From the NCBI GenBank assembly GCA_016748015.1, contig JAAOMT010000436.1, forward strand, positions 549,893-613,892: DNA of 64,000 bases, given 5' to 3'. Positions 1 through 64,000 of this stretch are shown one piece after another; the first letter of the stretch is position 1, and each line of letters begins with the position of its first letter. Origin of the DNA: Geosiphon pyriformis. Its lineage: Eukaryota > Glomeromycota > Glomeromycetes > Archaeosporales > Geosiphonaceae. A program made the translations under genes and the position numbers. Below the pieces are notes generated by a model. It searched no databases. It saw nothing but the letters and a program-made list of their open reading frames with translations, and was not told where the DNA came from.

Positions 1-1901
1 AATTAAAGTATAAATAATAACAATTTTTGTGTTGTATAATAAAGTTTTAAACAATTTTTATATACAGTTTTCTTTAAAATTCTGTTTTCTAATTGTAGTT
101 TATAAGCTTTATTGCTAAAAACTTTGTATATGTAAAATAGTCTATCCTATTTTAGGTCAAATTTTTTATTCTATTGTTTTTTAGCTTTAGTACAATATAA
201 TAATACTTGGTTTTTAATCTTGAATTCAATTAGTTAGTCCAGTAAACAATTATTATGTCTTTTTTTTGTTATTTTTAAGAGTTATTAAAATTGTTAGCTG
301 TTATTTTATAATTGTTTTCTAGTGTTTCTATAAACTGGTATGTTTTTTGGTATAAAATAACTTTAAAGTTCTCTTTAATAATTGTTTTTGTTAGAAAAAA
401 AGATATTTTTAGTTTAATAAGCAGAATGATTTTTTTTATAGACTAATTTAAAAAATGTAAATTAGATAGTATTTTGCTTTAATGTTTGGTATATAAATAA
501 TAATAATAAAGATATAAATAAGTTCTATTCTTATATCTTATTTTTGCTAAAGCTTTGTATAATGTTTGATTAAATTATTCTATTAATTTGTTTGTTTAAA
601 AATAATATAAAAATAACAAAAATTATTTTATTCTATATTATTTACTTAGTTTTATCAAAGTACTATTAATAAAATAAGTTTTTTGATTGAATAATAATTT
701 TTTTAAACATTTATGTTAACAAATTAGATCTTGATATATAAACTTAATTATTGTATTGGTATTTACAACTTGGATGACTTAGGCTTTTGGCCATTTTGTA
801 AGATAGTTTACAGCTATTACAATATATTAATTTTTTTTTAAAATAATTAAAAGAAGTTTAACTAAATCAATCTTAATTTTATTAAATAAATTTTCAATTA
901 GAATAAATTAAAATGGTTTTGTTATTCTGGCTTTTTTTTTGATAAAAGTTATAATTAAGAATATATTTAAAAATATTTTTATATATTGTTGGCCAATAGT
1001 TTAAATTAATTGGTTTTTTAAAGTAACATCTTTATTAAAGTATTTTATAATTAAATTAAAATATATATTAAACAGAATGGTTTATTTTAGTATCTTTTAT
1101 AATTTATTAGAGTGTTATATGGTTTTAATATTCTTATTATTATAATTATTTATTGTAAATAAGATAGTTTCAAGCTTGTTTTTGTATAATACTTTGTTTT
1201 TGTTGAAATAATTTTTTTTTAAACTAAAATGTTAACAAATATTAGTATAATTATTAATAGATAGTTGTATTTATTAATACAAGATTAAATTTGGTTTATT
1301 TTTAATAATCTGTTAATATTAGTGTTTTTAGCTCTTTTTTTATAATGTATTTTATATAAAAATTGCTGCAAATAAATACTTTATCTTATATATATTTTTT
1401 TAAATTATAACTTGTTAAGCAACTAAATTAATTTTTTATAATCTATATATAAATTAAATAATTGACAAAAATAATGTTTTTAATTTTGTACAGCCCAGTA
1501 AATAATAAAACACTCTAAGTTTATAATATTGTATATTTTTTTGGCTGTATTAATACTTTTACTAATATAAATAGCAAAATATTCTTTATTATCTAGTTTA
1601 ATTTAAAATAAAACTGCTCTTAAAGCATTTTTTAATACATTAATAATTACAATGAATTGTTTATTAAAATCTGAATATATTAAAATTAAAGCTTTAACAA
1701 GTTAATATTTGAGATAATTAAAAATTTTTTGCTGTTTAGTTTTTTATTTATATAGTATATGTTTTAAAAATAAATAATAAAAGAGTTTGGTAATATCTAA
1801 AAAACTTTTAATAAACAACAATAATATCTGACAAGTCCTAAAAATTCTTAAAATTCATAATATTAAGAGTAAACTTGATAAAATAATATCATAATTTTTA
1901 G
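1..1901 (-). pseudogene. Gyp-0 relic: integrase, RNase H and end of RT, decayed Ty3/gypsy pol
   Basis: This AT-saturated stretch aligns collinearly by eye with the integrase to RT part of Gyp-1 (about 32480-34370). For example, 60-240 follows 32560-32720 with the shared frame 'tatgtaaaatagtc.atcc', and 1830-1870 follows 34340-34380. Differences are mostly C to T and G to A. No reading frame survives. The homology breaks at about 1901 and resumes at 9563, so the element was split by an inserted LTR carrying Lin-1. The 3' end of Gyp-0 (ORF3 and 3' LTR) lies left of the window. Assignment is by alignment to the better preserved copy only. Confidence 0.72.
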
Positions 1902-2090
1902 TATTTATAACTTAATAATAAAAACTAATTAAACATTAATATAATAGTTTAAAAACTTCTTTCTCTCTTTCGTCCAAAATTCCCAAAAAAAAGTCAAAAG
2001 TTTTTTCGAAAGAAGTTTTTTACCATTCAGTACAATAAATCAAAACTGTTCTTCGATTACGAGACCACTGTTGGCTCTGTTATTGCTGTT

Positions 2091-3868
2091 ATGAAAAAAA
2101 CTGCTAAAGTTTCTGGTTCTAAGAGTGGTTTTAAGGCGGTTGCATCAAGGAAAAAAAGGAAGGGAGGTGTATTGGCAGAGGGTGTTGATAATAGAGGGGT
2201 TGCTGCTGAAGTTCCTGGTGTTTGTTCATGGGATTTAGAGACTGGGGACACTACTGAGTCTGAAAGTGTTGATATGGAAGAGGAGTGTCTGGTGGAAGAA
2301 ACCAGCTTTGATTATGGTGAAGGTGGAGCTCTGGCTGGTGGAGATTATAATCAGATGCTCACGAGTTTGAAGATTAAAACCAAAAAGCCATTGGGAAAGA
2401 TTAACTTCTTAAAAATGGTAGTGATGATGGTGTTCTCTTGGATGCTTCTCTTGAGCTCTCTTCTCCTATGAAAAATTTGGTCAATGTTTCAGTCAGGAAG
2501 TCATTCGCATTGAATATTGGCTTGGATAAGGTGGCCGGCAAATCTTCTCAGGAAAAGCTTGTGGTGGTGAGGAAATTATTTTCTGGAATCAATGGTTTTG
2601 GAGGGGCATCTACCTCCTCAAAATTCTCAGGAATCATCAGAGCAACATTCACTTCCGAATCGGGTCTAATGAAAGCCACTGAAAAGGCTACTAGTGCAAA
2701 TATTATGGTAAACACCAATCTTAAGAGATCAGCTGGTCACTCAGATCAGGCTGTGGTGTTAAAGGAAATTTTAGTTAAAACATCAGCTGAGGCTGTGTGC
2801 ACTGTGCCCTCTGAGTTTGGGATAATTAAGTTGATCAAAATGCAATTGATGGGGCTGTGGCAGAAGGCTGTGGTAGAATTTGAGCAATCAGATCACGCCG
2901 ATTTGGTCGCAGCAGAGTGGTTAATCTTAATCGAGAAGGATGCTGTGCGGGTGGCTAGATCAGATTTGGACAAAGATTCATGGGACACGAGGGACCAGTA
3001 TAGAGCACTGTTCTATACTCTGCCAATGGGTATGACTGCTCATGACATCTGGGATTTTATTGGTTCTGTGGGTGGAAAGACATGTGTTATTGATCGTCAT
3101 CCAGTTACATATACTAGGACTAGGTGTGCTGTTATCTGTTTTGATTCTGCTGAATCATTGAATGCTATTGTGGGAACCATGCCAGTGTTAAGGGGCGCCA
3201 ATCTACGCTGGTTTTGTCTTGTTTTGGCCAAGTGTGCCAAGTGTGGGAAATTAGGCCATACGTCATTGGGCTGTGCGATTGGTGGGAGAGTTTCTTCAGG
3301 TTTGTCTTTGCGTAGAGTCTTGTCAGACACAGATAAAAGCAGATTGGCAGCCATCTATACCAAGATATCAGCTCCAGTTGCTCATCCAGTCTCTTTTGGT
3401 GGTCTCTCTTGGGCAAAGGTTGCTAGTAGGTCTTCTTTTCCTTCTCTCTCTGGACGAAATGCTTTAGTGAAATCTGGTTCCTTTTCGGAGTTGGTGCTGT
3501 CTCTGCTGGTTTCAATAGAAGTCAATGATAAATTTGCTGCTCTTGAGCACAGTCTTGCCAGCCTCGCGGAGCAGGTGGGTAAGCTGGCTAAGAGGTTGGA
3601 TGCACTTGGGCTAATGGTTTCCCAGCCAAGCCCTGGATGTCAGCCGTTGGTGACCCCTTCATCACAAAATCAAGGGGCAAATATAGTGATGAATGAGGGT
3701 TCAGGTGCAGCCATTAGTGGTGAGATTGTTGCAGGAGCAGTGTCTTTTGATGTATCTTTGATATTCAAGTTGGAAGACAGCATGAAGTGTCTGATGGACA
3801 CAGTTCTGGGACTTTCAGCCAGAGTGAACAGTTTTGGGGCGGGTTCAAATTTTTTTTTTTCTTAATAA
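2091..3868 (+). pseudogene. Lin-1 ORF1: RRM-like and CCHC nucleic-acid-binding protein, frameshifted
   Basis: The start at ATG 2091 is supported by the same start context in Lin-4 (52407). The reading frame shifts at about 2400-2410 (the first frame ends at 2471, the rest runs 2438-3865). The N-terminus is basic (MKKTAKVSG, KKRKGG). The middle part (about 2750-2930, VVLKEI... GIIKLIKMQLMGLWQKAVVEF) resembles an RRM fold as in type I LINE ORF1 proteins. A clear CCHC knuckle, C-x2-C-x4-H-x4-C, lies at 3233-3274 (CAKCGKLGHTSLGC). The native stop was probably CAATGA, now TAATAA at 3863-3868, so the frame closes one codon early. Its role would be binding element RNA to form the RNP. Family-level confidence is high; the RRM call is moderate. 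Confidence 0.85.
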
Positions 3869-6800
3869 ACAGTCTGGTTTGGAATATTGCTACTTGCAAC
3901 GTCAGAGATATGAACAATCTTGTGAAACAGGATGATGTCATTTGTTGGCATATGAAAAAGAACAATTTAGTTTCTATTTTTACGGAATCAAAGTTAAAAG
4001 AGAAAATTTGCTCATGGATTGTCAACAAATATGATGGTGTGTGGGTGTTTACCTCTGGTTTAGAATCTGGATATCTGGGTGCTAGTGTTGCAGTCATCAT
4101 GAATTCTTCTTTGGTGAGACATGTGTGCAAAGTGTCAGAGGTGTCTGGTCAGCTCTTGTTCATTAAGTTACTTTTCAAAAATAAACTTTCGGTGTCTATT
4201 CTGAGTCTGTACACTGGTGCTTCCTTAGCAGTTCAGTTCTCTCAGACTGGTGAAGTCAACTCTCTCATTGCAAAAGCTGTTAATGAATCTTCCTTCATTG
4301 TTCTCGGTGGTGATTTCAATGAAGATGGTTCTCACAAGTGTGCAAGTTTTAAAAAGTGTCTGGATTTGGGTCTGGTTAATGCCTTGGGTGGGAGCTCCTG
4401 TGGGAAATTGCCAACTTGGTCTAATTCTTGGGACATTGCTAAGACAATTGATTTTATGTTTGTTTCTTCAAATCTGGTCAATACAGTAGTGAGTTGTGAT
4501 GTGTTTGGCGTTGGGGAATACTTTGATACTGATCATCAGACTGTCTCAGTGTTAGTGGGTTTAGGTGGTCTGCTCAATGTTCAGTTGAATTCTGTTCGTA
4601 AGCAAGCAAATAGAGATCACTGGAAGTACGATTGCAAAGGTGTGGATGATGTTAAATGGGCCAAATTTAAGGAAGATACGGCGGCAAATGCTGCTATATT
4701 TCATGACAATTTTCTTGCAGCCAGGATCCGCTTGGACTTGTATTCGATGTGAGTTGCTCTCCGTAAAGTGATGTGTCTGTCTGCTGAGGCAGTTTTCAAG
4801 AAAAAATGGTTCAAGAGATATGATAAAATTTTTAGCAAGAATTCGTCCAAATTTCACAAGCTAGAGCTCTTGGTGTCTAAGTTAGTTAGAGCATCTCATA
4901 TGGATTCTGCTGAGGAGTTTGCATTCTTGCTTGACAGGTGGGAAGGTTTGGATTCGGTCAATGCTTCTGCAGTGAAGTCTCTCTTCCTATCAGGTTCCCA
5001 CTTCAATGCTATTCAGTCAGTTTTGTTTATGGTTAAAAAGTCTTATTGCACATCCAAAATGTTGGAAGCAGAGCGAGTTAGGGAATCTCAAATTAGGTCG
5101 GCGATAGATAAGAGGATGGAGAGTTTCGAATTGGACAAAGATTATACTATTAGGAATGTGTTGGAACGTTCTTTTTGCAAAGTAACTTTGGATCATCTGG
5201 TTGTTGATGATGAGTTGGTTTTAGAGCCTGCTCTGGTAAAAGCCAAAGTAGATGCAGTCATGGAGGGATAGACTAGGAAGCGCAATGTAGTTTCTGATGT
5301 TACTGGTGTCTGGAATTGCCAATATCAGCCTTTAGAGTATGTTTTTGATGATGCTTTTCTGGTGTAATGAGCCTAATTGATTTTGATGAGATGTCTAATG
5401 TCGTTTCGAACCTGCCTGATGGAAAAGCAGCTGGTCTCTCTGGTATCTCGAATAAGTTGTGGAAACATTGCGACAAATCAGTTTTGGATATGCTTTTAGT
5501 GCTTTTGAATGTTTGCTTGGAGTGTGAATCTGTTCCTGGGCCTTGGAAGGAGGCTTGGGTGTTGATGATCCCCAAACTGTATGAGTGGAAGGGTGTTCTC
5601 ACGAATACTTGTCCTATTGCTTTGGTTGAAATGGCTTGCAAAATTCTTTCTAAAGTGCTTTCGGACAGAATTTTATCAGCTTGTAGTGTTTTTGACATTT
5701 TGAGGGGAGATAATTTTTCTGTTTTAAAAAGCACGACCATGCAGTTTTCTATTTTCACTATTGGATTGGTCATTGAGGATGCTTTGGAGAAGAACCAAGA
5801 GCTGTGGCTGGTCTTGCAGGACATGCGAAAGGCTTATGATTCGGTTGGCTGGGAGCATCTAAAAAAGAGCTTGGTCAGAATAAAAATGTGTAACAAATTC
5901 ATTCGGTTTTTTGGTAGCATCCACAATGATCAGGTCAACAGAGTTATGACGAATTTTGGGTTGACTGATGGATATCGGGTACATGATGGTTTGGATTAAG
6001 GGGAGGTGTTTTCTCCTCTTCTCTGGTGCATATTTTATGATCCCCTTTTGTGTGAAGTCAAGAGACAAGAAAGTGTATGTGGATACAGGTTAGACTCTTG
6101 TTTTGTTGCCAACACTGGTCGCACTGAATCTCGGGCTGGTTTGACTTCTTTCCTCACTGCTGGTGCTTTCGTCGACAATACAATTTGGATTGATAGCAGC
6201 CAGGCTACCACCCAACATATTCTCAATGTTGCTAGTGAGTTTTTTCAAGTCAATGACATTTCGATCAATAATGACAAAACAGTGGCCATTCCCATTAATT
6301 GCAGAGTTTTCAGCCCTCATTTGTTGATCAGTGGTTTGTCTATTTCGATAGCCAAAAGGGGGGAGTCTTATCAGTACCTGGGTATCTTTCTGTCTATTGA
6401 AGGTTTGTCGAAGTTTAGCTTGGCTAAGGCACGCTTGGATGTCCGATTCTTCACCAACCTTGTTCTGAGAAAGGCTATCTCTGATAAGCAGTTCTCATAT
6501 TTGGTGTCAGCAGTTCTTCACCCCATAATTGCCTATAGGACTCAGTTTAATTTTGTTCCTATTAGTGTGTGTGCAAAATGAGACACTATGATTTGTAAAG
6601 GTTTGAAGTCCAAATCTGGCTTGCCACTCGACTTTCCCAATGATGCTATTCATCATTCTTCTCTGTACAGGTTGAAATCTTTTGAGCAGGTTCAGGCTGA
6701 GAGCAAGTCAGCTGCTGTTGTTTGTTTTGCCAATTCTGTGGGTATTTTGGGCCACCTGTTCGCGCATAGGTCTCATGATTTACAGGTTTTCAGCTGGCGC

Positions 6801-8552
6801 CCTCGTCACCCCCTGCTTTTCCCTTCTCGTATTAATGTCAGTCTTTTGAATAATTTTTTGGCTGGTGTCGTCTGGATTTTTTTGGGTTATAATCTTTCTC
6901 TGGGTGGTCTCGTGACCAATGTTTTTTGTTTTCAAAAGGAGACCCCAATGTCTATTGTTCTTGGCGAGGTAGCTTTTTATAAATGTGTCTTTTCACTTCG
7001 ACGATATGGAATTGCCTTTGTTGAGCAGCTTCGCGATTGAACTGGTTCTGTTTTCAAATAAAGAATTTTCAAGCAGTAGAAGAGACTGGACTCTCGGGGC
7101 CCAATTCCTGATTGGTTCAATGCTGCTGTTCGCTTTTTGTCTGGTTCTGGGTCATCTCCCATTTGTTTTCTTTTGCTACTGAATGTTGACTTGTCTGACG
7201 TACTTGAGTCTTGCGAGTTTGATGTTGTTTGCAATCACTTGTTGGAGGTTGATTCTGACTGCCTTTCTCTGTTTACAGATGGTTCTCTGTGTGGGCTGGG
7301 TACTCTTGGTATGAAGGCTGGCACCACTGTTTTTTTTAAGGACATTGATTTGGGTTTAGATGTGGAAGTTTCTGGTCTGGTTTCTTCTACCATGACGGAG
7401 CTGCAGGCCATTGCTTTGGCTTTCGAGTGTGTCCCTCCTTCTCGTTCAGTTAATCTGTTTTCAGACAGCCAGGCCACTTTGGATGCATGCAGATCAGAGT
7501 TAATGTTGGGGTGCTCGGATTTCAGGAATTGGTGTTGAGTCGAACGCCGCCATATTTCTAATGTCATTCATCGCAAAAATTTGGATGTTAATTGGATTAA
7601 AGTTAGAAGTCACTCTGGAGTCTTGGGCAATGAGTGTGCTGACACTTTGGCTAGGGCTGCTGCGTCTTCTGGTGTGCATCTTCCTCACAGGATAAATGAA
7701 CATTTTCTCAAGGCTGGCGGTATTGTGGTTTCTGGTAATTCTAGGCATTTTGTTTATGATGTTTTCTACTTTATTCACCGTGCACATTGGGAGGTCAGTT
7801 CTGGTTCTCGGGTATTGGTGAACAGCTTACGTGCTGATGTTGATTGGTTCAGATCATGTTCGGTGTGGCATCCGGACTCTTATTTGGCTGCTGGTTTCAC
7901 TAATGCTCGTACTGCTGGTTCTCGGACGTATTTTATGAAGGCATTGCATCATCGTCTTCTTGTTGCTGTGCGAAAGTGACTTTACAATAAGGGGTACCCC
8001 AGTGTGATGTGTTTGTTCTGTGACAATGTTGAAATTTCAGATCATGTGTTTTCATGCCTGTTCGATGCTGGTGATTGTGCTTGGTTGATGAACGCTTATG
8101 CAGTTGTTTGGAAAACACGCTCAGGTTTATTTCACTCGTCTTCATGTATTTCGCAGTCACTTTCTGCTTGCACTTCTAATGCTGTTGTTGGTGCAGCTAT
8201 ATGTAAGGGCTTTGTTTTCAATGAGTGGTATCATGAATCTTTTTCTGTTTTCAAGAACTCTAAAATGGTGGCTCAGAATATTGTGGCATTCGTGCATAAT
8301 TTCTGTCTTGCATTCCATGATGATATTTGGCTAGTTCGTGCGAAACACAGAGCTGTTATGGAGAAGGGTGGCTTTATCTCACGTGATGGTTCTATTCCTG
8401 TCTCGGTTTCTGGTCTTCCTTCGGTACTCTCATCCAGTGTGGTTAGATTATTGGGTATCACTGATGCTATTGGTATTGGTTTTGGGTTTCATAAATCTAG
8501 TTTATTTTTTTCAGGTGTAGGTAATTTGGTCTCGGTGCATATAGGTGCCTAG
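3865..8552 (+). pseudogene. Lin-1 ORF2: APE endonuclease, reverse transcriptase, RNase H, zinc knuckle
   Basis: Domains in order: APE-type endonuclease (ATCNVRD about 3891, TESKL about 3985, GGDFNED about 4306, TDHQ about 4530); RT (DGKAAGLSG about 5418, LQDMRKAYDSVGW about 5812, GEVFSPLLW about 6000, GAFVDNTIW about 6163, LGIFLS about 6380); RNase H (FTDGS about 7272, TELQAIALAFE about 7395, FSDSQA about 7460, GNECADTLA about 7625); and a C-x2-C-x8-H-x4-C motif (CLFCDNVEISDHVFSC, about 8008-8056). One base is missing near 5362. In-frame stops occur at 4750, 5269, 5997, 6579, 7038, about 7060-7080, 7536 and 7977, almost all readable as Trp, Gln or Arg codons turned into stops. The RT box FVDD is now FVDN, so the polymerase would be inactive. 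The start codon overlapping the ORF1 stop is mutated to ATA. Confidence 0.9.
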
Positions 8553-8681
8553 TGTTGTCCTGATTAGTCTGAGTGGCTGGTCACGTGTAGAAAGAGCATG
8601 ATTCATGCCTAGTTTAGATCACTTGTATGATGTATTGTACTAAGTAGTGTTTGGACCTCACTTGTTAAATAAATAAAAAAA
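8553..8681 (+). other. Lin-1 3' UTR with conserved hairpin and A-rich tail
   Basis: The 3' UTR contains a block (GATTAGTCTGAGTGGCTGGTCAC) and a small inverted repeat GCATGATTCATGC (stem 5, loop 3), followed by TAGTTTAGATCACTTGTATGATGTA and the A-rich tail. The same block order is found at the ends of Lin-2 (13400-13470, minus), Lin-3 (26160-26262, minus), Lin-4 (58870-59000) and Lin-5 (63273-63404). In LINEs the 3' end of the RNA is commonly recognised by the RT at target-primed reverse transcription. That function is inferred here, not shown. Confidence 0.6.
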
Positions 8682-9562
8682 ATAATAGTTTTTTTGGTTA
8701 AGTTGATTATTAATCTTTAAAAAAAATTTTGTTTGAAATTATATTTGTTGAGTTTTTTTGTTATAAGATACAAAGTTCTGGTTTCTTTAATTATGTTGTT
8801 CATATTGTATTTTCTTTTAAAATAATAAGCACAGTTATTAAAATCTGGTATTGTTTTTTTATTCTTCTGGTAAATTAACAAAATAAAATTAATATCTAAA
8901 TTTAAAAGAAGCTTCTCTTTTTTACCAAACTATTATGAAATTTATTTTTAAACAGTTGATTTCTAATGTTATTATTTTACAAAAAAAAATAAAAAAAAAT
9001 AGAAAGAATAAAAAAAAATTAATATTATTAATTGCTATAATTAAGAGCAATTAGTCCAAGTTATTAAAGTTTTAAGCTGTTTATGCTAATAGTATCTAAA
9101 CTAAAACAAAGATAAAAGAGACAATTGATTTAATTTTAACACTTAGAATATAAGAATTATGTATATATGAGTTAAATAATAAACTTTTATTAAAATAATT
9201 TACTAATATATATAAAATAAGATTGATTTAAATTATGGTTAAAATATAAGAAAAAAAATAATTTTTGTCTTTTTCTTTTTTGTTGTTGTTTTTATACATA
9301 TTTTTTAATTTTACAAGATTGTTTTTAATCACTTGTTATTATTAGTTATTATCTACTATTTTTATTATTGCTTTGTTTTTTACATTATAACTAGTTATTT
9401 TATGTTATAATTAGTTATTTTGTGTTAATTTATATTATTGTGTATTATTTTGTATTATTCTAAATTATTTTGTATTGTTTTGTATTATCATGTTTTTTAT
9501 ATTATTATGTATTAATCACGTTTTTTTAATGATTTTGAATTGGTTTTTTTACTTAGATAACA

Positions 9563-12500
9563 ATAAAAATTGGTTAAAACTAAAAAATTTTTAACTTTCT
9601 GGACTTTGTTTGGATTTAATTTTACTTTATTTTTTTTGATAATGTGTTTCAAAAATTTAAGCTCAGTTTTTTCAAAGAAATATTTGTTAGAATTAAGTTT
9701 GAATTCTGCATTTTGGAGATAATTAAAAACTTGTCAAAGATAAAAAAAATGATTATTGAACATTTCTAAAAATACATTGGTGTTATTTAAATATACAATA
9801 ATTAATTTTTATAGGATTTTTTTATATACAACATTTATTAAGCATTGGAAAGTAACTGGAATATTATAGAATTCAAAAAACATTACATTGAATTCAAAAT
9901 TTTTATTTTGTATTGTAAATATGGTTTTTTTTTGTCATTTAGATTTATTTTGATTTGTTAATATTTACTGGCTAAATCCAATAATAAAACCATTTTTTAT
10001 TTTTCGAATTGTTTAGAATTTTTTAGATTAGAGAAATTAAATAGTTATTTCTTTAAAAAATACTTTAAGTTTTCAATAATCAATACAAAAATAAATTTTT
10101 TCATTCTTTTTTATAACCAAAATAACAAGTAAAAATCATAAATTTAATAATTTTTTTATTAGTTATTATTTAACATTTGTTGTACTTTTTGTTTAATTGG
10201 ATTGTTTTTATTTAGAATAATTTAATATGCTTATTGTTTAATAAATTTAACATTTTTAATATTAATTTTATGCTTTATAATATAAATGTATTCGAATTTA
10301 TTTTTATTAATAAAAACATCAACATATTAATTCAAAAAAACTTTGAATTGTATTTGTTAAAAAGTACTTAAATTTTTTAAATTAAGTTTATTGATTTTTT
10401 TTGAAATAAATAAGTAACTTTTTTTTAATATGTTCTATACTTAAAAAATAATGTTACAAAATAAGAATAGTTATACAAAGTTAAGAATAAATTAAGGCTT
10501 TTTAGAATCTTGAATGTTTAAGATAATAAAACTAATAAAGACTTTTTAAAAAATTTCAATAATATTTTTCATAAAACTGTGGATGAAAATTTTAAAGTGT
10601 TTATAGATTTTGGTAAATATATAAAAATTGACAATATTTGCTATATAACAAATTTTTGAAGCAATTTTAAATAATAAAGCTTGGTCTTAAATATTTTATT
10701 CAACTTTTATTATGAATTTTTAATATAATGAAATTAAAATTATAGTGTTAGTATAAATAAATTCTACTTTGTTGCTGGCTTTTTTTATGTAATTGACTTG
10801 TATAATTTTTTTTATTAGATCTAAATACTTGAATTTTTTAAACAGTAAGATCTAATTCTTTTTACATGGTTATTGGAATTAATTGAAAGATTTTTATAAA
10901 AGATAAAAAGATGGCTTAAACAATTTTTTCTTGGAATTTGATTATATAAGGCTTATTAAAATTGTTTTAGGGCATTACAATAATATTCTCAGTATATTTG
11001 GCATTAATTATTCCTTTTTTAGTATTTATCTCTTATTTATGAGGCTAAATTAAAATGTAATCTGGATTATTGTATTAATAAAAATTTCTAAAGCTAATTT
11101 AAAATCTATTTTTATAAAAAAATAGAGTGTTATAATTACAAAAGCTTATTTAAAATATCTTAAATCAAATCTAATATTATTTACATGTGTTTTTTTAAGA
11201 CATATTTTTTCATTGTTGTTATTATATCATTTTAGTTTTAATTTTTTAAAAAGATTAAAATAGATAAAATACTATTCTATTTTGGTAGTCATATTTAACT
11301 TTTAAAATATTATGTTTTTTGTATTTAATGTATACTTTTTTTTAAGTTTTCTGAATTTAGAAATAGAATAAAGTGTTTATAGAGGTGAATTAAACAAAAA
11401 ATTATATTTATTATAGTACTAAAAATAGTAAAAAATTAAATAATAATCATATAATTTAATATCTTTGCTTTTGTTTTTTTTAAATAGAAATAAGCTTTTA
11501 GTAATATTCTTGAAATATTTTAAAATTATTAATAAACAAGTTATTTGTTTTTTTAACTATTATTAAAACATTTTTAATAACATATATTTTTTTAATAATG
11601 GTTTTTTTTTGCTATTTTTCAGATTTTATTTTTATTATAAAAATATAAATCTAATTGATTAATTATTTAACTATAAACAGCAGTAAAAAAAAGTTCTTTA
11701 CAAGTCTAATTATTAATAAAAATAGTATATTAACAAAATTTATTGTATGTTTTTTTCTACTAAAGTTATTATTCTATAGTTTTTTATTATAGGCAAAACA
11801 GATATATTATTCTATTTGCTTTGTTATTTTGAGTGTTTAAATTATTTTAGTATACATAAATAATAATAATATCTAATAACAGTTGGCTATACTTTATTAT
11901 CTTCTATATATGTACTTATTAAAGATAATTTCTTTTTACAATTTACACAAACCAATTTTGAAAAATAATAAAATTAATTTTTTTAATTTAATAGTACATA
12001 AACAAAAATTAATATTTGTAACTTTTCTTCTGTTTTTTTTTGTCTTTTTTTTTTCAAGTGGGTAATAATTGTAATTCTGTCCCGAAATTATTGGCACAAA
12101 AAATTTAATAAGTTTTTAAGATAGGCTGTGCTACAAATTTTTTAAATTTAATTAAAAACTGTTCAATAATAGCTGTTTTGAAATATTTACAGATAATAAA
12201 AACTTAAATATGTTAACTATTAAACAAAATTTGAAGTTTTTGTATATTTTAATCAAAAATGGCATAAGTTTTGGTCAATTAATTATTGTCAACTAAAACT
12301 TGATATTAAGTTGCTTCTATTATAAAATTTTTGTCGAAATTATAATTTCATTTATTTTAAAAAAAAAATTATTAATTTTTTCTATTAAAGTTTTAGTATT
12401 TCTATTAGTTATAATAATTTCAGTTATAGCTGTCTAATTAATTTGGTAATCTAATTAATCTATAAGCTATTTTGTGATTATGCTGTCAACTAATCTGTTA

Positions 12501-13314
12501 TTAAATATTAATTTAATATTTATTTGCTTTATAGTAATATTAATGTATATTGTTCTAATTAGTTTGTTCTAATTAATAGTAGCTTTACTAAAAAAATCTA
12601 AGATATTTAAGCTGTTAATTTTGAATAAAAATATGGCTACAAATATTTTATTTTTAGTAATTGTAATTAAAAAAATCATATTAAAGGTGATTTAGTTGTT
12701 AATAAAAAAAATTGATAATTTTAACTGTAGTTTTTTTTTAAAAATACAGCATTTTCAAAATTCTAAGTTTTGAAAAAACCAAGATATGAAACTTGGTTTG
12801 AATATTTTGTTGATAGTACTTGAAATAATAAATTGTTATAATTTATATTTTAGAGTGGCATTGCTATAAGTTAGATATTGTTTTTATTATTGCTTTACTA
12901 TCTTTAATTATAATTAATAGCTCAAAATTTTAAGTTACTATATTGTAAAGCTTGATATTATAGTTGTGTTTATAATATTATTTATAGATATTAATAATAA
13001 TTCTGTGATAATTAAATTAAGTATTTTAATTGTTAATATTAAGACAAAAAATATTGAAATCCTATGGATTATAAATATCTTATTATTGTTAATATTAGTT
13101 TTTACAATTCTAATTTGATATTTTTTTGCAATAATTTTTTACAATATAACTTAGTTTTTGATAATAATAACAATTATAAAGATCTTGTTTTTAAAGTTGT
13201 TATTGCTATTGGTGTTATTGCTATTTTAGTACTTTATAATATTGTTATTTTTTCAGTATTGTAAAGGTTAGTATGCTTTTGAATTTTTTACAAAGAATCT
13301 TTTAATTTTTTAAG
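9563..13314 (-). pseudogene. Gyp-0 relic: RT, dUTPase and protease part, decayed
   Basis: This aligns by eye with Gyp-1 about 34370-38350. At 9650-9790 the string 'cagttttttcaaagaaa' and the following 'acattggtgt.at' match 34470-34590 (RT). At 12430-12600 'gattatgctgtcaactaatctgttatt' matches 37540-37570 (protease). The middle (dUTPase and cysteine-rich part) is presumed from order, because no motif can be read. No frame is open for more than about 60 codons, and the short open stretches (11883-12065, 13064-13264, plus strand) are chance openings in A/T sequence. Lin-2 interrupts it at 13328, and Gyp-0 resumes after 20169. Confidence 0.68.
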
Positions 13315-13469
13315 TTAGCTTTTTATTTTTATTTTATTTTTTTTTATTTATTTATTAATGAGTACAGTCCAACCAAAGTCTAAAATAAGTTACAAAAAAA
13401 AGTAGCCAATTAAACATGGTTCACGCATTTGCTACATGTGACTGGCCACTCGAGCCAATCAAGGCAACA

Positions 13470-16400
13470 CTACGCACTTATCAAAACACTAACCCTATTA
13501 ACAGCACCAGACAAAAACAAGAACCTACCCCTAAAACCAAAACCAACACCAAGAGAATCTAGCACACCAATAAGGCGGACCATGCCAGCTGAGAGAGGCA
13601 GAGCACCCACACCAAGAGCACTGGCCACAACAACATCATCACCAATCAAACCACTTCTCTCCATGTTAGATCTGAATTTAGTTCTAAAGAGCCAGAGGTT
13701 TGTCCTATGACTCTCAGCCAAATGACGAACAAAATCCACCACCACAATGGTCGTTTTCTTCTTGTTACCAAGAGAAGTAGTGGCCTTATCCATCCAACTC
13801 TTGAGAACAAATCCCTTGCAAAAAACCGAATACAACCCAACATCAGACACCCCCAGAGAGAGATCTTGTAGTACAAAAGACGGCGACAGTAGATTAGGAC
13901 CCATCAGAGTCCTCCACAAACCACCAAAATCACCCAAAATATCAGACTGCACAGAAGCATCCTTAACACAAGTAAAACCATAATCGGGGAGTTCCACATC
14001 ACCACAAAACAGACAAGACACACCAGGGTAATCCTTATTATACAACCTCTTTCGAACAGCAATAGGCAACTTGAAATGAACAGCTTTTATGAAGTATGTA
14101 TGAAGAGCAGCAGTGGCTCGACATGTACTTCCAGAGAGCATATGAGAGTCAGGGTGCCAAACTAGAGTGGTACTATTCCAATCAACAACCAGACCAAACA
14201 AACAAGACACAACCCCTTGGCTGGGACTCACTTCTCACTGAAACTTGCAAATAGAACGAAAAATGTCATGTACAAAATGGCAGACATTACCAGAAACTGG
14301 CCTGCCATCAGCAACCACATATCTACAATTAATTCTGGCAGGGAGAGAGACCCCAGAGTGCGCAGCCTGTTCAGCAAGAACATCAGCCAAAACATTACCA
14401 GTAATGCCAGCATAACCTTTGACCTTGATCCAGTGGACAGTCAGATCTTTGGATTCAATTAAATTAACCACATAGTGCCTTTCTATCCAGCAACTATTGT
14501 AACAATCCGGCTGTAACAGACCCAATTCAGCCACACATGCATCAATAGCCGCTTAACTATCTGTGTGCAAAGCCACTGAAACAGAGGTGGAAATGCACTC
14601 CAGAGCCAGAGCAACAGCCTGTAATTCAGCCAGGGTTGAAGACAGTACACTATGTATCTCCACTCCTAAATTTTTGTTCAGGCCAGGAAAATAAACAGCA
14701 GCACCACATGCCACCTGAAACATACCCAAACTTCTAAGAGAACTGTCAGTATAAACATTAATCTCATCAGTCCACAATCCATGAATCTCTTCACGAACAT
14801 TGGCAAAAGACATCAAATCCAAAACACTAGCACAGGCAGAAGCTAAACTCACAGGAGGGGGAGCATGCAAACAATTACTCAAGTAAGCAGAGGCCTTCAA
14901 AAACTATAAAGGCATGGGGCCTCTAGAACCAAGTCTTCTATCAGCAAAATGTACGCCAACTAACAATAGAACCATTTTTGTCCAGAAGTTGGTCACCATA
15001 TGCCACACCAGCAATTTTCAAGGAGCAAACCATATTGAAATACAAAAGATCACCCAATACCAATGAAATTGGGAAACGGCCAGGAGAGCGAAAGGCACAG
15101 GGAAGCTTGTTATCCAAAGACAGCTTGTTGTCAAGAAATATACAAACCACACCCACTAGAAAATTGTTTAAAGTGTTCACTCTTAGCTTAACAGGATATT
15201 GCAGAGGATTCAACGAAGCCCAGCACAAAACCTGCAAATCCAAAATTTGATGTTCGAACAGTCAGCCAAGAATTCCAGAAGAATTCGCAAACTGCACAAT
15301 GGAAGCTGTCTTGCATTCAGCTTGCAACTGTTTAAAAGATTTCAGCCCATAAAGAGAGGGATGGTACAATGCCTCATTGGGAAAGTTTCTCAGCAAATTG
15401 GCTTTCGACTTAAGACCCCTTCTAATTAGAACGTCCCATTTTAGACAAACAGCTTTGGAAACAAAACTAAACTGCGTCTGATAACTGACTATAGGCTGCA
15501 AAACAGCTAAAACCAGATAAGAGAATTGTTTATCAGAGACAGCTTTCCGGAGAACCATATTTGAGAAGAACTTAATATCTGAATTGGCTTTGGCAAGACT
15601 CGGCTTAGACAAATCATCGGTGGACAAGAAAATACCCAAATATCAATGATTTACACCAGAATTAGCAACAGTGATAGCCTGGCCGTTAATGGATAAAACA
15701 GGAACCCCCACTTTTTTGTTGATAGGAATGGCAACCATCTTCTCGTTGTTTATGTCAATGTCATTGATGAGGAAAAACTCACTGGCCACATTAAAAATGT
15801 GCTACATAGAGGCTTGCTCATTTCCTACCCAAATAGTGTCATCGACAAAGGCACCAGCTGCGAAAAAAGAGGTCATACTCCCACTAGTCTCAATTCTTCC
15901 AGTCTTTGACACAAAGTTCGAATTGATCCGATAACCACACAAATGATCTTGTTTCGCAACTTCACATAACAAAGAGTCATAAAAAATTCTCTATAGAAGA
16001 GGTGAGAAAACTTCACCCTGATCTAAACCATCAAGAACTTTGTATCCATCAAAAAGGCCAAAATCCATCATGACTTTGTTGAAATGACTGTTGTGAATGT
16101 TGCCAAAAAACTTAATAAACTTGCTACACATTTTGATATGGCGTAAACTAGCTTCTAAATGAGGCCAACCAACAGAGTCATATGCTTTGCACATGTCTTG
16201 AAGAACTAGCCAAAGTTCGCGGCCTTTTTCCAAAGCATCCTCCACAATTGAACCCACAGCTGAAATTGGTGACTGAGTGGAAGTGCCTTTGAGAACAGAA
16301 AAGTTGTTACCACGGAGGACATCAAACCTATTACAAGCAAGAGAGATCCTGTCTGAAAGAACTTTTGACAAAATCTTCCTGGCCGTCTCAATCAATGCAA

Positions 16401-18153
16401 TAGGTTGTGTATTTGACAAAACGCCATCCCAATTATAAGGCTTAGGAATTATGAACATCCAGGCCTCTTTCCAATAGACTGGAACATTACCAAAATGCAA
16501 ACTAGAGTTCAGCAAAGACAACAAACACTCCAAAACCAAACAGCCAGCGTGTTTCCAAAGTTTATTGGTAATACCAGACAAACCAGCAGCTTTGCCATCA
16601 GGAAGATCACTTATAACCGAAGACATCTCACACATGGTAATATCACACATAACCAGACTGAAGGCGCTATCATCAACATAAGCCAAAGGGGCATATTGTT
16701 GTGCCCAGGGACCAGACAAGGCAAAAAGAGCATTTCACTTCCTGGTCCAATTAATTATGATGTCATCAACTTTGAGCTTCATTTCGTCAAGTTCCAAAAT
16801 AAGAGAATTACCAACAACCAAATGGTCCAGAACAACTTTGCAAAAGAGCCGCTCCAAGATGCTCCGAATCATCCCATCTTTGTCCGTTTTGAACTTTTCC
16901 ATACACTTATCAATTGCATTTCTGATAACAGATCTTTTGGCCACCTCAGATTCACAATATTTAGACTTTCTATATTGCTTTCTAATCTTTGAAAGATGAC
17001 TTATCAAGCCAGCAGAACTCACACCATCCCCGACCATACCAAAAACTTTGAAAGCTTCAGAAGGGTCAATCTTAAACCAAGTATCAGCCAGATGATCAAA
17101 GCCCAAAGTATCATTCCGTCTCAGCACTTTTAATAACTTGACAACCAAAAGCTCCAACCTGGAAAATTTAGAAAAGAGTCTATTCTTAGCACAATCAAAT
17201 TCACTATACCAATGTCTTGAAAAAATCTTTTCAGCAGAAGCAGTCATGGCATCAGCTAGCATTCCCCACATTTCATCCAAATTGCCACCATCCTCAGCTG
17301 TCTTGAACCTATCCAGAGAACCCAAAAGCACACACTCAAAAAGGTCCTTAAAATGCGCCCACTTTTTCTTATCAGCATCCTTAATCTTAAACTTCCAGCA
17401 ATTCTTATTAGCATGCTTGTGGATGCTGTTCAAATGAGCATCCAGAAGACCACCCAACCCAATAGACATTGACACAGCCAAGTGATCCATGTCAAAAAAT
17501 TCCGAAACAGAACTAACATCACAATCCACAACTGCTGAAATCAAGGAGTTACTAACTAAAATGTAATCCAAAACCTTGCTAACACTCTTTGAATTGCTCC
17601 AAGTAGGAGTCCTAGCTAGAGAGTGACCACCAAAAACATTAACTAAACCCAAACCTAAACATTTTCTAAGACTCGCCCCCTTGACTGAATTATCTTTATT
17701 GAAGTCCCCACTCAAAACAACAAAAGAACTCTTGTTGACAGTATCAGCAATGAATGAATTAATAACAAAAGCTTGAGCAAAATGGTCACCACTAGATGCA
17801 CAGGCATAAAGCCCAATGACAGACACAGAAAGCTTGTTCTTGAACAAAAAGCGAATTGAAAAAACTCTGCTCTTCACCTCCTCAACTTTGGAAACATGAT
17901 GAGCCAGAGAATTGTTCACAAAAATAGCCACACCAGCTCCACAAAACCCAACATCCAAACCAGATGTAAAAACCCGAACATCCTCAAACCTTTTCATGAT
18001 CCATAATTGTGAACTGGAACACAACTTGGTTTCCGTAACAATCGAGATCGAATTACCAGATTCCTTATGCCAGCGAAAAATGTCCTTCTGCTTTGCAGGA
18101 TTGTTGATTCCCCTAATATTACACGTGGCAATTTTCCAAATAAAACTGGTCAT
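13470..18153 (-). pseudogene. Lin-2 ORF2: endonuclease, RT, RNase H; RT active site intact
   Basis: The ATG at 18153-18151 overlaps the ORF1 TGA (ATGA). The first 473 codons are open: APE endonuclease (ATCNIRG, TETKL, SGDFNKD, MDH) and the linker. RT follows with DGKAAGLSG (about 16590), LQDMCKAYDSVGW (about 16190), LDQGEVFSPLL (about 16010) and an intact GAFVDDTIW box (about 15840-15865). RNase H: YTDSS (about 14750), AELQAVALALE (about 14620), HTDS (about 14555), ITGNVLADVLAEQ (about 14380). Stops occur at 16735, 15991, about 15805, 15640, 15262, 14941, 14553 and 14235, with a frame change near 14930. The RNase H TDGS is TDSS, and the C-terminal zinc motif (CLFCGDVELPDYGFTC) has Tyr where relatives have His. 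Inactive as it stands. Confidence 0.9.
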
Positions 18154-20128
18154 TGTGATGAAGAGATAACCGAAAAACCCGAGCCAGCACATAACTGATC
18201 TAACTTAGCCAAAATCAAACCAACGGAGATGTCGAGGGCAACCAACTTTGATTTCAGACCACCAACTTTGGAAGTCAGGACTTTGGAACTACTCAGACCC
18301 AATAGCAAACTGGTAACACCTGGAGAGAAAGAGGTAGACTGGACAAAAAGATCATCAACCGCCATGTCAAAATCCAAGTCGGAGTTTGCAACCACAAGAA
18401 GAACAGAGGTTGGGAATTGAGAAACTACCACAGAAGGAGCCAATTGAGAGGAAGGTACCAAAAGTGCCAAACTAATATTGTCAAGACGAGAAAGAATGTT
18501 TGAAATTTGTTCAGACAGAAGCCCCACAGAGCATTCCAGAAGCGCTAAGCAAGCACTCAAAAGAGAATTGACCACAGGTAGAAGGGGGAGTACCCCACCT
18601 GAACTCAAATCACTGGAAGGCAGGGAACCAGAACCAGAACCAGCACAAAAACCATGAGAGACTGAAGCAACCGAGACCACTTGGGCCCAAGATTTACTAC
18701 CAAAGGCAACAGAACGAGAGATTGGCACATTCTTCTTCGCATATAATTTGGCCAGCTAGAGATGAGTATCAGGGTTGGTAGGCCTTATAAGAAACTTTGA
18801 AAATTTGAAAGCTGACGCAACCTTAGCATCACATTCCAAGGCAGAATGACCAAACTTCTCACACCGTTCACAATGAACTAAATCCAGCCTAGCCCATGAG
18901 AGTTTCACACCACCAAGGATCAGTTCTGTGCGAAAAACTGACTCCAAAACCTCATCAGAATCAAAACACACAACAGCACAGTAAACCCTATTACCAGTCT
19001 CCAATGACCGATTTATGACACAAGTTTTTCCACCAGCCCCTTCAAGAAAATTTCCAAAATCATGAGCAGTAGTCCCCACTGGCAAAGTAAACAAAAATGC
19101 CCTAAACTGGTCTCTAGATGCCCAAGTTTCACAATCACCCATCACCATAGCCACACGAACCGAGTCTTTATCAATCAGGAAGGACCACCTAGCAGCCAAA
19201 GACACAGCCTGTTCCAGTTCGGTGAATTCTACCACAGCCTTTTGCCATAAACCAATCAACTAAATTTTGATCAACTTAATTTCTCCAAACTCGGATACTG
19301 TGGTGATGATCATTTCCTTTGGCATGTCCATGGGAATTTTCTTGATTATTATGGCCCGATCTGAGCATATTCCTTGTCTCTTAAGATTGCTGTTTACAAT
19401 GACATTATTTTCCCTGGCCAATGACATGGCCTTTTCCATGCTTTCCAATGAAGTAAACGTTGATCAGATGATCCCTTCAAATTTTGAGGGGGTAATGGCC
19501 CCCCAAAACCATTGATTGTTGAAAACAATTTCCTGATAACCTGAGTCTTGGCCGTAGCCAATTTTCTCTCCACAACAGATAGATTAATGTCCAATGTGAA
19601 TGATTTCTTCACAGCAACTTCCACCTGAGACTTAACAATTTTGGGGTCCACTCACACCTTTTCCAAAGAGAAAGACAAACAGGGAGAAAGAGAAACTTCC
19701 TTCTTATTATCCATGCCATAATCAATAGAGCCGATAGGGGAACCGATAGCTGCACCAGTATTGAAACGCTTTACATTAGGCGTATTTATTTGGAAGTCAG
19801 AAGTGCTTTTATCATCAGAGGTTCCTCCATCCATATTCATGCTAGCAAATTGCCCATCCTCGCAAACAGACCCACCATTCTTGAGATTCTTATTTGCACT
19901 TAAAGATTTAATAGTACCAAGAGACTTTCTGACTTTTTGGGTTGAACTTCCACCAACTGAACCAGTGGTCGAGACTCTAGCTGACCTTCTCTTAGCTCCA
20001 GGCCCACTTATAGTGGTAGCCAGTTCAACAACAAAGGAGTTTGTTTCTTGTAAAATAGTGGAAGATAATATGCAAAACAGAAAAAGGCTTCTTTCAAAAT
20101 TTGACTCTTTTTTAGGAATTTGGAACAA
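18150..20128 (-). pseudogene. Lin-2 ORF1: RRM-like and CCHC protein, several stops
   Basis: Reading segments at 20128-19652, 19651-19394/19448-19260, 19259-18756 and 18728-18150 form one protein broken by stops and a frame change near 19450-19500. The start codon is not identifiable: upstream sequence is open without an ATG, and the position equivalent to the Lin-1 start is not ATG. The middle part (AIIIKKIPMDMP... FGEIKLIKI... GLWQKAVVEF) is RRM-like. A CCHC knuckle CERCEKFGHSALECD lies at about 18830-18870. The C-terminal third is Ser/Leu-rich and ends ...VISSSQ with TGA at 18152-18150, overlapping the ORF2 ATG. Confidence 0.82.
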
Positions 20129-20169
20129 AGGAGAGAAAGAAGTTTTATTATATTCTTAGCTTTTTATTT

Positions 20170-21643
20170 AATTAAATAAGCTTTATATCAATATTAAAAA
20201 TTTTATTTATGATTAAATTAACAATTTGGCTGTGATTTGTTTTTTGTTTTACAAATTTAAAGTTATAGATAAGTATTATTGTATTCTATAAGTTTTTAAA
20301 ATATTAAAGTTTAATAAACTAAAGAATACTGTTTTTTAATTTTTTAATAAATTGAATTAAATTTGGCCAAATATATAATAGTCTTATTTGATAGCTTAAA
20401 TTTAATAAAAAATTTGATTAAATTGGCCAAAATAAATAATAACTGTTTTATAATTTTTTTGTTTTATAATACTAAATTAATTTTGTAATTAAATTAAAGT
20501 ATTAAAGTTACAAAAGTATTATAGAAAATCAAGTTTAAAAATAATAAAGTTAGTTAGTTTTTTATTAAAGCTTTAGTACTAAGAGTTAAATAGTTCTTAT
20601 TAAAAAAAAAAGTAATGCTTAAATAGTTTTAGTATCATCTTAACTGTTGACCATAATTGTTTTTTTAGCTTTTAAAATCTATATATATGTATTTTTTTTT
20701 TATCAGAGAATTTTTTTAATTTAATATTGTCTTTGTAAACTATGACCAAATAATAAAAAATTGTTTATTTGTTAATAAAAAAGAGATTGACAAAAATATG
20801 TTTGGTTGTTTTTTTTTATTAATTTTTATAATAGATTAAAATAGTGATGTTCTTCTTAAAAAAGTAGTTGTTAATTCAGTTAATAATTATAATATTTGTT
20901 GTTTTTAAGTAAAAATATTTCAAAAAGTGGTGTTTATTATTAAAGTAAAATTTTTGAATAGTGTTCTATATTTTCTTAATAATTTAGTTCAGAGATTTTT
21001 TTTAAAGTTTTAAAAATAAAAATTTTCAGAAGTTTTTGGAATTTTTGGCTATAAATTATATGGTTGATTTAATAAAATTCTGCTTTCTAGAGTTTAATAG
21101 TAAAATAGTGTTGTTGGTAAAAAAAATCTTAACTTTTTGCTTGTTGTAAATTGGAATTTTTTTTGTATAAGTTGTTGCTAAATATTACTTTTTATATTTG
21201 ATTCGAATTCTTTAGAAAAAGTTTTTATGCTGCAATTTTTTTTAAACTATAAATAACAATTTTGCATATATATTTTAATTTTTTTGTCTATAAAAAAAAA
21301 GATTTCTGTAATTGTTCTTTTGATGATTAAAATTAAATATAATAGTAAATTTTGGTAAATTTGCTTTTTAAGTTTTTTAGTATTTACTGTTTTGCCTAAA
21401 TAATAGTTAATTTTAACATATATATAGTAAAAAAAATCACTTTTGGCTGCAAAGATTTTTTTGAGATTTTTAAATCTTCTCAAAAATATTGATATAATGC
21501 TTTTTTAAAAAGTAAATAATTTTTTTAAACCATTTTAATAATCACTACTTTTGTGAATTTTTTAGATGCTCTGTTTTTATGGATTTTATAACCTTATAGA
21601 AAACACTAAATATTATAAATAAATTAATAAAATATAGTTATAA
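20170..21643 (-). pseudogene. Gyp-0 relic: gag and leader region
   Basis: Mostly A/T-decayed. The minus-strand open stretch 21483-21247 can be aligned with Gyp-1 gag (40024-39659): 'FFYYIYVKINYYLGKTVN' here against 'FNFYIHKKISYLLGVLVE' there, followed by 'QIYQNLLLYL' against 'KLIQNTSLPT' and 'ITEIFFFIDKKIKIY' against 'LTEINKEIEIH'. This fixes the region as the N-terminal gag of a Ty3-like element. It is followed on the right, at the expected distance, by the 5' LTR. No primer-binding site can be read. Confidence 0.7.
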
Positions 21644-22618
21644 TGTTTAGAACTTGTAATTTAATAATAAGAGCAGTATAAAAATCAAATAAATTAACTT
21701 TAATTATGTTGTAAGTTATTAATTTTTGAAGATTTTTCTGTTTTTAAAGTTTTATTTGTTAGGTTTTTTTTGTTATAAAATACAGAAATATTGTTTTTTT
21801 AATTGCATAATTATTGTTGTGTTTTTTTCTAAAGTTAGTAAATATAATCATTAGAATTTAGTATTGTTTTTTTACTTTTTTAATAAGCTAACAAGATAAA
21901 ATTAATATTTAAACTTAAAAAAAGTTTTTTTTTTTACCAAATTATTATAAAATCTATTTTTAGATAATTAATTTTCAATATTACTGTTTTATAAGAAAAA
22001 AATAAAAAAAATAAAAAAAATAAAAAAAAAATAAATAATAAAAAAAAATAAAAAAAAATTAGTATTCTATTAATTACTATATTTAAAAGCAATTGGTCTA
22101 GTTGTTTAAAGTTCTAAAAACATTTATGCTAATAATATCTGATCTAAAATAAAAACAAAAGCAATAATTAATTTAATTTTAAAAATCAGAATATTAAAAT
22201 TATGTACTTTATAAATTTGAATAATAATATTTTTATTTGATTAATATAGAATATAAAAAAACAAAAAATTATAAAGCTAAAAAAAAATATTTAAAAGAAA
22301 TTAATTTTTGTTGTGTTTGTTTTTTATTTGCTAAAACTATTTCTTTTTATACATATTTTCTACTTTTATAAAATTGTATTTAATTGCTTATTATTACTAG
22401 CTATTATTTATTGTTTTAATTATTGCTTTGTTTTTTACATTATATTTAATTATTTTATATTATTATTAGTTATTTTGTATTATTTTACATTATTGTATAT
22501 TATTTTATATTATTTTGTATTATTTTGTATTATTTTGTATTATCATGTTTTTTTATATTATTATATATTAATTATATTTTTTTAATAGTTTTAGATTGGT
22601 TTTTTTATTCAAATAACA
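21644..22618 (-). repeat. Gyp-0 5' LTR (975 bp)
   Basis: It starts TGTTTAGAAC and ends AAATAACA, close to the TGTTAC...TAACA ends of the Gyp-1 and Gyp-2 LTRs. It matches the split LTR at 1902-9562 over its length. It contains an A-rich microsatellite-like block (21995-22060) followed by TTAGTATTCTATTAATTACTAT, which corresponds to TTAGTATCTCATTAATAGCTG in the Gyp-1 LTR. It borders gag on the left and Lin-0 on the right (22619). The partner 3' LTR is outside the window. The 90-codon plus-strand opening at 22313-22585 within it is low-complexity and not a gene. Confidence 0.72.
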
Positions 22619-25600
22619 ATGTTTAAATAGTAATACAGTTTTTTTTAATAATCACAATAAATAAATTACTAATAAATAAAAAACATTAACAATATGTTTA
22701 TTAATTAAAATAATTACAGTCTTATTAGTATTAATAAAAATATTATTAAATTTAAAAAATCTATTAACTATGTCAAATATATACTGTATTATAATATAAA
22801 TATTTTTAATTCAGATTATATTATTTATAAAAGCACTAATTATCAAATATAATATAAAACTAAATTGTTTAACAATTCAATTTGTTTTTAAAATATATTT
22901 AAAATTCATATAATAATTAAAAAATTGTTCATATTTCTTTATTTTATACAAAAAAAGATTATAAAAAATATGTTATAATAACAAAAAAAAGATTTTATTT
23001 TAATCTAAACTATTATAAATTTTGTAGTTATTAATTAATTTAAAGTTATAATATAATTTAAATAATTATTATATATATTATCAAAAAACCTAATAAATTT
23101 AAAACATATTTTAATTTTTTGTAAACTGTTTTTTAAATAAAATCAATTAACAAAATTATATGTTTTATATATATTTTATAAAATTAATTAAAGTTCACAA
23201 TTCTTTTTTAAGACATTTTTTATTATTAAATTAATAGTAAAAATTAACAATAAAATTAAAATACTTTTAAAGACAAAAAAATTGTTGTTTTAAAAAATGT
23301 TAAATTTACTATATATTATTAATATTTAATTTAAAAGTATTTTTAACAAAATTTTACAAACAGTTTTAATAAATACTATTAAATAAGTATTAGTTATAAT
23401 GCTTTTTTACTTATAAAACTTAAGAATTATAAAAACTTAAATACACTTCTATTAACCAAATACTAATTTAAAAATTAAACAAAAATATAATAAAACTAAT
23501 AGCAAGCTAATAATATTATTATTACAATACTTTTAAAGTTTGTTTAATATGTTAAAAAGTTTAGCTGTCTTATTATTAAGAAACAATATAATAATTAACA
23601 AAAACTTACTTAAAAAAATCAAATTTATTATCTTTAAAAAATAATATTATTTATAGAATTCAAAAAAACATATTAATACTGCCAAAAAAAAAGAATTTTA
23701 TTTAACACAATCTGCTTTTTAGTTCAATTTTTTATAATAAAATTTACAAATAATTTAATTTTATTATTTATAATTAAGTAATCTAAAATTATTTTGTAAA
23801 ATAAAAATTTAAGAATACTATATATTATATAATTTTTATTATTTGCAAAATTTTTTATCTATTTATTAATTATAATATTAATTCTTTTTATTTTAATTTT
23901 ATAAAACTCACAAAGCTTTTTGACATAATAATATCTTTTAGTTTTATAAAAAACCAAATAAATTACATTAGCTCTTAAACTTTTTTAAACTAAATTTCAG
24001 ATAGTATTAGCTTTTTTAAAATTTAATTTTAACTATTTATTTATAAATTTAATAAATTTAACATTCAGATATAATAAAAAATATTTAAAAAATCTTGAAA
24101 CCAAAAATTCAGTTCATAAAAATAAAAAAAACAATAATTTTTAATATATGAATACTTATTATATTAATACTTAAAAAAAATCTAATTTATAGTAAAGCCA
24201 ATAATGTTTTTAAAACAATTTTATATTATATTTAAATTATTAACCATCTTAAATTCTTAAAAATGCTTTTTAAACTATTTTTATATAATTTTATTTGTAT
24301 TTTTAAAATTGTATTTTTAATAATTTTTATTATATTGTTTTTATAAAGAAAAATATATTATTTAAAAAACTATTTAATCTTATTAAAATACTTACAGCAT
24401 TAAAATCAGTAAAAATTTTTTTTACTTTCAGAACTTTATAAATAACAATTGTATTAACCAATAAAAAAACCAAAATAAAATTAATAGTTTTATAAACACT
24501 ATATAAATTATATTATGTTAAATTTTTAATAAATAAATTATTAGAAAAAGAATAACCAAATTTAAATCCAAATTTTTTTTATAATTAGTAATGTACTTTA
24601 TATTATTTTTATTAAAATTATTTTTTAAAATAACAAATATGCTTTTATTATAAACTTTAGCAATAAATAAGTTAATAATAAAAGTTTAATTTAATATTGT
24701 ATTAATAAATATACTTATATATAAATTTAATATTATAACTAATTATTTATGTTTAAATAATAAGTAAATTAATAAAAGTTTATCTAGAATCTTAAAAACT
24801 TTAAATATATATTTAATTAAATAACTATTATTTAAATATAAAGAATTTAATTTTTTAAAACCATATTAATAAACTCTTTTAAAACCAATAATTTGGTTTT
24901 TAAGTTATTAATTTTGACAATACAAACTTTTAAACTATTTATAATTAAGTTAAAAAAATAATTCAAGATATTAATTATAATAAACAAATTAAATAAATTC
25001 ATATTTATTATTATGTCTAAAACCAAACTATTAAGTTATAAAGTTATATTATTAGATTATAACAATAAAAAAAAATACAATAATTTTAATTTATACAAAA
25101 TTTTTATAACTTTATTAGTTAAAATCTCTAAGAAACATTTTAATATACACAAATAAAAATTCAAAATTAATGCCATAAATAATAAATCAAGTTAACTAAT
25201 TATATTTTTTAATATAAAAATACCAAATAACAAAATACAAAAAAAATAGAAAGTAATCTGTTAACAATTAAAACTTATATTATATTATTAAAAAAAAAAC
25301 AAAAAAATATAAGAGCTTATTTTTTTGTATAAATATATATAAAATATTTTTTATTATATTTAAAAAGCTTGTTTTTAACTTAATTAAATAATATTCTATT
25401 AAGTAAACAAATAGTAAAACATAACTACTTAATTTATATTTAATATATATAAAAGTCAACAAATTAATTTAACTTAAGGTTATATTTTTAAAAATTAGTA
25501 TTAAACAAATAGCAGTATCTTTGATAACAACAAAATTGAAATACATAATAATACAATATATTTATATATAAAAAATAAAATTGTAAAAAATAAAACAAGT

Positions 25601-26126
25601 TTTTTTACTATATAACAACAAAAAATTTAACAGATTATAGACAGTAATGTTTATTAACAGTATATATAAAAAAGTATAATAATAGTTTTTTAAGTTTTAT
25701 ATTTATTTATTAGTATTGGCTTTAATTATATGTATAAAGTTTTTGTTTAGCAAAATTAATTATTAAAAAACTACCAGATTTATGTCTTTAATATTCTCAA
25801 ACTTAATTAACACTTTTTGCCAAAAATTAATCAACTGTATTTTAATTGTTTTGATTTTACTAAATCTAAATAATATTAATTCTAATACCAATTTAAAAAG
25901 ATTGATTAAAATTTTTTTAATAATAATTTTTTGATTTAATTTAATATTAATTCTCTTTAAATTAATATTAACCAAAATTTTTTTATTAATAACCAGTTTT
26001 TTAATTTTTTTAAACTCGATTTAAAAATAAATATGAATTAATATTATAAAATTTTGGAAAAAAAACGTTTTTTTAAAACTATTAAATTAATAAAAATTTT
26101 TTTAATATATCTAAGTTTATTATTTA
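22619..26126 (-). pseudogene. Lin-0 relic, part 1: ORF2 (EN and RT) and part of ORF1, decayed LINE
   Basis: Collinear with Lin-3 about 28430-30900 and ORF1, at nearly pure A/T. Examples: 22645-22790 follows 28465-28610 ('gtttattaattaaaataattacagt' for 'gcaattgatagaaatagccactgt'); 22985-23090 follows 28800-28910; 24095-24145 follows 29930-29985 ('atcttgaaaccaaaaattcagttcat'); 24310-24400 follows 30175-30270. At 25975-25763 the ORF1 RRM-like part is still legible (IIIKKILINLFK... IKTIKIQLINFWQKVLIKFE). The 3' half of ORF2 should lie left of Gyp-0, outside the window. This is the oldest recognisable layer. Confidence 0.7.
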
Positions 26127-26261
26127 ATGTTTTTTTTTTAATTGCTTTATAAGTGAGGTCCAAACACTACCTAGTGCTATACATCAAAGAAATGATCTAA
26201 ACTAGGTGTGAATCATCCACTTTCTACATGTGACCAGCCACTTGGACTAATCAGAACAACA

Positions 26262-29200
26262 CTATGCAGCTATGTAAACTGAAACTGAGTCACCTACACC
26301 TGAAAAAAACAAACAAAGTTTGCAAAAGCCAAAACAAACATTAAAAGCATCAACAATGCCAAGCAATTTGACCACCCCAGCTGACAACCCAAAGGCCAAA
26401 CCAAAAACCAATACAAGAACCAAACCATCAAGGGAAATCAACACATTTTTCTCCATATACACATAATGTTTAGCACGAACTGACCAAACATTACTCCTAA
26501 AATTAAGACTAAGAGAGCACACAAATTTGACAATCTCCAAACCAGCAACCTTAGGATCATAAAAGATGGAGACCACCTTACAGAACCAATTATTAAAAAT
26601 GAAACCCTTATAAAGAGCCATGGCCAAAGAGGAGTCAGAAATACATGAAGACAACATTTGTAGTATGCCCAAAGAAGAATGAAAGAAATCAGAGATTGCC
26701 TTCCAGGAGTCCACATAGAATTCCAACAACTGATGTTAGACAGAGTTATTAATCTTGCAAAAAAATACATGATCTAATGCCTCCACATCACCACAATATA
26801 AGCACAACATACTTGAATATAGTCTATTATAAAGGTGCTTCTGAATAGCAACTGACAGCTGGTGGTGCAAAGTCTTTATGAAATAAGAGTGGGCATTAGC
26901 CGAGAGTCTGCTGGTAAAACCAACAGCCATGTGCAAGTTGGAGTGCCAAACCAAAAATGAATGGAGCCAGTCAACCTCAGAAAGCAAATCACCTGCCAAA
27001 AACTTGGAACCAAAACCAACCTCTTAGTATACACAACAAACCAAATAATAAATATTATGTACGAAATGTCTGAAATTGCCAGAAACCACACTACTATCAG
27101 CCACTATGAAGCATTTACCCAAGTGATAAGGAAAATACCAACCAGAGAGAGAAGTATCACCAGCAATCACATCAGCATGCTCATTCTCTGAAATCCCAGA
27201 GTGGTCTTTAACCTTATGCCAGCTGACCTTCAAGTTCTTATAGTGAATAACATTGACAATATAATAACATTTGACCCAACACTGATTATGAAAGTTAGAA
27301 CATGCCAAACCTAATTCAGACTTACAGGCATCCAGAGCAGATTGACTATCTGAAAACAGTTTAACAGAGCTTAGCAGGAGAACACACTTTAGAGCCAGTG
27401 CAATAGCCTGCAACTCCACCAAAGTAAATGACATCAAACCTGACACATTGATGTCCAAACCCAAATCAATGTCCTCAAAAAATGCAGTGGTACCAGCTCT
27501 ACAACCAACTGTGCCCAGATTACTAAGAGACCCATCTGTATATACTGACAAACTATCAGCACCAACTTGCAAGAAACAATTACAGACAAAAACAAAATCA
27601 CTAGATTCAAGAATGTTCAAAAAACCAATCCCATCCAAAACTGAGGGATAAGTGAAAAAGAAACCTCTACTATCAAAAAACACAACAGCAAGCCTGAACC
27701 ATTCAAAAACAGGACCACAGGGGTCTAATCTCTTCCAATGCTTGAAGGTGTGCCAATCAAAGACAGAACCATAATGATCATGAAGTTGATCCACAAAGAC
27801 AACACCATACTATTAGAGAGAAGGAAAAAACCTGAGAAACTGCGATTCACCCAGAACAGCAGACATAGGAACTCCACCACGAAACTAAAAGAAATTGGCC
27901 AAAGAGCCACCTAAGGACAAATTGCAGTCAAAAAGAACGCGAACCATGCCTGCCAGAAAGTTATTAGAAAAACTGACATGAATACGCACAGGAAAACTCA
28001 ATGAATGAACAGGGCACCAGCACAAAACCTGCGAGTCATGGGATCTGTAAAAGAACAAACATCCCAGGATGCTGCCTGAATTTGCAAAACTAACAAGAGA
28101 GGCTATCTTGCTTTCAGACTGGACTTGAAAAAAAGATTTCAAACCATAAAAGGAAGAGTGAAGAATTGTATCACTAAGAAAATCAAAAAGTAGACTGGAT
28201 TTAAACTTCAATCTTCTATGAATCAAGACATCCCACTTGTTGCATGTACTAATAGGAACAAAACTAAACTGAGTTCTATAACTAACTATAAAATGAAGAA
28301 CTGCTGACACCAAATATAAAAACTGTTTATCTGAAACAGCTTTTTTCAAGACCAGATTGGTAAAAAAACAAATGTCTGAATTTGCCTTTGCCAAACTAGG
28401 CTTTGAGAGACCTTTAGTCGAGAGAAAAATACTCAAATATTGATGAGATTCACCCTTTTTGGCAATGGAGATTAGCAAGCCACTAATAAAAAGAGAAGAA
28501 ATGCTGACTCTGCAATTGATAGAAATAGCCACTGTTTTGTCATTATTGATAGAAATATTATTTATCTGAAAAAATTCACTTACAACATCTAGAATGTGTT
28601 GAGTAGCTGCCTGACTACTATCAACTCAAATTGTATCATCAACAAAAGCACCAGCAGCAAAAAAAAAAGAGAGCCCAGCCTGGGACTCAGCATGACCATT
28701 CCTTGAAATAAAATGAGAACTTAACTTATAACCACATATGCTTTTCTGTCTCTTGACTTCGCATAATAGAGGATCATAAAATATATGCCACAGAAGAAAA
28801 AAAAAAACCTCTCTTTGGTCCAAACCATTATGTACACAATAACCATCCGTCAGTTCAAAGTCTGTTATCACCTTGTTGGTACAATTTTTATGAATACTAC
28901 CAAAAAACTGAATAAACTTGCCACACATCTTGATCCTGACCAAACTTTTCTTGAAATGTTCTTAGCCAACTGAATTGTATGTCTTCTGCATATCCTGCAA
29001 AACCAACCAGAGTTCTCAATCCTTTTTCAATGCATCTTCAACTACTGATCCAACTGCAAAAATAGGAGAAGAAGTTGTTGTACCTTTTAAAACTGAAAAA
29101 TTGTCCCCACAAAGAACGTCAAAAGAGCTGTATGCCAAAGAGATCCTATCAGAAAAAATCTTGGAAAGAATCTTATGAGCTGTTTCAATTAAAGCAATAG

Positions 29201-30895
29201 AGTAGATATTCGTAAGAACACCTTTCTACTCATATGATTTAGGAATTATTGAAACCCAAGCTTTTAGCCAAGATCCAAACACTAATTTGGAAGACAAACA
29301 AAAGTTTAAAAGCACTAAAAGCATATCCAGAATTGACCTGTCACAATGTTTCCAAAGCTTGTTTGTAATACCTAAAAGACCAGCAGCTTTGCCATTAAGC
29401 AGATCAGAAATCACATTAAGCAGCTCATTAAGTTCAACTGAACACATTACACCAGAAAAGACTTCATCAAAAACGTAATCCAATGGCCGATATTGATAAG
29501 ACCAAACATCAGTGACATCAACAACCATATTACACTTCCTGGTCCAACCTTCTATAATAATGTTTATCTTAGATTTAACTAAATTGGGCTTCAAAATAAG
29601 CTTGTTCTTTACAACCAGATGGTCCAAAACCACTTTGCGAAAAGAACACTCCAAAACACTCCTAATAGTATGATCTTTATTTATTTTGAAGCCTTTTATT
29701 CTCTTATTTATAGCAACTCTAATGTTTGTTTCCTTAGTTGCCAAAGATTCAGCAAGCTTGGATGCATAATAAGACTTTTTCATACCAGAGAGAACAGAAT
29801 AAACATGACTAGAGGTTGCACCAGAGTTAATGAAGTCCTAAATAACTGAGGCTTTGACACTGTCCAAAGAGTCCTAGCACTTTATAAGAGAGATGAAACT
29901 ACCAACATTGCCCTCACAAGAGACTTTGACAATCTTCAAAACCAAAAACTCCAACCTATGAAACTTTGAAAAAACTTTGGTAAAAACACTATCAAAATCC
30001 TTGAACCATTTTTTTCTAAATATCTTATTTGCAGAAAGGACCACTATCCTGTGTAAAACATCCCACATGGCATCCAGATCTGAGAACTTGACAGCAGTAG
30101 TGAATTTGTCAAAGAACATCTCAGCATTGGTCAATATAGCATTTCTAAAATTTTCCCACCTATTGTCATCAGCACTCTTGAAATCAAACTTCCAACAATC
30201 CTTATTAGCCTGCTTACAAAGAGAGTTTAACTGCACATCCAAAAGTCCACTCAAATCTACTAACACAAAAACAGCTTGATGATTAGTATTAAAAAATTCA
30301 CCAACATCATACACTACATGATCCACCACAGCATTAACTAAGTTTGCAGAAACAAACAAGAAATTAATAGTCTTAGCCATGCCCCGAGAGTTAGCCTATG
30401 TGGGCATTTTGACAAAAGAACTTCCACCCAAGGAATTGACCAAACCAAGATCTAAACACTTCTTAAAACTAGCACACCTTTGGAAGCTGTCCTTATTGAA
30501 GTCACCACCCAAAACCACAAATGAGGATTCATTAACTGCCTTTGCTATCACAGAATTAACATTATTAGCCTGAGAAAAGCGAACAGCTAGGGATGCTCTA
30601 GTGTAAAGCCTCAAAATCAACACAGAAAGTTTATTTTTGAACAACAGCTTGACTGAAAGGAGCCAACCAGGCACCTCAGAAACCTTACAGACATGACAAA
30701 CTAAAGAATTGTTCATAATGATTGCAATGCCAGCACCAAGAAACCCCTTATCTAATCCAGATAAAAAAACTTTGATCCTATTGAACTTATCCTTAATCCA
30801 GAGCTTACAACTAAACTTTAGCTTTGTCTCAGTAATTATTGAAACCAAATTTCTAGAATCTCTATGTCAATGAATAATGTCTTCTTGCTTGGTGG
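26262..30895 (-). pseudogene. Lin-3 ORF2, main part: endonuclease, RT, RNase H, zinc knuckle
   Basis: ORF2 begins at ATG 41030 (beyond Gyp-1) and continues here. Endonuclease: TETKL (about 30820), GGDFNKD (about 30505); the catalytic-type TDH is now TNH (about 30290). RT: NGKAAGLLGITN (about 29390), HNGLDQREVF (about 28815), GAFVDDTI (about 28640) with both Asp kept, LSIFLS (about 28430). RNase H: YTDGSLSNLG (about 27530), VELQAIALAL (about 27410), FSDSQSALDAC (about 27345), HADVIAGD (about 27180). The C-terminal motif CLYCGDVEALDHVFFC lies at about 26770-26810. Open segments are 30848-30396, 30380-29874, 29783-29226, 28943-28626, 28532-27885, 27794-27024, 26999-26736 and 26729-26262, separated by stops and a few frame changes. 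Confidence 0.87.
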
Positions 30896-31679
30896 TGTTA
30901 CAGATAATTATTTGAGATCTTAAATCAAATAACAAATCTGTAACTTGATGCTCAATATCTTGACAATACTGGTTTTACTAGTATGTAAGTTGTATCTGAA
31001 GGTTTTTAGAGTTGAGTTCTTTGTATAATAGACAGAGATTTAATGATGATGTAGTTGGTTGGTAAGTTGTGTTCCCAATTTCTGTTTTCAGCTTGGTGGC
31101 CAGTTTATTCTGGCATTCATGCCCTTTTGGTAAACTATCTATTAATATATATATAATTTTACTCTTATTTCTGGGTTTTTTACCAGGCTATCTGTGATGT
31201 CAATTACTCAGTATTTTAATCCTTAATCAGTTAGTATACAACAATAAAATTAAAGGAAGAAAGAAATAAAAAAAAATAAAGAAATGAGCCAAGACAATGT
31301 GCAAGTTAGAATCTTGTCAATAGCTGTAATCAAGAACTATTGTTCCAGCATGATTAAGTATCAATTACTATCAATATAAAGTGTTGATAATAGAGAGTGA
31401 ATTTGAATAGTAAATAATTTATTTATTTAATATTTGTTGATGGAAGATTTCTAACTAAAGGATTCTGCTTTTTTCTACTTTTAACATTATCACTATATAT
31501 ACATAATTGATGTTCTATGAGATTGCTCACATTCCTGAGTGATGTGTTATAATTTCTTGAGCAATGTGCCATGATTTCTGACATTGCTTCATATTGCTGA
31601 ACAATGTGCTCATGTGCTAAATACTATTCTCTTATTGGTCTACTATTTTTTTATATCTGTTTTTTTTTTATAAGTAACA
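30896..31679 (-). repeat. Gyp-1 3' LTR (784 bp)
   Basis: It begins TGTTACAGATAATT and ends ATAAGTAACA. It is highly similar to the right copy; the visible differences are mostly C/T and G/A transitions plus a shorter minisatellite near 31555-31610 (about one full 40-bp unit against about three in the other LTR). The last codons of ORF3 run into its first 29 bases on the minus strand. Confidence 0.92.
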
Positions 31680-32328
31680 TTATCTCCTCTTTTTAATATT
31701 GAGCTCCATCAAAATCTTTGTTTTGAATTAATTTTAATACTTCTTTTTCAAGTATTGTTTGTTCAACTCTGTTTTTCATGTCTTTTACTTGTGTATTGTT
31801 CATTTTTCCCCATTAGTTAATGGTTATAGTTTCTATGTCAAAGTGTAACAGTATTTCTGAATAATTCTGAAATATGTTGTGTAGTCAATAAATTGTTCTC
31901 ACATATAGTGTTGAGTTTGTCTTTTTTCCAATAAATTCTTCAATTTGCTGTATTATGTTTTGGTTAAATACTTTCTTGGATTTGTTGATATACAACTTTT
32001 GAATATTCAACTTTCGACCTAATTGGTAGTAACAGTATAATATTGGAAATTGTTCTGTTTATTGCTTCCAATTTTCTTTTGTAAGTTTTTCTGTTGGTAT
32101 CATATTAGATATTTTCCCAAAAGTGTTTTTTACTTTTTTTATTATATTATCTGACCAGTTTTTATTATTCTTTGGTAACTGCTGATATGGTGTATTCTTT
32201 GTCTTTCTTTTGATATTTTGATAGCAAATTGTTTGATTGTTAATGATAATTGTTATGTCTAAAGGTTGTTAACTTAAGGCCTGGAATAATTGTTGAGCTA
32301 TAACATGAATATAATCTGGTATTTTCAT
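31651..32328 (-). pseudogene. Gyp-1 ORF3: unrecognised protein between integrase and 3' LTR
   Basis: A single frame of 226 codons runs from ATG 32328 to TAA 31653-31651 with five internal stops, each at a TAA/TAG. It begins MKIPDYIHVIAQQLFQAL and ends ...KEEIMLLIKKKQI inside the LTR. It is alignable with ORF3 of Gyp-2 (42963-43681): FPILYCYYQLGRKLNIQKL against YPPIYRYFYIGKTLYEQKL, and LHNIF against LYNLF. There is no signal peptide or membrane segment, so it does not look like an envelope protein. It is Lys/Asn/Gln-rich and possibly helical. I do not recognise the family. Homology between two diverged elements argues that it was once a real coding gene. Confidence 0.65.
31681..31694 (-). other. 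Gyp-1 polypurine tract
   Basis: The minus-strand sequence AAAAAGAGGAGATA lies directly against the 3' LTR, the position where plus-strand DNA synthesis is primed in LTR elements. It also lies inside ORF3, where GAGGAG encodes Glu-Glu. Confidence 0.75.
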
Positions 32329-32469
32329 TTTTTTTTGGTTGTCTTTGTCATGTATACTGTGTCTTTATATATTCTTTTATTGTTTAATATTACATGTTTG
32401 GTCCAATGATTATTATTGGTTTCAGATCTCATAGAATCTTATCTGGTTAAACTAGTATTTGTTGTACTC

Positions 32470-33600
32470 CCAATTGTGGAATGTTATTGGTAGATAATGA
32501 TGCTATTTGGTGATATGGTTTTAGTCAATCACTATGTGCTGCTTTAGCTAAGATTTTGTTGTTCCATCTTAGTTTATAAGCTCCATTTCCAAGAATTTTT
32601 TCTATGTAAAATAGTCCATCCCATTTGGAGTCAAATTTTCTATTCCATTGTTTTTCCACTTTGGTACAATGTAAAAGTACTTTGTCTCCAATCTTGAATT
32701 CAACTGGTTTATCTAGTAATTGATTATCATGTCATTCTTTTTGCTTCTTTTGAGACTTTTGGATGTTATCAACTGCTTTTTGCTATTTATTTTCTAATGT
32801 TTCCATTAAGTCATATGTTTTTTTTAGCAATATTTCCTGAAAATTGTCTTCAGTTATTGGTTCTATTGGATAAGTGGTAACTTCCATCTCAATTGGTAAT
32901 GTTGCTGTTTTACCATATACTAATTCAAATGGTGTTGCTTATGTAGTGTTTTGCTTCATTGTCTGATAAGCAAATAATACTAATGGTATGAACAAATTCC
33001 ATTTGTCCTGATTTTCTTGACTGATCTTGGCGATTGCTTCACACAATGTTCTATTAAATTTCTCAACTAACTTATTTGTTTGTGAATGATATGGTGATAA
33101 TAATAGTCTTTTAATTCCAAATCTTTGACTTAATTCTGCTAATATTCTGTTCACAAAGTGAGTTCCTTAATCTGATAATAGTTCTTTTGGACAACCATGT
33201 CAACAAATCAAATCTTGATAAACAAATTTGGCAATGGATTCTGCATCTGTTCTTTGAATGGCTTTTGCTTCTGGCCATTTAGTGAGATAATCTATGGCTA
33301 CTGTGATATATCTGTTGTCTCTGCTGATAATTGTTAATGGTCTGACTAAATCAATTCCAATGTGATCAAATAGTTGTCCCACTTTGATTGGTCTTAATGG
33401 TTCACTTGGTCTTGTTCCATCTCTTCTCTGACAAGTATCACAATTCTGAACATATTGGATGATGTCTGGATACATTGATGGCCAATAGTATTTTTTTCTG
33501 GTTTTTTCTATGGTTGTTTCTTTATGGAAATGTCCTGCTGTTGGATTTGAGTACATGTTGAATAGTATTGTTTCTTTTTTTGATTCTGTAATTACTCTGG
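32470..33600 (-). pseudogene. Gyp-1 integrase
   Basis: Integrase inserts element cDNA into the chromosome. Zinc-binding part: GHFHKETT...CDTCQRR (about 33430-33540). Catalytic core: first Asp in IGIDLV (about 33355), second Asp in LLSD (about 33170), Glu in LVEKFNRT (about 33060), with exactly 35 residues between the second Asp and the Glu. A GPY/F-like C-terminal module follows (WDGLFYIEKILGNGAYKL, about 32575-32625). In-frame stops occur at several points, including the residue after LLSD. The frame upstream (33522-33815) is shifted. Confidence 0.88.
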
Positions 33601-33891
33601 TTGGTTGGTCTGGATTTCTTTTGTTTTTCTAATAAAGTATATTTTGATGATTGATGAAATATTTTGATTGCTGTTTTATGTTGTTTTGTTTTTTTTGAGA
33701 TAATTTCTCTTTGAATGATTGAGTATTTATATAATGCTGAAGTTGTTGGTATTTTTGTGTGTTCATCTTTTGTTATATTTTTGGGTTGAAATGTTATTAG
33801 ATTTGTCTTATTCATGACAATCCATTAGCATTTCCATTGTCTTTTCTCTTTTATAATGTACTGTATAATTAAATGGTAAAAGTTCTATTTT

Positions 33892-34194
33892 CTATCTGGC
33901 ATGACAATTGTCTGCAAATTCTTGTTTCTGAATTGAAGTCAATCCTTTGTGATCAGTATGCACTTCAAACTTTTGATTCAAGTATTCTTTCCACTTGATA
34001 ACAACCCAATAGATAGCTAAGTGTTCTAGTGCTGGAGTTTCATAGTTCTTCTCAGCTGGACTTAAACTTCTACTGGCATAAGCTACTGGATGCTCTCTTT
34101 CATCGGGTCTTTTCTGTGATAGTACTGTTTCCAATGCTTGACCTGATGCATCAGTAGTAATGATAAATGATTTGTTGTGATCTGGATACATCAA
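33892..34194 (-). pseudogene. Gyp-1 RNase H
   Basis: This is the RNase H domain of pol, which degrades RNA in RNA:DNA hybrids. Visible motifs are ITTDASGQALETVLSQ (about 34130-34180), YASRSLSPAEKNYETPALEHLAI (the Glu of this stretch is a candidate catalytic residue) and HTDHKGL (about 33935). It continues directly from the RT with one TAG between (34201-34203). Confidence 0.85.
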
Positions 34195-34203
34195 TACTGG
34201 AGC

Positions 34204-35000
34204 TTAGATAAGCTTTTTTCTCAATGTATCGAATGCTTCTTGTTGAGCTTCAGTCCATTCATACTTTACATTCTTGGTTTGTAAATAGTGAAGTGGCTGA
34301 GCTAGTTTAGAAAAATCCTTGATGAAGTGGTAATAGTAGCCTGCAAATCCCAAAAATACTCTTAGTTTTGGCAAGTTGGCTGGTACTGGAAAGTTCTTAA
34401 CTACTTTGATCTTGTCTGGATCTGTTTTGATTCCGTCTTTGCTTACCACATGTCCCAAAAACTTGAGTTCAGTTTTTTCAAAGAAACATTTGGTTGCATT
34501 TAATTTCAATTCAGCTCTTCTTAACCTTTTGAATACTTGTTGGAGATAATACAGATGATCATTAAATGTTTTTGAGAACACATTGGTGTCATCCAAGTAT
34601 ATGACTACTGATTTCCATAGTAGTCCAGTATAAACAATTTCCATAAGCCATTGGAATGTGGCTGGAGCATTCATCAAGCCAAATGGCATGACTTCAAACT
34701 CAAAATTTTCTTCTCTTGTGGTGAATGCTGTTTTTTTTTTGTTGGCTGGATCTATGGCTACTTGCCAGTATTCACTATCTAGATCTAATGTTGAAAACCA
34801 TTTATTTCCTCCAAAAGCATAGAATAGTTCTTGGATCTTGGGGATTGGATAACTATCTCCTTTGGTTACTCCATTCAGTTTCTGGTAATCTACACAAAAG
34901 CGGATTTTTCTATTTTTCTTATGAACTAATACTACTGGTGACAACTATGAACTCATTAATGGCTGAATTAGCCCGTTGTCAAGCATCCAGTTGATTTCTT
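34204..35000 (-). pseudogene. Gyp-1 reverse transcriptase
   Basis: Open from 34944 to 34204. Motifs: SPVVLVHKKNRKIRFCVDYQKLN, DSYPIP, FSTLDLDSEYWQVAI, KTAFTTREENFEF, MPFGLMNAPATFQ, and the catalytic box YLDDTNVFS (about 34575-34600) with both Asp present. This is the typical Ty3/gypsy RT with tether FLGFAGYYYHFIKDFSKLAQPL. Upstream of 34950 the frame has several stops (35000-35210). The RT core itself looks the best preserved of the three Ty3-like copies. Confidence 0.92.
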
Positions 35001-35214
35001 GATAAATGATCTTATGGCTAGCTGGTGGTACTTTGTATGCTCTTTGTTTAATTGGCATTGCATCACCAGTCTTGATCTAATGCTGGATGATGTTGGTTCA
35101 GCCAAATTCATTTTCACTAGCAAAAATGTTATTGAAATTGTTGAGTAACATCTTGAGTTGCATCTGTTGAAGTGAATTTAGATTCCCCATGTTCATTTGT
35201 TTTAATTGTTCTGG

Positions 35215-35980
35215 TTAGAGCAGATAACATTTACTTCTTCCATAGATGGTTTGTGATGTAATGTCCACATATCTGCAAAGCTGTGGAAAATTTGGAATGT
35301 GGTTTGGTAGTTGATCCTCAACTTTGGTGGTTAAATATCCAATGATGGTTCCCTTTGGTATTTCAATGACTTTTCCAGTTGTGTTATAGATAGGAATTTT
35401 GATGTTTTTGGGGCTTTTGGCTGATATGTAAAGATTGGTGAGTCCAATCTCCTCTGATTTACAAATGATGGCTTCTGCTTCAAATAATTGAGCTTGATTC
35501 TTTACTTTTTTTTTTATAGCTAACATATACTGGTCATATAGTGGAATAGAAATTGATTGATGAGTTGAGATAATTTCTCTTTTGTCAACAATTTTTTCCT
35601 TTGCCATATTAATTGGTATGTCTATTCTACCCATTAATCCAAATCCCTGTATCTTTCTTGCAGTTATACTTAGTTCTTTCCTTTTTCTCACTGAAACTAA
35701 CTGAGCTATTTTCACCAGAGATAAGAATATTGTCTGTACTATCTTTTCATTTGGTTCTATAATATAGGCCTTTTCTGAATCATTTTGTAGCATGATAATG
35801 ATATTTTCTATATATCTCGCATCAATTATTCCTCCTTTGATGTTGATTCCTTTTTTCATTAAACTACTTCTAGATGCTAGTTAAACTATAGTTGTTGTTG
35901 GAATTTCCAGAGCTATTTTGAGATCAATACATGTGTATGAATTTGGTTCCAATTTGATGACTTCTTTTCCCAGATATCTC
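35215..35980 (-). pseudogene. Gyp-1 dUTPase domain of pol
   Basis: Trimeric dUTPase (dUTP to dUMP plus PPi) embedded between protease and RT. Motif 1: EFDLRYLG (about 35985). Motif 2: SRSSLMKKG (about 35850-35870). Motif 3: GGIIDARYIENI (about 35810-35835). Motif 4: NEKIVQTIFL (about 35730-35750). Motif 5: GFGLMGRIDIP (about 35615-35645, GFGSTG in the canonical form). One stop at about 35882 separates motif 1 from the rest. The motif 3 Tyr is kept (ARY). The C-terminal part after 35610 (KEKIVDKREIIS... ) is a linker toward RT that I do not recognise. Confidence 0.82.
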
Positions 35981-36239
35981 AAATCAAACTCTGTATTGGT
36001 ATCATGTGTGCATTCTGGTATAATACTTTCATTATTATTACTATACCATTTGAGTTCTTGCTCCTTAGAGAGATCAGAAAGTGCAATGTATATTTTGGAG
36101 TTTGAATCAGAGTCTAAATTGTTGATATTTTTGTTGCCATATTGTGCAGAGCTAAAACTAATGTTTTTGTTGTTATTGTTATCAGAGTTTGAATCGGGAT
36201 TGAAAACTGATTCTAATTCTAATACACAGCTGTTGATTA

Positions 36240-37000
36240 ATTCTTCTTCTGGGATCGTGTAGATCATGTGTGATAGTAGATTGTAAATTAAATCACACTT
36301 ATTACAATTTTAAAAGTCACAGGGAATTAAGCAATATTGACATAACCGAGTATTCAACTGCACTAACCACTGCTCTTGTTTTTCCCTGGTAGGTGCTAGC
36401 TCTTGATAATGTTCGTAGAATTGTTCTGGATCTAAGAGATTTATGACTGGTTTTGGGTCTCAGTCAAGTTCTATAGGTTCAGGTGGGTTATTTTTAATTG
36501 TTTTTATTTCTTTTGGAGTCACTCCTTCGATTTTGGTAAGTGCCATTTGCCAAATTTTGTCATTGTCATGTGGGCACCTGTTCAAACATTTGATGGCTTG
36601 TCTTCAGGCAGTGTTTATGGGCATTTTTTTTCTCACCCAGTTGTTTATAAAAATTGTGTATTGACACAATTTGTTGTATGTTTTTCTTCGCCCAAGAATG
36701 TTATTCCACATTCCTTTGTTCAGAAAAGTTTTCCACAAGCCAAGCATGGTTCATTGTTCTATTTCCCAATCCGTTTTGGCCTTTCAAAGCATTCAATAAT
36801 GCATGGGTGACAGTAGAATTTCATTGTCAAAGTGTACTCCTTATCGTTGCCACAACAAGCACCTATTGATGACAATTTCTTGTCACAATTGATGCATACC
36901 AGTTTTGGGCAGCAATAAGTGGATTGGTGGGGTGTAGTGTAGGAATTATAAGTGGGTTTGCTGTCAGTTGTTGGTTCTTCTTCCTTCCTCTTTCCTTTTC
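36240..37000 (-). pseudogene. Gyp-1 cysteine-rich region between protease and dUTPase
   Basis: Paired cysteines resembling zinc-binding knuckles are spread over this part: VCINCDKKLSSIGACCG (about 36850-36900), FYCHPCIIECF (about 36785-36820), CLACGKLF..KECGITF (about 36690-36750) and CQYCLIPCDF..CNKCD (about 36285-36350). The same spacing and several residues recur in Gyp-2 (47640-48240: CKDCHKKLSSMGAC, CYYCKACH, CLTCKDMLLKEC, CEKCIMPCDEQWCPEC). Function is unknown; RNA or protein binding by zinc ribbons is plausible. Interrupted by several stops. Confidence 0.6.
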
Positions 37001-37379
37001 CCTTTTTGTCTTCTTTCTATTTCCAATTTATTTGTTTTTCCTAGTCATTGTCAGTTTTCCAGGCTTGGTTGGCTTTCCAGGTAAGTTCTTTGCTTTGCTT
37101 TCCTTTGCTGTTGTCATCCCACAAAGGTACTGACAGCAGCTTGTTGTGTTCTGTGTTGGTCCAGAAAACTTGGTAAGCTTCCCAGGTAGGTTTCTTCTCT
37201 TCTTTCTCGAATTCAATAAGTGGTGCTGTCAAGTTAATGGATTTAAAATGGCTGTATGTGGCTGGTATGCATGTGTGTCAACTGTTTTGGCTCAGTTGGA
37301 GCTTCTGCATTATCCAGTCCAGTATGGCATTGGTTTTAGATAACCAATTATTCCTTACTAATGCCTAATATTGGGTTGC

Positions 37380-37860
37380 TTCCATCACTAGGACTTTGAT
37401 GAAAATGATGATGCCATTGACTTTAAAAAAGAAGTTATCAATCTCACCAATAGGAGTTTTGGTTGCTCCATTGGCAGTTATGATCCTGGTGCTGGCAGTG
37501 CAATCAACTCAGCAACTTAATTGGTTCATGAGTTGTTTTGTAATGATGCTGTCAGCTGATCCACTATTTAAGATCAGTTTAATGGAGTGGCCATCAACTT
37601 TGACATTAGTATACATGGCGGTGATTGGTTTGGTGTTAAGAACAGTTCCACTGAATAATAGAACTGGTGTGGTTTCCTTGAGTTTGAATGGAAAGATGGT
37701 GTTCAGTGTTTTGTTCTCAGTAATAGTAGCTAGGAGAATATTGCTGGTAAGTGTTGATTGTTGTTTGGTTTCCAAATTATTGGGTTGGGCATCTTCTGGG
37801 GTAACCAGAATACTTAAATAGTTCTGGGCATTTGAATTCTGGGCATATCCGGTGTCCAAA
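37380..37860 (-). pseudogene. Gyp-1 aspartic protease, active-site Asp lost
   Basis: Retropepsin-like domain. The minus strand reads ITAMYTNVKVDGHSIKLIL then NSGSADSIITKQLMNQL (about 37510-37620). The expected active-site triad DSG is NSG because GAT has become AAT; the corresponding Gyp-2 sequence still reads LILDSGS. Downstream there is IGEIDNFFFKVNG and ALVRNNWLSKTNAILDW, matching Gyp-2 IGEIDNFPFTLDG and DWLQKANAKLDW. It would process the Gag-Pol polyprotein if intact. Confidence 0.82.
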
Positions 37861-38199
37861 TTCTATTGTTAAGATCCTGCTGGTTGTGTGGAAGAACTGA
37901 GGATCAGTTGGTGGACTATTATCAACAATTTCCAGCTTTGTTGAGTCAATTTCGGTCTTTGAGTTCTATTTTAAGGTAAGTTCTGGGGTGGTGTTGGAAT
38001 TTGTTGGGGCTGATAAATTACCTGCAGCTGATAAATGGATTGTGTTTATAGCTAATAAATTGTCGGTGTTGTCAGTTGATAAATTGGCACTTGATATACT
38101 GGTGGTTGATAAATTGGCTGCTGTGTCATAGATATGTAATTCTGATGGTGTGGCTTTGAGTTTGGTAGATTATTTGGAATTCAAAACTGGTGATCAAGA

Positions 38200-40024
38200 T
38201 TTTGATATTGATTTCTCAATCATTGGTTATTTAAACAATGGCAGCAATTAATTTGTAGATGTCCTTGTTTACCACAATAGTGACAAACACCCATTTCCTG
38301 TTGTCACTGTTGATTGGTTGATGATGATAGACATGACTGATTCTGGAAACAATTTATGTTTCCAGAATTATTGCATCATTGTGCTGGTTGATAAATTACA
38401 CAATTGTCAGCTAAGTATCCCTCTAATTTCTGATTGATGGAATCACTAAATTGTTTCAATTTGGAATCCAATTCAGATAATCTATTCATTACTAGATTAA
38501 TGGCTTAACATGGTTGGCTTCTAATTCAGCAGCTTCAAAATCTCTGGCATTTGTGATGACTGCTTGCAGATTGACAAAATACATTGGACATATGCATTGC
38601 AGGATGCTACTGTGTAATCTGTAAATAAACTGATTTAGGATCTGGGCTACTGTGAAGTAATTGGCATCAATGGTTTGGATTTGGTGCAGATTCCTGTAGA
38701 AGTGTCCTAAGTAAATAGTGACTGCTTCATTTTCTCTTTGTTTGATGATAGTGAAAGTGTTTATTAGCCTATTAATACTGTTATTATTGCTGAAATATCT
38801 TAAGAACTCAATTTTGAATGCATTGAAATCTTGGAGTTTGTTGACTAGGCTTTAATATTATGAATTAGTGGTATTCTGAAGAAAATATAAAATGGCTTGT
38901 ATTGCTCTGGTGTTATTCCATCCATTAGCTGCTATGGCTTTTTCTACATTGTTAAGCCATACTTGGGCATTATTCTTTTCGCTGGTGAATTTTTCGAGTT
39001 TTGCTATTGGAGCGTAGGCTATTGGATCCAAGTTTGGTTGTTGAAGTTGTTGTTGCAGCTATAAAAGTGGCTGCTATGGTAGTTGAAGTGGTTGAAGTGG
39101 CTGTTGTTGCTGTTTGTCAATTGGTGGAGCTGAGGTTGGATTGATCACAATTACTGGAGGTAAGTGTTGTTGATTATTAATGTTGGGGTTTTGATCATTC
39201 TGATTGTGCTGTGTTTGAAAATTTGGAGTTTCAATTTCTGGATTTTCTAAATTTAGATTTTTCTGAGTCTAAAAGTTCGGGGTTTCAATTTTCTGATTTT
39301 CAGTGATCAGGTTCTGGTAAGTAAATTCTTGATCTTCAGATTCTTCTTTCTCTTTTTTTTGGTCTTCTTCTGATTTTGTTACTTCTCAGGAACTTGTGGT
39401 TCTGAAATCTGGTTGGAATAGCAGAAATCGGAGCCCTGATGGCATAGACAATCAAAACTTAAATCCTTTGAAATATGCACCATATAGTCTTAGAAGATCT
39501 TCTTTCTTTTGTTTACTCTGAAATGGAAATTGTCCAAAGGTTGATGTCATGTTTAATGTGAACACACCTGTTAATGTAATATTGATGGCACTTCTGGGTG
39601 TATAATGGTATAATGGATTAGTTGGTGATTTAACTCTTGTTTTCTTCCAAGTAGATGGTTATATCCTTTGAGATGTTATTGTTGGTGTTTGTAATTTTCT
39701 TTTGTCTTTGTTTGCATAGGTAATTGGATATCTTTGTTGAGTGTGAATTTCAATTTCCTTATTGATTTCAGTGAGGATTGCTGTGAAATTATAATTTGTT
39801 GGTAAGCTGGTATTTTGGATTAATTTGTTGTAGAAGTTTCCTTTAGCTGAGTTGGTTTCTACTAGTACTCCTAGTAAATATGAGATTTTCTTGTGAATGT
39901 AGAAATTAAAAGCTGATTCTGCTGATAAGTAATTGTCAGTTAATCTTAAATGTTGACAGTAATGTTGAAATAAAGATTTCGCAAATTCTAAATGGTTTGT
40001 CCCTGTTTCTTTGGATTCTGTCAT
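38200..40024 (-). pseudogene. Gyp-1 gag with CCHC knuckle
   Basis: The start at ATG 40024 (MTESKETGTN) is 63 bases inside the 5' LTR. The first 121 codons are open to 39659. Further parts resemble retrotransposon gag (NQFIYRLHSSILQCICP... NARDFEAAELEA, about 38510-38640). A CCHC knuckle C-x2-C-x4-H-x4-C (CHYCGKQGHLQINC) lies at 38244-38285. Gln/Pro-rich spacer at about 39050-39150. Many stops break the rest. Gag would form the virus-like particle and bind element RNA. Confidence 0.82.
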
Positions 40025-40068
40025 TGTTTAAATGGGTGTTATTAGTGCTGATTCTCTGTAGGATTATA

Positions 40069-40085
40069 TTTCACAGGGAGCACCA
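40069..40085 (-). other. Gyp-1 primer-binding site
   Basis: On the minus strand the 5' LTR ends ...TGTAACA, followed by TT and then TGGTGCTCCCTGTGAAA. It begins TGG, complementary to the CCA end of a tRNA, at the position expected for a minus-strand primer site. The tRNA would end in CACAGGGAGCACCA; I cannot say which isoacceptor this is. Confidence 0.6.
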
Positions 40086-40087
40086 AA

Positions 40088-40971
40088 TGTTACAAATGAT
40101 TATTTGGGGTCTCAAATCAAATAACAAATCCATAACTTGATGCTCAATATCTTGACAATGCTGGTTTCACTGGTATTTGGATTGTATCTGAAGGTTTTTA
40201 GAGTTAAGTCCTTTGTATAATAAACAGAGATTTAATGATGATGTAGTTGGTTGGTGAGTTGTGTTCCCAATTTCTGTTTTCAGCTTGGTGGCCAGTTTAT
40301 TTTGGCATTTGTGCCCTTCTGGTAAGCTATCTGTTAATATATATATAATTTTACCCTTATTTCTGGGTCTTTTATCAGACTATTCATGATGTCAATTACT
40401 CAGCGCTTTAATCTTTAATTAGTTAGTATACAACAATAAAATCAAAAGAAGAAAGAAATAAAAGAAAATAAAGAAATGAGCCAAGGTGATATGCAAGTTA
40501 GTATCTCATTAATAGCTGTGATCAAAAGTTATTGTTCTAGCATGGTTAAGTATTAATTACTATTAACATAAAGTGTTAATAGTAAAGAGTAGATTTGGAT
40601 GGTAAATGATTTATTTATTTAATATTTGTTGATGGAAGATTTCTAACTAAAAGATTCTGTCTTTTTCTACTTTTAACATTACCACTATATATACATAATT
40701 GATGTTCTATGAAATTGCTCACATTCCCGAGTGATATGTTATGATTTCTTAAGCAATGCTCACATTGCTGAACAATGTGCCCTAATTTTCTAATATTGCT
40801 CCATATTGCTGAGCAATGTGCTGTGTTTTCTGACATTGCTCCACATTGTTGAGCAATGTGCCATGATTTCTGATATTGCTCCATATTGCTAAGGAATATG
40901 CTCATGTGCTAAATACTATTTTCTTATTGGTCTACTATTTTTTTATATCTGTTTTCTTTTTATGAGTAACA
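40088..40971 (-). repeat. Gyp-1 5' LTR (884 bp)
   Basis: It begins TGTTACAAATGATT and ends ATGAGTAACA. It is about 100 bp longer than the left LTR, mainly because of extra copies of a 40-bp minisatellite unit (40740-40905). The 96-codon minus-strand opening 40615-40905 is a translation of this repeat, not a gene. Confidence 0.92.
40740..40905. repeat. Minisatellite with hairpin-forming 40-bp unit in the Gyp-1 LTR
   Basis: About three full units plus partials, each like CTGAGCAATGTGC..TTTCTGA.ATTGCTCCACATTG. Each unit carries an inverted repeat (CACATTG...CAATGTG) that could form a hairpin of about 7 bp. The left LTR has about one full unit, so copy number changed after integration or during reverse transcription. 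Confidence 0.8.
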
Positions 40972-42026
40972 GCGGAAACATTGATACCATGAACATTACA
41001 CATCACAAATTTTCAAACAAAATCACTCATTGGGGAGAAAGAGAAGTAGACAATCCCAAAACAGAGCACAAATAATCCAATCTTTCCAAGACAAATTCAA
41101 CTGACACCTCTAAAGCCACCATCTTGGATTCTAATTTACCCATCTTGGTGGTTAAAACTTTAGAACTACTTGAACTAAGATTAGCAACTGAGTCTGTAAT
41201 AACAACTGAAAGAGAGAAAAAAGAAGACGCCAGTGTTCTATCTAAAGCCATTTCTAAGTCCAAATTAGACACTACAGGTGCAAAGACAACCAGAGGAGGG
41301 ACATGAAAATTGGATGCCAAAAGTACTAATTCCATAAAGCTCAATTTCGTTATAATAGCCAAAACCTGGTCTGTCAAAAGCTCCAAAGAGCATTCTAGAG
41401 AAACCAATTAATCAACCAAGCAGGAATTACCAAGAGAGTTAGAAACCAGCAAGCCAGATTTAGCACCTGAAAATGAACCAGTACAAAAAGGACCTGACAA
41501 AACCACACAAAAAGAATAACTGCTAGCAATCTGTGTCCAAGTCTTTCCACCAAAAGAAACTGGACAAACAATTGGTGCCTGTTTCTTCTTATATATGTTG
41601 GCCAAACAGACCTGATCCTGAGAAATTACCATCTGCTTACCACAAGCACCAGAATTCTCACTCAATGAACACACTGTAGAGATATGACCCAATTGTTTAC
41701 ACTTGGTACAACAAGCCAGAGAAAAACCAGCCCAGCACAAATTTACATCTTTATAAACTGGAATAGAATTAATAGCAGCCAATTTGGATGTTTCATTTTT
41801 AAAACAGACCCCTGCATATCTGTTACATACATAAGAACTAGAATTGTGACCAATAAAACAGGTCTTTTCACCATATGATTCAAGTAAACCAGACAAATCA
41901 TGAGCAGTGGTACCAATTGGTAAAGTATAGAGCAAACTCCTATGCTGATCCCTAAATATTCAAAATTGTTTATCTTCAATTGTCAAGACAACTCACACAG
42001 AATTCTTTCCCACAAAAACTGACCAT
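40972..42026 (-). pseudogene. Lin-3 ORF1 C-terminal part and ORF2 start
   Basis: ORF1 continues from 42026 down to TGA 41029-41027. It includes LLYTLPIGTTAHDLSGLLESYGEKTCFIG (about 41850-41940) and an intact CCHC knuckle CTKCKQLGHISTVC (about 41665-41710), and ends TSLSPQ. ORF2 starts at ATG 41030-41028 (CAATGAG, ATGA overlap) and reads MSDFV, stop, KFVMCNVHGINV up to the Gyp-1 insertion at 40972. A stop at 41408 and one near 41970 break ORF1. Confidence 0.85.
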
Positions 42027-42994
42027 TGTTACCAGAGGTTTTTGGGTCTTTTTTCTTCAATATTGTTGATACCTGTTTACTGTGAATTCACGTTTTCTGG
42101 ATGTGGTTGAACCTCCAGTAACTGAATTTATCTTCAAATTATCTCCTATAATTTGAACTGCTGGGCTTATAAGTGGAATGGCCAATTTTGTGCCAGTTAC
42201 TTTGTATAGTTACATTGTAGTAAATGTCAACTCTTTCTCAGGAATTGCTTATCTGAAAGTTCACTAAAATGTGTAGTTACTTTGCTGTGAAAGTCAACTC
42301 TTCTACAGAAATCTTGTCTGTATGCTACTCTAATAATTGTAATAAGAAAATAAAAGAAAAATAAAATAAATGTAAAAGAAAAAGTAAAACTGATGATTTA
42401 TAGAAGTCGTTTTGGATCCAGGCCTGGAAGTGCTTTAACAGTCTTACTGAAATTGGTAGCTAATCAATTTCAAACTGTTAGTAAGGATTGATTAATTTCA
42501 AGAGAAATAATTTAAAAATTTGATTTTTCGAATTATTTGATATTTATTTTGTTTTTGTATGTAAAGGATGATTCTAATTATTAAATCTGAAGTAAGATAC
42601 ATTTCCTTGAAGAGAGAAGCTCTTCTTTTATACAACTTGTCATAACACTATTCTATGAACTTAAACTTTGCTATTTTCTATAATTTTGCTGAACTAATGA
42701 TACATTTCAGCAAACTACAAGTTATTTCTGCAAACTATTAGATATTTCGGCAAATTTCTTACAAATTTTGGTGAATTTTTTAAATGTTACATAATTTGGG
42801 GTATTGCATGATTGATCATCACAATTAGGTTACATTTGTGTTATGTACAAATTGAGTTATTAATTAAATGATAATTTCGGATATTTTGCTAATGTAATAA
42901 GTGATAATTTGAAATGATAATATATGCTAATTAATGATAAGATTTATAAGAGTAATTTCATGCTAAACAATATCTTTAATTTCGTCTGGTAATA
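42027..42994 (-). repeat. Gyp-2 3' LTR (968 bp)
   Basis: It is nearly identical to the right copy apart from transitions and a segment (GGGCTTATAAGT, about 42163-42175) absent from the right LTR. It contains a short degenerate array around 42705-42790 with the core TTTCNGCAAA(CT) repeated about every 25 bp. Confidence 0.92.
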
Positions 42995-43681
42995 TAACCT
43001 CCTCCTCAAGACTGAGCTCTGTCGAAATCCAAGTACTGTCTGTAATTTCCAGATAGTAATCCAAAATTATTGAAGAAATTTGGTCTAAAAATTGTTGAAA
43101 TTTCAGTTCTGTGAGCTTTCCAATGTATTGAATCTTCAAAGGCTGTAAAATTGGGTTTTGTAGAACGTTTTCACAGGTGTGGAATAGGTTATAAAGTCTA
43201 AGGGCAGCTCTTAGTTTATAATGACTGTTTGTAGGTCCAGCTGTTGTCTTGAATTCATTGTGAAATTGTTTCTGAATAGCTTCTTTTGTGAGGTTTGCTG
43301 ATGTAAGCTCTAGTTTTTGCTCATAAAGTGTTTTTCCAATATAGAAATATCTATATATTGGGGGGTATTTGTCATTTTCTTCATTAAGACACAGTTGAAG
43401 TTTTTGTTGAATAGTAGTATTTAGTAGAATACTAATAGGAGTGAGCAATAAATTTTTTCTTAAAGCAAGCTTCAAAAGTTTTGGTAAATAAATTTCAGAA
43501 TAACTTCTTGTGTTCTTCCTATAAAAGTGATACTTTCGTGAATTTGGGGCTAGATTTGTAACTATTTCTGTTTGGGTATAATTAATATGTTTTCCAGTAA
43601 TAGTATGGATAATTCGGGTATTGTTTTTAAAGCTAACATTAGTTTTTGGAATAATTGTTGAATGTTTTGAGGAATAGTCAT
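42963..43681 (-). pseudogene. Gyp-2 ORF3: unrecognised protein between integrase and 3' LTR
   Basis: ATG at 43681-43679 starts MTIPQNIQQLFQKL, matching the start of Gyp-1 ORF3 (MKIPDYIHVIAQQLFQAL). After one frameshift near 43640 the frame is open without a stop for about 220 codons to 42963, ending ...LSLEEEVILPDEIKDIV inside the LTR. The stretch YPPIYRYFYIGKTLYEQKL and the following LRLYNLFHTCENVL have counterparts in Gyp-1. The middle includes a Tyr/Leu/Lys-rich stretch. No signal peptide, membrane helix or known motif is visible. Apart from the frameshift this is the longest undamaged frame in Gyp-2, unusual among its stop-ridden neighbours. Confidence 0.68.
42995..43010 (-). other. Gyp-2 polypurine tract
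   Basis: Minus-strand CTTGAGGAGGAGGTTA directly beside the 3' LTR. It lies within ORF3, where it encodes LEEEVI. Confidence 0.75.
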
Positions 43682-43869
43682 TATATGAGATTTGAAAATA
43701 AAAGAAAATTATTTTTGGTGCATGGGTTTTTATGTTATTTTGTTTTGTTTTTGTGAGATTGTTTCTAAATTATAAGAAAATAACTATAATAATAAATTTA
43801 ATTTAAGTGTTCAAGTTGGGAGGTTGTTCAATGACAACTATTGGTTCTAAATTCCAGGGAATATCTTCA

Positions 43870-45060
43870 GGATTGATTAAAAAGGAATGTGTGCCAATTT
43901 GTGGAATTAATGGTTCGGATTGTTTCTGGAATTATAGTGTTTCAAATAATCTCCATGTGCAACTTTTGCTAGGATTTTGTCATCAAGTCTTAGCTTATAT
44001 GATCTATTGCCTAGAATTTTATGAATAAAAAATGATTCATCTCATTTATTTTCAAATTTTTCACTCTATTGTTTTTCAGCTTTAGTTCTGTGTAAGAGAA
44101 CTTTATTTCCAACTTTAAATTCATTGGTAATAGGTGGTAATTTGTTGTCATGTCTTTCTTTTTGTTAAGCTTGAGAATGTTCAATATGAGTTGCTGCTAT
44201 TTGTCGTTTTCTTTTCAATGTGCTAAGCAGAGTGTAGGCTCTTCATTGTAGTGTTTCCTGGAAATTGTTTTTATTAATTGGTTGTGCTAAGTATGTTTCC
44301 ACTGTGAAACTAATTGGTAATGTTGCTATCCTTCCGTAAGTTAAATCAAATGGTGTGTGTTTTGTGGTATCTTGTTTTAATGTTCTATATGCTAGTAACA
44401 CTGATGGAATAAAGATATCTCACTCTTGCTCAAAATCGGTTGAGACTTTGGCTAATGACTCACACAATGTTCTGTTAAAACATTCTACAAGTCTGTTTGT
44501 TTGTGGATGGTAGAGTGAAGACAGAGGCCTTTTGACATTGAATTGTTCGCAAATTTCTTGTATCAGGTTGTTTACAAAGTGTGTTCCTTGATCAGATAAA
44601 AGTTTAATTAGACATCCATGTCTACAAATGATGTCTTTGTAGATGAAATTTGCTACTGATTTTGCATCTGCTCATTGAATGGCTCTGGCTTCGGGCCATT
44701 TAGTAAGATAGTCTACAGCTACTGCAATATAATGATTTCCTTGAGTGATAATAGATAGTGGTCCAACTAAATCGATACCAACTCAGTCAAAGGGTTGTCC
44801 AACTTTGATTGGATTTAATGGTTCAGTAGGGTGTGTTTCTTCTCTTCTTTGACAACTATCATAAAATTCGACATATTTGTGAATGTCTTTTCTCATTCGA
44901 GGCCAAAAGTAGTATTCTAGTGTTCTTTGGGTGGTACTGTTTTTTCCAAAGTGTGCTGATAAAGGATCTAAGTACATGTTGTATAATATAGTCTCTTTTT
45001 CCTGTTCTTGTATTAATCTGGTTTGTCAGGGTTTTTGAAATTTTGATGATAAATAATGTT
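43870..45060 (-). pseudogene. Gyp-2 integrase
   Basis: Zinc-binding part: SAHFGKNSTTQRTLEYYFWP... DSCQRREETHP (about 44840-44960). Core: GIDLVGPLS (about 44770), LLSDQGTHF (about 44595), LVECFNRTLC (about 44490), again with D-x35-E spacing. The C-terminal module is DESFFIHKILGNRSYKL (about 43990-44045). Stops are scattered (for example after GQPFD and in AIQ*ADAK), and one Cys of the zinc pair is Tyr (EFYDSC). Confidence 0.87.
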
Positions 45061-45354
45061 GTTGTATAGAAAATATTGTTTGGCTTGTTGTTGTAGTCGA
45101 TGTTTTTCATCTGGAGACCAATCTATTGGGATTGTTAATGTTTCCAAATATTTTTTGAGATTGTTGTAGTTTTCCAAATTCATTGTTTGTTGGCTGTTTT
45201 GGTTGGTTAAGTTGAGTGTTGGTTTTTGTGTTTTCTAATCTTGTCTCATTCTGAAGAGACAATCAACATTGGTGTGGAGTTTTCCTGGTTTGTGATGTAC
45301 TATGTATTGATAGTTTGCTAGAAATTCTGTCCATCAGGTTTGTTTTGCATTCAG

Positions 45355-46500
45355 CTAAGTATTTTTGTTCTGAAACCATTTGAATCCAATATTATCAGTG
45401 ATAATATCGAATTCCTTTGGCTGGAAATAAAGGTTGAAATAATGTAGGGCCCAAATTATGGCTGCTGTTTCCAATTCAGTGGCAGGATAATTTTTTTCAG
45501 CTGGTTTTGATGTTCTGCTAGCATAGACAATTACTTGCTCGTTTTCATTGTCATCCAATTGTGATAGGATAGCACCAAAGGCAGTATAAAAGGCATCTGT
45601 TGCTAATCGGAATTGGTTGCCGAAATCTGGGTAGGCAAGAATTGGAGCTGTCATTAGTTTTTTTTTGAGGATTTCAAATGCATTTTGGCATTCAGCAGTC
45701 CATTTGTATTCGACGTTTTTGGTGGTAAGCTGGTTGAGAGGTTTTGCGATTTCTGAGAATTTTTTGATAAACTTCTGAAAGTAGGAGGCTAATTCTATGA
45801 ATCCTCTTAGTTCTGTAGTGTTTTGAAGAATTTTGAAGTTTTTGACAGCACTGATTTTTTCAGGGTCCGGTTTGATTCCATCTTTACTAATAATATGACC
45901 AAGGAAGGCCAAGTTTGTTTTTTCAAAGTAGTATTTTTCAATGTTGAGTTTTAGTCCTGCTTTTCATAATCGTTAAAAAACTTCTCACAGGTGTTTTAAG
46001 TGTAATTTGAACGATGGAGAATAAACATCAGTATTGTCAAGATAAATGACTACTGACTTCTAAAGGAGTCCTTGGTACACAATATCTATTAATCTCTGAA
46101 ACATTGCTGGTGCATTGCATAATCCGAAAAGCATTACATTGAACTTGTAATTTCCGCCTTGGGTGGTGAATGCTGTTTTGGGGCAATCTTTGGAATCCAT
46201 TGCAACTTGCCAGTAACTGCTTTCTAAATCTAGTGTTGAAAAGTATTTGGATTTTCCAAGGGCATCTAACATGTCATCAATTCGGGGAAGGGGGTAGGCA
46301 TCTCCAATTGTAACACTGTTGAGTTGTTGATAGTCAACACAAAATCATATCTTTCCATTTTTCTTTTTAACTAGCACTACAAGTAAAGCCCAAAGACTTA
46401 TGGAGGGTTGGATGAGCCCATTGTTAAGCATTCATTGTACTTCTTTTCAGATGAATTGGTGGCTTTCTAGGACAACTCAATATGCTTGTTGTCTTTTTAG
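45355..46500 (-). pseudogene. Gyp-2 reverse transcriptase and RNase H
   Basis: RT: NGLIQPS, FCVDYQQLNSVTIGDAYPLP, FSTLDLESSYWQVAMD, KTAFTTQGGNYKFNVMLFGLCNAPAMFQRL (open 46272-46060), then VVIYLDNTDVYS at about 46035, where the canonical YLDD has become YLDN. After several stops the tether and RNase H are open at 45912-45355: FLGHIISKDGIKPDP, FRLATDAFYTAFGAILSQ, YASRTSKPAEKNYPATELETAA and IITDNIGFKWF. The YLDN change would inactivate polymerisation. Confidence 0.9.
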
Positions 46501-46509
46501 TTTGGCATC

Positions 46510-47073
46510 TCCTGTATAAATTTGGTGTTAAACCAAATTGGTTCTTCTTAAGTCATTGTTGTTTTCAGCAAAAATATTGGCAAATTCTGCAATTAGCTCT
46601 TTGAGCTGGCTTCATTGTTGTGATTCAAGTTGTCCCATGTTAATTCGAGATAGTTTTTCCATACCAACATAGTAGTTTTCAGAGCTAGGGTTTGGATTGA
46701 TTTTTGATAGTGAATGTCCAATGATTTCCAAAAAATTGGTGACTGTTTGGGGTAATTTTTGTTGAAATATATTACTGTGAATAACTCCAATTTCTAAGTT
46801 ATTTAATAAAACTATGGGGTAATTATTGGGGTTGTAAAAAGTAACTCGGACTTTCTTTGTTCTTTCTGGAATATAAATGTTTGAGATCAAAATATTATGT
46901 TCCAAGCAGACTTGTTTATTGGACTCAAAAATTTGTTGTGTGGTTGTTGGCTTTGGGCAGGTGTAGATTTTCGGATGTTCTCCAAAGGGTAAGATGGTAA
47001 TTGGTTGTGGAAGTCTGAGAATCTGATGAGATTCATTCTGTGTGTTAAGAGCTATATTAACTGGAACTGTGAA
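46510..47073 (-). pseudogene. Gyp-2 pol linker between dUTPase and RT
   Basis: Coding continues from the dUTPase (FTVPVNIALNTQNESHQILRL...) through an open part 46905-46593 (HNILISNIYIPERTKKVRVTFYNP...) toward RT. The part GMEKLSRINMGQLES is typical of the sequence upstream of RT in these elements; Gyp-1 has a similar stretch at about 35160-35200. No known domain is recognised. Confidence 0.55.
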
Positions 47074-47691
47074 TCATCCAGTTGAACCAAAACCTTGGGT
47101 TCCTCTATCACTTTTTCCTAATTTTTCTCTTTGATTGACTAGTTGCAAACCTGAAATGTTGATTAGAAGTAGGTAAATAGCTTGGGCAATTTTTTCAGCA
47201 TGGTTGATCTTGAATGGTTTGTTAGTTTCATTTTGAAGCATCACTGTAATGTCTCCAGTATATTCAGCATTGATTATTTCTCCTCTGACATTGATTTTTT
47301 TGCTTGCCAAAGAGGACCAGGAGACAATTTGAACCATTGCTCCTAGCGGGATTTCATGTGCAATTTTGAGGTTGATTTTTGTGAGAGATTTGGGTTTGAG
47401 AACAAGAGTATCCTTGTCTGAATATCTTAGGTCATATCCAGCATTAATTTCATGTGCTTTTTCGGGTTTTATTCCTTGTCCATTGTTGTTGAAGTATTTG
47501 AGTTGTAAGGCAGGCTGATTTTTAATAAGATAGATGGGTGTTGTTTCAATTTCTTCCATTGTTTTAGGTTCTCCAAATTCAATTTTGTTCTCATTACTTT
47601 TGCTAGACAAGGGGATTCTAAAAGCATAGCATTCAGGACACCACTGTTCATCACAAGGCATAATGCATTTTTCACATAGCCTAATGTTCAT
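47074..47691 (-). pseudogene. Gyp-2 dUTPase domain, open reading frame preserved
   Basis: The frame is open over 205 codons. It begins with a cysteine cluster (CEKCIMPCDEQWCPEC, about 47630-47685). dUTPase motifs: 1, INAGYDLRYSD (about 47415-47450); 2, SWSSLASKK (about 47295-47325, with Trp where Arg is usual); 3, GEIINAEYTGDI (about 47245-47285); 4, HAEKIAQAIYL (about 47170-47205); 5, RGTQGFGSTG (about 47075-47105). All five motifs occur in canonical order, so this is a confident dUTPase. It would keep dUTP low during reverse transcription. Confidence 0.9.
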
Positions 47692-48240
47692 TTGTTCTAA
47701 TTATTGAATTTGAACTTCTTGGGTTGGGTAAGTGTGACTTGCAATTTGGTGGTAGATTTTTACTTCATCTTCATAATCAAATCCAGCTAATTCCATGGTG
47801 TATTCAATGTATTCTGCTTCCTTCATTTGACAGATATCTTCTTTGGTAGCTTCATTAATTAATGCCATTGCTAGGTTAAAAATCATCTCAGCATCATGAG
47901 GGTAGTAATAAAGTTTGTTGAGAGCACTGTTGTATGCTGCATTAAAGGGTGTTCCTCTTTTTACTTTTTCTGAAATTGATAAAGCATATTGGCAGGTCTG
48001 ATTGCAGACTCCTCTTTTCATTGTTACATCAATCCAATTACATTCTTTCAATAGCATATCTTTACAAGTTAAACAAAGAGTGTTGTCTTATTTTCCACTT
48101 TTTTTTATTAGATGGCTCCATCGTTTTCTGTGGCAAGCCTTGCAGTAGTAACAAGTATGATTTTCATATTCTTCTTCAGGTGAAATGCAGGCTCCCATTG
48201 ATGATAGTTTCTTGTGGCAGTCTTTACATTTAAGGGGAAT
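47640..48240 (-). pseudogene. Gyp-2 cysteine-rich region between protease and dUTPase
   Basis: Cysteine pairs in order: CKDCHKKLSSMGAC (about 48190-48230), CYYCKACHRKRW (about 48110-48150), CLTCKDMLLKEC (about 48040-48075), GVCNQTCQYAL (about 47985-48020) and CEKCIMPCDEQWCPEC. The segment 48057-47701 is open (118 codons), and a helical-looking part with DAEMIFNLAMALINEAT follows the cysteines. Counterparts are present in Gyp-1 at 36240-37000. No known family recognised. Confidence 0.6.
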
Positions 48241-48570
48241 GTAGAGGCATTGTTTTCTTGGTTCAGGCTTTAAGTAAGGGATATTCCATCCAGGAGTTTC
48301 GGGTTCAGAGTGTGGTGTAAAATGTTCTTGTTCAGTTTTGTCAGCCTAATTAGACGTTGATCCAAGAGCCATGAATGTTTTGATTATTGGTTTTTCTTCT
48401 TTTGGTTTGAATTCAAAAGCCGGGACTTTTTCGAAGCATTTGTTAAATGTACCACAAGTGGCAGGTACTTGGGCATGTTGTCTTTGGTAAGAGATTTGTA
48501 GTTCTTGGGTTTCCCAGTCTAATTTTGCATTGGCTTTTTGAAGCCAATCATTTTCGACAAGGGCTTGATA

Positions 48571-49173
48571 CTAGGGAGCATTTATTACAAGAACTTTGAC
48601 TGAAATGGTGATTCCATCAAGAGTGAATGGAAAATTGTCAATTTCTCCTACTGGAGTCTTTTTTATGCCATCAGTAGTGACAATTACTGTCTGAGCTGAT
48701 TGGTTAACATTTTTTTTTAACTGTTGCATCAACTGGTAGGTAATGATGCTTCTGACGGATCCACTGTCTAGGATCAAGTGAATTGGCTTTTCTTCTGCTT
48801 CAGCTTCTGTGTACATTGCAGTGATGGCTTTTTGCTCATTAGCCGCTGCATTGCTAAGCAAGAATGGTGATTCATTTGCTTCAAATTCAAAGGGGAATAT
48901 ATCTGAAAAGTTGGCATTTTCAGCAATTCTGGCTGGTGGGATTGTGATAGGAGTATAGGAAGAGTTTTGTTGTTGTGCTGCAGCTCTACCTTCCAAGAGT
49001 GCAGTATAGTGAAAATTCTGTTCTTTAGGTATTGTTAAATAACTGGGTTGAGTGTGATAGTGGTTGGGTCTTGGTTGAGCAGAATTTTGGGGAACCAGTT
49101 GGTTGTTTGAACTGATTCTATTGTTGTTTACTTGGTATCGGTTTTGTGATGTGAATTGGTTTTGTGGAGTCAA
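48571..49173 (-). pseudogene. Gyp-2 aspartic protease
   Basis: Open for 200 codons. A Gln/Asn/Pro-rich spacer (49173-48980) precedes the protease core, KPIHLIL then DSGSVRSIITYQLMQQL (about 48710-48790), with the active-site Asp intact, followed by VGEIDNFPFTLDGITISVKVLVINAP. This is the only Ty3-like protease in the window with its DSG kept. Continues at a stop (48570) into ALVENDWLQKANAKLDWE. Confidence 0.85.
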
Positions 49174-49179
49174 TTTTCG

Positions 49180-49874
49180 AGCAGGTACTTGGTAATGTTG
49201 TGTGGGTGGTTGTTGGTATTGCTGTTGGATCAGCTGTGGGATGGGCTGATAATAGTTACTTTGGTATTGGGGTCTTGGTGGATAGTAAGCTGGTACTGGT
49301 GGTGGATAATAAGATTGTTGTGGTGGAGGGTAACGTTGATTACTCCTATTTTGTTGATTTCATTGTAACTTTCTGCAATCTTTTTTTCAGTGGCCAGAGA
49401 TTTCACAGTAATGGCAATTCTAGGCTGGTTATTAGAAAGTGGTGCAGAGTTATTTTGATTTCATCTTTGGGGAGTTTAATATCTTTGGGTTTGCTGTTAT
49501 TGATTGGTAAAATAGCTTTCAACCTTCTTTGTCAGTTGGTCAATTTTCTCTTCAGCTACTGAGCTGGTTTCTTCAATTGCCAAATTTACAAGTTTTGTGT
49601 GATTGGTTTCTTCCATAGCCATTTCATATCTTTTTGCATGCTGTATGGCAGAGTTTAAATCTTTTGGGGCATGTGGGCGAACTTTTTTAATCAGTTTATC
49701 TTTTAGACCAGCGATAAATTAATCCAAGATTTGAGTGTCAGAATAATAATCATTAGTTTCAAGTTGGCGAATTTGTCTGAGAAGTTTGTTGAATTTTCTA
49801 ATATAAGTCATGACAGATTCGGAGGGTTCTTGTTTAATATTTCAAAAACGATTGCAAAGAGTGATGGAGGTATT
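49180..49874 (-). pseudogene. Gyp-2 gag, N-terminus missing
   Basis: Retrotransposon gag part: QEPSESVMTYIRKFNKLLR, LETNDYYSDTQILD, FIAGLKDKLIKKVRP, LNSAIQHAKRYEMAMEE (about 49600-49840). CCHC knuckle at 49375-49416 (CHYCEISGH then KKDC) with Trp changed to a stop inside it, then a Pro/Gln/Tyr-rich tail (PPPQQSYYPPP...). The upstream end is abrupt at the adapter sequence at 49875. Confidence 0.82.
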
Positions 49875-49893
49875 AGATGTGTATAAGAGACAG
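49875..49893. other. Tn5/Nextera mosaic-end adapter sequence (assembly artefact)
   Basis: The 19 bases AGATGTGTATAAGAGACAG are exactly the mosaic end used in Tn5-based library preparation; translated it gives the well-known contaminant peptide VYKRQ. It lies between gag (ending 49874) and the Gyp-2 5' LTR (49898) with only ATGC between adapter and LTR. The primer-binding site and N-terminal gag expected here are absent. The sequence across this point is therefore probably not genomic. Confidence 0.95.
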
Positions 49894-49897
49894 ATGC

Positions 49898-50851
49898 TGT
49901 TATCGGAGGTTTTTGGTCTCTTTTCTTCAATGTTGTTGATACCTGTTTGCTGTGAATTCACGTTTTTGGGTGTGGTTGAACCTCCAGTAACTGAATTTAT
50001 TTTCAAATTATCTCCTATAATTTGAACTGCTGGAATGGCCAATTTTGTGCCAGTTACTTTGTATAGTTACATTGTAGTAAACATCAACTCTTTCCCAGGA
50101 ATTGCTTATCTGAAAGCTCACTAAAATGTGTAGTTACTTTGCTGTGAAAGTCAACTCTTCTACAGAAATCTTGTCTGTATGCTACTCTAATGATTATAAT
50201 AAGAAAATAAAAGAAAAATAAAAGAAATGTAAAAGAAAAAGTAAAACTGATAATTTATGGAAGTCATTTCGGATCCAGGCCTGGAAGTGCTTTAACAGTT
50301 TTACTGAAATTGGTAGCTAATCAATTTCAAACTGTTAGTAAGGATTGGTTAATTTCAAGGGAAATAATTTAAAAATTTGATTTTTCGAATTATTTGATAT
50401 TTATTTTGTTTTTGTATATAAAGGATAATTCTAATTATTAAATCTGAAGTAAGATACATTTTCTCGAAGAGAAAAGCTCTTCTTTTATACAACTTGTCGT
50501 AACATTATTCTATAAACTTGAACTTTGCTATTTTCTATAATTTTGTTGAACTAATGATACATTTCAGCAAACTACAAGTTATTTCTGCAAACTATTAAAT
50601 ATTTTGGCAAATTTTTTACAAATTTCAGCAAACTTTTTGAATGTTACATAGTTTGGGGTATTGCATAATTGATTATCGCAATTAGGTTACATTTGTGTTA
50701 TGTACAAATTAGATTATTAATTAAATGATAATTTCGGATATTTTGCTAATGTAATAAGTAATAATTTGAAATGATAATATATGCTAATTAATAATAATAT
50801 TTATAAGGATAATTTCATGCTAAACAATATCTCTAATTTCGTCTGGTAACA
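49898..50851 (-). repeat. Gyp-2 5' LTR (954 bp)
   Basis: It starts TGTTATCGG and ends TCTGGTAACA and is followed by the CCAT duplication and Lin-3 ORF1. It is slightly shorter than the left copy because of the missing GGGCTTATAAGT-type segment. Confidence 0.92.
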
Positions 50852-51951
50852 CCATTTAGAAGCAACTGAACTAGCTACTTCAGATGATTCATATTTGACC
50901 AAAGCTTTTTGCCACAAGCCAATCAATTGCATCTTAATTGACACAATTTTTTCAAACTTAGAAAACACAAATTCCACAGCCAATTTGGAAAAATCAACTG
51001 GGATCTTCTTAATGATCACTTTCCAATCTGAACAACTGTTTACTTTCCTTATCTCATCATTGACAAAAATTTTCTCACAGATTGCTATTTCTTTAGCCTT
51101 ATTCAAGTTCAATTTCGAAGTAAATGAAGATCTGATGATCCCTGGAAATTTTGAGAGAGCAGAGGCTTCTCCAAAACCATCAACTCAATAAAAAATTTTT
51201 TTTATTGAAATCAATTTGTCACTAACAGATTTTCCTGGAATAGCCAAAAGCTCAATATCTAGCATAAAAGATTTTACTGGCTTGAAGTTTCTTTTTTCCA
51301 AAACACGTGACTTGAAACTTGGCAGCTGATTAAAATTTTTAAACTTAGGAAGTGGAACAGCCACCATATTCTCATCACCACTCAAAACATCAAACAAAGG
51401 AGGTTTCGAAGGTTGACCTAATACATACATACAAGTGTGTGTTTTTCTGGACGTGGTATTGTCTTCCATGCCATCAATTACTGAATTGTCCAAGTTAGTG
51501 TAACTAGTTTCTTCAGCAACAGTATTTTTTATGTTTTCTAAGTCTGACAGGCCACCCATGCTATTTGCTTTGCTTTCTATTTCACTGCCCCAAGATTTTG
51601 AAAACTTACTGTCAATGACACCAATATTAGCCAGGCCCAACAGTCTAGCAGACAAGTCAACCACACTGACTCCAACTTTAGAATTTCTTGGCTTCTTGTA
51701 AGATGCACTGCATGAGTACACACTATTTACTCTTTTTTTTTCATATCAGGCTGGTTCCCCAATTTAGCAGAAGTAGATCCAGAGCCACCAACAATAGGAT
51801 TTGCCAGTTCTATGTTCACAAATAAAGGTACATCTGAAGAAATAGTTAAAATACGAAAAGAATAAGGAGTAAGAGAAACTTTTTCTTCGATAATATTTTG
51901 CTCTCGTTGTGACCAGGGGATCAACAAAAAAAAGTCTTTTTTTTTTTTTTT
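50852..51951 (-). pseudogene. Lin-3 ORF1, N-terminal part, and 5' end
   Basis: Open segments 51927-51727, 51721-51185 and 51112 to the Gyp-2 insertion belong to ORF1. The N-terminal part (VSVVDLSARLLGLANIGV...) differs from Lin-1 and Lin-4. The region FMLDIELLAIPGKSVSDKLISIKKIF, then a stop, VDGFGEASALSKFPGIIRSSFTS corresponds to FALDIGL..KLVVVRKLFSGINGFGGAS of Lin-1. The RRM-like part is WKVIIKKIPVDFSKLAVEFVFSKFEKIVSIKMQLIGLWQKALVKYE. No ATG is evident at the N-terminus, so the start is unresolved. Confidence 0.8.
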
Positions 51952-51960
51952 ATGTTTTTT

Positions 51961-52254
51961 CAGCTACTATTACAAATTTAATATCTAAAATAAAAAACTT
52001 AACTGAATTAAAACATTTTTTTTCTTTGATTAAAATATTAAATTATATAATAAAAACAACAAAAACAAATAACAAAAGATTAAAAATATTATTATTATTT
52101 AAAAAATCAAAAAATAACTTTTTAAGTAGTTTATTTAAGCTATAAATTTTAGTACATATGTTTTATAATATAGTCTTATTTATATATTTACTATTACTAA
52201 AGTTATTTAAGTTAACAAAGCTAGTTTTTTTATTATCATATTTTTTAAATTCTT
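51961..52254 (-). pseudogene. Lin-0 relic, part 2 (ORF1)
   Basis: Decayed continuation of Lin-0 on the other side of Lin-3: 'aatatctaaaataaaaaacttaactg' at 51980 follows 'aatatctagcataaaagattttactgg' of Lin-3 (about 51255-51285). The homology breaks again at the Lin-4 insertion. Confidence 0.65.
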
Positions 52255-52406
52255 AATATTAGAAAAAGAACTTTTTTCTCTTTTTTGTCCAAAATTCCCA
52301 AAAAAGAGTCAAAAGTTTTTTTAAAAGAAGTTTTTTTACCATTCAGTACAATAAATCAAAACTGTTCTTCGATTACGAGGCCACTGTTGGCTCTGTTATT
52401 GCTGTT

Positions 52407-54184
52407 ATGAAGAAGACTATTAAAGTTTCTGGTTCTGAGAGTGGTTTCAAGGTGGTTGTGTCGAGAAAAAAGAGGAAGGGAGATGTATTGGCAGAGAGTA
52501 TTGATAATAGAAAGGTTGCTGCTGAAGCTCCTGGTGCTCATTCATGGAGTTCTGAGACAAGTAACACTACTAAGTCTGAGAGTATTGACATGGAGGAGAA
52601 GTGCTTGGTTGAAGAAACCAGTATTGACTATGGTAAAAGTAGTGCTTTTATGGAAGGGAATCCTAATTAAACGCCAAAAGGTTTACGTGTAAAGACCAAA
52701 AAGGTGTTAGGAAAGCCTTTGGGTGTAATTAATTATGGTACTGTTAATACAGATGATGATGTGTTAGACAATTTTTTTCTATTAAACTGACCGTTCAAGT
52801 GCCTGTTTGCAAATTCTTCGCTTTAGATATTGATCTTGTGGCCATTGCTGGGAAGTTTTCTCAAGAAAAATTGAGTTTTATCAGGAAAATTTTTTCAAGT
52901 GTGAATGGTTTTGGAGGGGCTTCTACTTTCTTAAAATTTGGTGGAATTATTCATGCAACTTTCACTTCAGAAAAAGCAATTATGACTGCTGGGAAATTGG
53001 CAAATGATTGTGTTGTTGTGATAAATACTGATCTTAAGCATCCTTTGAACAACTGTACAGATTGGGCAATTGTAATGAAAGAAATTCCTGTGAGAACTTC
53101 CGTGGAGACTGTGCGTGCTGCCATGTCTAAGTTTGAATTGATTAAGTCAATCAAGATGCAACTTGTAGGTCTGTGGCAAAAAGCAATCATCGAATTAGAA
53201 GATCAGAATTAGGCTGATCTCTTGGCATCCAAATGGTCTATTCTTATTGAAAAAGATGCAGTACATGTGGCCAGGGCTGATGTTGACAAACAAATGTGAG
53301 ATTCCAGGGACAAATTTAGGGCACTACTATACACTCTTCCTGTAAGAACAAATGCTCATGACCTTTGGGATTTCATTGGTTTGGTTGGTGGAAAAACATG
53401 TGTTATTGATTGTAATCCTGTTAGCTATGCCTGTGCTTGTTGTGTTACTGTTTGCTTTGGGTCTGAATCTGATCTGGTTAGTGCGATGGCTGCAACTCCA
53501 GTTATAAAAGAGATTGGTCTTCACTGGTCTCGCCTCTCTTTGGCACTGTGCTTAGTCTGCAGTCTTTCTGGTTATACATCTCTTAATTGTGTTTTGGTTA
53601 AGGTTGGTTTATCCCTGAGGGGCAGAAAGGCATCTTTTTCTGCTCAAAATCAAATCAGATTGGCGGCTATCTATGCTCGGAAATCCACGCCTATTTCTCA
53701 TCTATTGGCCTTCAGTAGTAAAACTTGAACATCAGTTGTTGGTGCTCCTCTGGTGTGCAATTCTCATGGTGCTAGTTTGTTTCTTGGTTCTGACAATGTT
53801 GGTAAACCTCTCCCTTCTGCTGCAGATGATTTGGAAAAACATTTGGTTCATATTGAAAGCAGTTTTGTTAGCCTCGTGGGACAAATTGGTGAGTTGACTA
53901 AGAGGTTGGAATCATTTGTGTCAGCAGTTTCCCAGCCTAGTCCTGGATGTCAGCTGCCGGTGACCTTCCCATCACAGAATCAAGGGGAGGATATAGTAAT
54001 GGGAGTGGGTTCAGATAATGTCACTAGTGACAAGACTGCTGTCATTCTGGGTTCACCTGTCTCACCTGAGATTGTGAAATTGGAAAACATGGAAGGTTTC
54101 TCTGCTTCGGTCATGATTCTTTCAATATGCTTAGATAGTTTGGCTTTGGCAGGTAGTGCTCTTCCTCTACCTCTTTCTCAATAA
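52407..54184 (+). pseudogene. Lin-4 ORF1: RRM-like and degenerate CCHC protein
   Basis: ATG 52407 (MKKTIKVSGSESGFK) as in Lin-1. Stop at 52668, frameshift near 52780, then the frame of 52799 continues to the end with stops at 53210, about 53297 and 53726. The RRM-like part AIVMKEIPV... ELIKSIKMQLVGLWQKAIIELE lies at about 53065-53200. The zinc knuckle reads CLVCSLSGYTSLNC (about 53551-53592), with His replaced by Tyr. The terminal CAA is followed by TAA (54182-54184), where relatives have TGA. Confidence 0.85.
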
Positions 54185-57100
54185 GTGGTCTAGTATGGAA
54201 AATTGCTACATGTAATGTTCGTGGGTTGAACAATTCTGTGAAGCAAGATAATGTCATTCGTTGGCACAAGGATATGAACAATTTGGTTTCTATTTTTATG
54301 GAGTCAAAACTTAAAAAAAAAATTTGTCCATGGTTGGCTGACAAATTTGATGGTGTTTGGGTTTTTACTTCTGGTCTGGATTTTGGTTCTTTGGGTGCTG
54401 GGGTGTTAATCATCATGAATTTTTCTTTGGCAAAACACGTTTGCAAGGTTTCTGAAGTGTCTGGTCAGCTCCTATCCATCAAGTTTCTTTTCAAAAATAA
54501 ACTTTCAGTGTCTATTTTGGGGCTTTATGCTGGTGCTTCATCAGTGGTTCAGTTTTCTCAGGCTGGTGAGATCAACTCTCTTATTGCTAAAACTGTTAAT
54601 GAGTCTTCTTTTGTTATTCTTGGTGGTGATTTTAATGAAGATGGTTTGCACAAATGTGCCAGTTTCAAAAAGTGTTTTGATTTGGGTTTAATTAACTCTC
54701 TGGGGAGAAGCTCTTTTGTGAAGTCACCTACTTGGTGCAATTCTCATGGTATCACTAAGACAATTGACTATGTGTTTGTTTCTTCTAATTTGGTTGGTGC
54801 GGTGGTGGATCATGGTGTGGATGGCATTGAGGACTATTTTGATACCAATCACAAGGCTGTTTATGTTTCTGTGGATCTGGGTGGCCTGTTTGATGTCCAG
54901 TTGAACTCACTGCACAAACAAGCTAATAGAGATCATTGGAAGTATGATATCAAAAATGCTAGTGAGATTAAGTGGTCAGAATTCAGGAATGCTACAGCTG
55001 CTAATGCTGTTATGTTCTTAGATGAGTTTGTTACAGCTAAGCAGTTTTCTGATCTGGATGCAATATGGGACATTGTTTGTAAGATTATGGTTCTTTCAGC
55101 TGGTGAAACATTCAAAAAAAATGGTTTAAGAGTTTTGATTGTGTTTTTAATAAGGTATCTTCCTGGTTTCATAAACTGAAGCTACTTGTGTTTAAACTGG
55201 TGAAGACTTCTCAGTTGGTTTCTGGTGGGAATTTTGTCTTGTTGTTGAATACTTGAAACAGGCTTGATTCTATGGACACTTCATTAGTGAAATCTCTGTT
55301 TCTTTCTGGCACTGGTTTTGATGCGATCCATTCTAGACTGGCTAAGATAAGGAAGTCTTACTGCTCTTTTAAGTTATTGGAATCCAAGCGTGCTGAAGAA
55401 TCTCATATAAGGCAGGCTATTGAGAAAAGAATGGAGAGTTTTGAGGTAGATAAGGGTCACACCATTAGAAGTGTTTTAGAGCATCTTTTTTGTAAAGTGG
55501 TATTAGATCATTTGGTGGATGGTGGGGAGTTGGTCTTGGAGCCTAATTTGGTTAAATCTAAGGTAGATGGAATTATGGAGGGTTGGACTAAGAAATGTGT
55601 GGTGGCTTCTGATATCTCTAGCGATTGGGCAAGGCAATTTCGGCCTTTGGATCATGTCTTCAATGGTGCCTTCTCTGATGTAATGTATTCAATCAGTTTT
55701 GATAAGATGTTTGGTGTTATTTCAAATTTGCCTGATGGGAAAGTGGCTGGTCTTTGTGGTATCACTAATGAACTTTGGAAACACTGTGACAAGTCGGTCT
55801 TAGATATGCTTTTGGTGCTCTTAAATTTTTGTTTGGGTTGTGAGTCAGTGCCTGGACCTTGGAGGGAAGCCTGGGTCTCAATAATTCCTAAACCTTACAA
55901 GTGGAAGGGGGTTCTTATAAATACTTGCCCTATTGCTTTGATTGAGACAGCTCGCAAGGTCTTTTCCAAGATTCTTTCAGATCGGATTTCTCTGGCTTGT
56001 AGCACTTTTGATGTCCTCTATGGGGACAATTTCTCTGTCTTGAAAAGTATGTCTACTCATTCGCCTATCTTTGCTATTGGTTCAGTGATTGAAGATGCTT
56101 TGGAAAAGAACCAAGAATTGTGGCTGGTTTTACAGGATATGCGCAAAGCTTATAATTCTGTTGGTTGGGAGCATCTCAAGAGGAGTTTGATCAGGGTCAA
56201 AATGTGTGACAAATTTATCAGATTTTTTGGTAGCATTTATAATGGTCGCACTAACAGAGTGATGATAGATTTTGGTTTGACTGATGGATATTATGTTTAC
56301 AATAGATTGGATTAGGGGGAGGTTTTTTCGCCACTTTTCTGGCGCATATTTTATGACTCGCTTTTGTGTGAGATTAAGAAACAAAAGGGCATTTGTGGTT
56401 ACAGGTTGATTTCTTATTTTGTTTCTAAGACTGGCCAGGTGGAATTTCAAGCTGGGCTAACGTCATTTCTGGTCGCTGGTGCTTTTGTTGATGATACTAT
56501 CTGGGTTGGTAGCAGCCAGGCTGCTACACAATACATCCTCAATGTTACTAGTGATTTCTTTTGTTTAAATGACATTTCGATAAACAATGACAAGACTGTA
56601 GCCATTCCTATCAACTATCAAGTTGTTGCTCCTTACCTAACTATCAGTGATATGCCAATTTCCATTGCTAAAAGAGGTGAATCTTATCATTATCTGGGGA
56701 TTTTTTTATCTTCTGAAGGTCTTTTGAAGCCTAGCTTGGTTAAGGCGCATTCAGATGTTTGGTTTTTTGTCAATTTCATTCTGAGAAAAGTTATTTCAGA
56801 TAAACAGTTTGCTTATTTGGTGTCTACAGTTTTCTTTTCTATTATTAGCTACAGAATTCAGTTCAGTTTTATTCCTTTTAGTGTGTGTAATAAATAGGAT
56901 GCTTTGATTCACAAGGGCCTGAAGTCCAAATTTGGGCTGCCTCTAGACTTTTCCAATGATGTATTTCATCATCCTTTCTTGTACAATTTAAAAACTTTTG
57001 AGCAGATTTAGGCTGAGAGCAAATCGGCTTCTGTTATTGCTTTTGCAAATTCAGTTGGTGTTTTGGGTCACTTGTTTTCTCATAAGTCTCACGATCTCCA

Positions 57101-58868
57101 GGTTCTCAGCTAGTGTCCTCATCACTCTTTGTTGTTTTCTGTTCATATTAGAGTCAGTTTTTCAAACAACTTTTTGGCAGATGTGGTTTGTATTTTTTCT
57201 GGGTGTGATTTGTCTTTAGGTGGCTCTCTGGCCAGTGTTTTTTGTCTTCGGAGCAGTACTCCTATGTCTCTAGTTCTTGGTGAGACAATTTTCTTCAAAT
57301 GTGTCTTTTCCCTTAGGTGTTATGGTATAGCTTTTGTAGAACAACTTTGTGACTAGAATGGCATTGTTTTTAATTAAAAGACTTTTAAGCATTGGAAAAG
57401 ACTGGACTCCCATGGCCCAGTCCCCTTCTGGTTTGATTTCTCTGTACGTTTTCTTGGTGGTGTGGCTTTTCCTTCTGGTTGTTCTCCTTATGAGAGTGTT
57501 TGTGGCTCTTCTAACATCTGTCAGTCTCCTGGTTTTGGTGTTATTTGTAATAATCTGTTGAATGTTGATGCTGCCCGCCTCTCTGTGTACATAGATGGGT
57601 CTCTGAGTAACTTGGGCACTGTTGACATGTTGGCTGGTGCTACAGTTTTCTTTGAGGACATTGATTTGGGTCTGAGTGTAGGGGTTTTTGGTTTGGTTTC
57701 TTCTACTTTGGTGGAGTTACAGGCCATTGCTTTAGCTTTTGAGTGTGTTCCTTCTTTTTGTTCAGTTGACTTGTTCTCAGACAGCTGGGTGGCTTTAAAT
57801 GCTTGCAGATCGGAGTCTTTATTGGTTGGCCCTAAATTTAGGAATTGTTGTTGAATTGAGTGTCGTTACATTGCCAATGTTATTCATTGCAAAAATTTGG
57901 ATGTTAATTGGATTAAGTTTAAGGGCCATTCGGGTGTTTTAGGCAATGAGCAGGCTGATGCGCTTGCTAAAAATGCTGCCCTTTCTGCCTGGCATCTGCT
58001 TCACTTGGTCAATAAAAGGTTTTTGAAGGCTGGTGTTGATGTGGTTTCTGGTAATTTGAGGCATTTTGTTCATGACTTATTCAGGTCTATCAATCACACA
58101 TATTGGGAAATTGGTTCTGGTTCTCAGATTGTTCCAGGTTGTCTGCATGCTAATATTGACTGGTTGAGGTCCTCTCTGGTGTGGCACCCAAATTTTCACA
58201 TGACGACTGGTTTTACTAATATTTGGACAGCTGGCTTTTATACATATTTCATAAAAGCCCTTTATTATCGCCTTTCTGTTGCTGTGCGAAAGCATCTATA
58301 TGATAGGAGTTATTTCAGTGTAGTTTGTTTGTTTTGTGGTAAGGTTGAAGTCTCAGACCATGTTTTTTCTTGCTTTTCTGACACTGATAGTTGCACTGGT
58401 TTGTTAGACACTTATGCAGCTGCTTGGAAGGTACATTCTGGTCTGTCTTGTTCTTTTTCGTGCATATTGCAGTTGTTGTTGACTTGCATTTCAGATGTGA
58501 CTGTCAGTATGGCCCTGTGTAAGGGCTTTGTTTTTGATGATTGGTATCACAAGTCTGTTTCTGTTTACAAAGATCCTAAGGTGGCAGTGGTCAATATTGT
58601 GAATTTTGTATGTGAGTTTTGTCTTGCATTTTGTAATAATATCTGGCTGGTCTGTGTGAAACACCAGGCCATTATAGAGAAGAATAAGCTAATTCCACGT
58701 GATGGTTCCATTCTTGTTGCTGTTTCTGGTTTTTCTATGTGGCTTTCAGCTGGAGTGATTAGGTTGTTGGATGTTGCTGATGCACTTGGCATTAGTTTTG
58801 GGTATTGTAAGCATTGTTTGTTTTATGCAGGTGTTGGTAATCTGGCTTCTGTTTATATAAGTGCATAG
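54181..58868 (+). pseudogene. Lin-4 ORF2: endonuclease, RT, RNase H, zinc knuckle
   Basis: Overlap start ATAA (was ATGA) at 54181. Endonuclease: ATCNVRG, MESKL (Glu kept), GGDFNEDG (about 54620-54645), TNH in place of TDH (about 54845). A one-base loss in an A8 run at about 55117 shifts the frame. RT: DGKVAGLCGIT (about 55735), LQDMRKAYNSVGW (about 56130), stop before GEVFSPLFW (56313-56315), AFVDDTIWVG intact (about 56480-56510). RNase H: YIDGSLSNLG (about 57590; Thr of TDGS is Ile), VELQAIALAFE (about 57710), FSDSW (about 57775), GNEQADALAKN (about 57945). C-terminal CLFCGKVEVSDHVFSC at about 58327-58375. The last 323 codons (57897-58868) are open. Stops at 55253-55255, 56313, 56895, 57007, about 57112, 57354 and 57852. 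Confidence 0.9.
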
Positions 58869-59009
58869 TGTTGTTTTGACCAGTCTGAGTGTCTGGTCAC
58901 ATGTAACAAAGGCATGATTCGTGCTTAGTTTAGATTATTTGTATGATGTATAGCACTAGGTAGCATTTGGATTCCATTCATTAAACTTTAATAAAAAAAA
59001 AATATTAGA

Positions 59010-59402
59010 TATTTTATTAATATTATTTTTCTTATTTTTAATTTTATTATTTCAAAAATAATATATAAGTTTATTATTAACTTTAAGTACATTTATAATT
59101 AAAAAGCTTACTAATAAATTTACAACTTTAGACTTAACAAGTTTTTTGATTTTCTTGTCTAATTTTTTTAGAATATAAATATGTATGTCTTATTTTTTTT
59201 TAGTATTAAAATAGTTTTTTAGTTTAATCTTATTAATATTTGTAGTTTTAGTTAAATTATTAACCAGTTTTATAATTACAAATAAATTTGTATTAAAAAA
59301 AATAATTAAGTATAAATACAAATAAAAAAAAATTAGAACTTTTTTTTTAAATTTTTTGGTTTTATTATAAGCAAAAGATTAACATAACAAAAATTTTTTT
59401 TA
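59010..59402 (-). pseudogene. Lin-0 relic, part 3: 5' end
   Basis: 'agcttactaataaatttacaactttagacttaac' (about 59105-59140) follows Lin-3 51645-51690, and 'ttagaactttttttttaaattttttggttttattataagcaaaag' aligns with the Lin-3 5' end (about 51870-51920). So Lin-0 belongs to the Lin-3 subfamily and its 5' end lies near 59402. Only A/T-decayed sequence remains. Confidence 0.62.
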
Positions 59403-60069
59403 TTAATATTTTAAAAATAATTATTAATAAAACAATTAAAAGATAAACATATATCATGTCATTATAAAAAGAAAAAAAAAATTCAAAATCTTATGTTTTA
59501 TATAATTTTATATAACATGTAATTTTGGATTTTTATTAGCCAATTAGAATATAAAAATGTTTAAATCTTATAACTTTAAATAGTACATAATTTATTAAAC
59601 AATTAGAATATAAAAATACAATTTAATTTATGGTACATAAATTGAATTTTTAGTATGCTGAATTTTTTGTGTTTATTATATGACTATATTCAAATATATT
59701 GCAAAATTTTAGGTGTTAATTTGTAAGAGTTTTATAAATATAAAACTTATTGTATTGTGTTATAATTAAGAAAGTTTGCATATTAAGAAAGTTTAGCAAT
59801 AAATAAAATCAAAAATACAATATTAAAAATGTGATAAATTAAGAAATAAAAAACATAAATAAAATATATATTAGATCAAAAAATAAAAAACATGTTAGAT
59901 TAAAAGATAAAAAACACATTAGATTAAATAGTTATTTTTATATAAATAAAACAATACAATAAGTTGAAATGTTTAAGTTAGTATATTTTTATAATAATTT
60001 TAATCATAAGTTTGATTATATTTATTATATAAGTTTAATTATATTATGCTATATATTTATAGTATATAT
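59403..60069. other. AT-rich spacer, no gene seen
   Basis: No open frame or homology to the elements is visible. It contains a small tandem repeat at 59871-59931 and many A/T runs. It may be older decayed repeat sequence. Confidence 0.5.
59871..59931. repeat. Tandem repeat, 24-bp unit, about 2.5 copies
   Basis: Units TTAGATCAAAAAATAAAAAACATG (59871-59894), the close variant at 59895-59918 and a partial third, TTAGATTAAATAG, at 59919-59931. Confidence 0.75.
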
Positions 60070-60734
60070 TGTTACAAGTGATTATTTAGAAGGTTAATAC
60101 AAATAATAAACTTGTAACTTAGTGCTCAATAGCTGGTAATATTGGTGATTTTTAAAGATTTTAGAGTTTAAAGATTTTGGTTGAGTTCTTTGTATAATGG
60201 ACAAAGATTTAATTAATGGTTTCTTCTGTGAATTTTTTTTTTAACATAGTGGCCAGTTTATTTTGGCAGTTATGCCCTTTTAATAAGCTATCCTTAAATT
60301 TTTACTTTTGTTCTTAAGTCTTTTATCAGGCTATTTTTAATGTCAAATACTTAGCACTTAATTTTTTTAATCAATTAGTAAACAACAAAGAAATAAAATA
60401 AAAAAAAATAAAAAAAATAAAAAAAGAAAATAAAAAATTAGTATTTCATCAATAGTTATGATTAAGAGTTATTGTTTCAATATAATTAAGTATTAGATTT
60501 TATTAATATAGAGTGTTAATAGAATAAAATGAATTAATATTTTTTAATCAAATAATAATAAAATGAATTTAATAATAATAAATAATTTTATTAATATGGG
60601 AATAATTTTACTACAATTTATAAAAAACTATTTTTTAAAAGAAAAAGTATTGTTCTAAATTAATATAAACTTTATTGAATTCTTTTGGAATTATTTTTTT
60701 TGTTTTTAATATTTTTGTTATATATATATAATTT

Positions 60735-63273
60735 TCGCCTTTTCTGTGGTACATATTCTATAATCCATTTCTGTATGAGGTTAAAAGACAAAAGAGTGTG
60801 TGTGGTTATAAATTAAATTCTTATTTTATTTTTAAAACTGGCAGAGTGGAATCTCAGGTTGGGTTGACTTTGTTTTTTGCTGCTGGCACTTTTGTCAATA
60901 ATACAATCTGAGTTGGTAGTAGTCAAGCTGCTATGCAACACATTTTCAATATTGCAAGTGAATTTTTTTAGTTTAATAACATTTCCATCAATAATGACAA
61001 GACTGTGGTCATCTCTATTAACTGTTAAGTCAAAAACTCTTATCTGACTATTAGTGGCTTGCCCATTTCTGTTGCCAAAAAAAGAGAGTCACATTACTAC
61101 CTGGGTATCTTTTTGTCTTCTGAGAATTTATTGAAACCTAGTATGGCTAAGACTTATTTGGATGTTCAATTTTTTGTCAATCTTGTTTTAAAAAAGGCAA
61201 TCTCAGATAAACAGTTTGCATATTTGGTATCTGCAGTTCTTTACCTAATTATAAGTTATAAAATTCAATTCAGTTTCATTCTTATTGGTGTGTGTAATAA
61301 ATAGAATGCTCTCATTTGCAAAGGCTTGAAGTCTAAGTCTGGTCTGCCACTTGATTTTCCCAATGACACAATCTATTATCTTTCTTTGTATAGTTTGAAG
61401 ACATTTGAACAAGTTTAGACTGAGAGCAAATTGGCCTTAGTTGTTTTCTTTGCAAATTCAGTTGGTATTTTAGACAAGTTATTTTCTCATAGGTCACATA
61501 ATTTTCAGGTTCTCAGCTGGTGTTCACTTTACCCTTTATAGTTTTTGGCTTATGTCAATATCACTCTTTCAAATAACTTTTTGGTAGGTATAATGCATAT
61601 ATTTCTGAGTATGATTTGTTCTTGGACAACTTTCTGGCCAGTGCTTTCTGTTTTTGGGGTGGAACTTCTATGTCTCATGTCCTTGGTGAGTTGACTTATC
61701 TTAAGCATGTTTCTTCATTTTGATGTTATAGTATTGCTTTCATAGACCAATTGCATGACTAAAACAGTACTGTTTTTAAGTAAAAGACATTTAAGCAGTA
61801 AAAGTGATTGGACTCCCATGGCCCTGTTCCTATTTGGTTTGAACTTTTTATTCAATTTCTCAGTTGTGTTACTGTTTTCTTTATTAGTTCTCTCCTTTTA
61901 AAGAGTCATGGTTTTTTAGATATTTTGCAATCTTATAAGTTTGATATTGTCAGAGACAATCTGCTGTATGCTAATGTGAGTCATCTTTCAGTCTATACAA
62001 ATAGATCTTTGAGTGGCTTGAAAACTTTAGGTGTAAGGACTAGTGCAGCTGTTTTTTTGAGAACATTAATTTGGGTTTAGGTGTATAGATTTCTAGTTTG
62101 TTGTCTTCTACTATAATGGAACTGTAAGCTATTGCTTTGGCTCTTAAATGTGTTTTCCCTTCTTATTTTGTGGACCTGTTCATAAACAGCCAGGCTGCCT
62201 TGAATGTATATAGATCAGATTTGAAGTTTATTTGTCTGGATTTTAGGAATTGGTGTTGGATTAAACATCATTATATTGTAAGCACTATTTGTTACAAGAA
62301 TTTAAATATCAGTTGGCATAAGATCAGAGGTCACTTTGGCATTTCTGGCAATAAGTGTGCTGATGAGTTTGCCAAAGCAACTGCTGTTTTCAATTGGCAT
62401 CTACCTCATTTGATTAGTGAAAATTATCTTAGGGCTGGTGGTATTGCAGTTTCTGGTAATTCTAGACATTTTGTTTAAGAGATTTTTTGGTTTGTTAATT
62501 GTGCACATTGGAAAACTGGTTTTGGTTCTCAGGTTGTGGAGGATAGTATGCATGTAAAGATTGATTGGTTCAAATTGTCTTTAGTGTGGAATTCTAATTC
62601 TCATTTGGCAGCTGGTTTTACTAGTAAATAGACTATTGGTTCCTAAATGTATTTTATAAAAGCTCTCTATTATCAGTTTCCTGTTGCTGTATGTAAGCAA
62701 TTATATAATAAGTATTATTCCAGTATGATTTGTTTGTTTTGTGGTGATGTTGAAGTATCCAACCATGTCTTTTTTTGTCTGTTTGATGCTGCTGATTATG
62801 CTTGGTTGTTGAATACTTATGCATCTGTTTGGAGGGTGCACTTTGATTTACTTTGTTCTTTTTCTTGTGTTTCATAGTTGTTGTCTACTTGTGCTTCTGA
62901 TGTTGTAATTAGCATGACACTGTCCAAGAGTTTTGTTTTTAATAATTGGTATTATGAGTCTATTTCAGTTTTTAAAGATTCTAAGATTGTAAGTCAACAT
63001 ATTGTGGATTTTGTGCATAGTTTTTGTCTTGCATTCTGAAAGAATATCTGGTTGGTGCATGCCAAGCACCATGCTTTTATGAAAAAAAATGGCCTGATTC
63101 CATGTAATGGTTCTATTTCTGTTCTGGTGTTAGGTTTTCTTTCAATGCTTTTAGTTGACATGATTAAATTATTGGGTGTAGCTAAAGCAGTGGATGTGGG
63201 TTTTGAATTTCATAAATCTTGTTTGTTTTTCTCAGGTATAAGAAATGTGGTCTTTGTTCATATAGATGCCTAG
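60735..63273 (+). pseudogene. Lin-5 ORF2 remnant: end of RT, RNase H, zinc knuckle
   Basis: Reads PFLWYIFYNPFLYEVKRQKSVCGY at the start (RT motif after LDQGEVFS), then GTFVNNTI for the FVDD box (both Asp lost), LGIFLSSENLLKPS (about 61100), and RNase H pieces (VYTNRSLSGLK about 61995; FINSQAALNVYRSD about 62180; GNKCADEFAKATA about 62350). C-terminal CLFCGDVEVSNHVFFC is at about 62728-62778 and the end IDA, stop, at 63271-63273. Broken into short segments by many stops (e.g. 61302, 62078, 62476, 62875) and frame changes. Confidence 0.85.
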
Positions 63274-63404
63274 TGTTGTTTTGATTAGCCTAAGTGGTTA
63301 ATTATGTGTGGAAAATGCATAATTCACATCTAGTTTAAATTATTTGTATAATGTATTGTACTAGGCAGTGTTTGGACTTCACTTGTTAAATATTAATAAA
63401 AAAA
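60735..63404 (+). mobile_element. Lin-5: 5'-truncated LINE
   Basis: Begins abruptly inside the RT domain and runs to the conserved 3' UTR and A-rich tail (AATAAAAAAA). A perfect 14-bp duplication TATATATATAATTT lies at 60721-60734 and 63405-63418, derived from the LTR it entered. 5' truncation with a TSD is the usual product of incomplete target-primed reverse transcription. Closest in sequence to Lin-1 and Lin-4. Confidence 0.9.
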
Positions 63405-63575
63405 TATATATATAATTTATGTTATATTAAATTCTTAAAAATCTTACAATTCTTCAAGAAAAATTCTGGAATTCTGCAATTTCTTAAAAAAAATTCTGGA
63501 ATTTTTCATTTATTATACTTATTTCTAATTGACTATTTTATCTATTATTATAATTCCTAATTTTTATAAGTAATA

Positions 63576-64000
63576 ATATATTTATAATTATGTATTATAT
63601 ATAACATATTATTATAATATAAGATAACATTATTATAGAATGTTTGATTATATATTTTACTAAAAAAAAAAAAAAATAATTCTATAATAATCAATAATAA
63701 TATAATATATAATTATCTTTTTAGCATAAAATTGATTATTTTATTATAAGTTTAAATAATATAAAATAATTTGAAATATAAAAAGTATTTTAAAAATAAA
63801 TAAAATTTAACAACTTTTATTATTATTAATAATAATAATTAATATTAATAATATTAAAAAAAATCTTTAATAATAATATATAAAATATTTTTTAGATAAA
63901 TTTTTATTTTATTACATATAAAAAAAAATATATTGTATTTAATTTTAAAATTAGAATAATTATATTATATTAATAATAAAAAATTAACAAAAATACTATA
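63576..64000. other. AT-rich end of window, no gene seen
   Basis: Nearly pure A/T with short (AT)n and (TAA)n-like runs. I see no homology to the elements and no usable reading frame. Confidence 0.5.

What the first reader, a model, noticed from the sequence alone, without database searches (positions are those of the whole stretch)
31651..32328. Third ORF downstream of integrase in Gyp-1, conserved in Gyp-2
Between integrase and the 3' LTR, Gyp-1 has one consistent frame (226 codons, five stops, all TAA or TAG), and Gyp-2 (42963-43681) has a homologous one that is almost undamaged. Starts (MKIP/MTIP...QQLFQ), an internal block (FPILYCYYQLGRKLNIQKL against YPPIYRYFYIGKTLYEQKL) and the end (EE at the polypurine tract, about 10 codons inside the LTR) all correspond. 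The two elements have unrelated LTRs, so conservation of the ORF suggests selection during their active life. It sits in the place of env but shows no signal peptide or membrane segment.
Basis: partly seen in the sequence, partly recalled or inferred. Interest (0 to 1): 0.75.

Follow-up and report, generated by a model that had tools for sequence, protein, structure and literature searches.

The report
Third gene in Geosiphon gypsy retrotransposons
Between integrase and the last repeat, gypsy-type jumping genes of the fungus Geosiphon pyriformis carry a real third gene for a small soluble protein of unknown job, which selection kept working while the elements were active.

Summary
The window lies in the fungus Geosiphon pyriformis. 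Gyp-1 has a damaged third gene at 32328-31693 (minus strand, 211 codons, four internal stops). Its terminator, a TAA just before the polypurine tract, is present in 38 of 38 copies, so in Gyp-1 the gene does not enter the LTR. In Gyp-2 (43681-42963) it does, for about ten codons; that copy has no stop over its last 217 codons but a frameshift near its start. Related proteins form at least four types in this genome (Gyp-1, Gyp-2/2b, a Gyp-3 and a Gyp-4 type), 23-38% identical between types. A spectrum-corrected dN/dS is 0.45 (Gyp-2), 0.60-0.72 (Gyp-1) and 0.35 (Gyp-2 against 2b), against 0.94-2.2 in the other two sense frames; young 2b copies alone give 0.93. It is not part of integrase, has no fixed frame relative to pol, and shows no membrane segment, so env is unlikely. 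No convincing relative was found by sequence or fold. Best reading: an accessory gene of the retrotransposon encoding an intracellular, mostly helical protein with two ordered modules. A role in handling element RNA or DNA is inferred only.

The parts
31693..32328 (-). Gyp-1 ORF3: ATG at 32328, 211 codons, terminator TAA 31695-31693; four internal stops in this copy
31680..31692 (-). Gyp-1 polypurine tract, directly after the ORF3 terminator and before the LTR
   Evidence: read by eye
31698..31706 (-). Gyp-1 GAGCTCAAT motif before the polypurine tract, inside the end of ORF3
   Evidence: place read by eye
32329..32389 (-). Gyp-1 spacer between the usual pol end (stop at 32392-32390) and the ORF3 ATG
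30896..31679 (-). Gyp-1 3' LTR
40088..40971 (-). Gyp-1 5' LTR
33200..33628 (-). Gyp-1 integrase, zinc-binding and first core part
   Evidence: Integrase_H2C2, E 3.8e-18
34204..34944 (-). Gyp-1 reverse transcriptase
   Evidence: RVT_1, E 6.4e-30
38492..38851 (-). Gyp-1 gag piece
   Evidence: Retrotrans_gag, E 0.00022, 21.8 bits, just under its cut-off of 24.1
42963..43681 (-). Gyp-2 ORF3: ATG at 43681, stop TAG 42965-42963; frameshift between about 43637 and 43544; annotated at NCBI as G9A89_014859 (P0004)
42995..43007 (-). Gyp-2 polypurine tract, inside ORF3
   Evidence: read by eye
43011..43019 (-). Gyp-2 GAGCTCAGT motif before the polypurine tract, inside ORF3, in another reading frame than in Gyp-1
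   Evidence: place read by eye
43682..43802 (-). Gyp-2 spacer between the usual pol end (stop at 43805-43803) and the ORF3 ATG
42027..42994 (-). Gyp-2 3' LTR (first two bases added by eye); contains the last ten codons of ORF3
49898..50849 (-). Gyp-2 5' LTR as aligned; its first bases may lie one or two further out
44420..44671 (-). Gyp-2 integrase core piece
   Evidence: rve, E 6.2e-5, under its cut-off
45355..45963 (-). Gyp-2 end of reverse transcriptase and RNase H
   Evidence: RT_RNaseH_2, E 1.7e-32

Best explanation
ORF3 is a genuine third gene of Ty3/gypsy LTR retrotransposons in Geosiphon pyriformis. It lies downstream of pol in the sense direction, after a short spacer, and ends at the polypurine tract (Gyp-1) or just inside the LTR (Gyp-2). 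It encodes a soluble protein of up to about 240 residues with two ordered modules: an N-terminal helix with a beta hairpin, and a helical core with a Y.(Y/F)(Y/F).(I/L)G..L ... (R/K)(A/T)..R(L/I)(Y/F)..F signature; a loose linker joins them. It was kept by selection while the elements were mobile (shown by codon tests). The product most likely works inside the cell as an accessory factor of the element's life cycle, on its RNA, DNA or particle, as other non-env third genes are thought to do (inferred; about 0.4 for RNA or DNA handling as the specific role). It is probably made from a spliced or subgenomic mRNA or by reinitiation, because its frame relative to pol is not fixed (inferred). Copies then decay by C-to-T type mutation (seen). 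The stated confidence is for the accessory-gene reading as a whole; that it is a real selected gene I hold at about 0.95.
For: Terminator conserved in 38 of 38 Gyp-1 copies. Omega in frame against the shifted sense frames: Gyp-1 0.60 vs 0.97 and 1.86; Gyp-2 0.45 vs 1.06 and 2.19; Gyp-1 copies found by DNA search 0.72, jackknife SE 0.03, vs 0.94 and 1.93; Gyp-2 x 2b 0.35 vs 1.46 and 1.72. ORF3 of 25 Gyp-2 loci 0.45, integrase tail of 26 Gyp-2 loci 0.73. Homologous proteins in four types. Constraint strongest in the parts predicted to be ordered (Gyp-2 x 2b: core 108-200 0.22, N-terminus 1-38 0.31, linker 0.62). Frame relative to pol varies between copies. No membrane segment. Diverges more than the pol and gag pieces compared: 23% against 35-64%.
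Against: No transcript or protein data. No known domain, so the intracellular role rests on precedent and lack of a membrane segment. Omegas are pooled pairwise values from non-independent copies; protein-selected sets are biased low. Young 2b copies alone give 0.93, no lower than their +1 frame, 0.95. In Gyp-1 the first 89 codons show no constraint among the DNA-selected copies (1.13 and 0.97). One antisense frame of Gyp-2 also goes low, 0.57, as its third positions coincide with those of ORF3. Model confidence is low overall (pLDDT 57.8 and 44.5). LTR context of the Gyp-3 type was not checked.
Confidence: 0.7

Rival explanations
1. ORF3 counters host silencing of the elements: it blocks the RNA-silencing or methylation machinery that later leaves the C-to-T decay seen in old copies.
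For: It diverges more than the other pieces compared, and old copies are heavily decayed by transitions: 152 of 154 stop events lie at Gln, Trp or Arg columns.
Against: No direct evidence; fast divergence has other causes; no similarity to a known suppressor was found in the libraries searched (the PADLOC library was not searched).
Confidence: 0.15
2. ORF3 is a particle component: a second Gag-like or matrix-like helical protein of the virus-like particle.
For: Mostly helical prediction; small and soluble.
Against: The Gyp-1 Gag N-terminal piece is not similar to the ORF3 profile (hhalign E 0.54); no fold match; the elements have a separate gag piece.
Confidence: 0.15
3. ORF3 is an envelope-like or membrane-fusion gene that carries the element between cells.
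For: It sits where env sits.
Against: Largest 19-residue hydropathy mean 0.44-1.04 and no hydrophobic N-terminus in five proteins. Even the short sORF2 fusogens of insect elements are transmembrane proteins (abstract of PMC11952523).
Confidence: 0.03
4. ORF3 is not a gene: its open frame reflects base composition, a cis-acting DNA signal, or a displaced piece of integrase.
For: A GAGCTYART motif before the polypurine tract is kept in different reading frames in Gyp-1 and Gyp-2, so the last few codons are shaped by DNA-level constraint. Young 2b copies show omega 0.93.
Against: 0 of 2000 shuffles reach the observed openness in either element; omega is low in the ORF3 frame and not in the two shifted sense frames of Gyp-1, Gyp-2 and Gyp-2 x 2b; the profiles match no other part of the window convincingly.
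Confidence: 0.03

Closest known systems
Additional sense ORFs between pol and 3' LTR (aORF-3S) of plant LTR retrotransposons (review PMC7264820; part 1 of 3 read)
   Same: Same place and direction; carried by most copies; conserved; function unknown
   Different: Those described are often env-like with transmembrane domains; none seen here. Fungal host; no sequence link was tested
CERV of the C. elegans retrotransposon Cer1 (PMC10309623, abstract)
   Same: A novel non-env protein of an LTR element; the precedent for RNA export
   Different: No sequence comparison was made; whether ORF3 is made from a spliced mRNA is unknown
TRP28 antisense ORFs of plant Retand elements (PMC11963269, abstract)
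   Same: Extra gene between pol and 3' LTR of a gypsy lineage, thought to be regulatory
   Different: Antisense there, sense here; no sequence comparison was made
Diverse ORF3s of bdelloid rotifer LTR elements (PMC5408684, abstract)
   Same: Third ORFs that are not all env
   Different: Those named are a GDSL esterase, a DEDDy exonuclease or an env-like glycoprotein; Pfam shows no such domain here
sORF2 of Drosophila MDG1-group elements (PMC11952523, abstract)
   Same: Accessory ORF of an env-less LTR element
   Different: sORF2 is a short transmembrane protein; ORF3 has no membrane segment

Membership tests
Ty3/gypsy LTR retrotransposon (the carrier) | Paired LTRs round gag and pol, with RT and RNase H before integrase | tested here: met
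   LTR pairs for Gyp-1 and Gyp-2; RT, RNase H and integrase pieces in gypsy order. Not shown for the Gyp-3 type; for Gyp-4 only a purine tract and TGTTAC/TGTTAT after the stop in 2 copies
Additional sense ORF between pol and 3' LTR (aORF-3S) | Separate sense ORF downstream of pol, in most copies of a family and conserved | tested here: met
   copies come from searches for ORF3 itself, so the share of elements that lack it was not measured
Retroviral or errantiviral env | Signal peptide and transmembrane segment | tested here: not met
   Hydropathy of five proteins
Retroviral or errantiviral env | Expression from a spliced mRNA | not testable with these tools
   No transcript data
TRP28 ORF of Retand | Antisense to gag-pol | tested here: not met
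   ORF3 is in the sense direction
DUF1016_N (PF17761) | Score over the curated cut-off | tested here: not met
   5 of 41 members match at E 0.1, best 0.0039; in the whole genome one match, a Gyp-2-type ORF3, 18.7 bits against a cut-off of 32.8
Displaced piece of Gag | Profile similarity to the element's Gag | tested here: not met
   hhalign E 0.54 with the Gyp-1 Gag N-terminal piece; other gag parts only through the window scan
Any fold in PDB or viral models | Clear structural match of the core domain | tested here: inconclusive

The most novel reading that the evidence does not exclude
ORF3 is a retroelement protein family not seen before, so far known only from Geosiphon, present in at least four types and diverging faster than pol. 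It would be an intracellular accessory protein that defeats host control or drives the nuclear stage of the cycle, and the first accessory gene family described for gypsy elements of the Glomeromycotina.
Probability: 0.3. Interest if true: 0.6.

Novelty: new variant of a known kind. Interest (0 to 1): 0.45.

Why it matters
Geosiphon is the fungus that keeps cyanobacteria inside its cells (recalled), and its genome is given as 64% repeats (PMC9453076, passages). Its gypsy elements carry a third gene that was under selection and for which I found no known relative. It offers a testable case of an accessory gene in fungal retrotransposons. It also has a practical side: 196 proteins match the Gyp-2 query and 240 match the wider profile (the two sets overlap). 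Those listed stand as hypothetical proteins of Geosiphon, so retrotransposon genes inflate the annotated gene set.

Tried and rejected
Gag origin of ORF3: hhalign of the Gyp-1 Gag N-terminal piece with the ORF3 profile, E 0.54. Integrase origin: no convincing profile match elsewhere in the window. Known domains: Pfam, PHROGs and NCBIfam gave only weak matches that disagree with one another (DUF1016_N 5 of 41 members, best 0.0039; phrog_23683 19 of 41, best 1.4e-4; FtsQ 28 of 41, best 6.7e-5, with 19.5 bits against a cut-off of 366 in the first member); taken as chance. Solved structures by sequence: 0. Folds: nothing convincing; the Gyp-1 model was too poor to search. Viral contigs: 105 pattern stretches, 0 relatives; prokaryote contigs: 119, 0. 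A 645-residue open frame at one copy proved to hold a long run of N. Open frames of 2200-3000 residues may be of the same kind and were not looked into.

Full report
Where it is. The window is G000:C330:549893-613892. The matching proteins listed are all from Geosiphon pyriformis.

The elements. Gyp-1 and Gyp-2 lie on the minus strand. Gyp-1 has LTRs at 40971-40088 and 31679-30896; Gyp-2 at 50849-49898 and 42994-42027 (outermost bases read by eye). Between them lie pieces of gag, RT, RNase H and integrase in the gypsy order. blastn finds no similarity between the two LTR regions, though 5' LTR copies begin TGTTACT and TGTTACC (the Gyp-2 3' LTR reads TATTACC).

The frame. In Gyp-1 it runs from ATG 32328 through 211 codons to TAA 31695-31693. 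Four internal stops (TAA, TAA, TGA, TAA) contrast with 20 and 12 in the other sense frames; 0 of 2000 dinucleotide shuffles had as few in their best frame. The TAA is present in 38 of 38 copies and stands directly before the polypurine tract (44 Gyp-1 loci, 3 dropped for frame breaks or short match, 3 for being duplicates). In Gyp-2 the gene runs from 43681 to 42963, its last ten codons inside the LTR; the open stretch is 268 codons, the longest in 2000 shuffles 143. That copy has a frameshift near its start. The NCBI model for this place (P0004, G9A89_014859) lacks the part round the shift, as if a predicted intron skips it (intron inferred).

The family. Searches of the same genome scored 150 places each and all matched: Gyp-2 (of 2453 first-look candidates), Gyp-1 (of 3319), the sister 2b (of 2314), and a Gyp-4 type seen in the second half of P0111 (of 3111). 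I did not check the lists for shared places. A Gyp-3 type found beside a Gyp-1 copy (L052) gave 151 matches, of which the weaker ones include Gyp-1 places. Of 24 rows at 63-65% identity to it, 22 have no stop inside the match, though 2 of 3 such copies fetched have a TGA right after it. BLAST links the types: Gyp-1 with Gyp-3 and 3b 36-37% (E 2e-27 or better), Gyp-1 with Gyp-4 33% (E 3e-25), Gyp-3 with Gyp-4 38% (E 3e-19), Gyp-2 with Gyp-3b 27% (E 2e-8), Gyp-2 with Gyp-4 30% (E 7e-8), Gyp-1 with Gyp-2 23% (E 1e-4; 36.2 bits against at most 28.9 in 60 shuffles) (E for a nominal database of 200,000 residues). The alignment of 14 proteins shows the shared core. The two Gyp-4 frames read lack the N-terminal module. 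LTR context is shown for Gyp-1 and Gyp-2, seen in part for 2b and Gyp-4 (purine tract and TGTTAC or TGTTAT after the gene), and not checked for Gyp-3.

Selection. I counted synonymous and other changes in codons that differ at one site and compared them with what the same base changes would give at random positions of the same sequence. Omega in the frame and in the +1 and +2 sense frames: Gyp-1, 38 copies, 0.60, 0.97, 1.86; Gyp-2, 28 copies, 0.45, 1.06, 2.19; Gyp-2b, 19 copies, 0.93, 0.95, 1.35. The three antisense frames gave 0.73-1.67, 0.57-2.08 and 0.88-1.40; the lowest is the one whose third positions coincide with those of ORF3. Copies found by protein search favour low values, so I used 28 Gyp-1 loci found by DNA search, of which 25 passed the filter: 0.72 (jackknife SE 0.03) against 0.94 (SE 0.07) and 1.93. 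Between stop-free Gyp-2 and 2b copies, 171 pairs of 9 and 19 copies: 0.35 against 1.46 and 1.72. Integrase tails of 26 Gyp-2 loci gave 0.73, and ORF3 in 25 of those loci 0.45. Gyp-1-like integrase pieces gave 0.39-0.44, but that set mixes families; ORF3 of 29 Gyp-1 loci among them gave 0.59. Along the protein, Gyp-2 x 2b gives 0.22 in 108-200, 0.31 in 1-38, 0.62 in 39-107 and 0.49 in 201-235. The DNA-selected Gyp-1 set gives 0.60 in 90-175, 0.49 in 176-211, and 1.13 and 0.97 in 1-40 and 41-89, so no constraint shows in its first part. Pooled pairs are not independent; a tree-based test remains to be done. Young 2b copies differ mostly by changes after insertion, which would explain 0.93 (inferred).

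Decay. About 94% of single-site changes in the DNA-selected Gyp-1 copies are transitions. Of 154 stop events in 38 copies, 152 lie at columns where most other copies have Gln (110), Trp (39) or Arg (3). This is what cytosine deamination or a RIP-like process gives.

Not part of pol. Where the pol tail could be read, the ORF3 ATG follows the pol stop at 54-66 nt in the 14 Gyp-1 rows printed (of 22), and at 103-152 nt in 13 of the 14 Gyp-2 rows printed (of 24). Its phase relative to pol is 9, 7 and 6 of 22 Gyp-1 loci and 4, 7 and 13 of 24 Gyp-2 loci (duplicates were not removed, L002 and L045 being one place). Length change in A-runs and decay may account for this, but a fixed frameshift or fusion is unlikely.

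End of the gene. A GAGCTYART motif lies 24-28 nt before the LTR start ATGTTAY in 32 of 38 Gyp-1, 23 of 28 Gyp-2 and 16 of 19 Gyp-2b copies, and GAGCTCAAT stands in both Gyp-4 copies read. It is read as G-A-Q in Gyp-1 and Gyp-4 and as E-L-S in Gyp-2, so it is kept as DNA. I take it for part of the plus-strand priming signal (inferred).

Protein. Largest 19-residue hydropathy means are 0.44-1.04 in five proteins, with no hydrophobic N-terminus. AlphaFold with 41 sequences: mean pLDDT 57.8, blocks of 74-88 in residues 111-170, helix 5-19 and strands 24-29 and 32-37 at the N-terminus, weak linker. The better predicted parts are those under strongest constraint, which supports two modules. The Gyp-1 model is poor (44.5). 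No fold match.

Divergence. Gyp-1 against Gyp-2: RT 59%, first integrase piece 59%, integrase C-terminal piece 64%, RNase H 40%, gag piece 35%, ORF3 23%. The first five compare damaged copies from the window; ORF3 compares intact relatives.

What it does. Shown: a selected protein-coding gene, soluble by sequence, with homologues in four types. Inferred: an intracellular accessory role. Precedents for non-env third genes: RNA export by CERV (abstract), possible DNA binding by TRP28 (abstract), enzymes in rotifers (abstract). I rank RNA or DNA handling first (0.4), then anti-silencing and particle roles (0.15 each); the rest is unknown.

Known or new. Searches of the open-access library for Geosiphon with retrotransposons, transposable elements or repeats, for additional or third ORFs, for Glomeromycotina gypsy elements and for accessory or anti-silencing proteins (only the listed titles and abstract starts seen) showed no paper on such a gene in these fungi. 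A survey of fungal LTR elements holds neither 'env' nor 'envelope' (PMC3248453, term search); a study of Rhizophagus irregularis transposons has no 'ORF' hit (PMC11075540, passages). The original Geosiphon genome paper was not read. The place is a known kind; the protein family appears new.

Noticed in passing
window 42963-43681; proteins P0001-P0148: Retrotransposon ORF3 copies are annotated as Geosiphon host genes: 196 database proteins match the Gyp-2 query and 240 the wider profile, among them the window copy G9A89_014859. Some models join ORF3 to pol, gag or other ORF3 pieces (P0031, P0057, P0111, P0134, P0139).
   Followed up: partly
window 40823-40898: The Gyp-1 5' LTR holds about 76 nt with no counterpart in its 3' LTR; the two LTRs are 86.5% alike over most of their length, which suggests an old insertion.
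   Followed up: no
window 26262-30866: Minus-strand frames next to the Gyp-1 3' LTR look like a LINE (endonuclease-like, RT-like and RNase H-like stretches, by eye).
   Followed up: no
ends of Gyp-1, Gyp-2, Gyp-2b and Gyp-4 ORF3: GAGCTYART stands 24-28 nt before the LTR start and is read in different frames by different families, pointing to a DNA-level signal beside the polypurine tract.
   Followed up: partly
Gyp-1 copies genome-wide: Stops lie almost only at Gln, Trp and Arg columns (152 of 154) and about 94% of single-site changes are transitions: a RIP-like or deamination decay in this fungus.
   Followed up: partly
L036, near locus positions 1501-2541: One copy holds two overlapping partial ORF3 matches in tandem.
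   Followed up: no
window as a whole: G+C alternates sharply between about 11-17% and 40-43% over 2-kb steps, the richer stretches being largely element-like.
   Followed up: no
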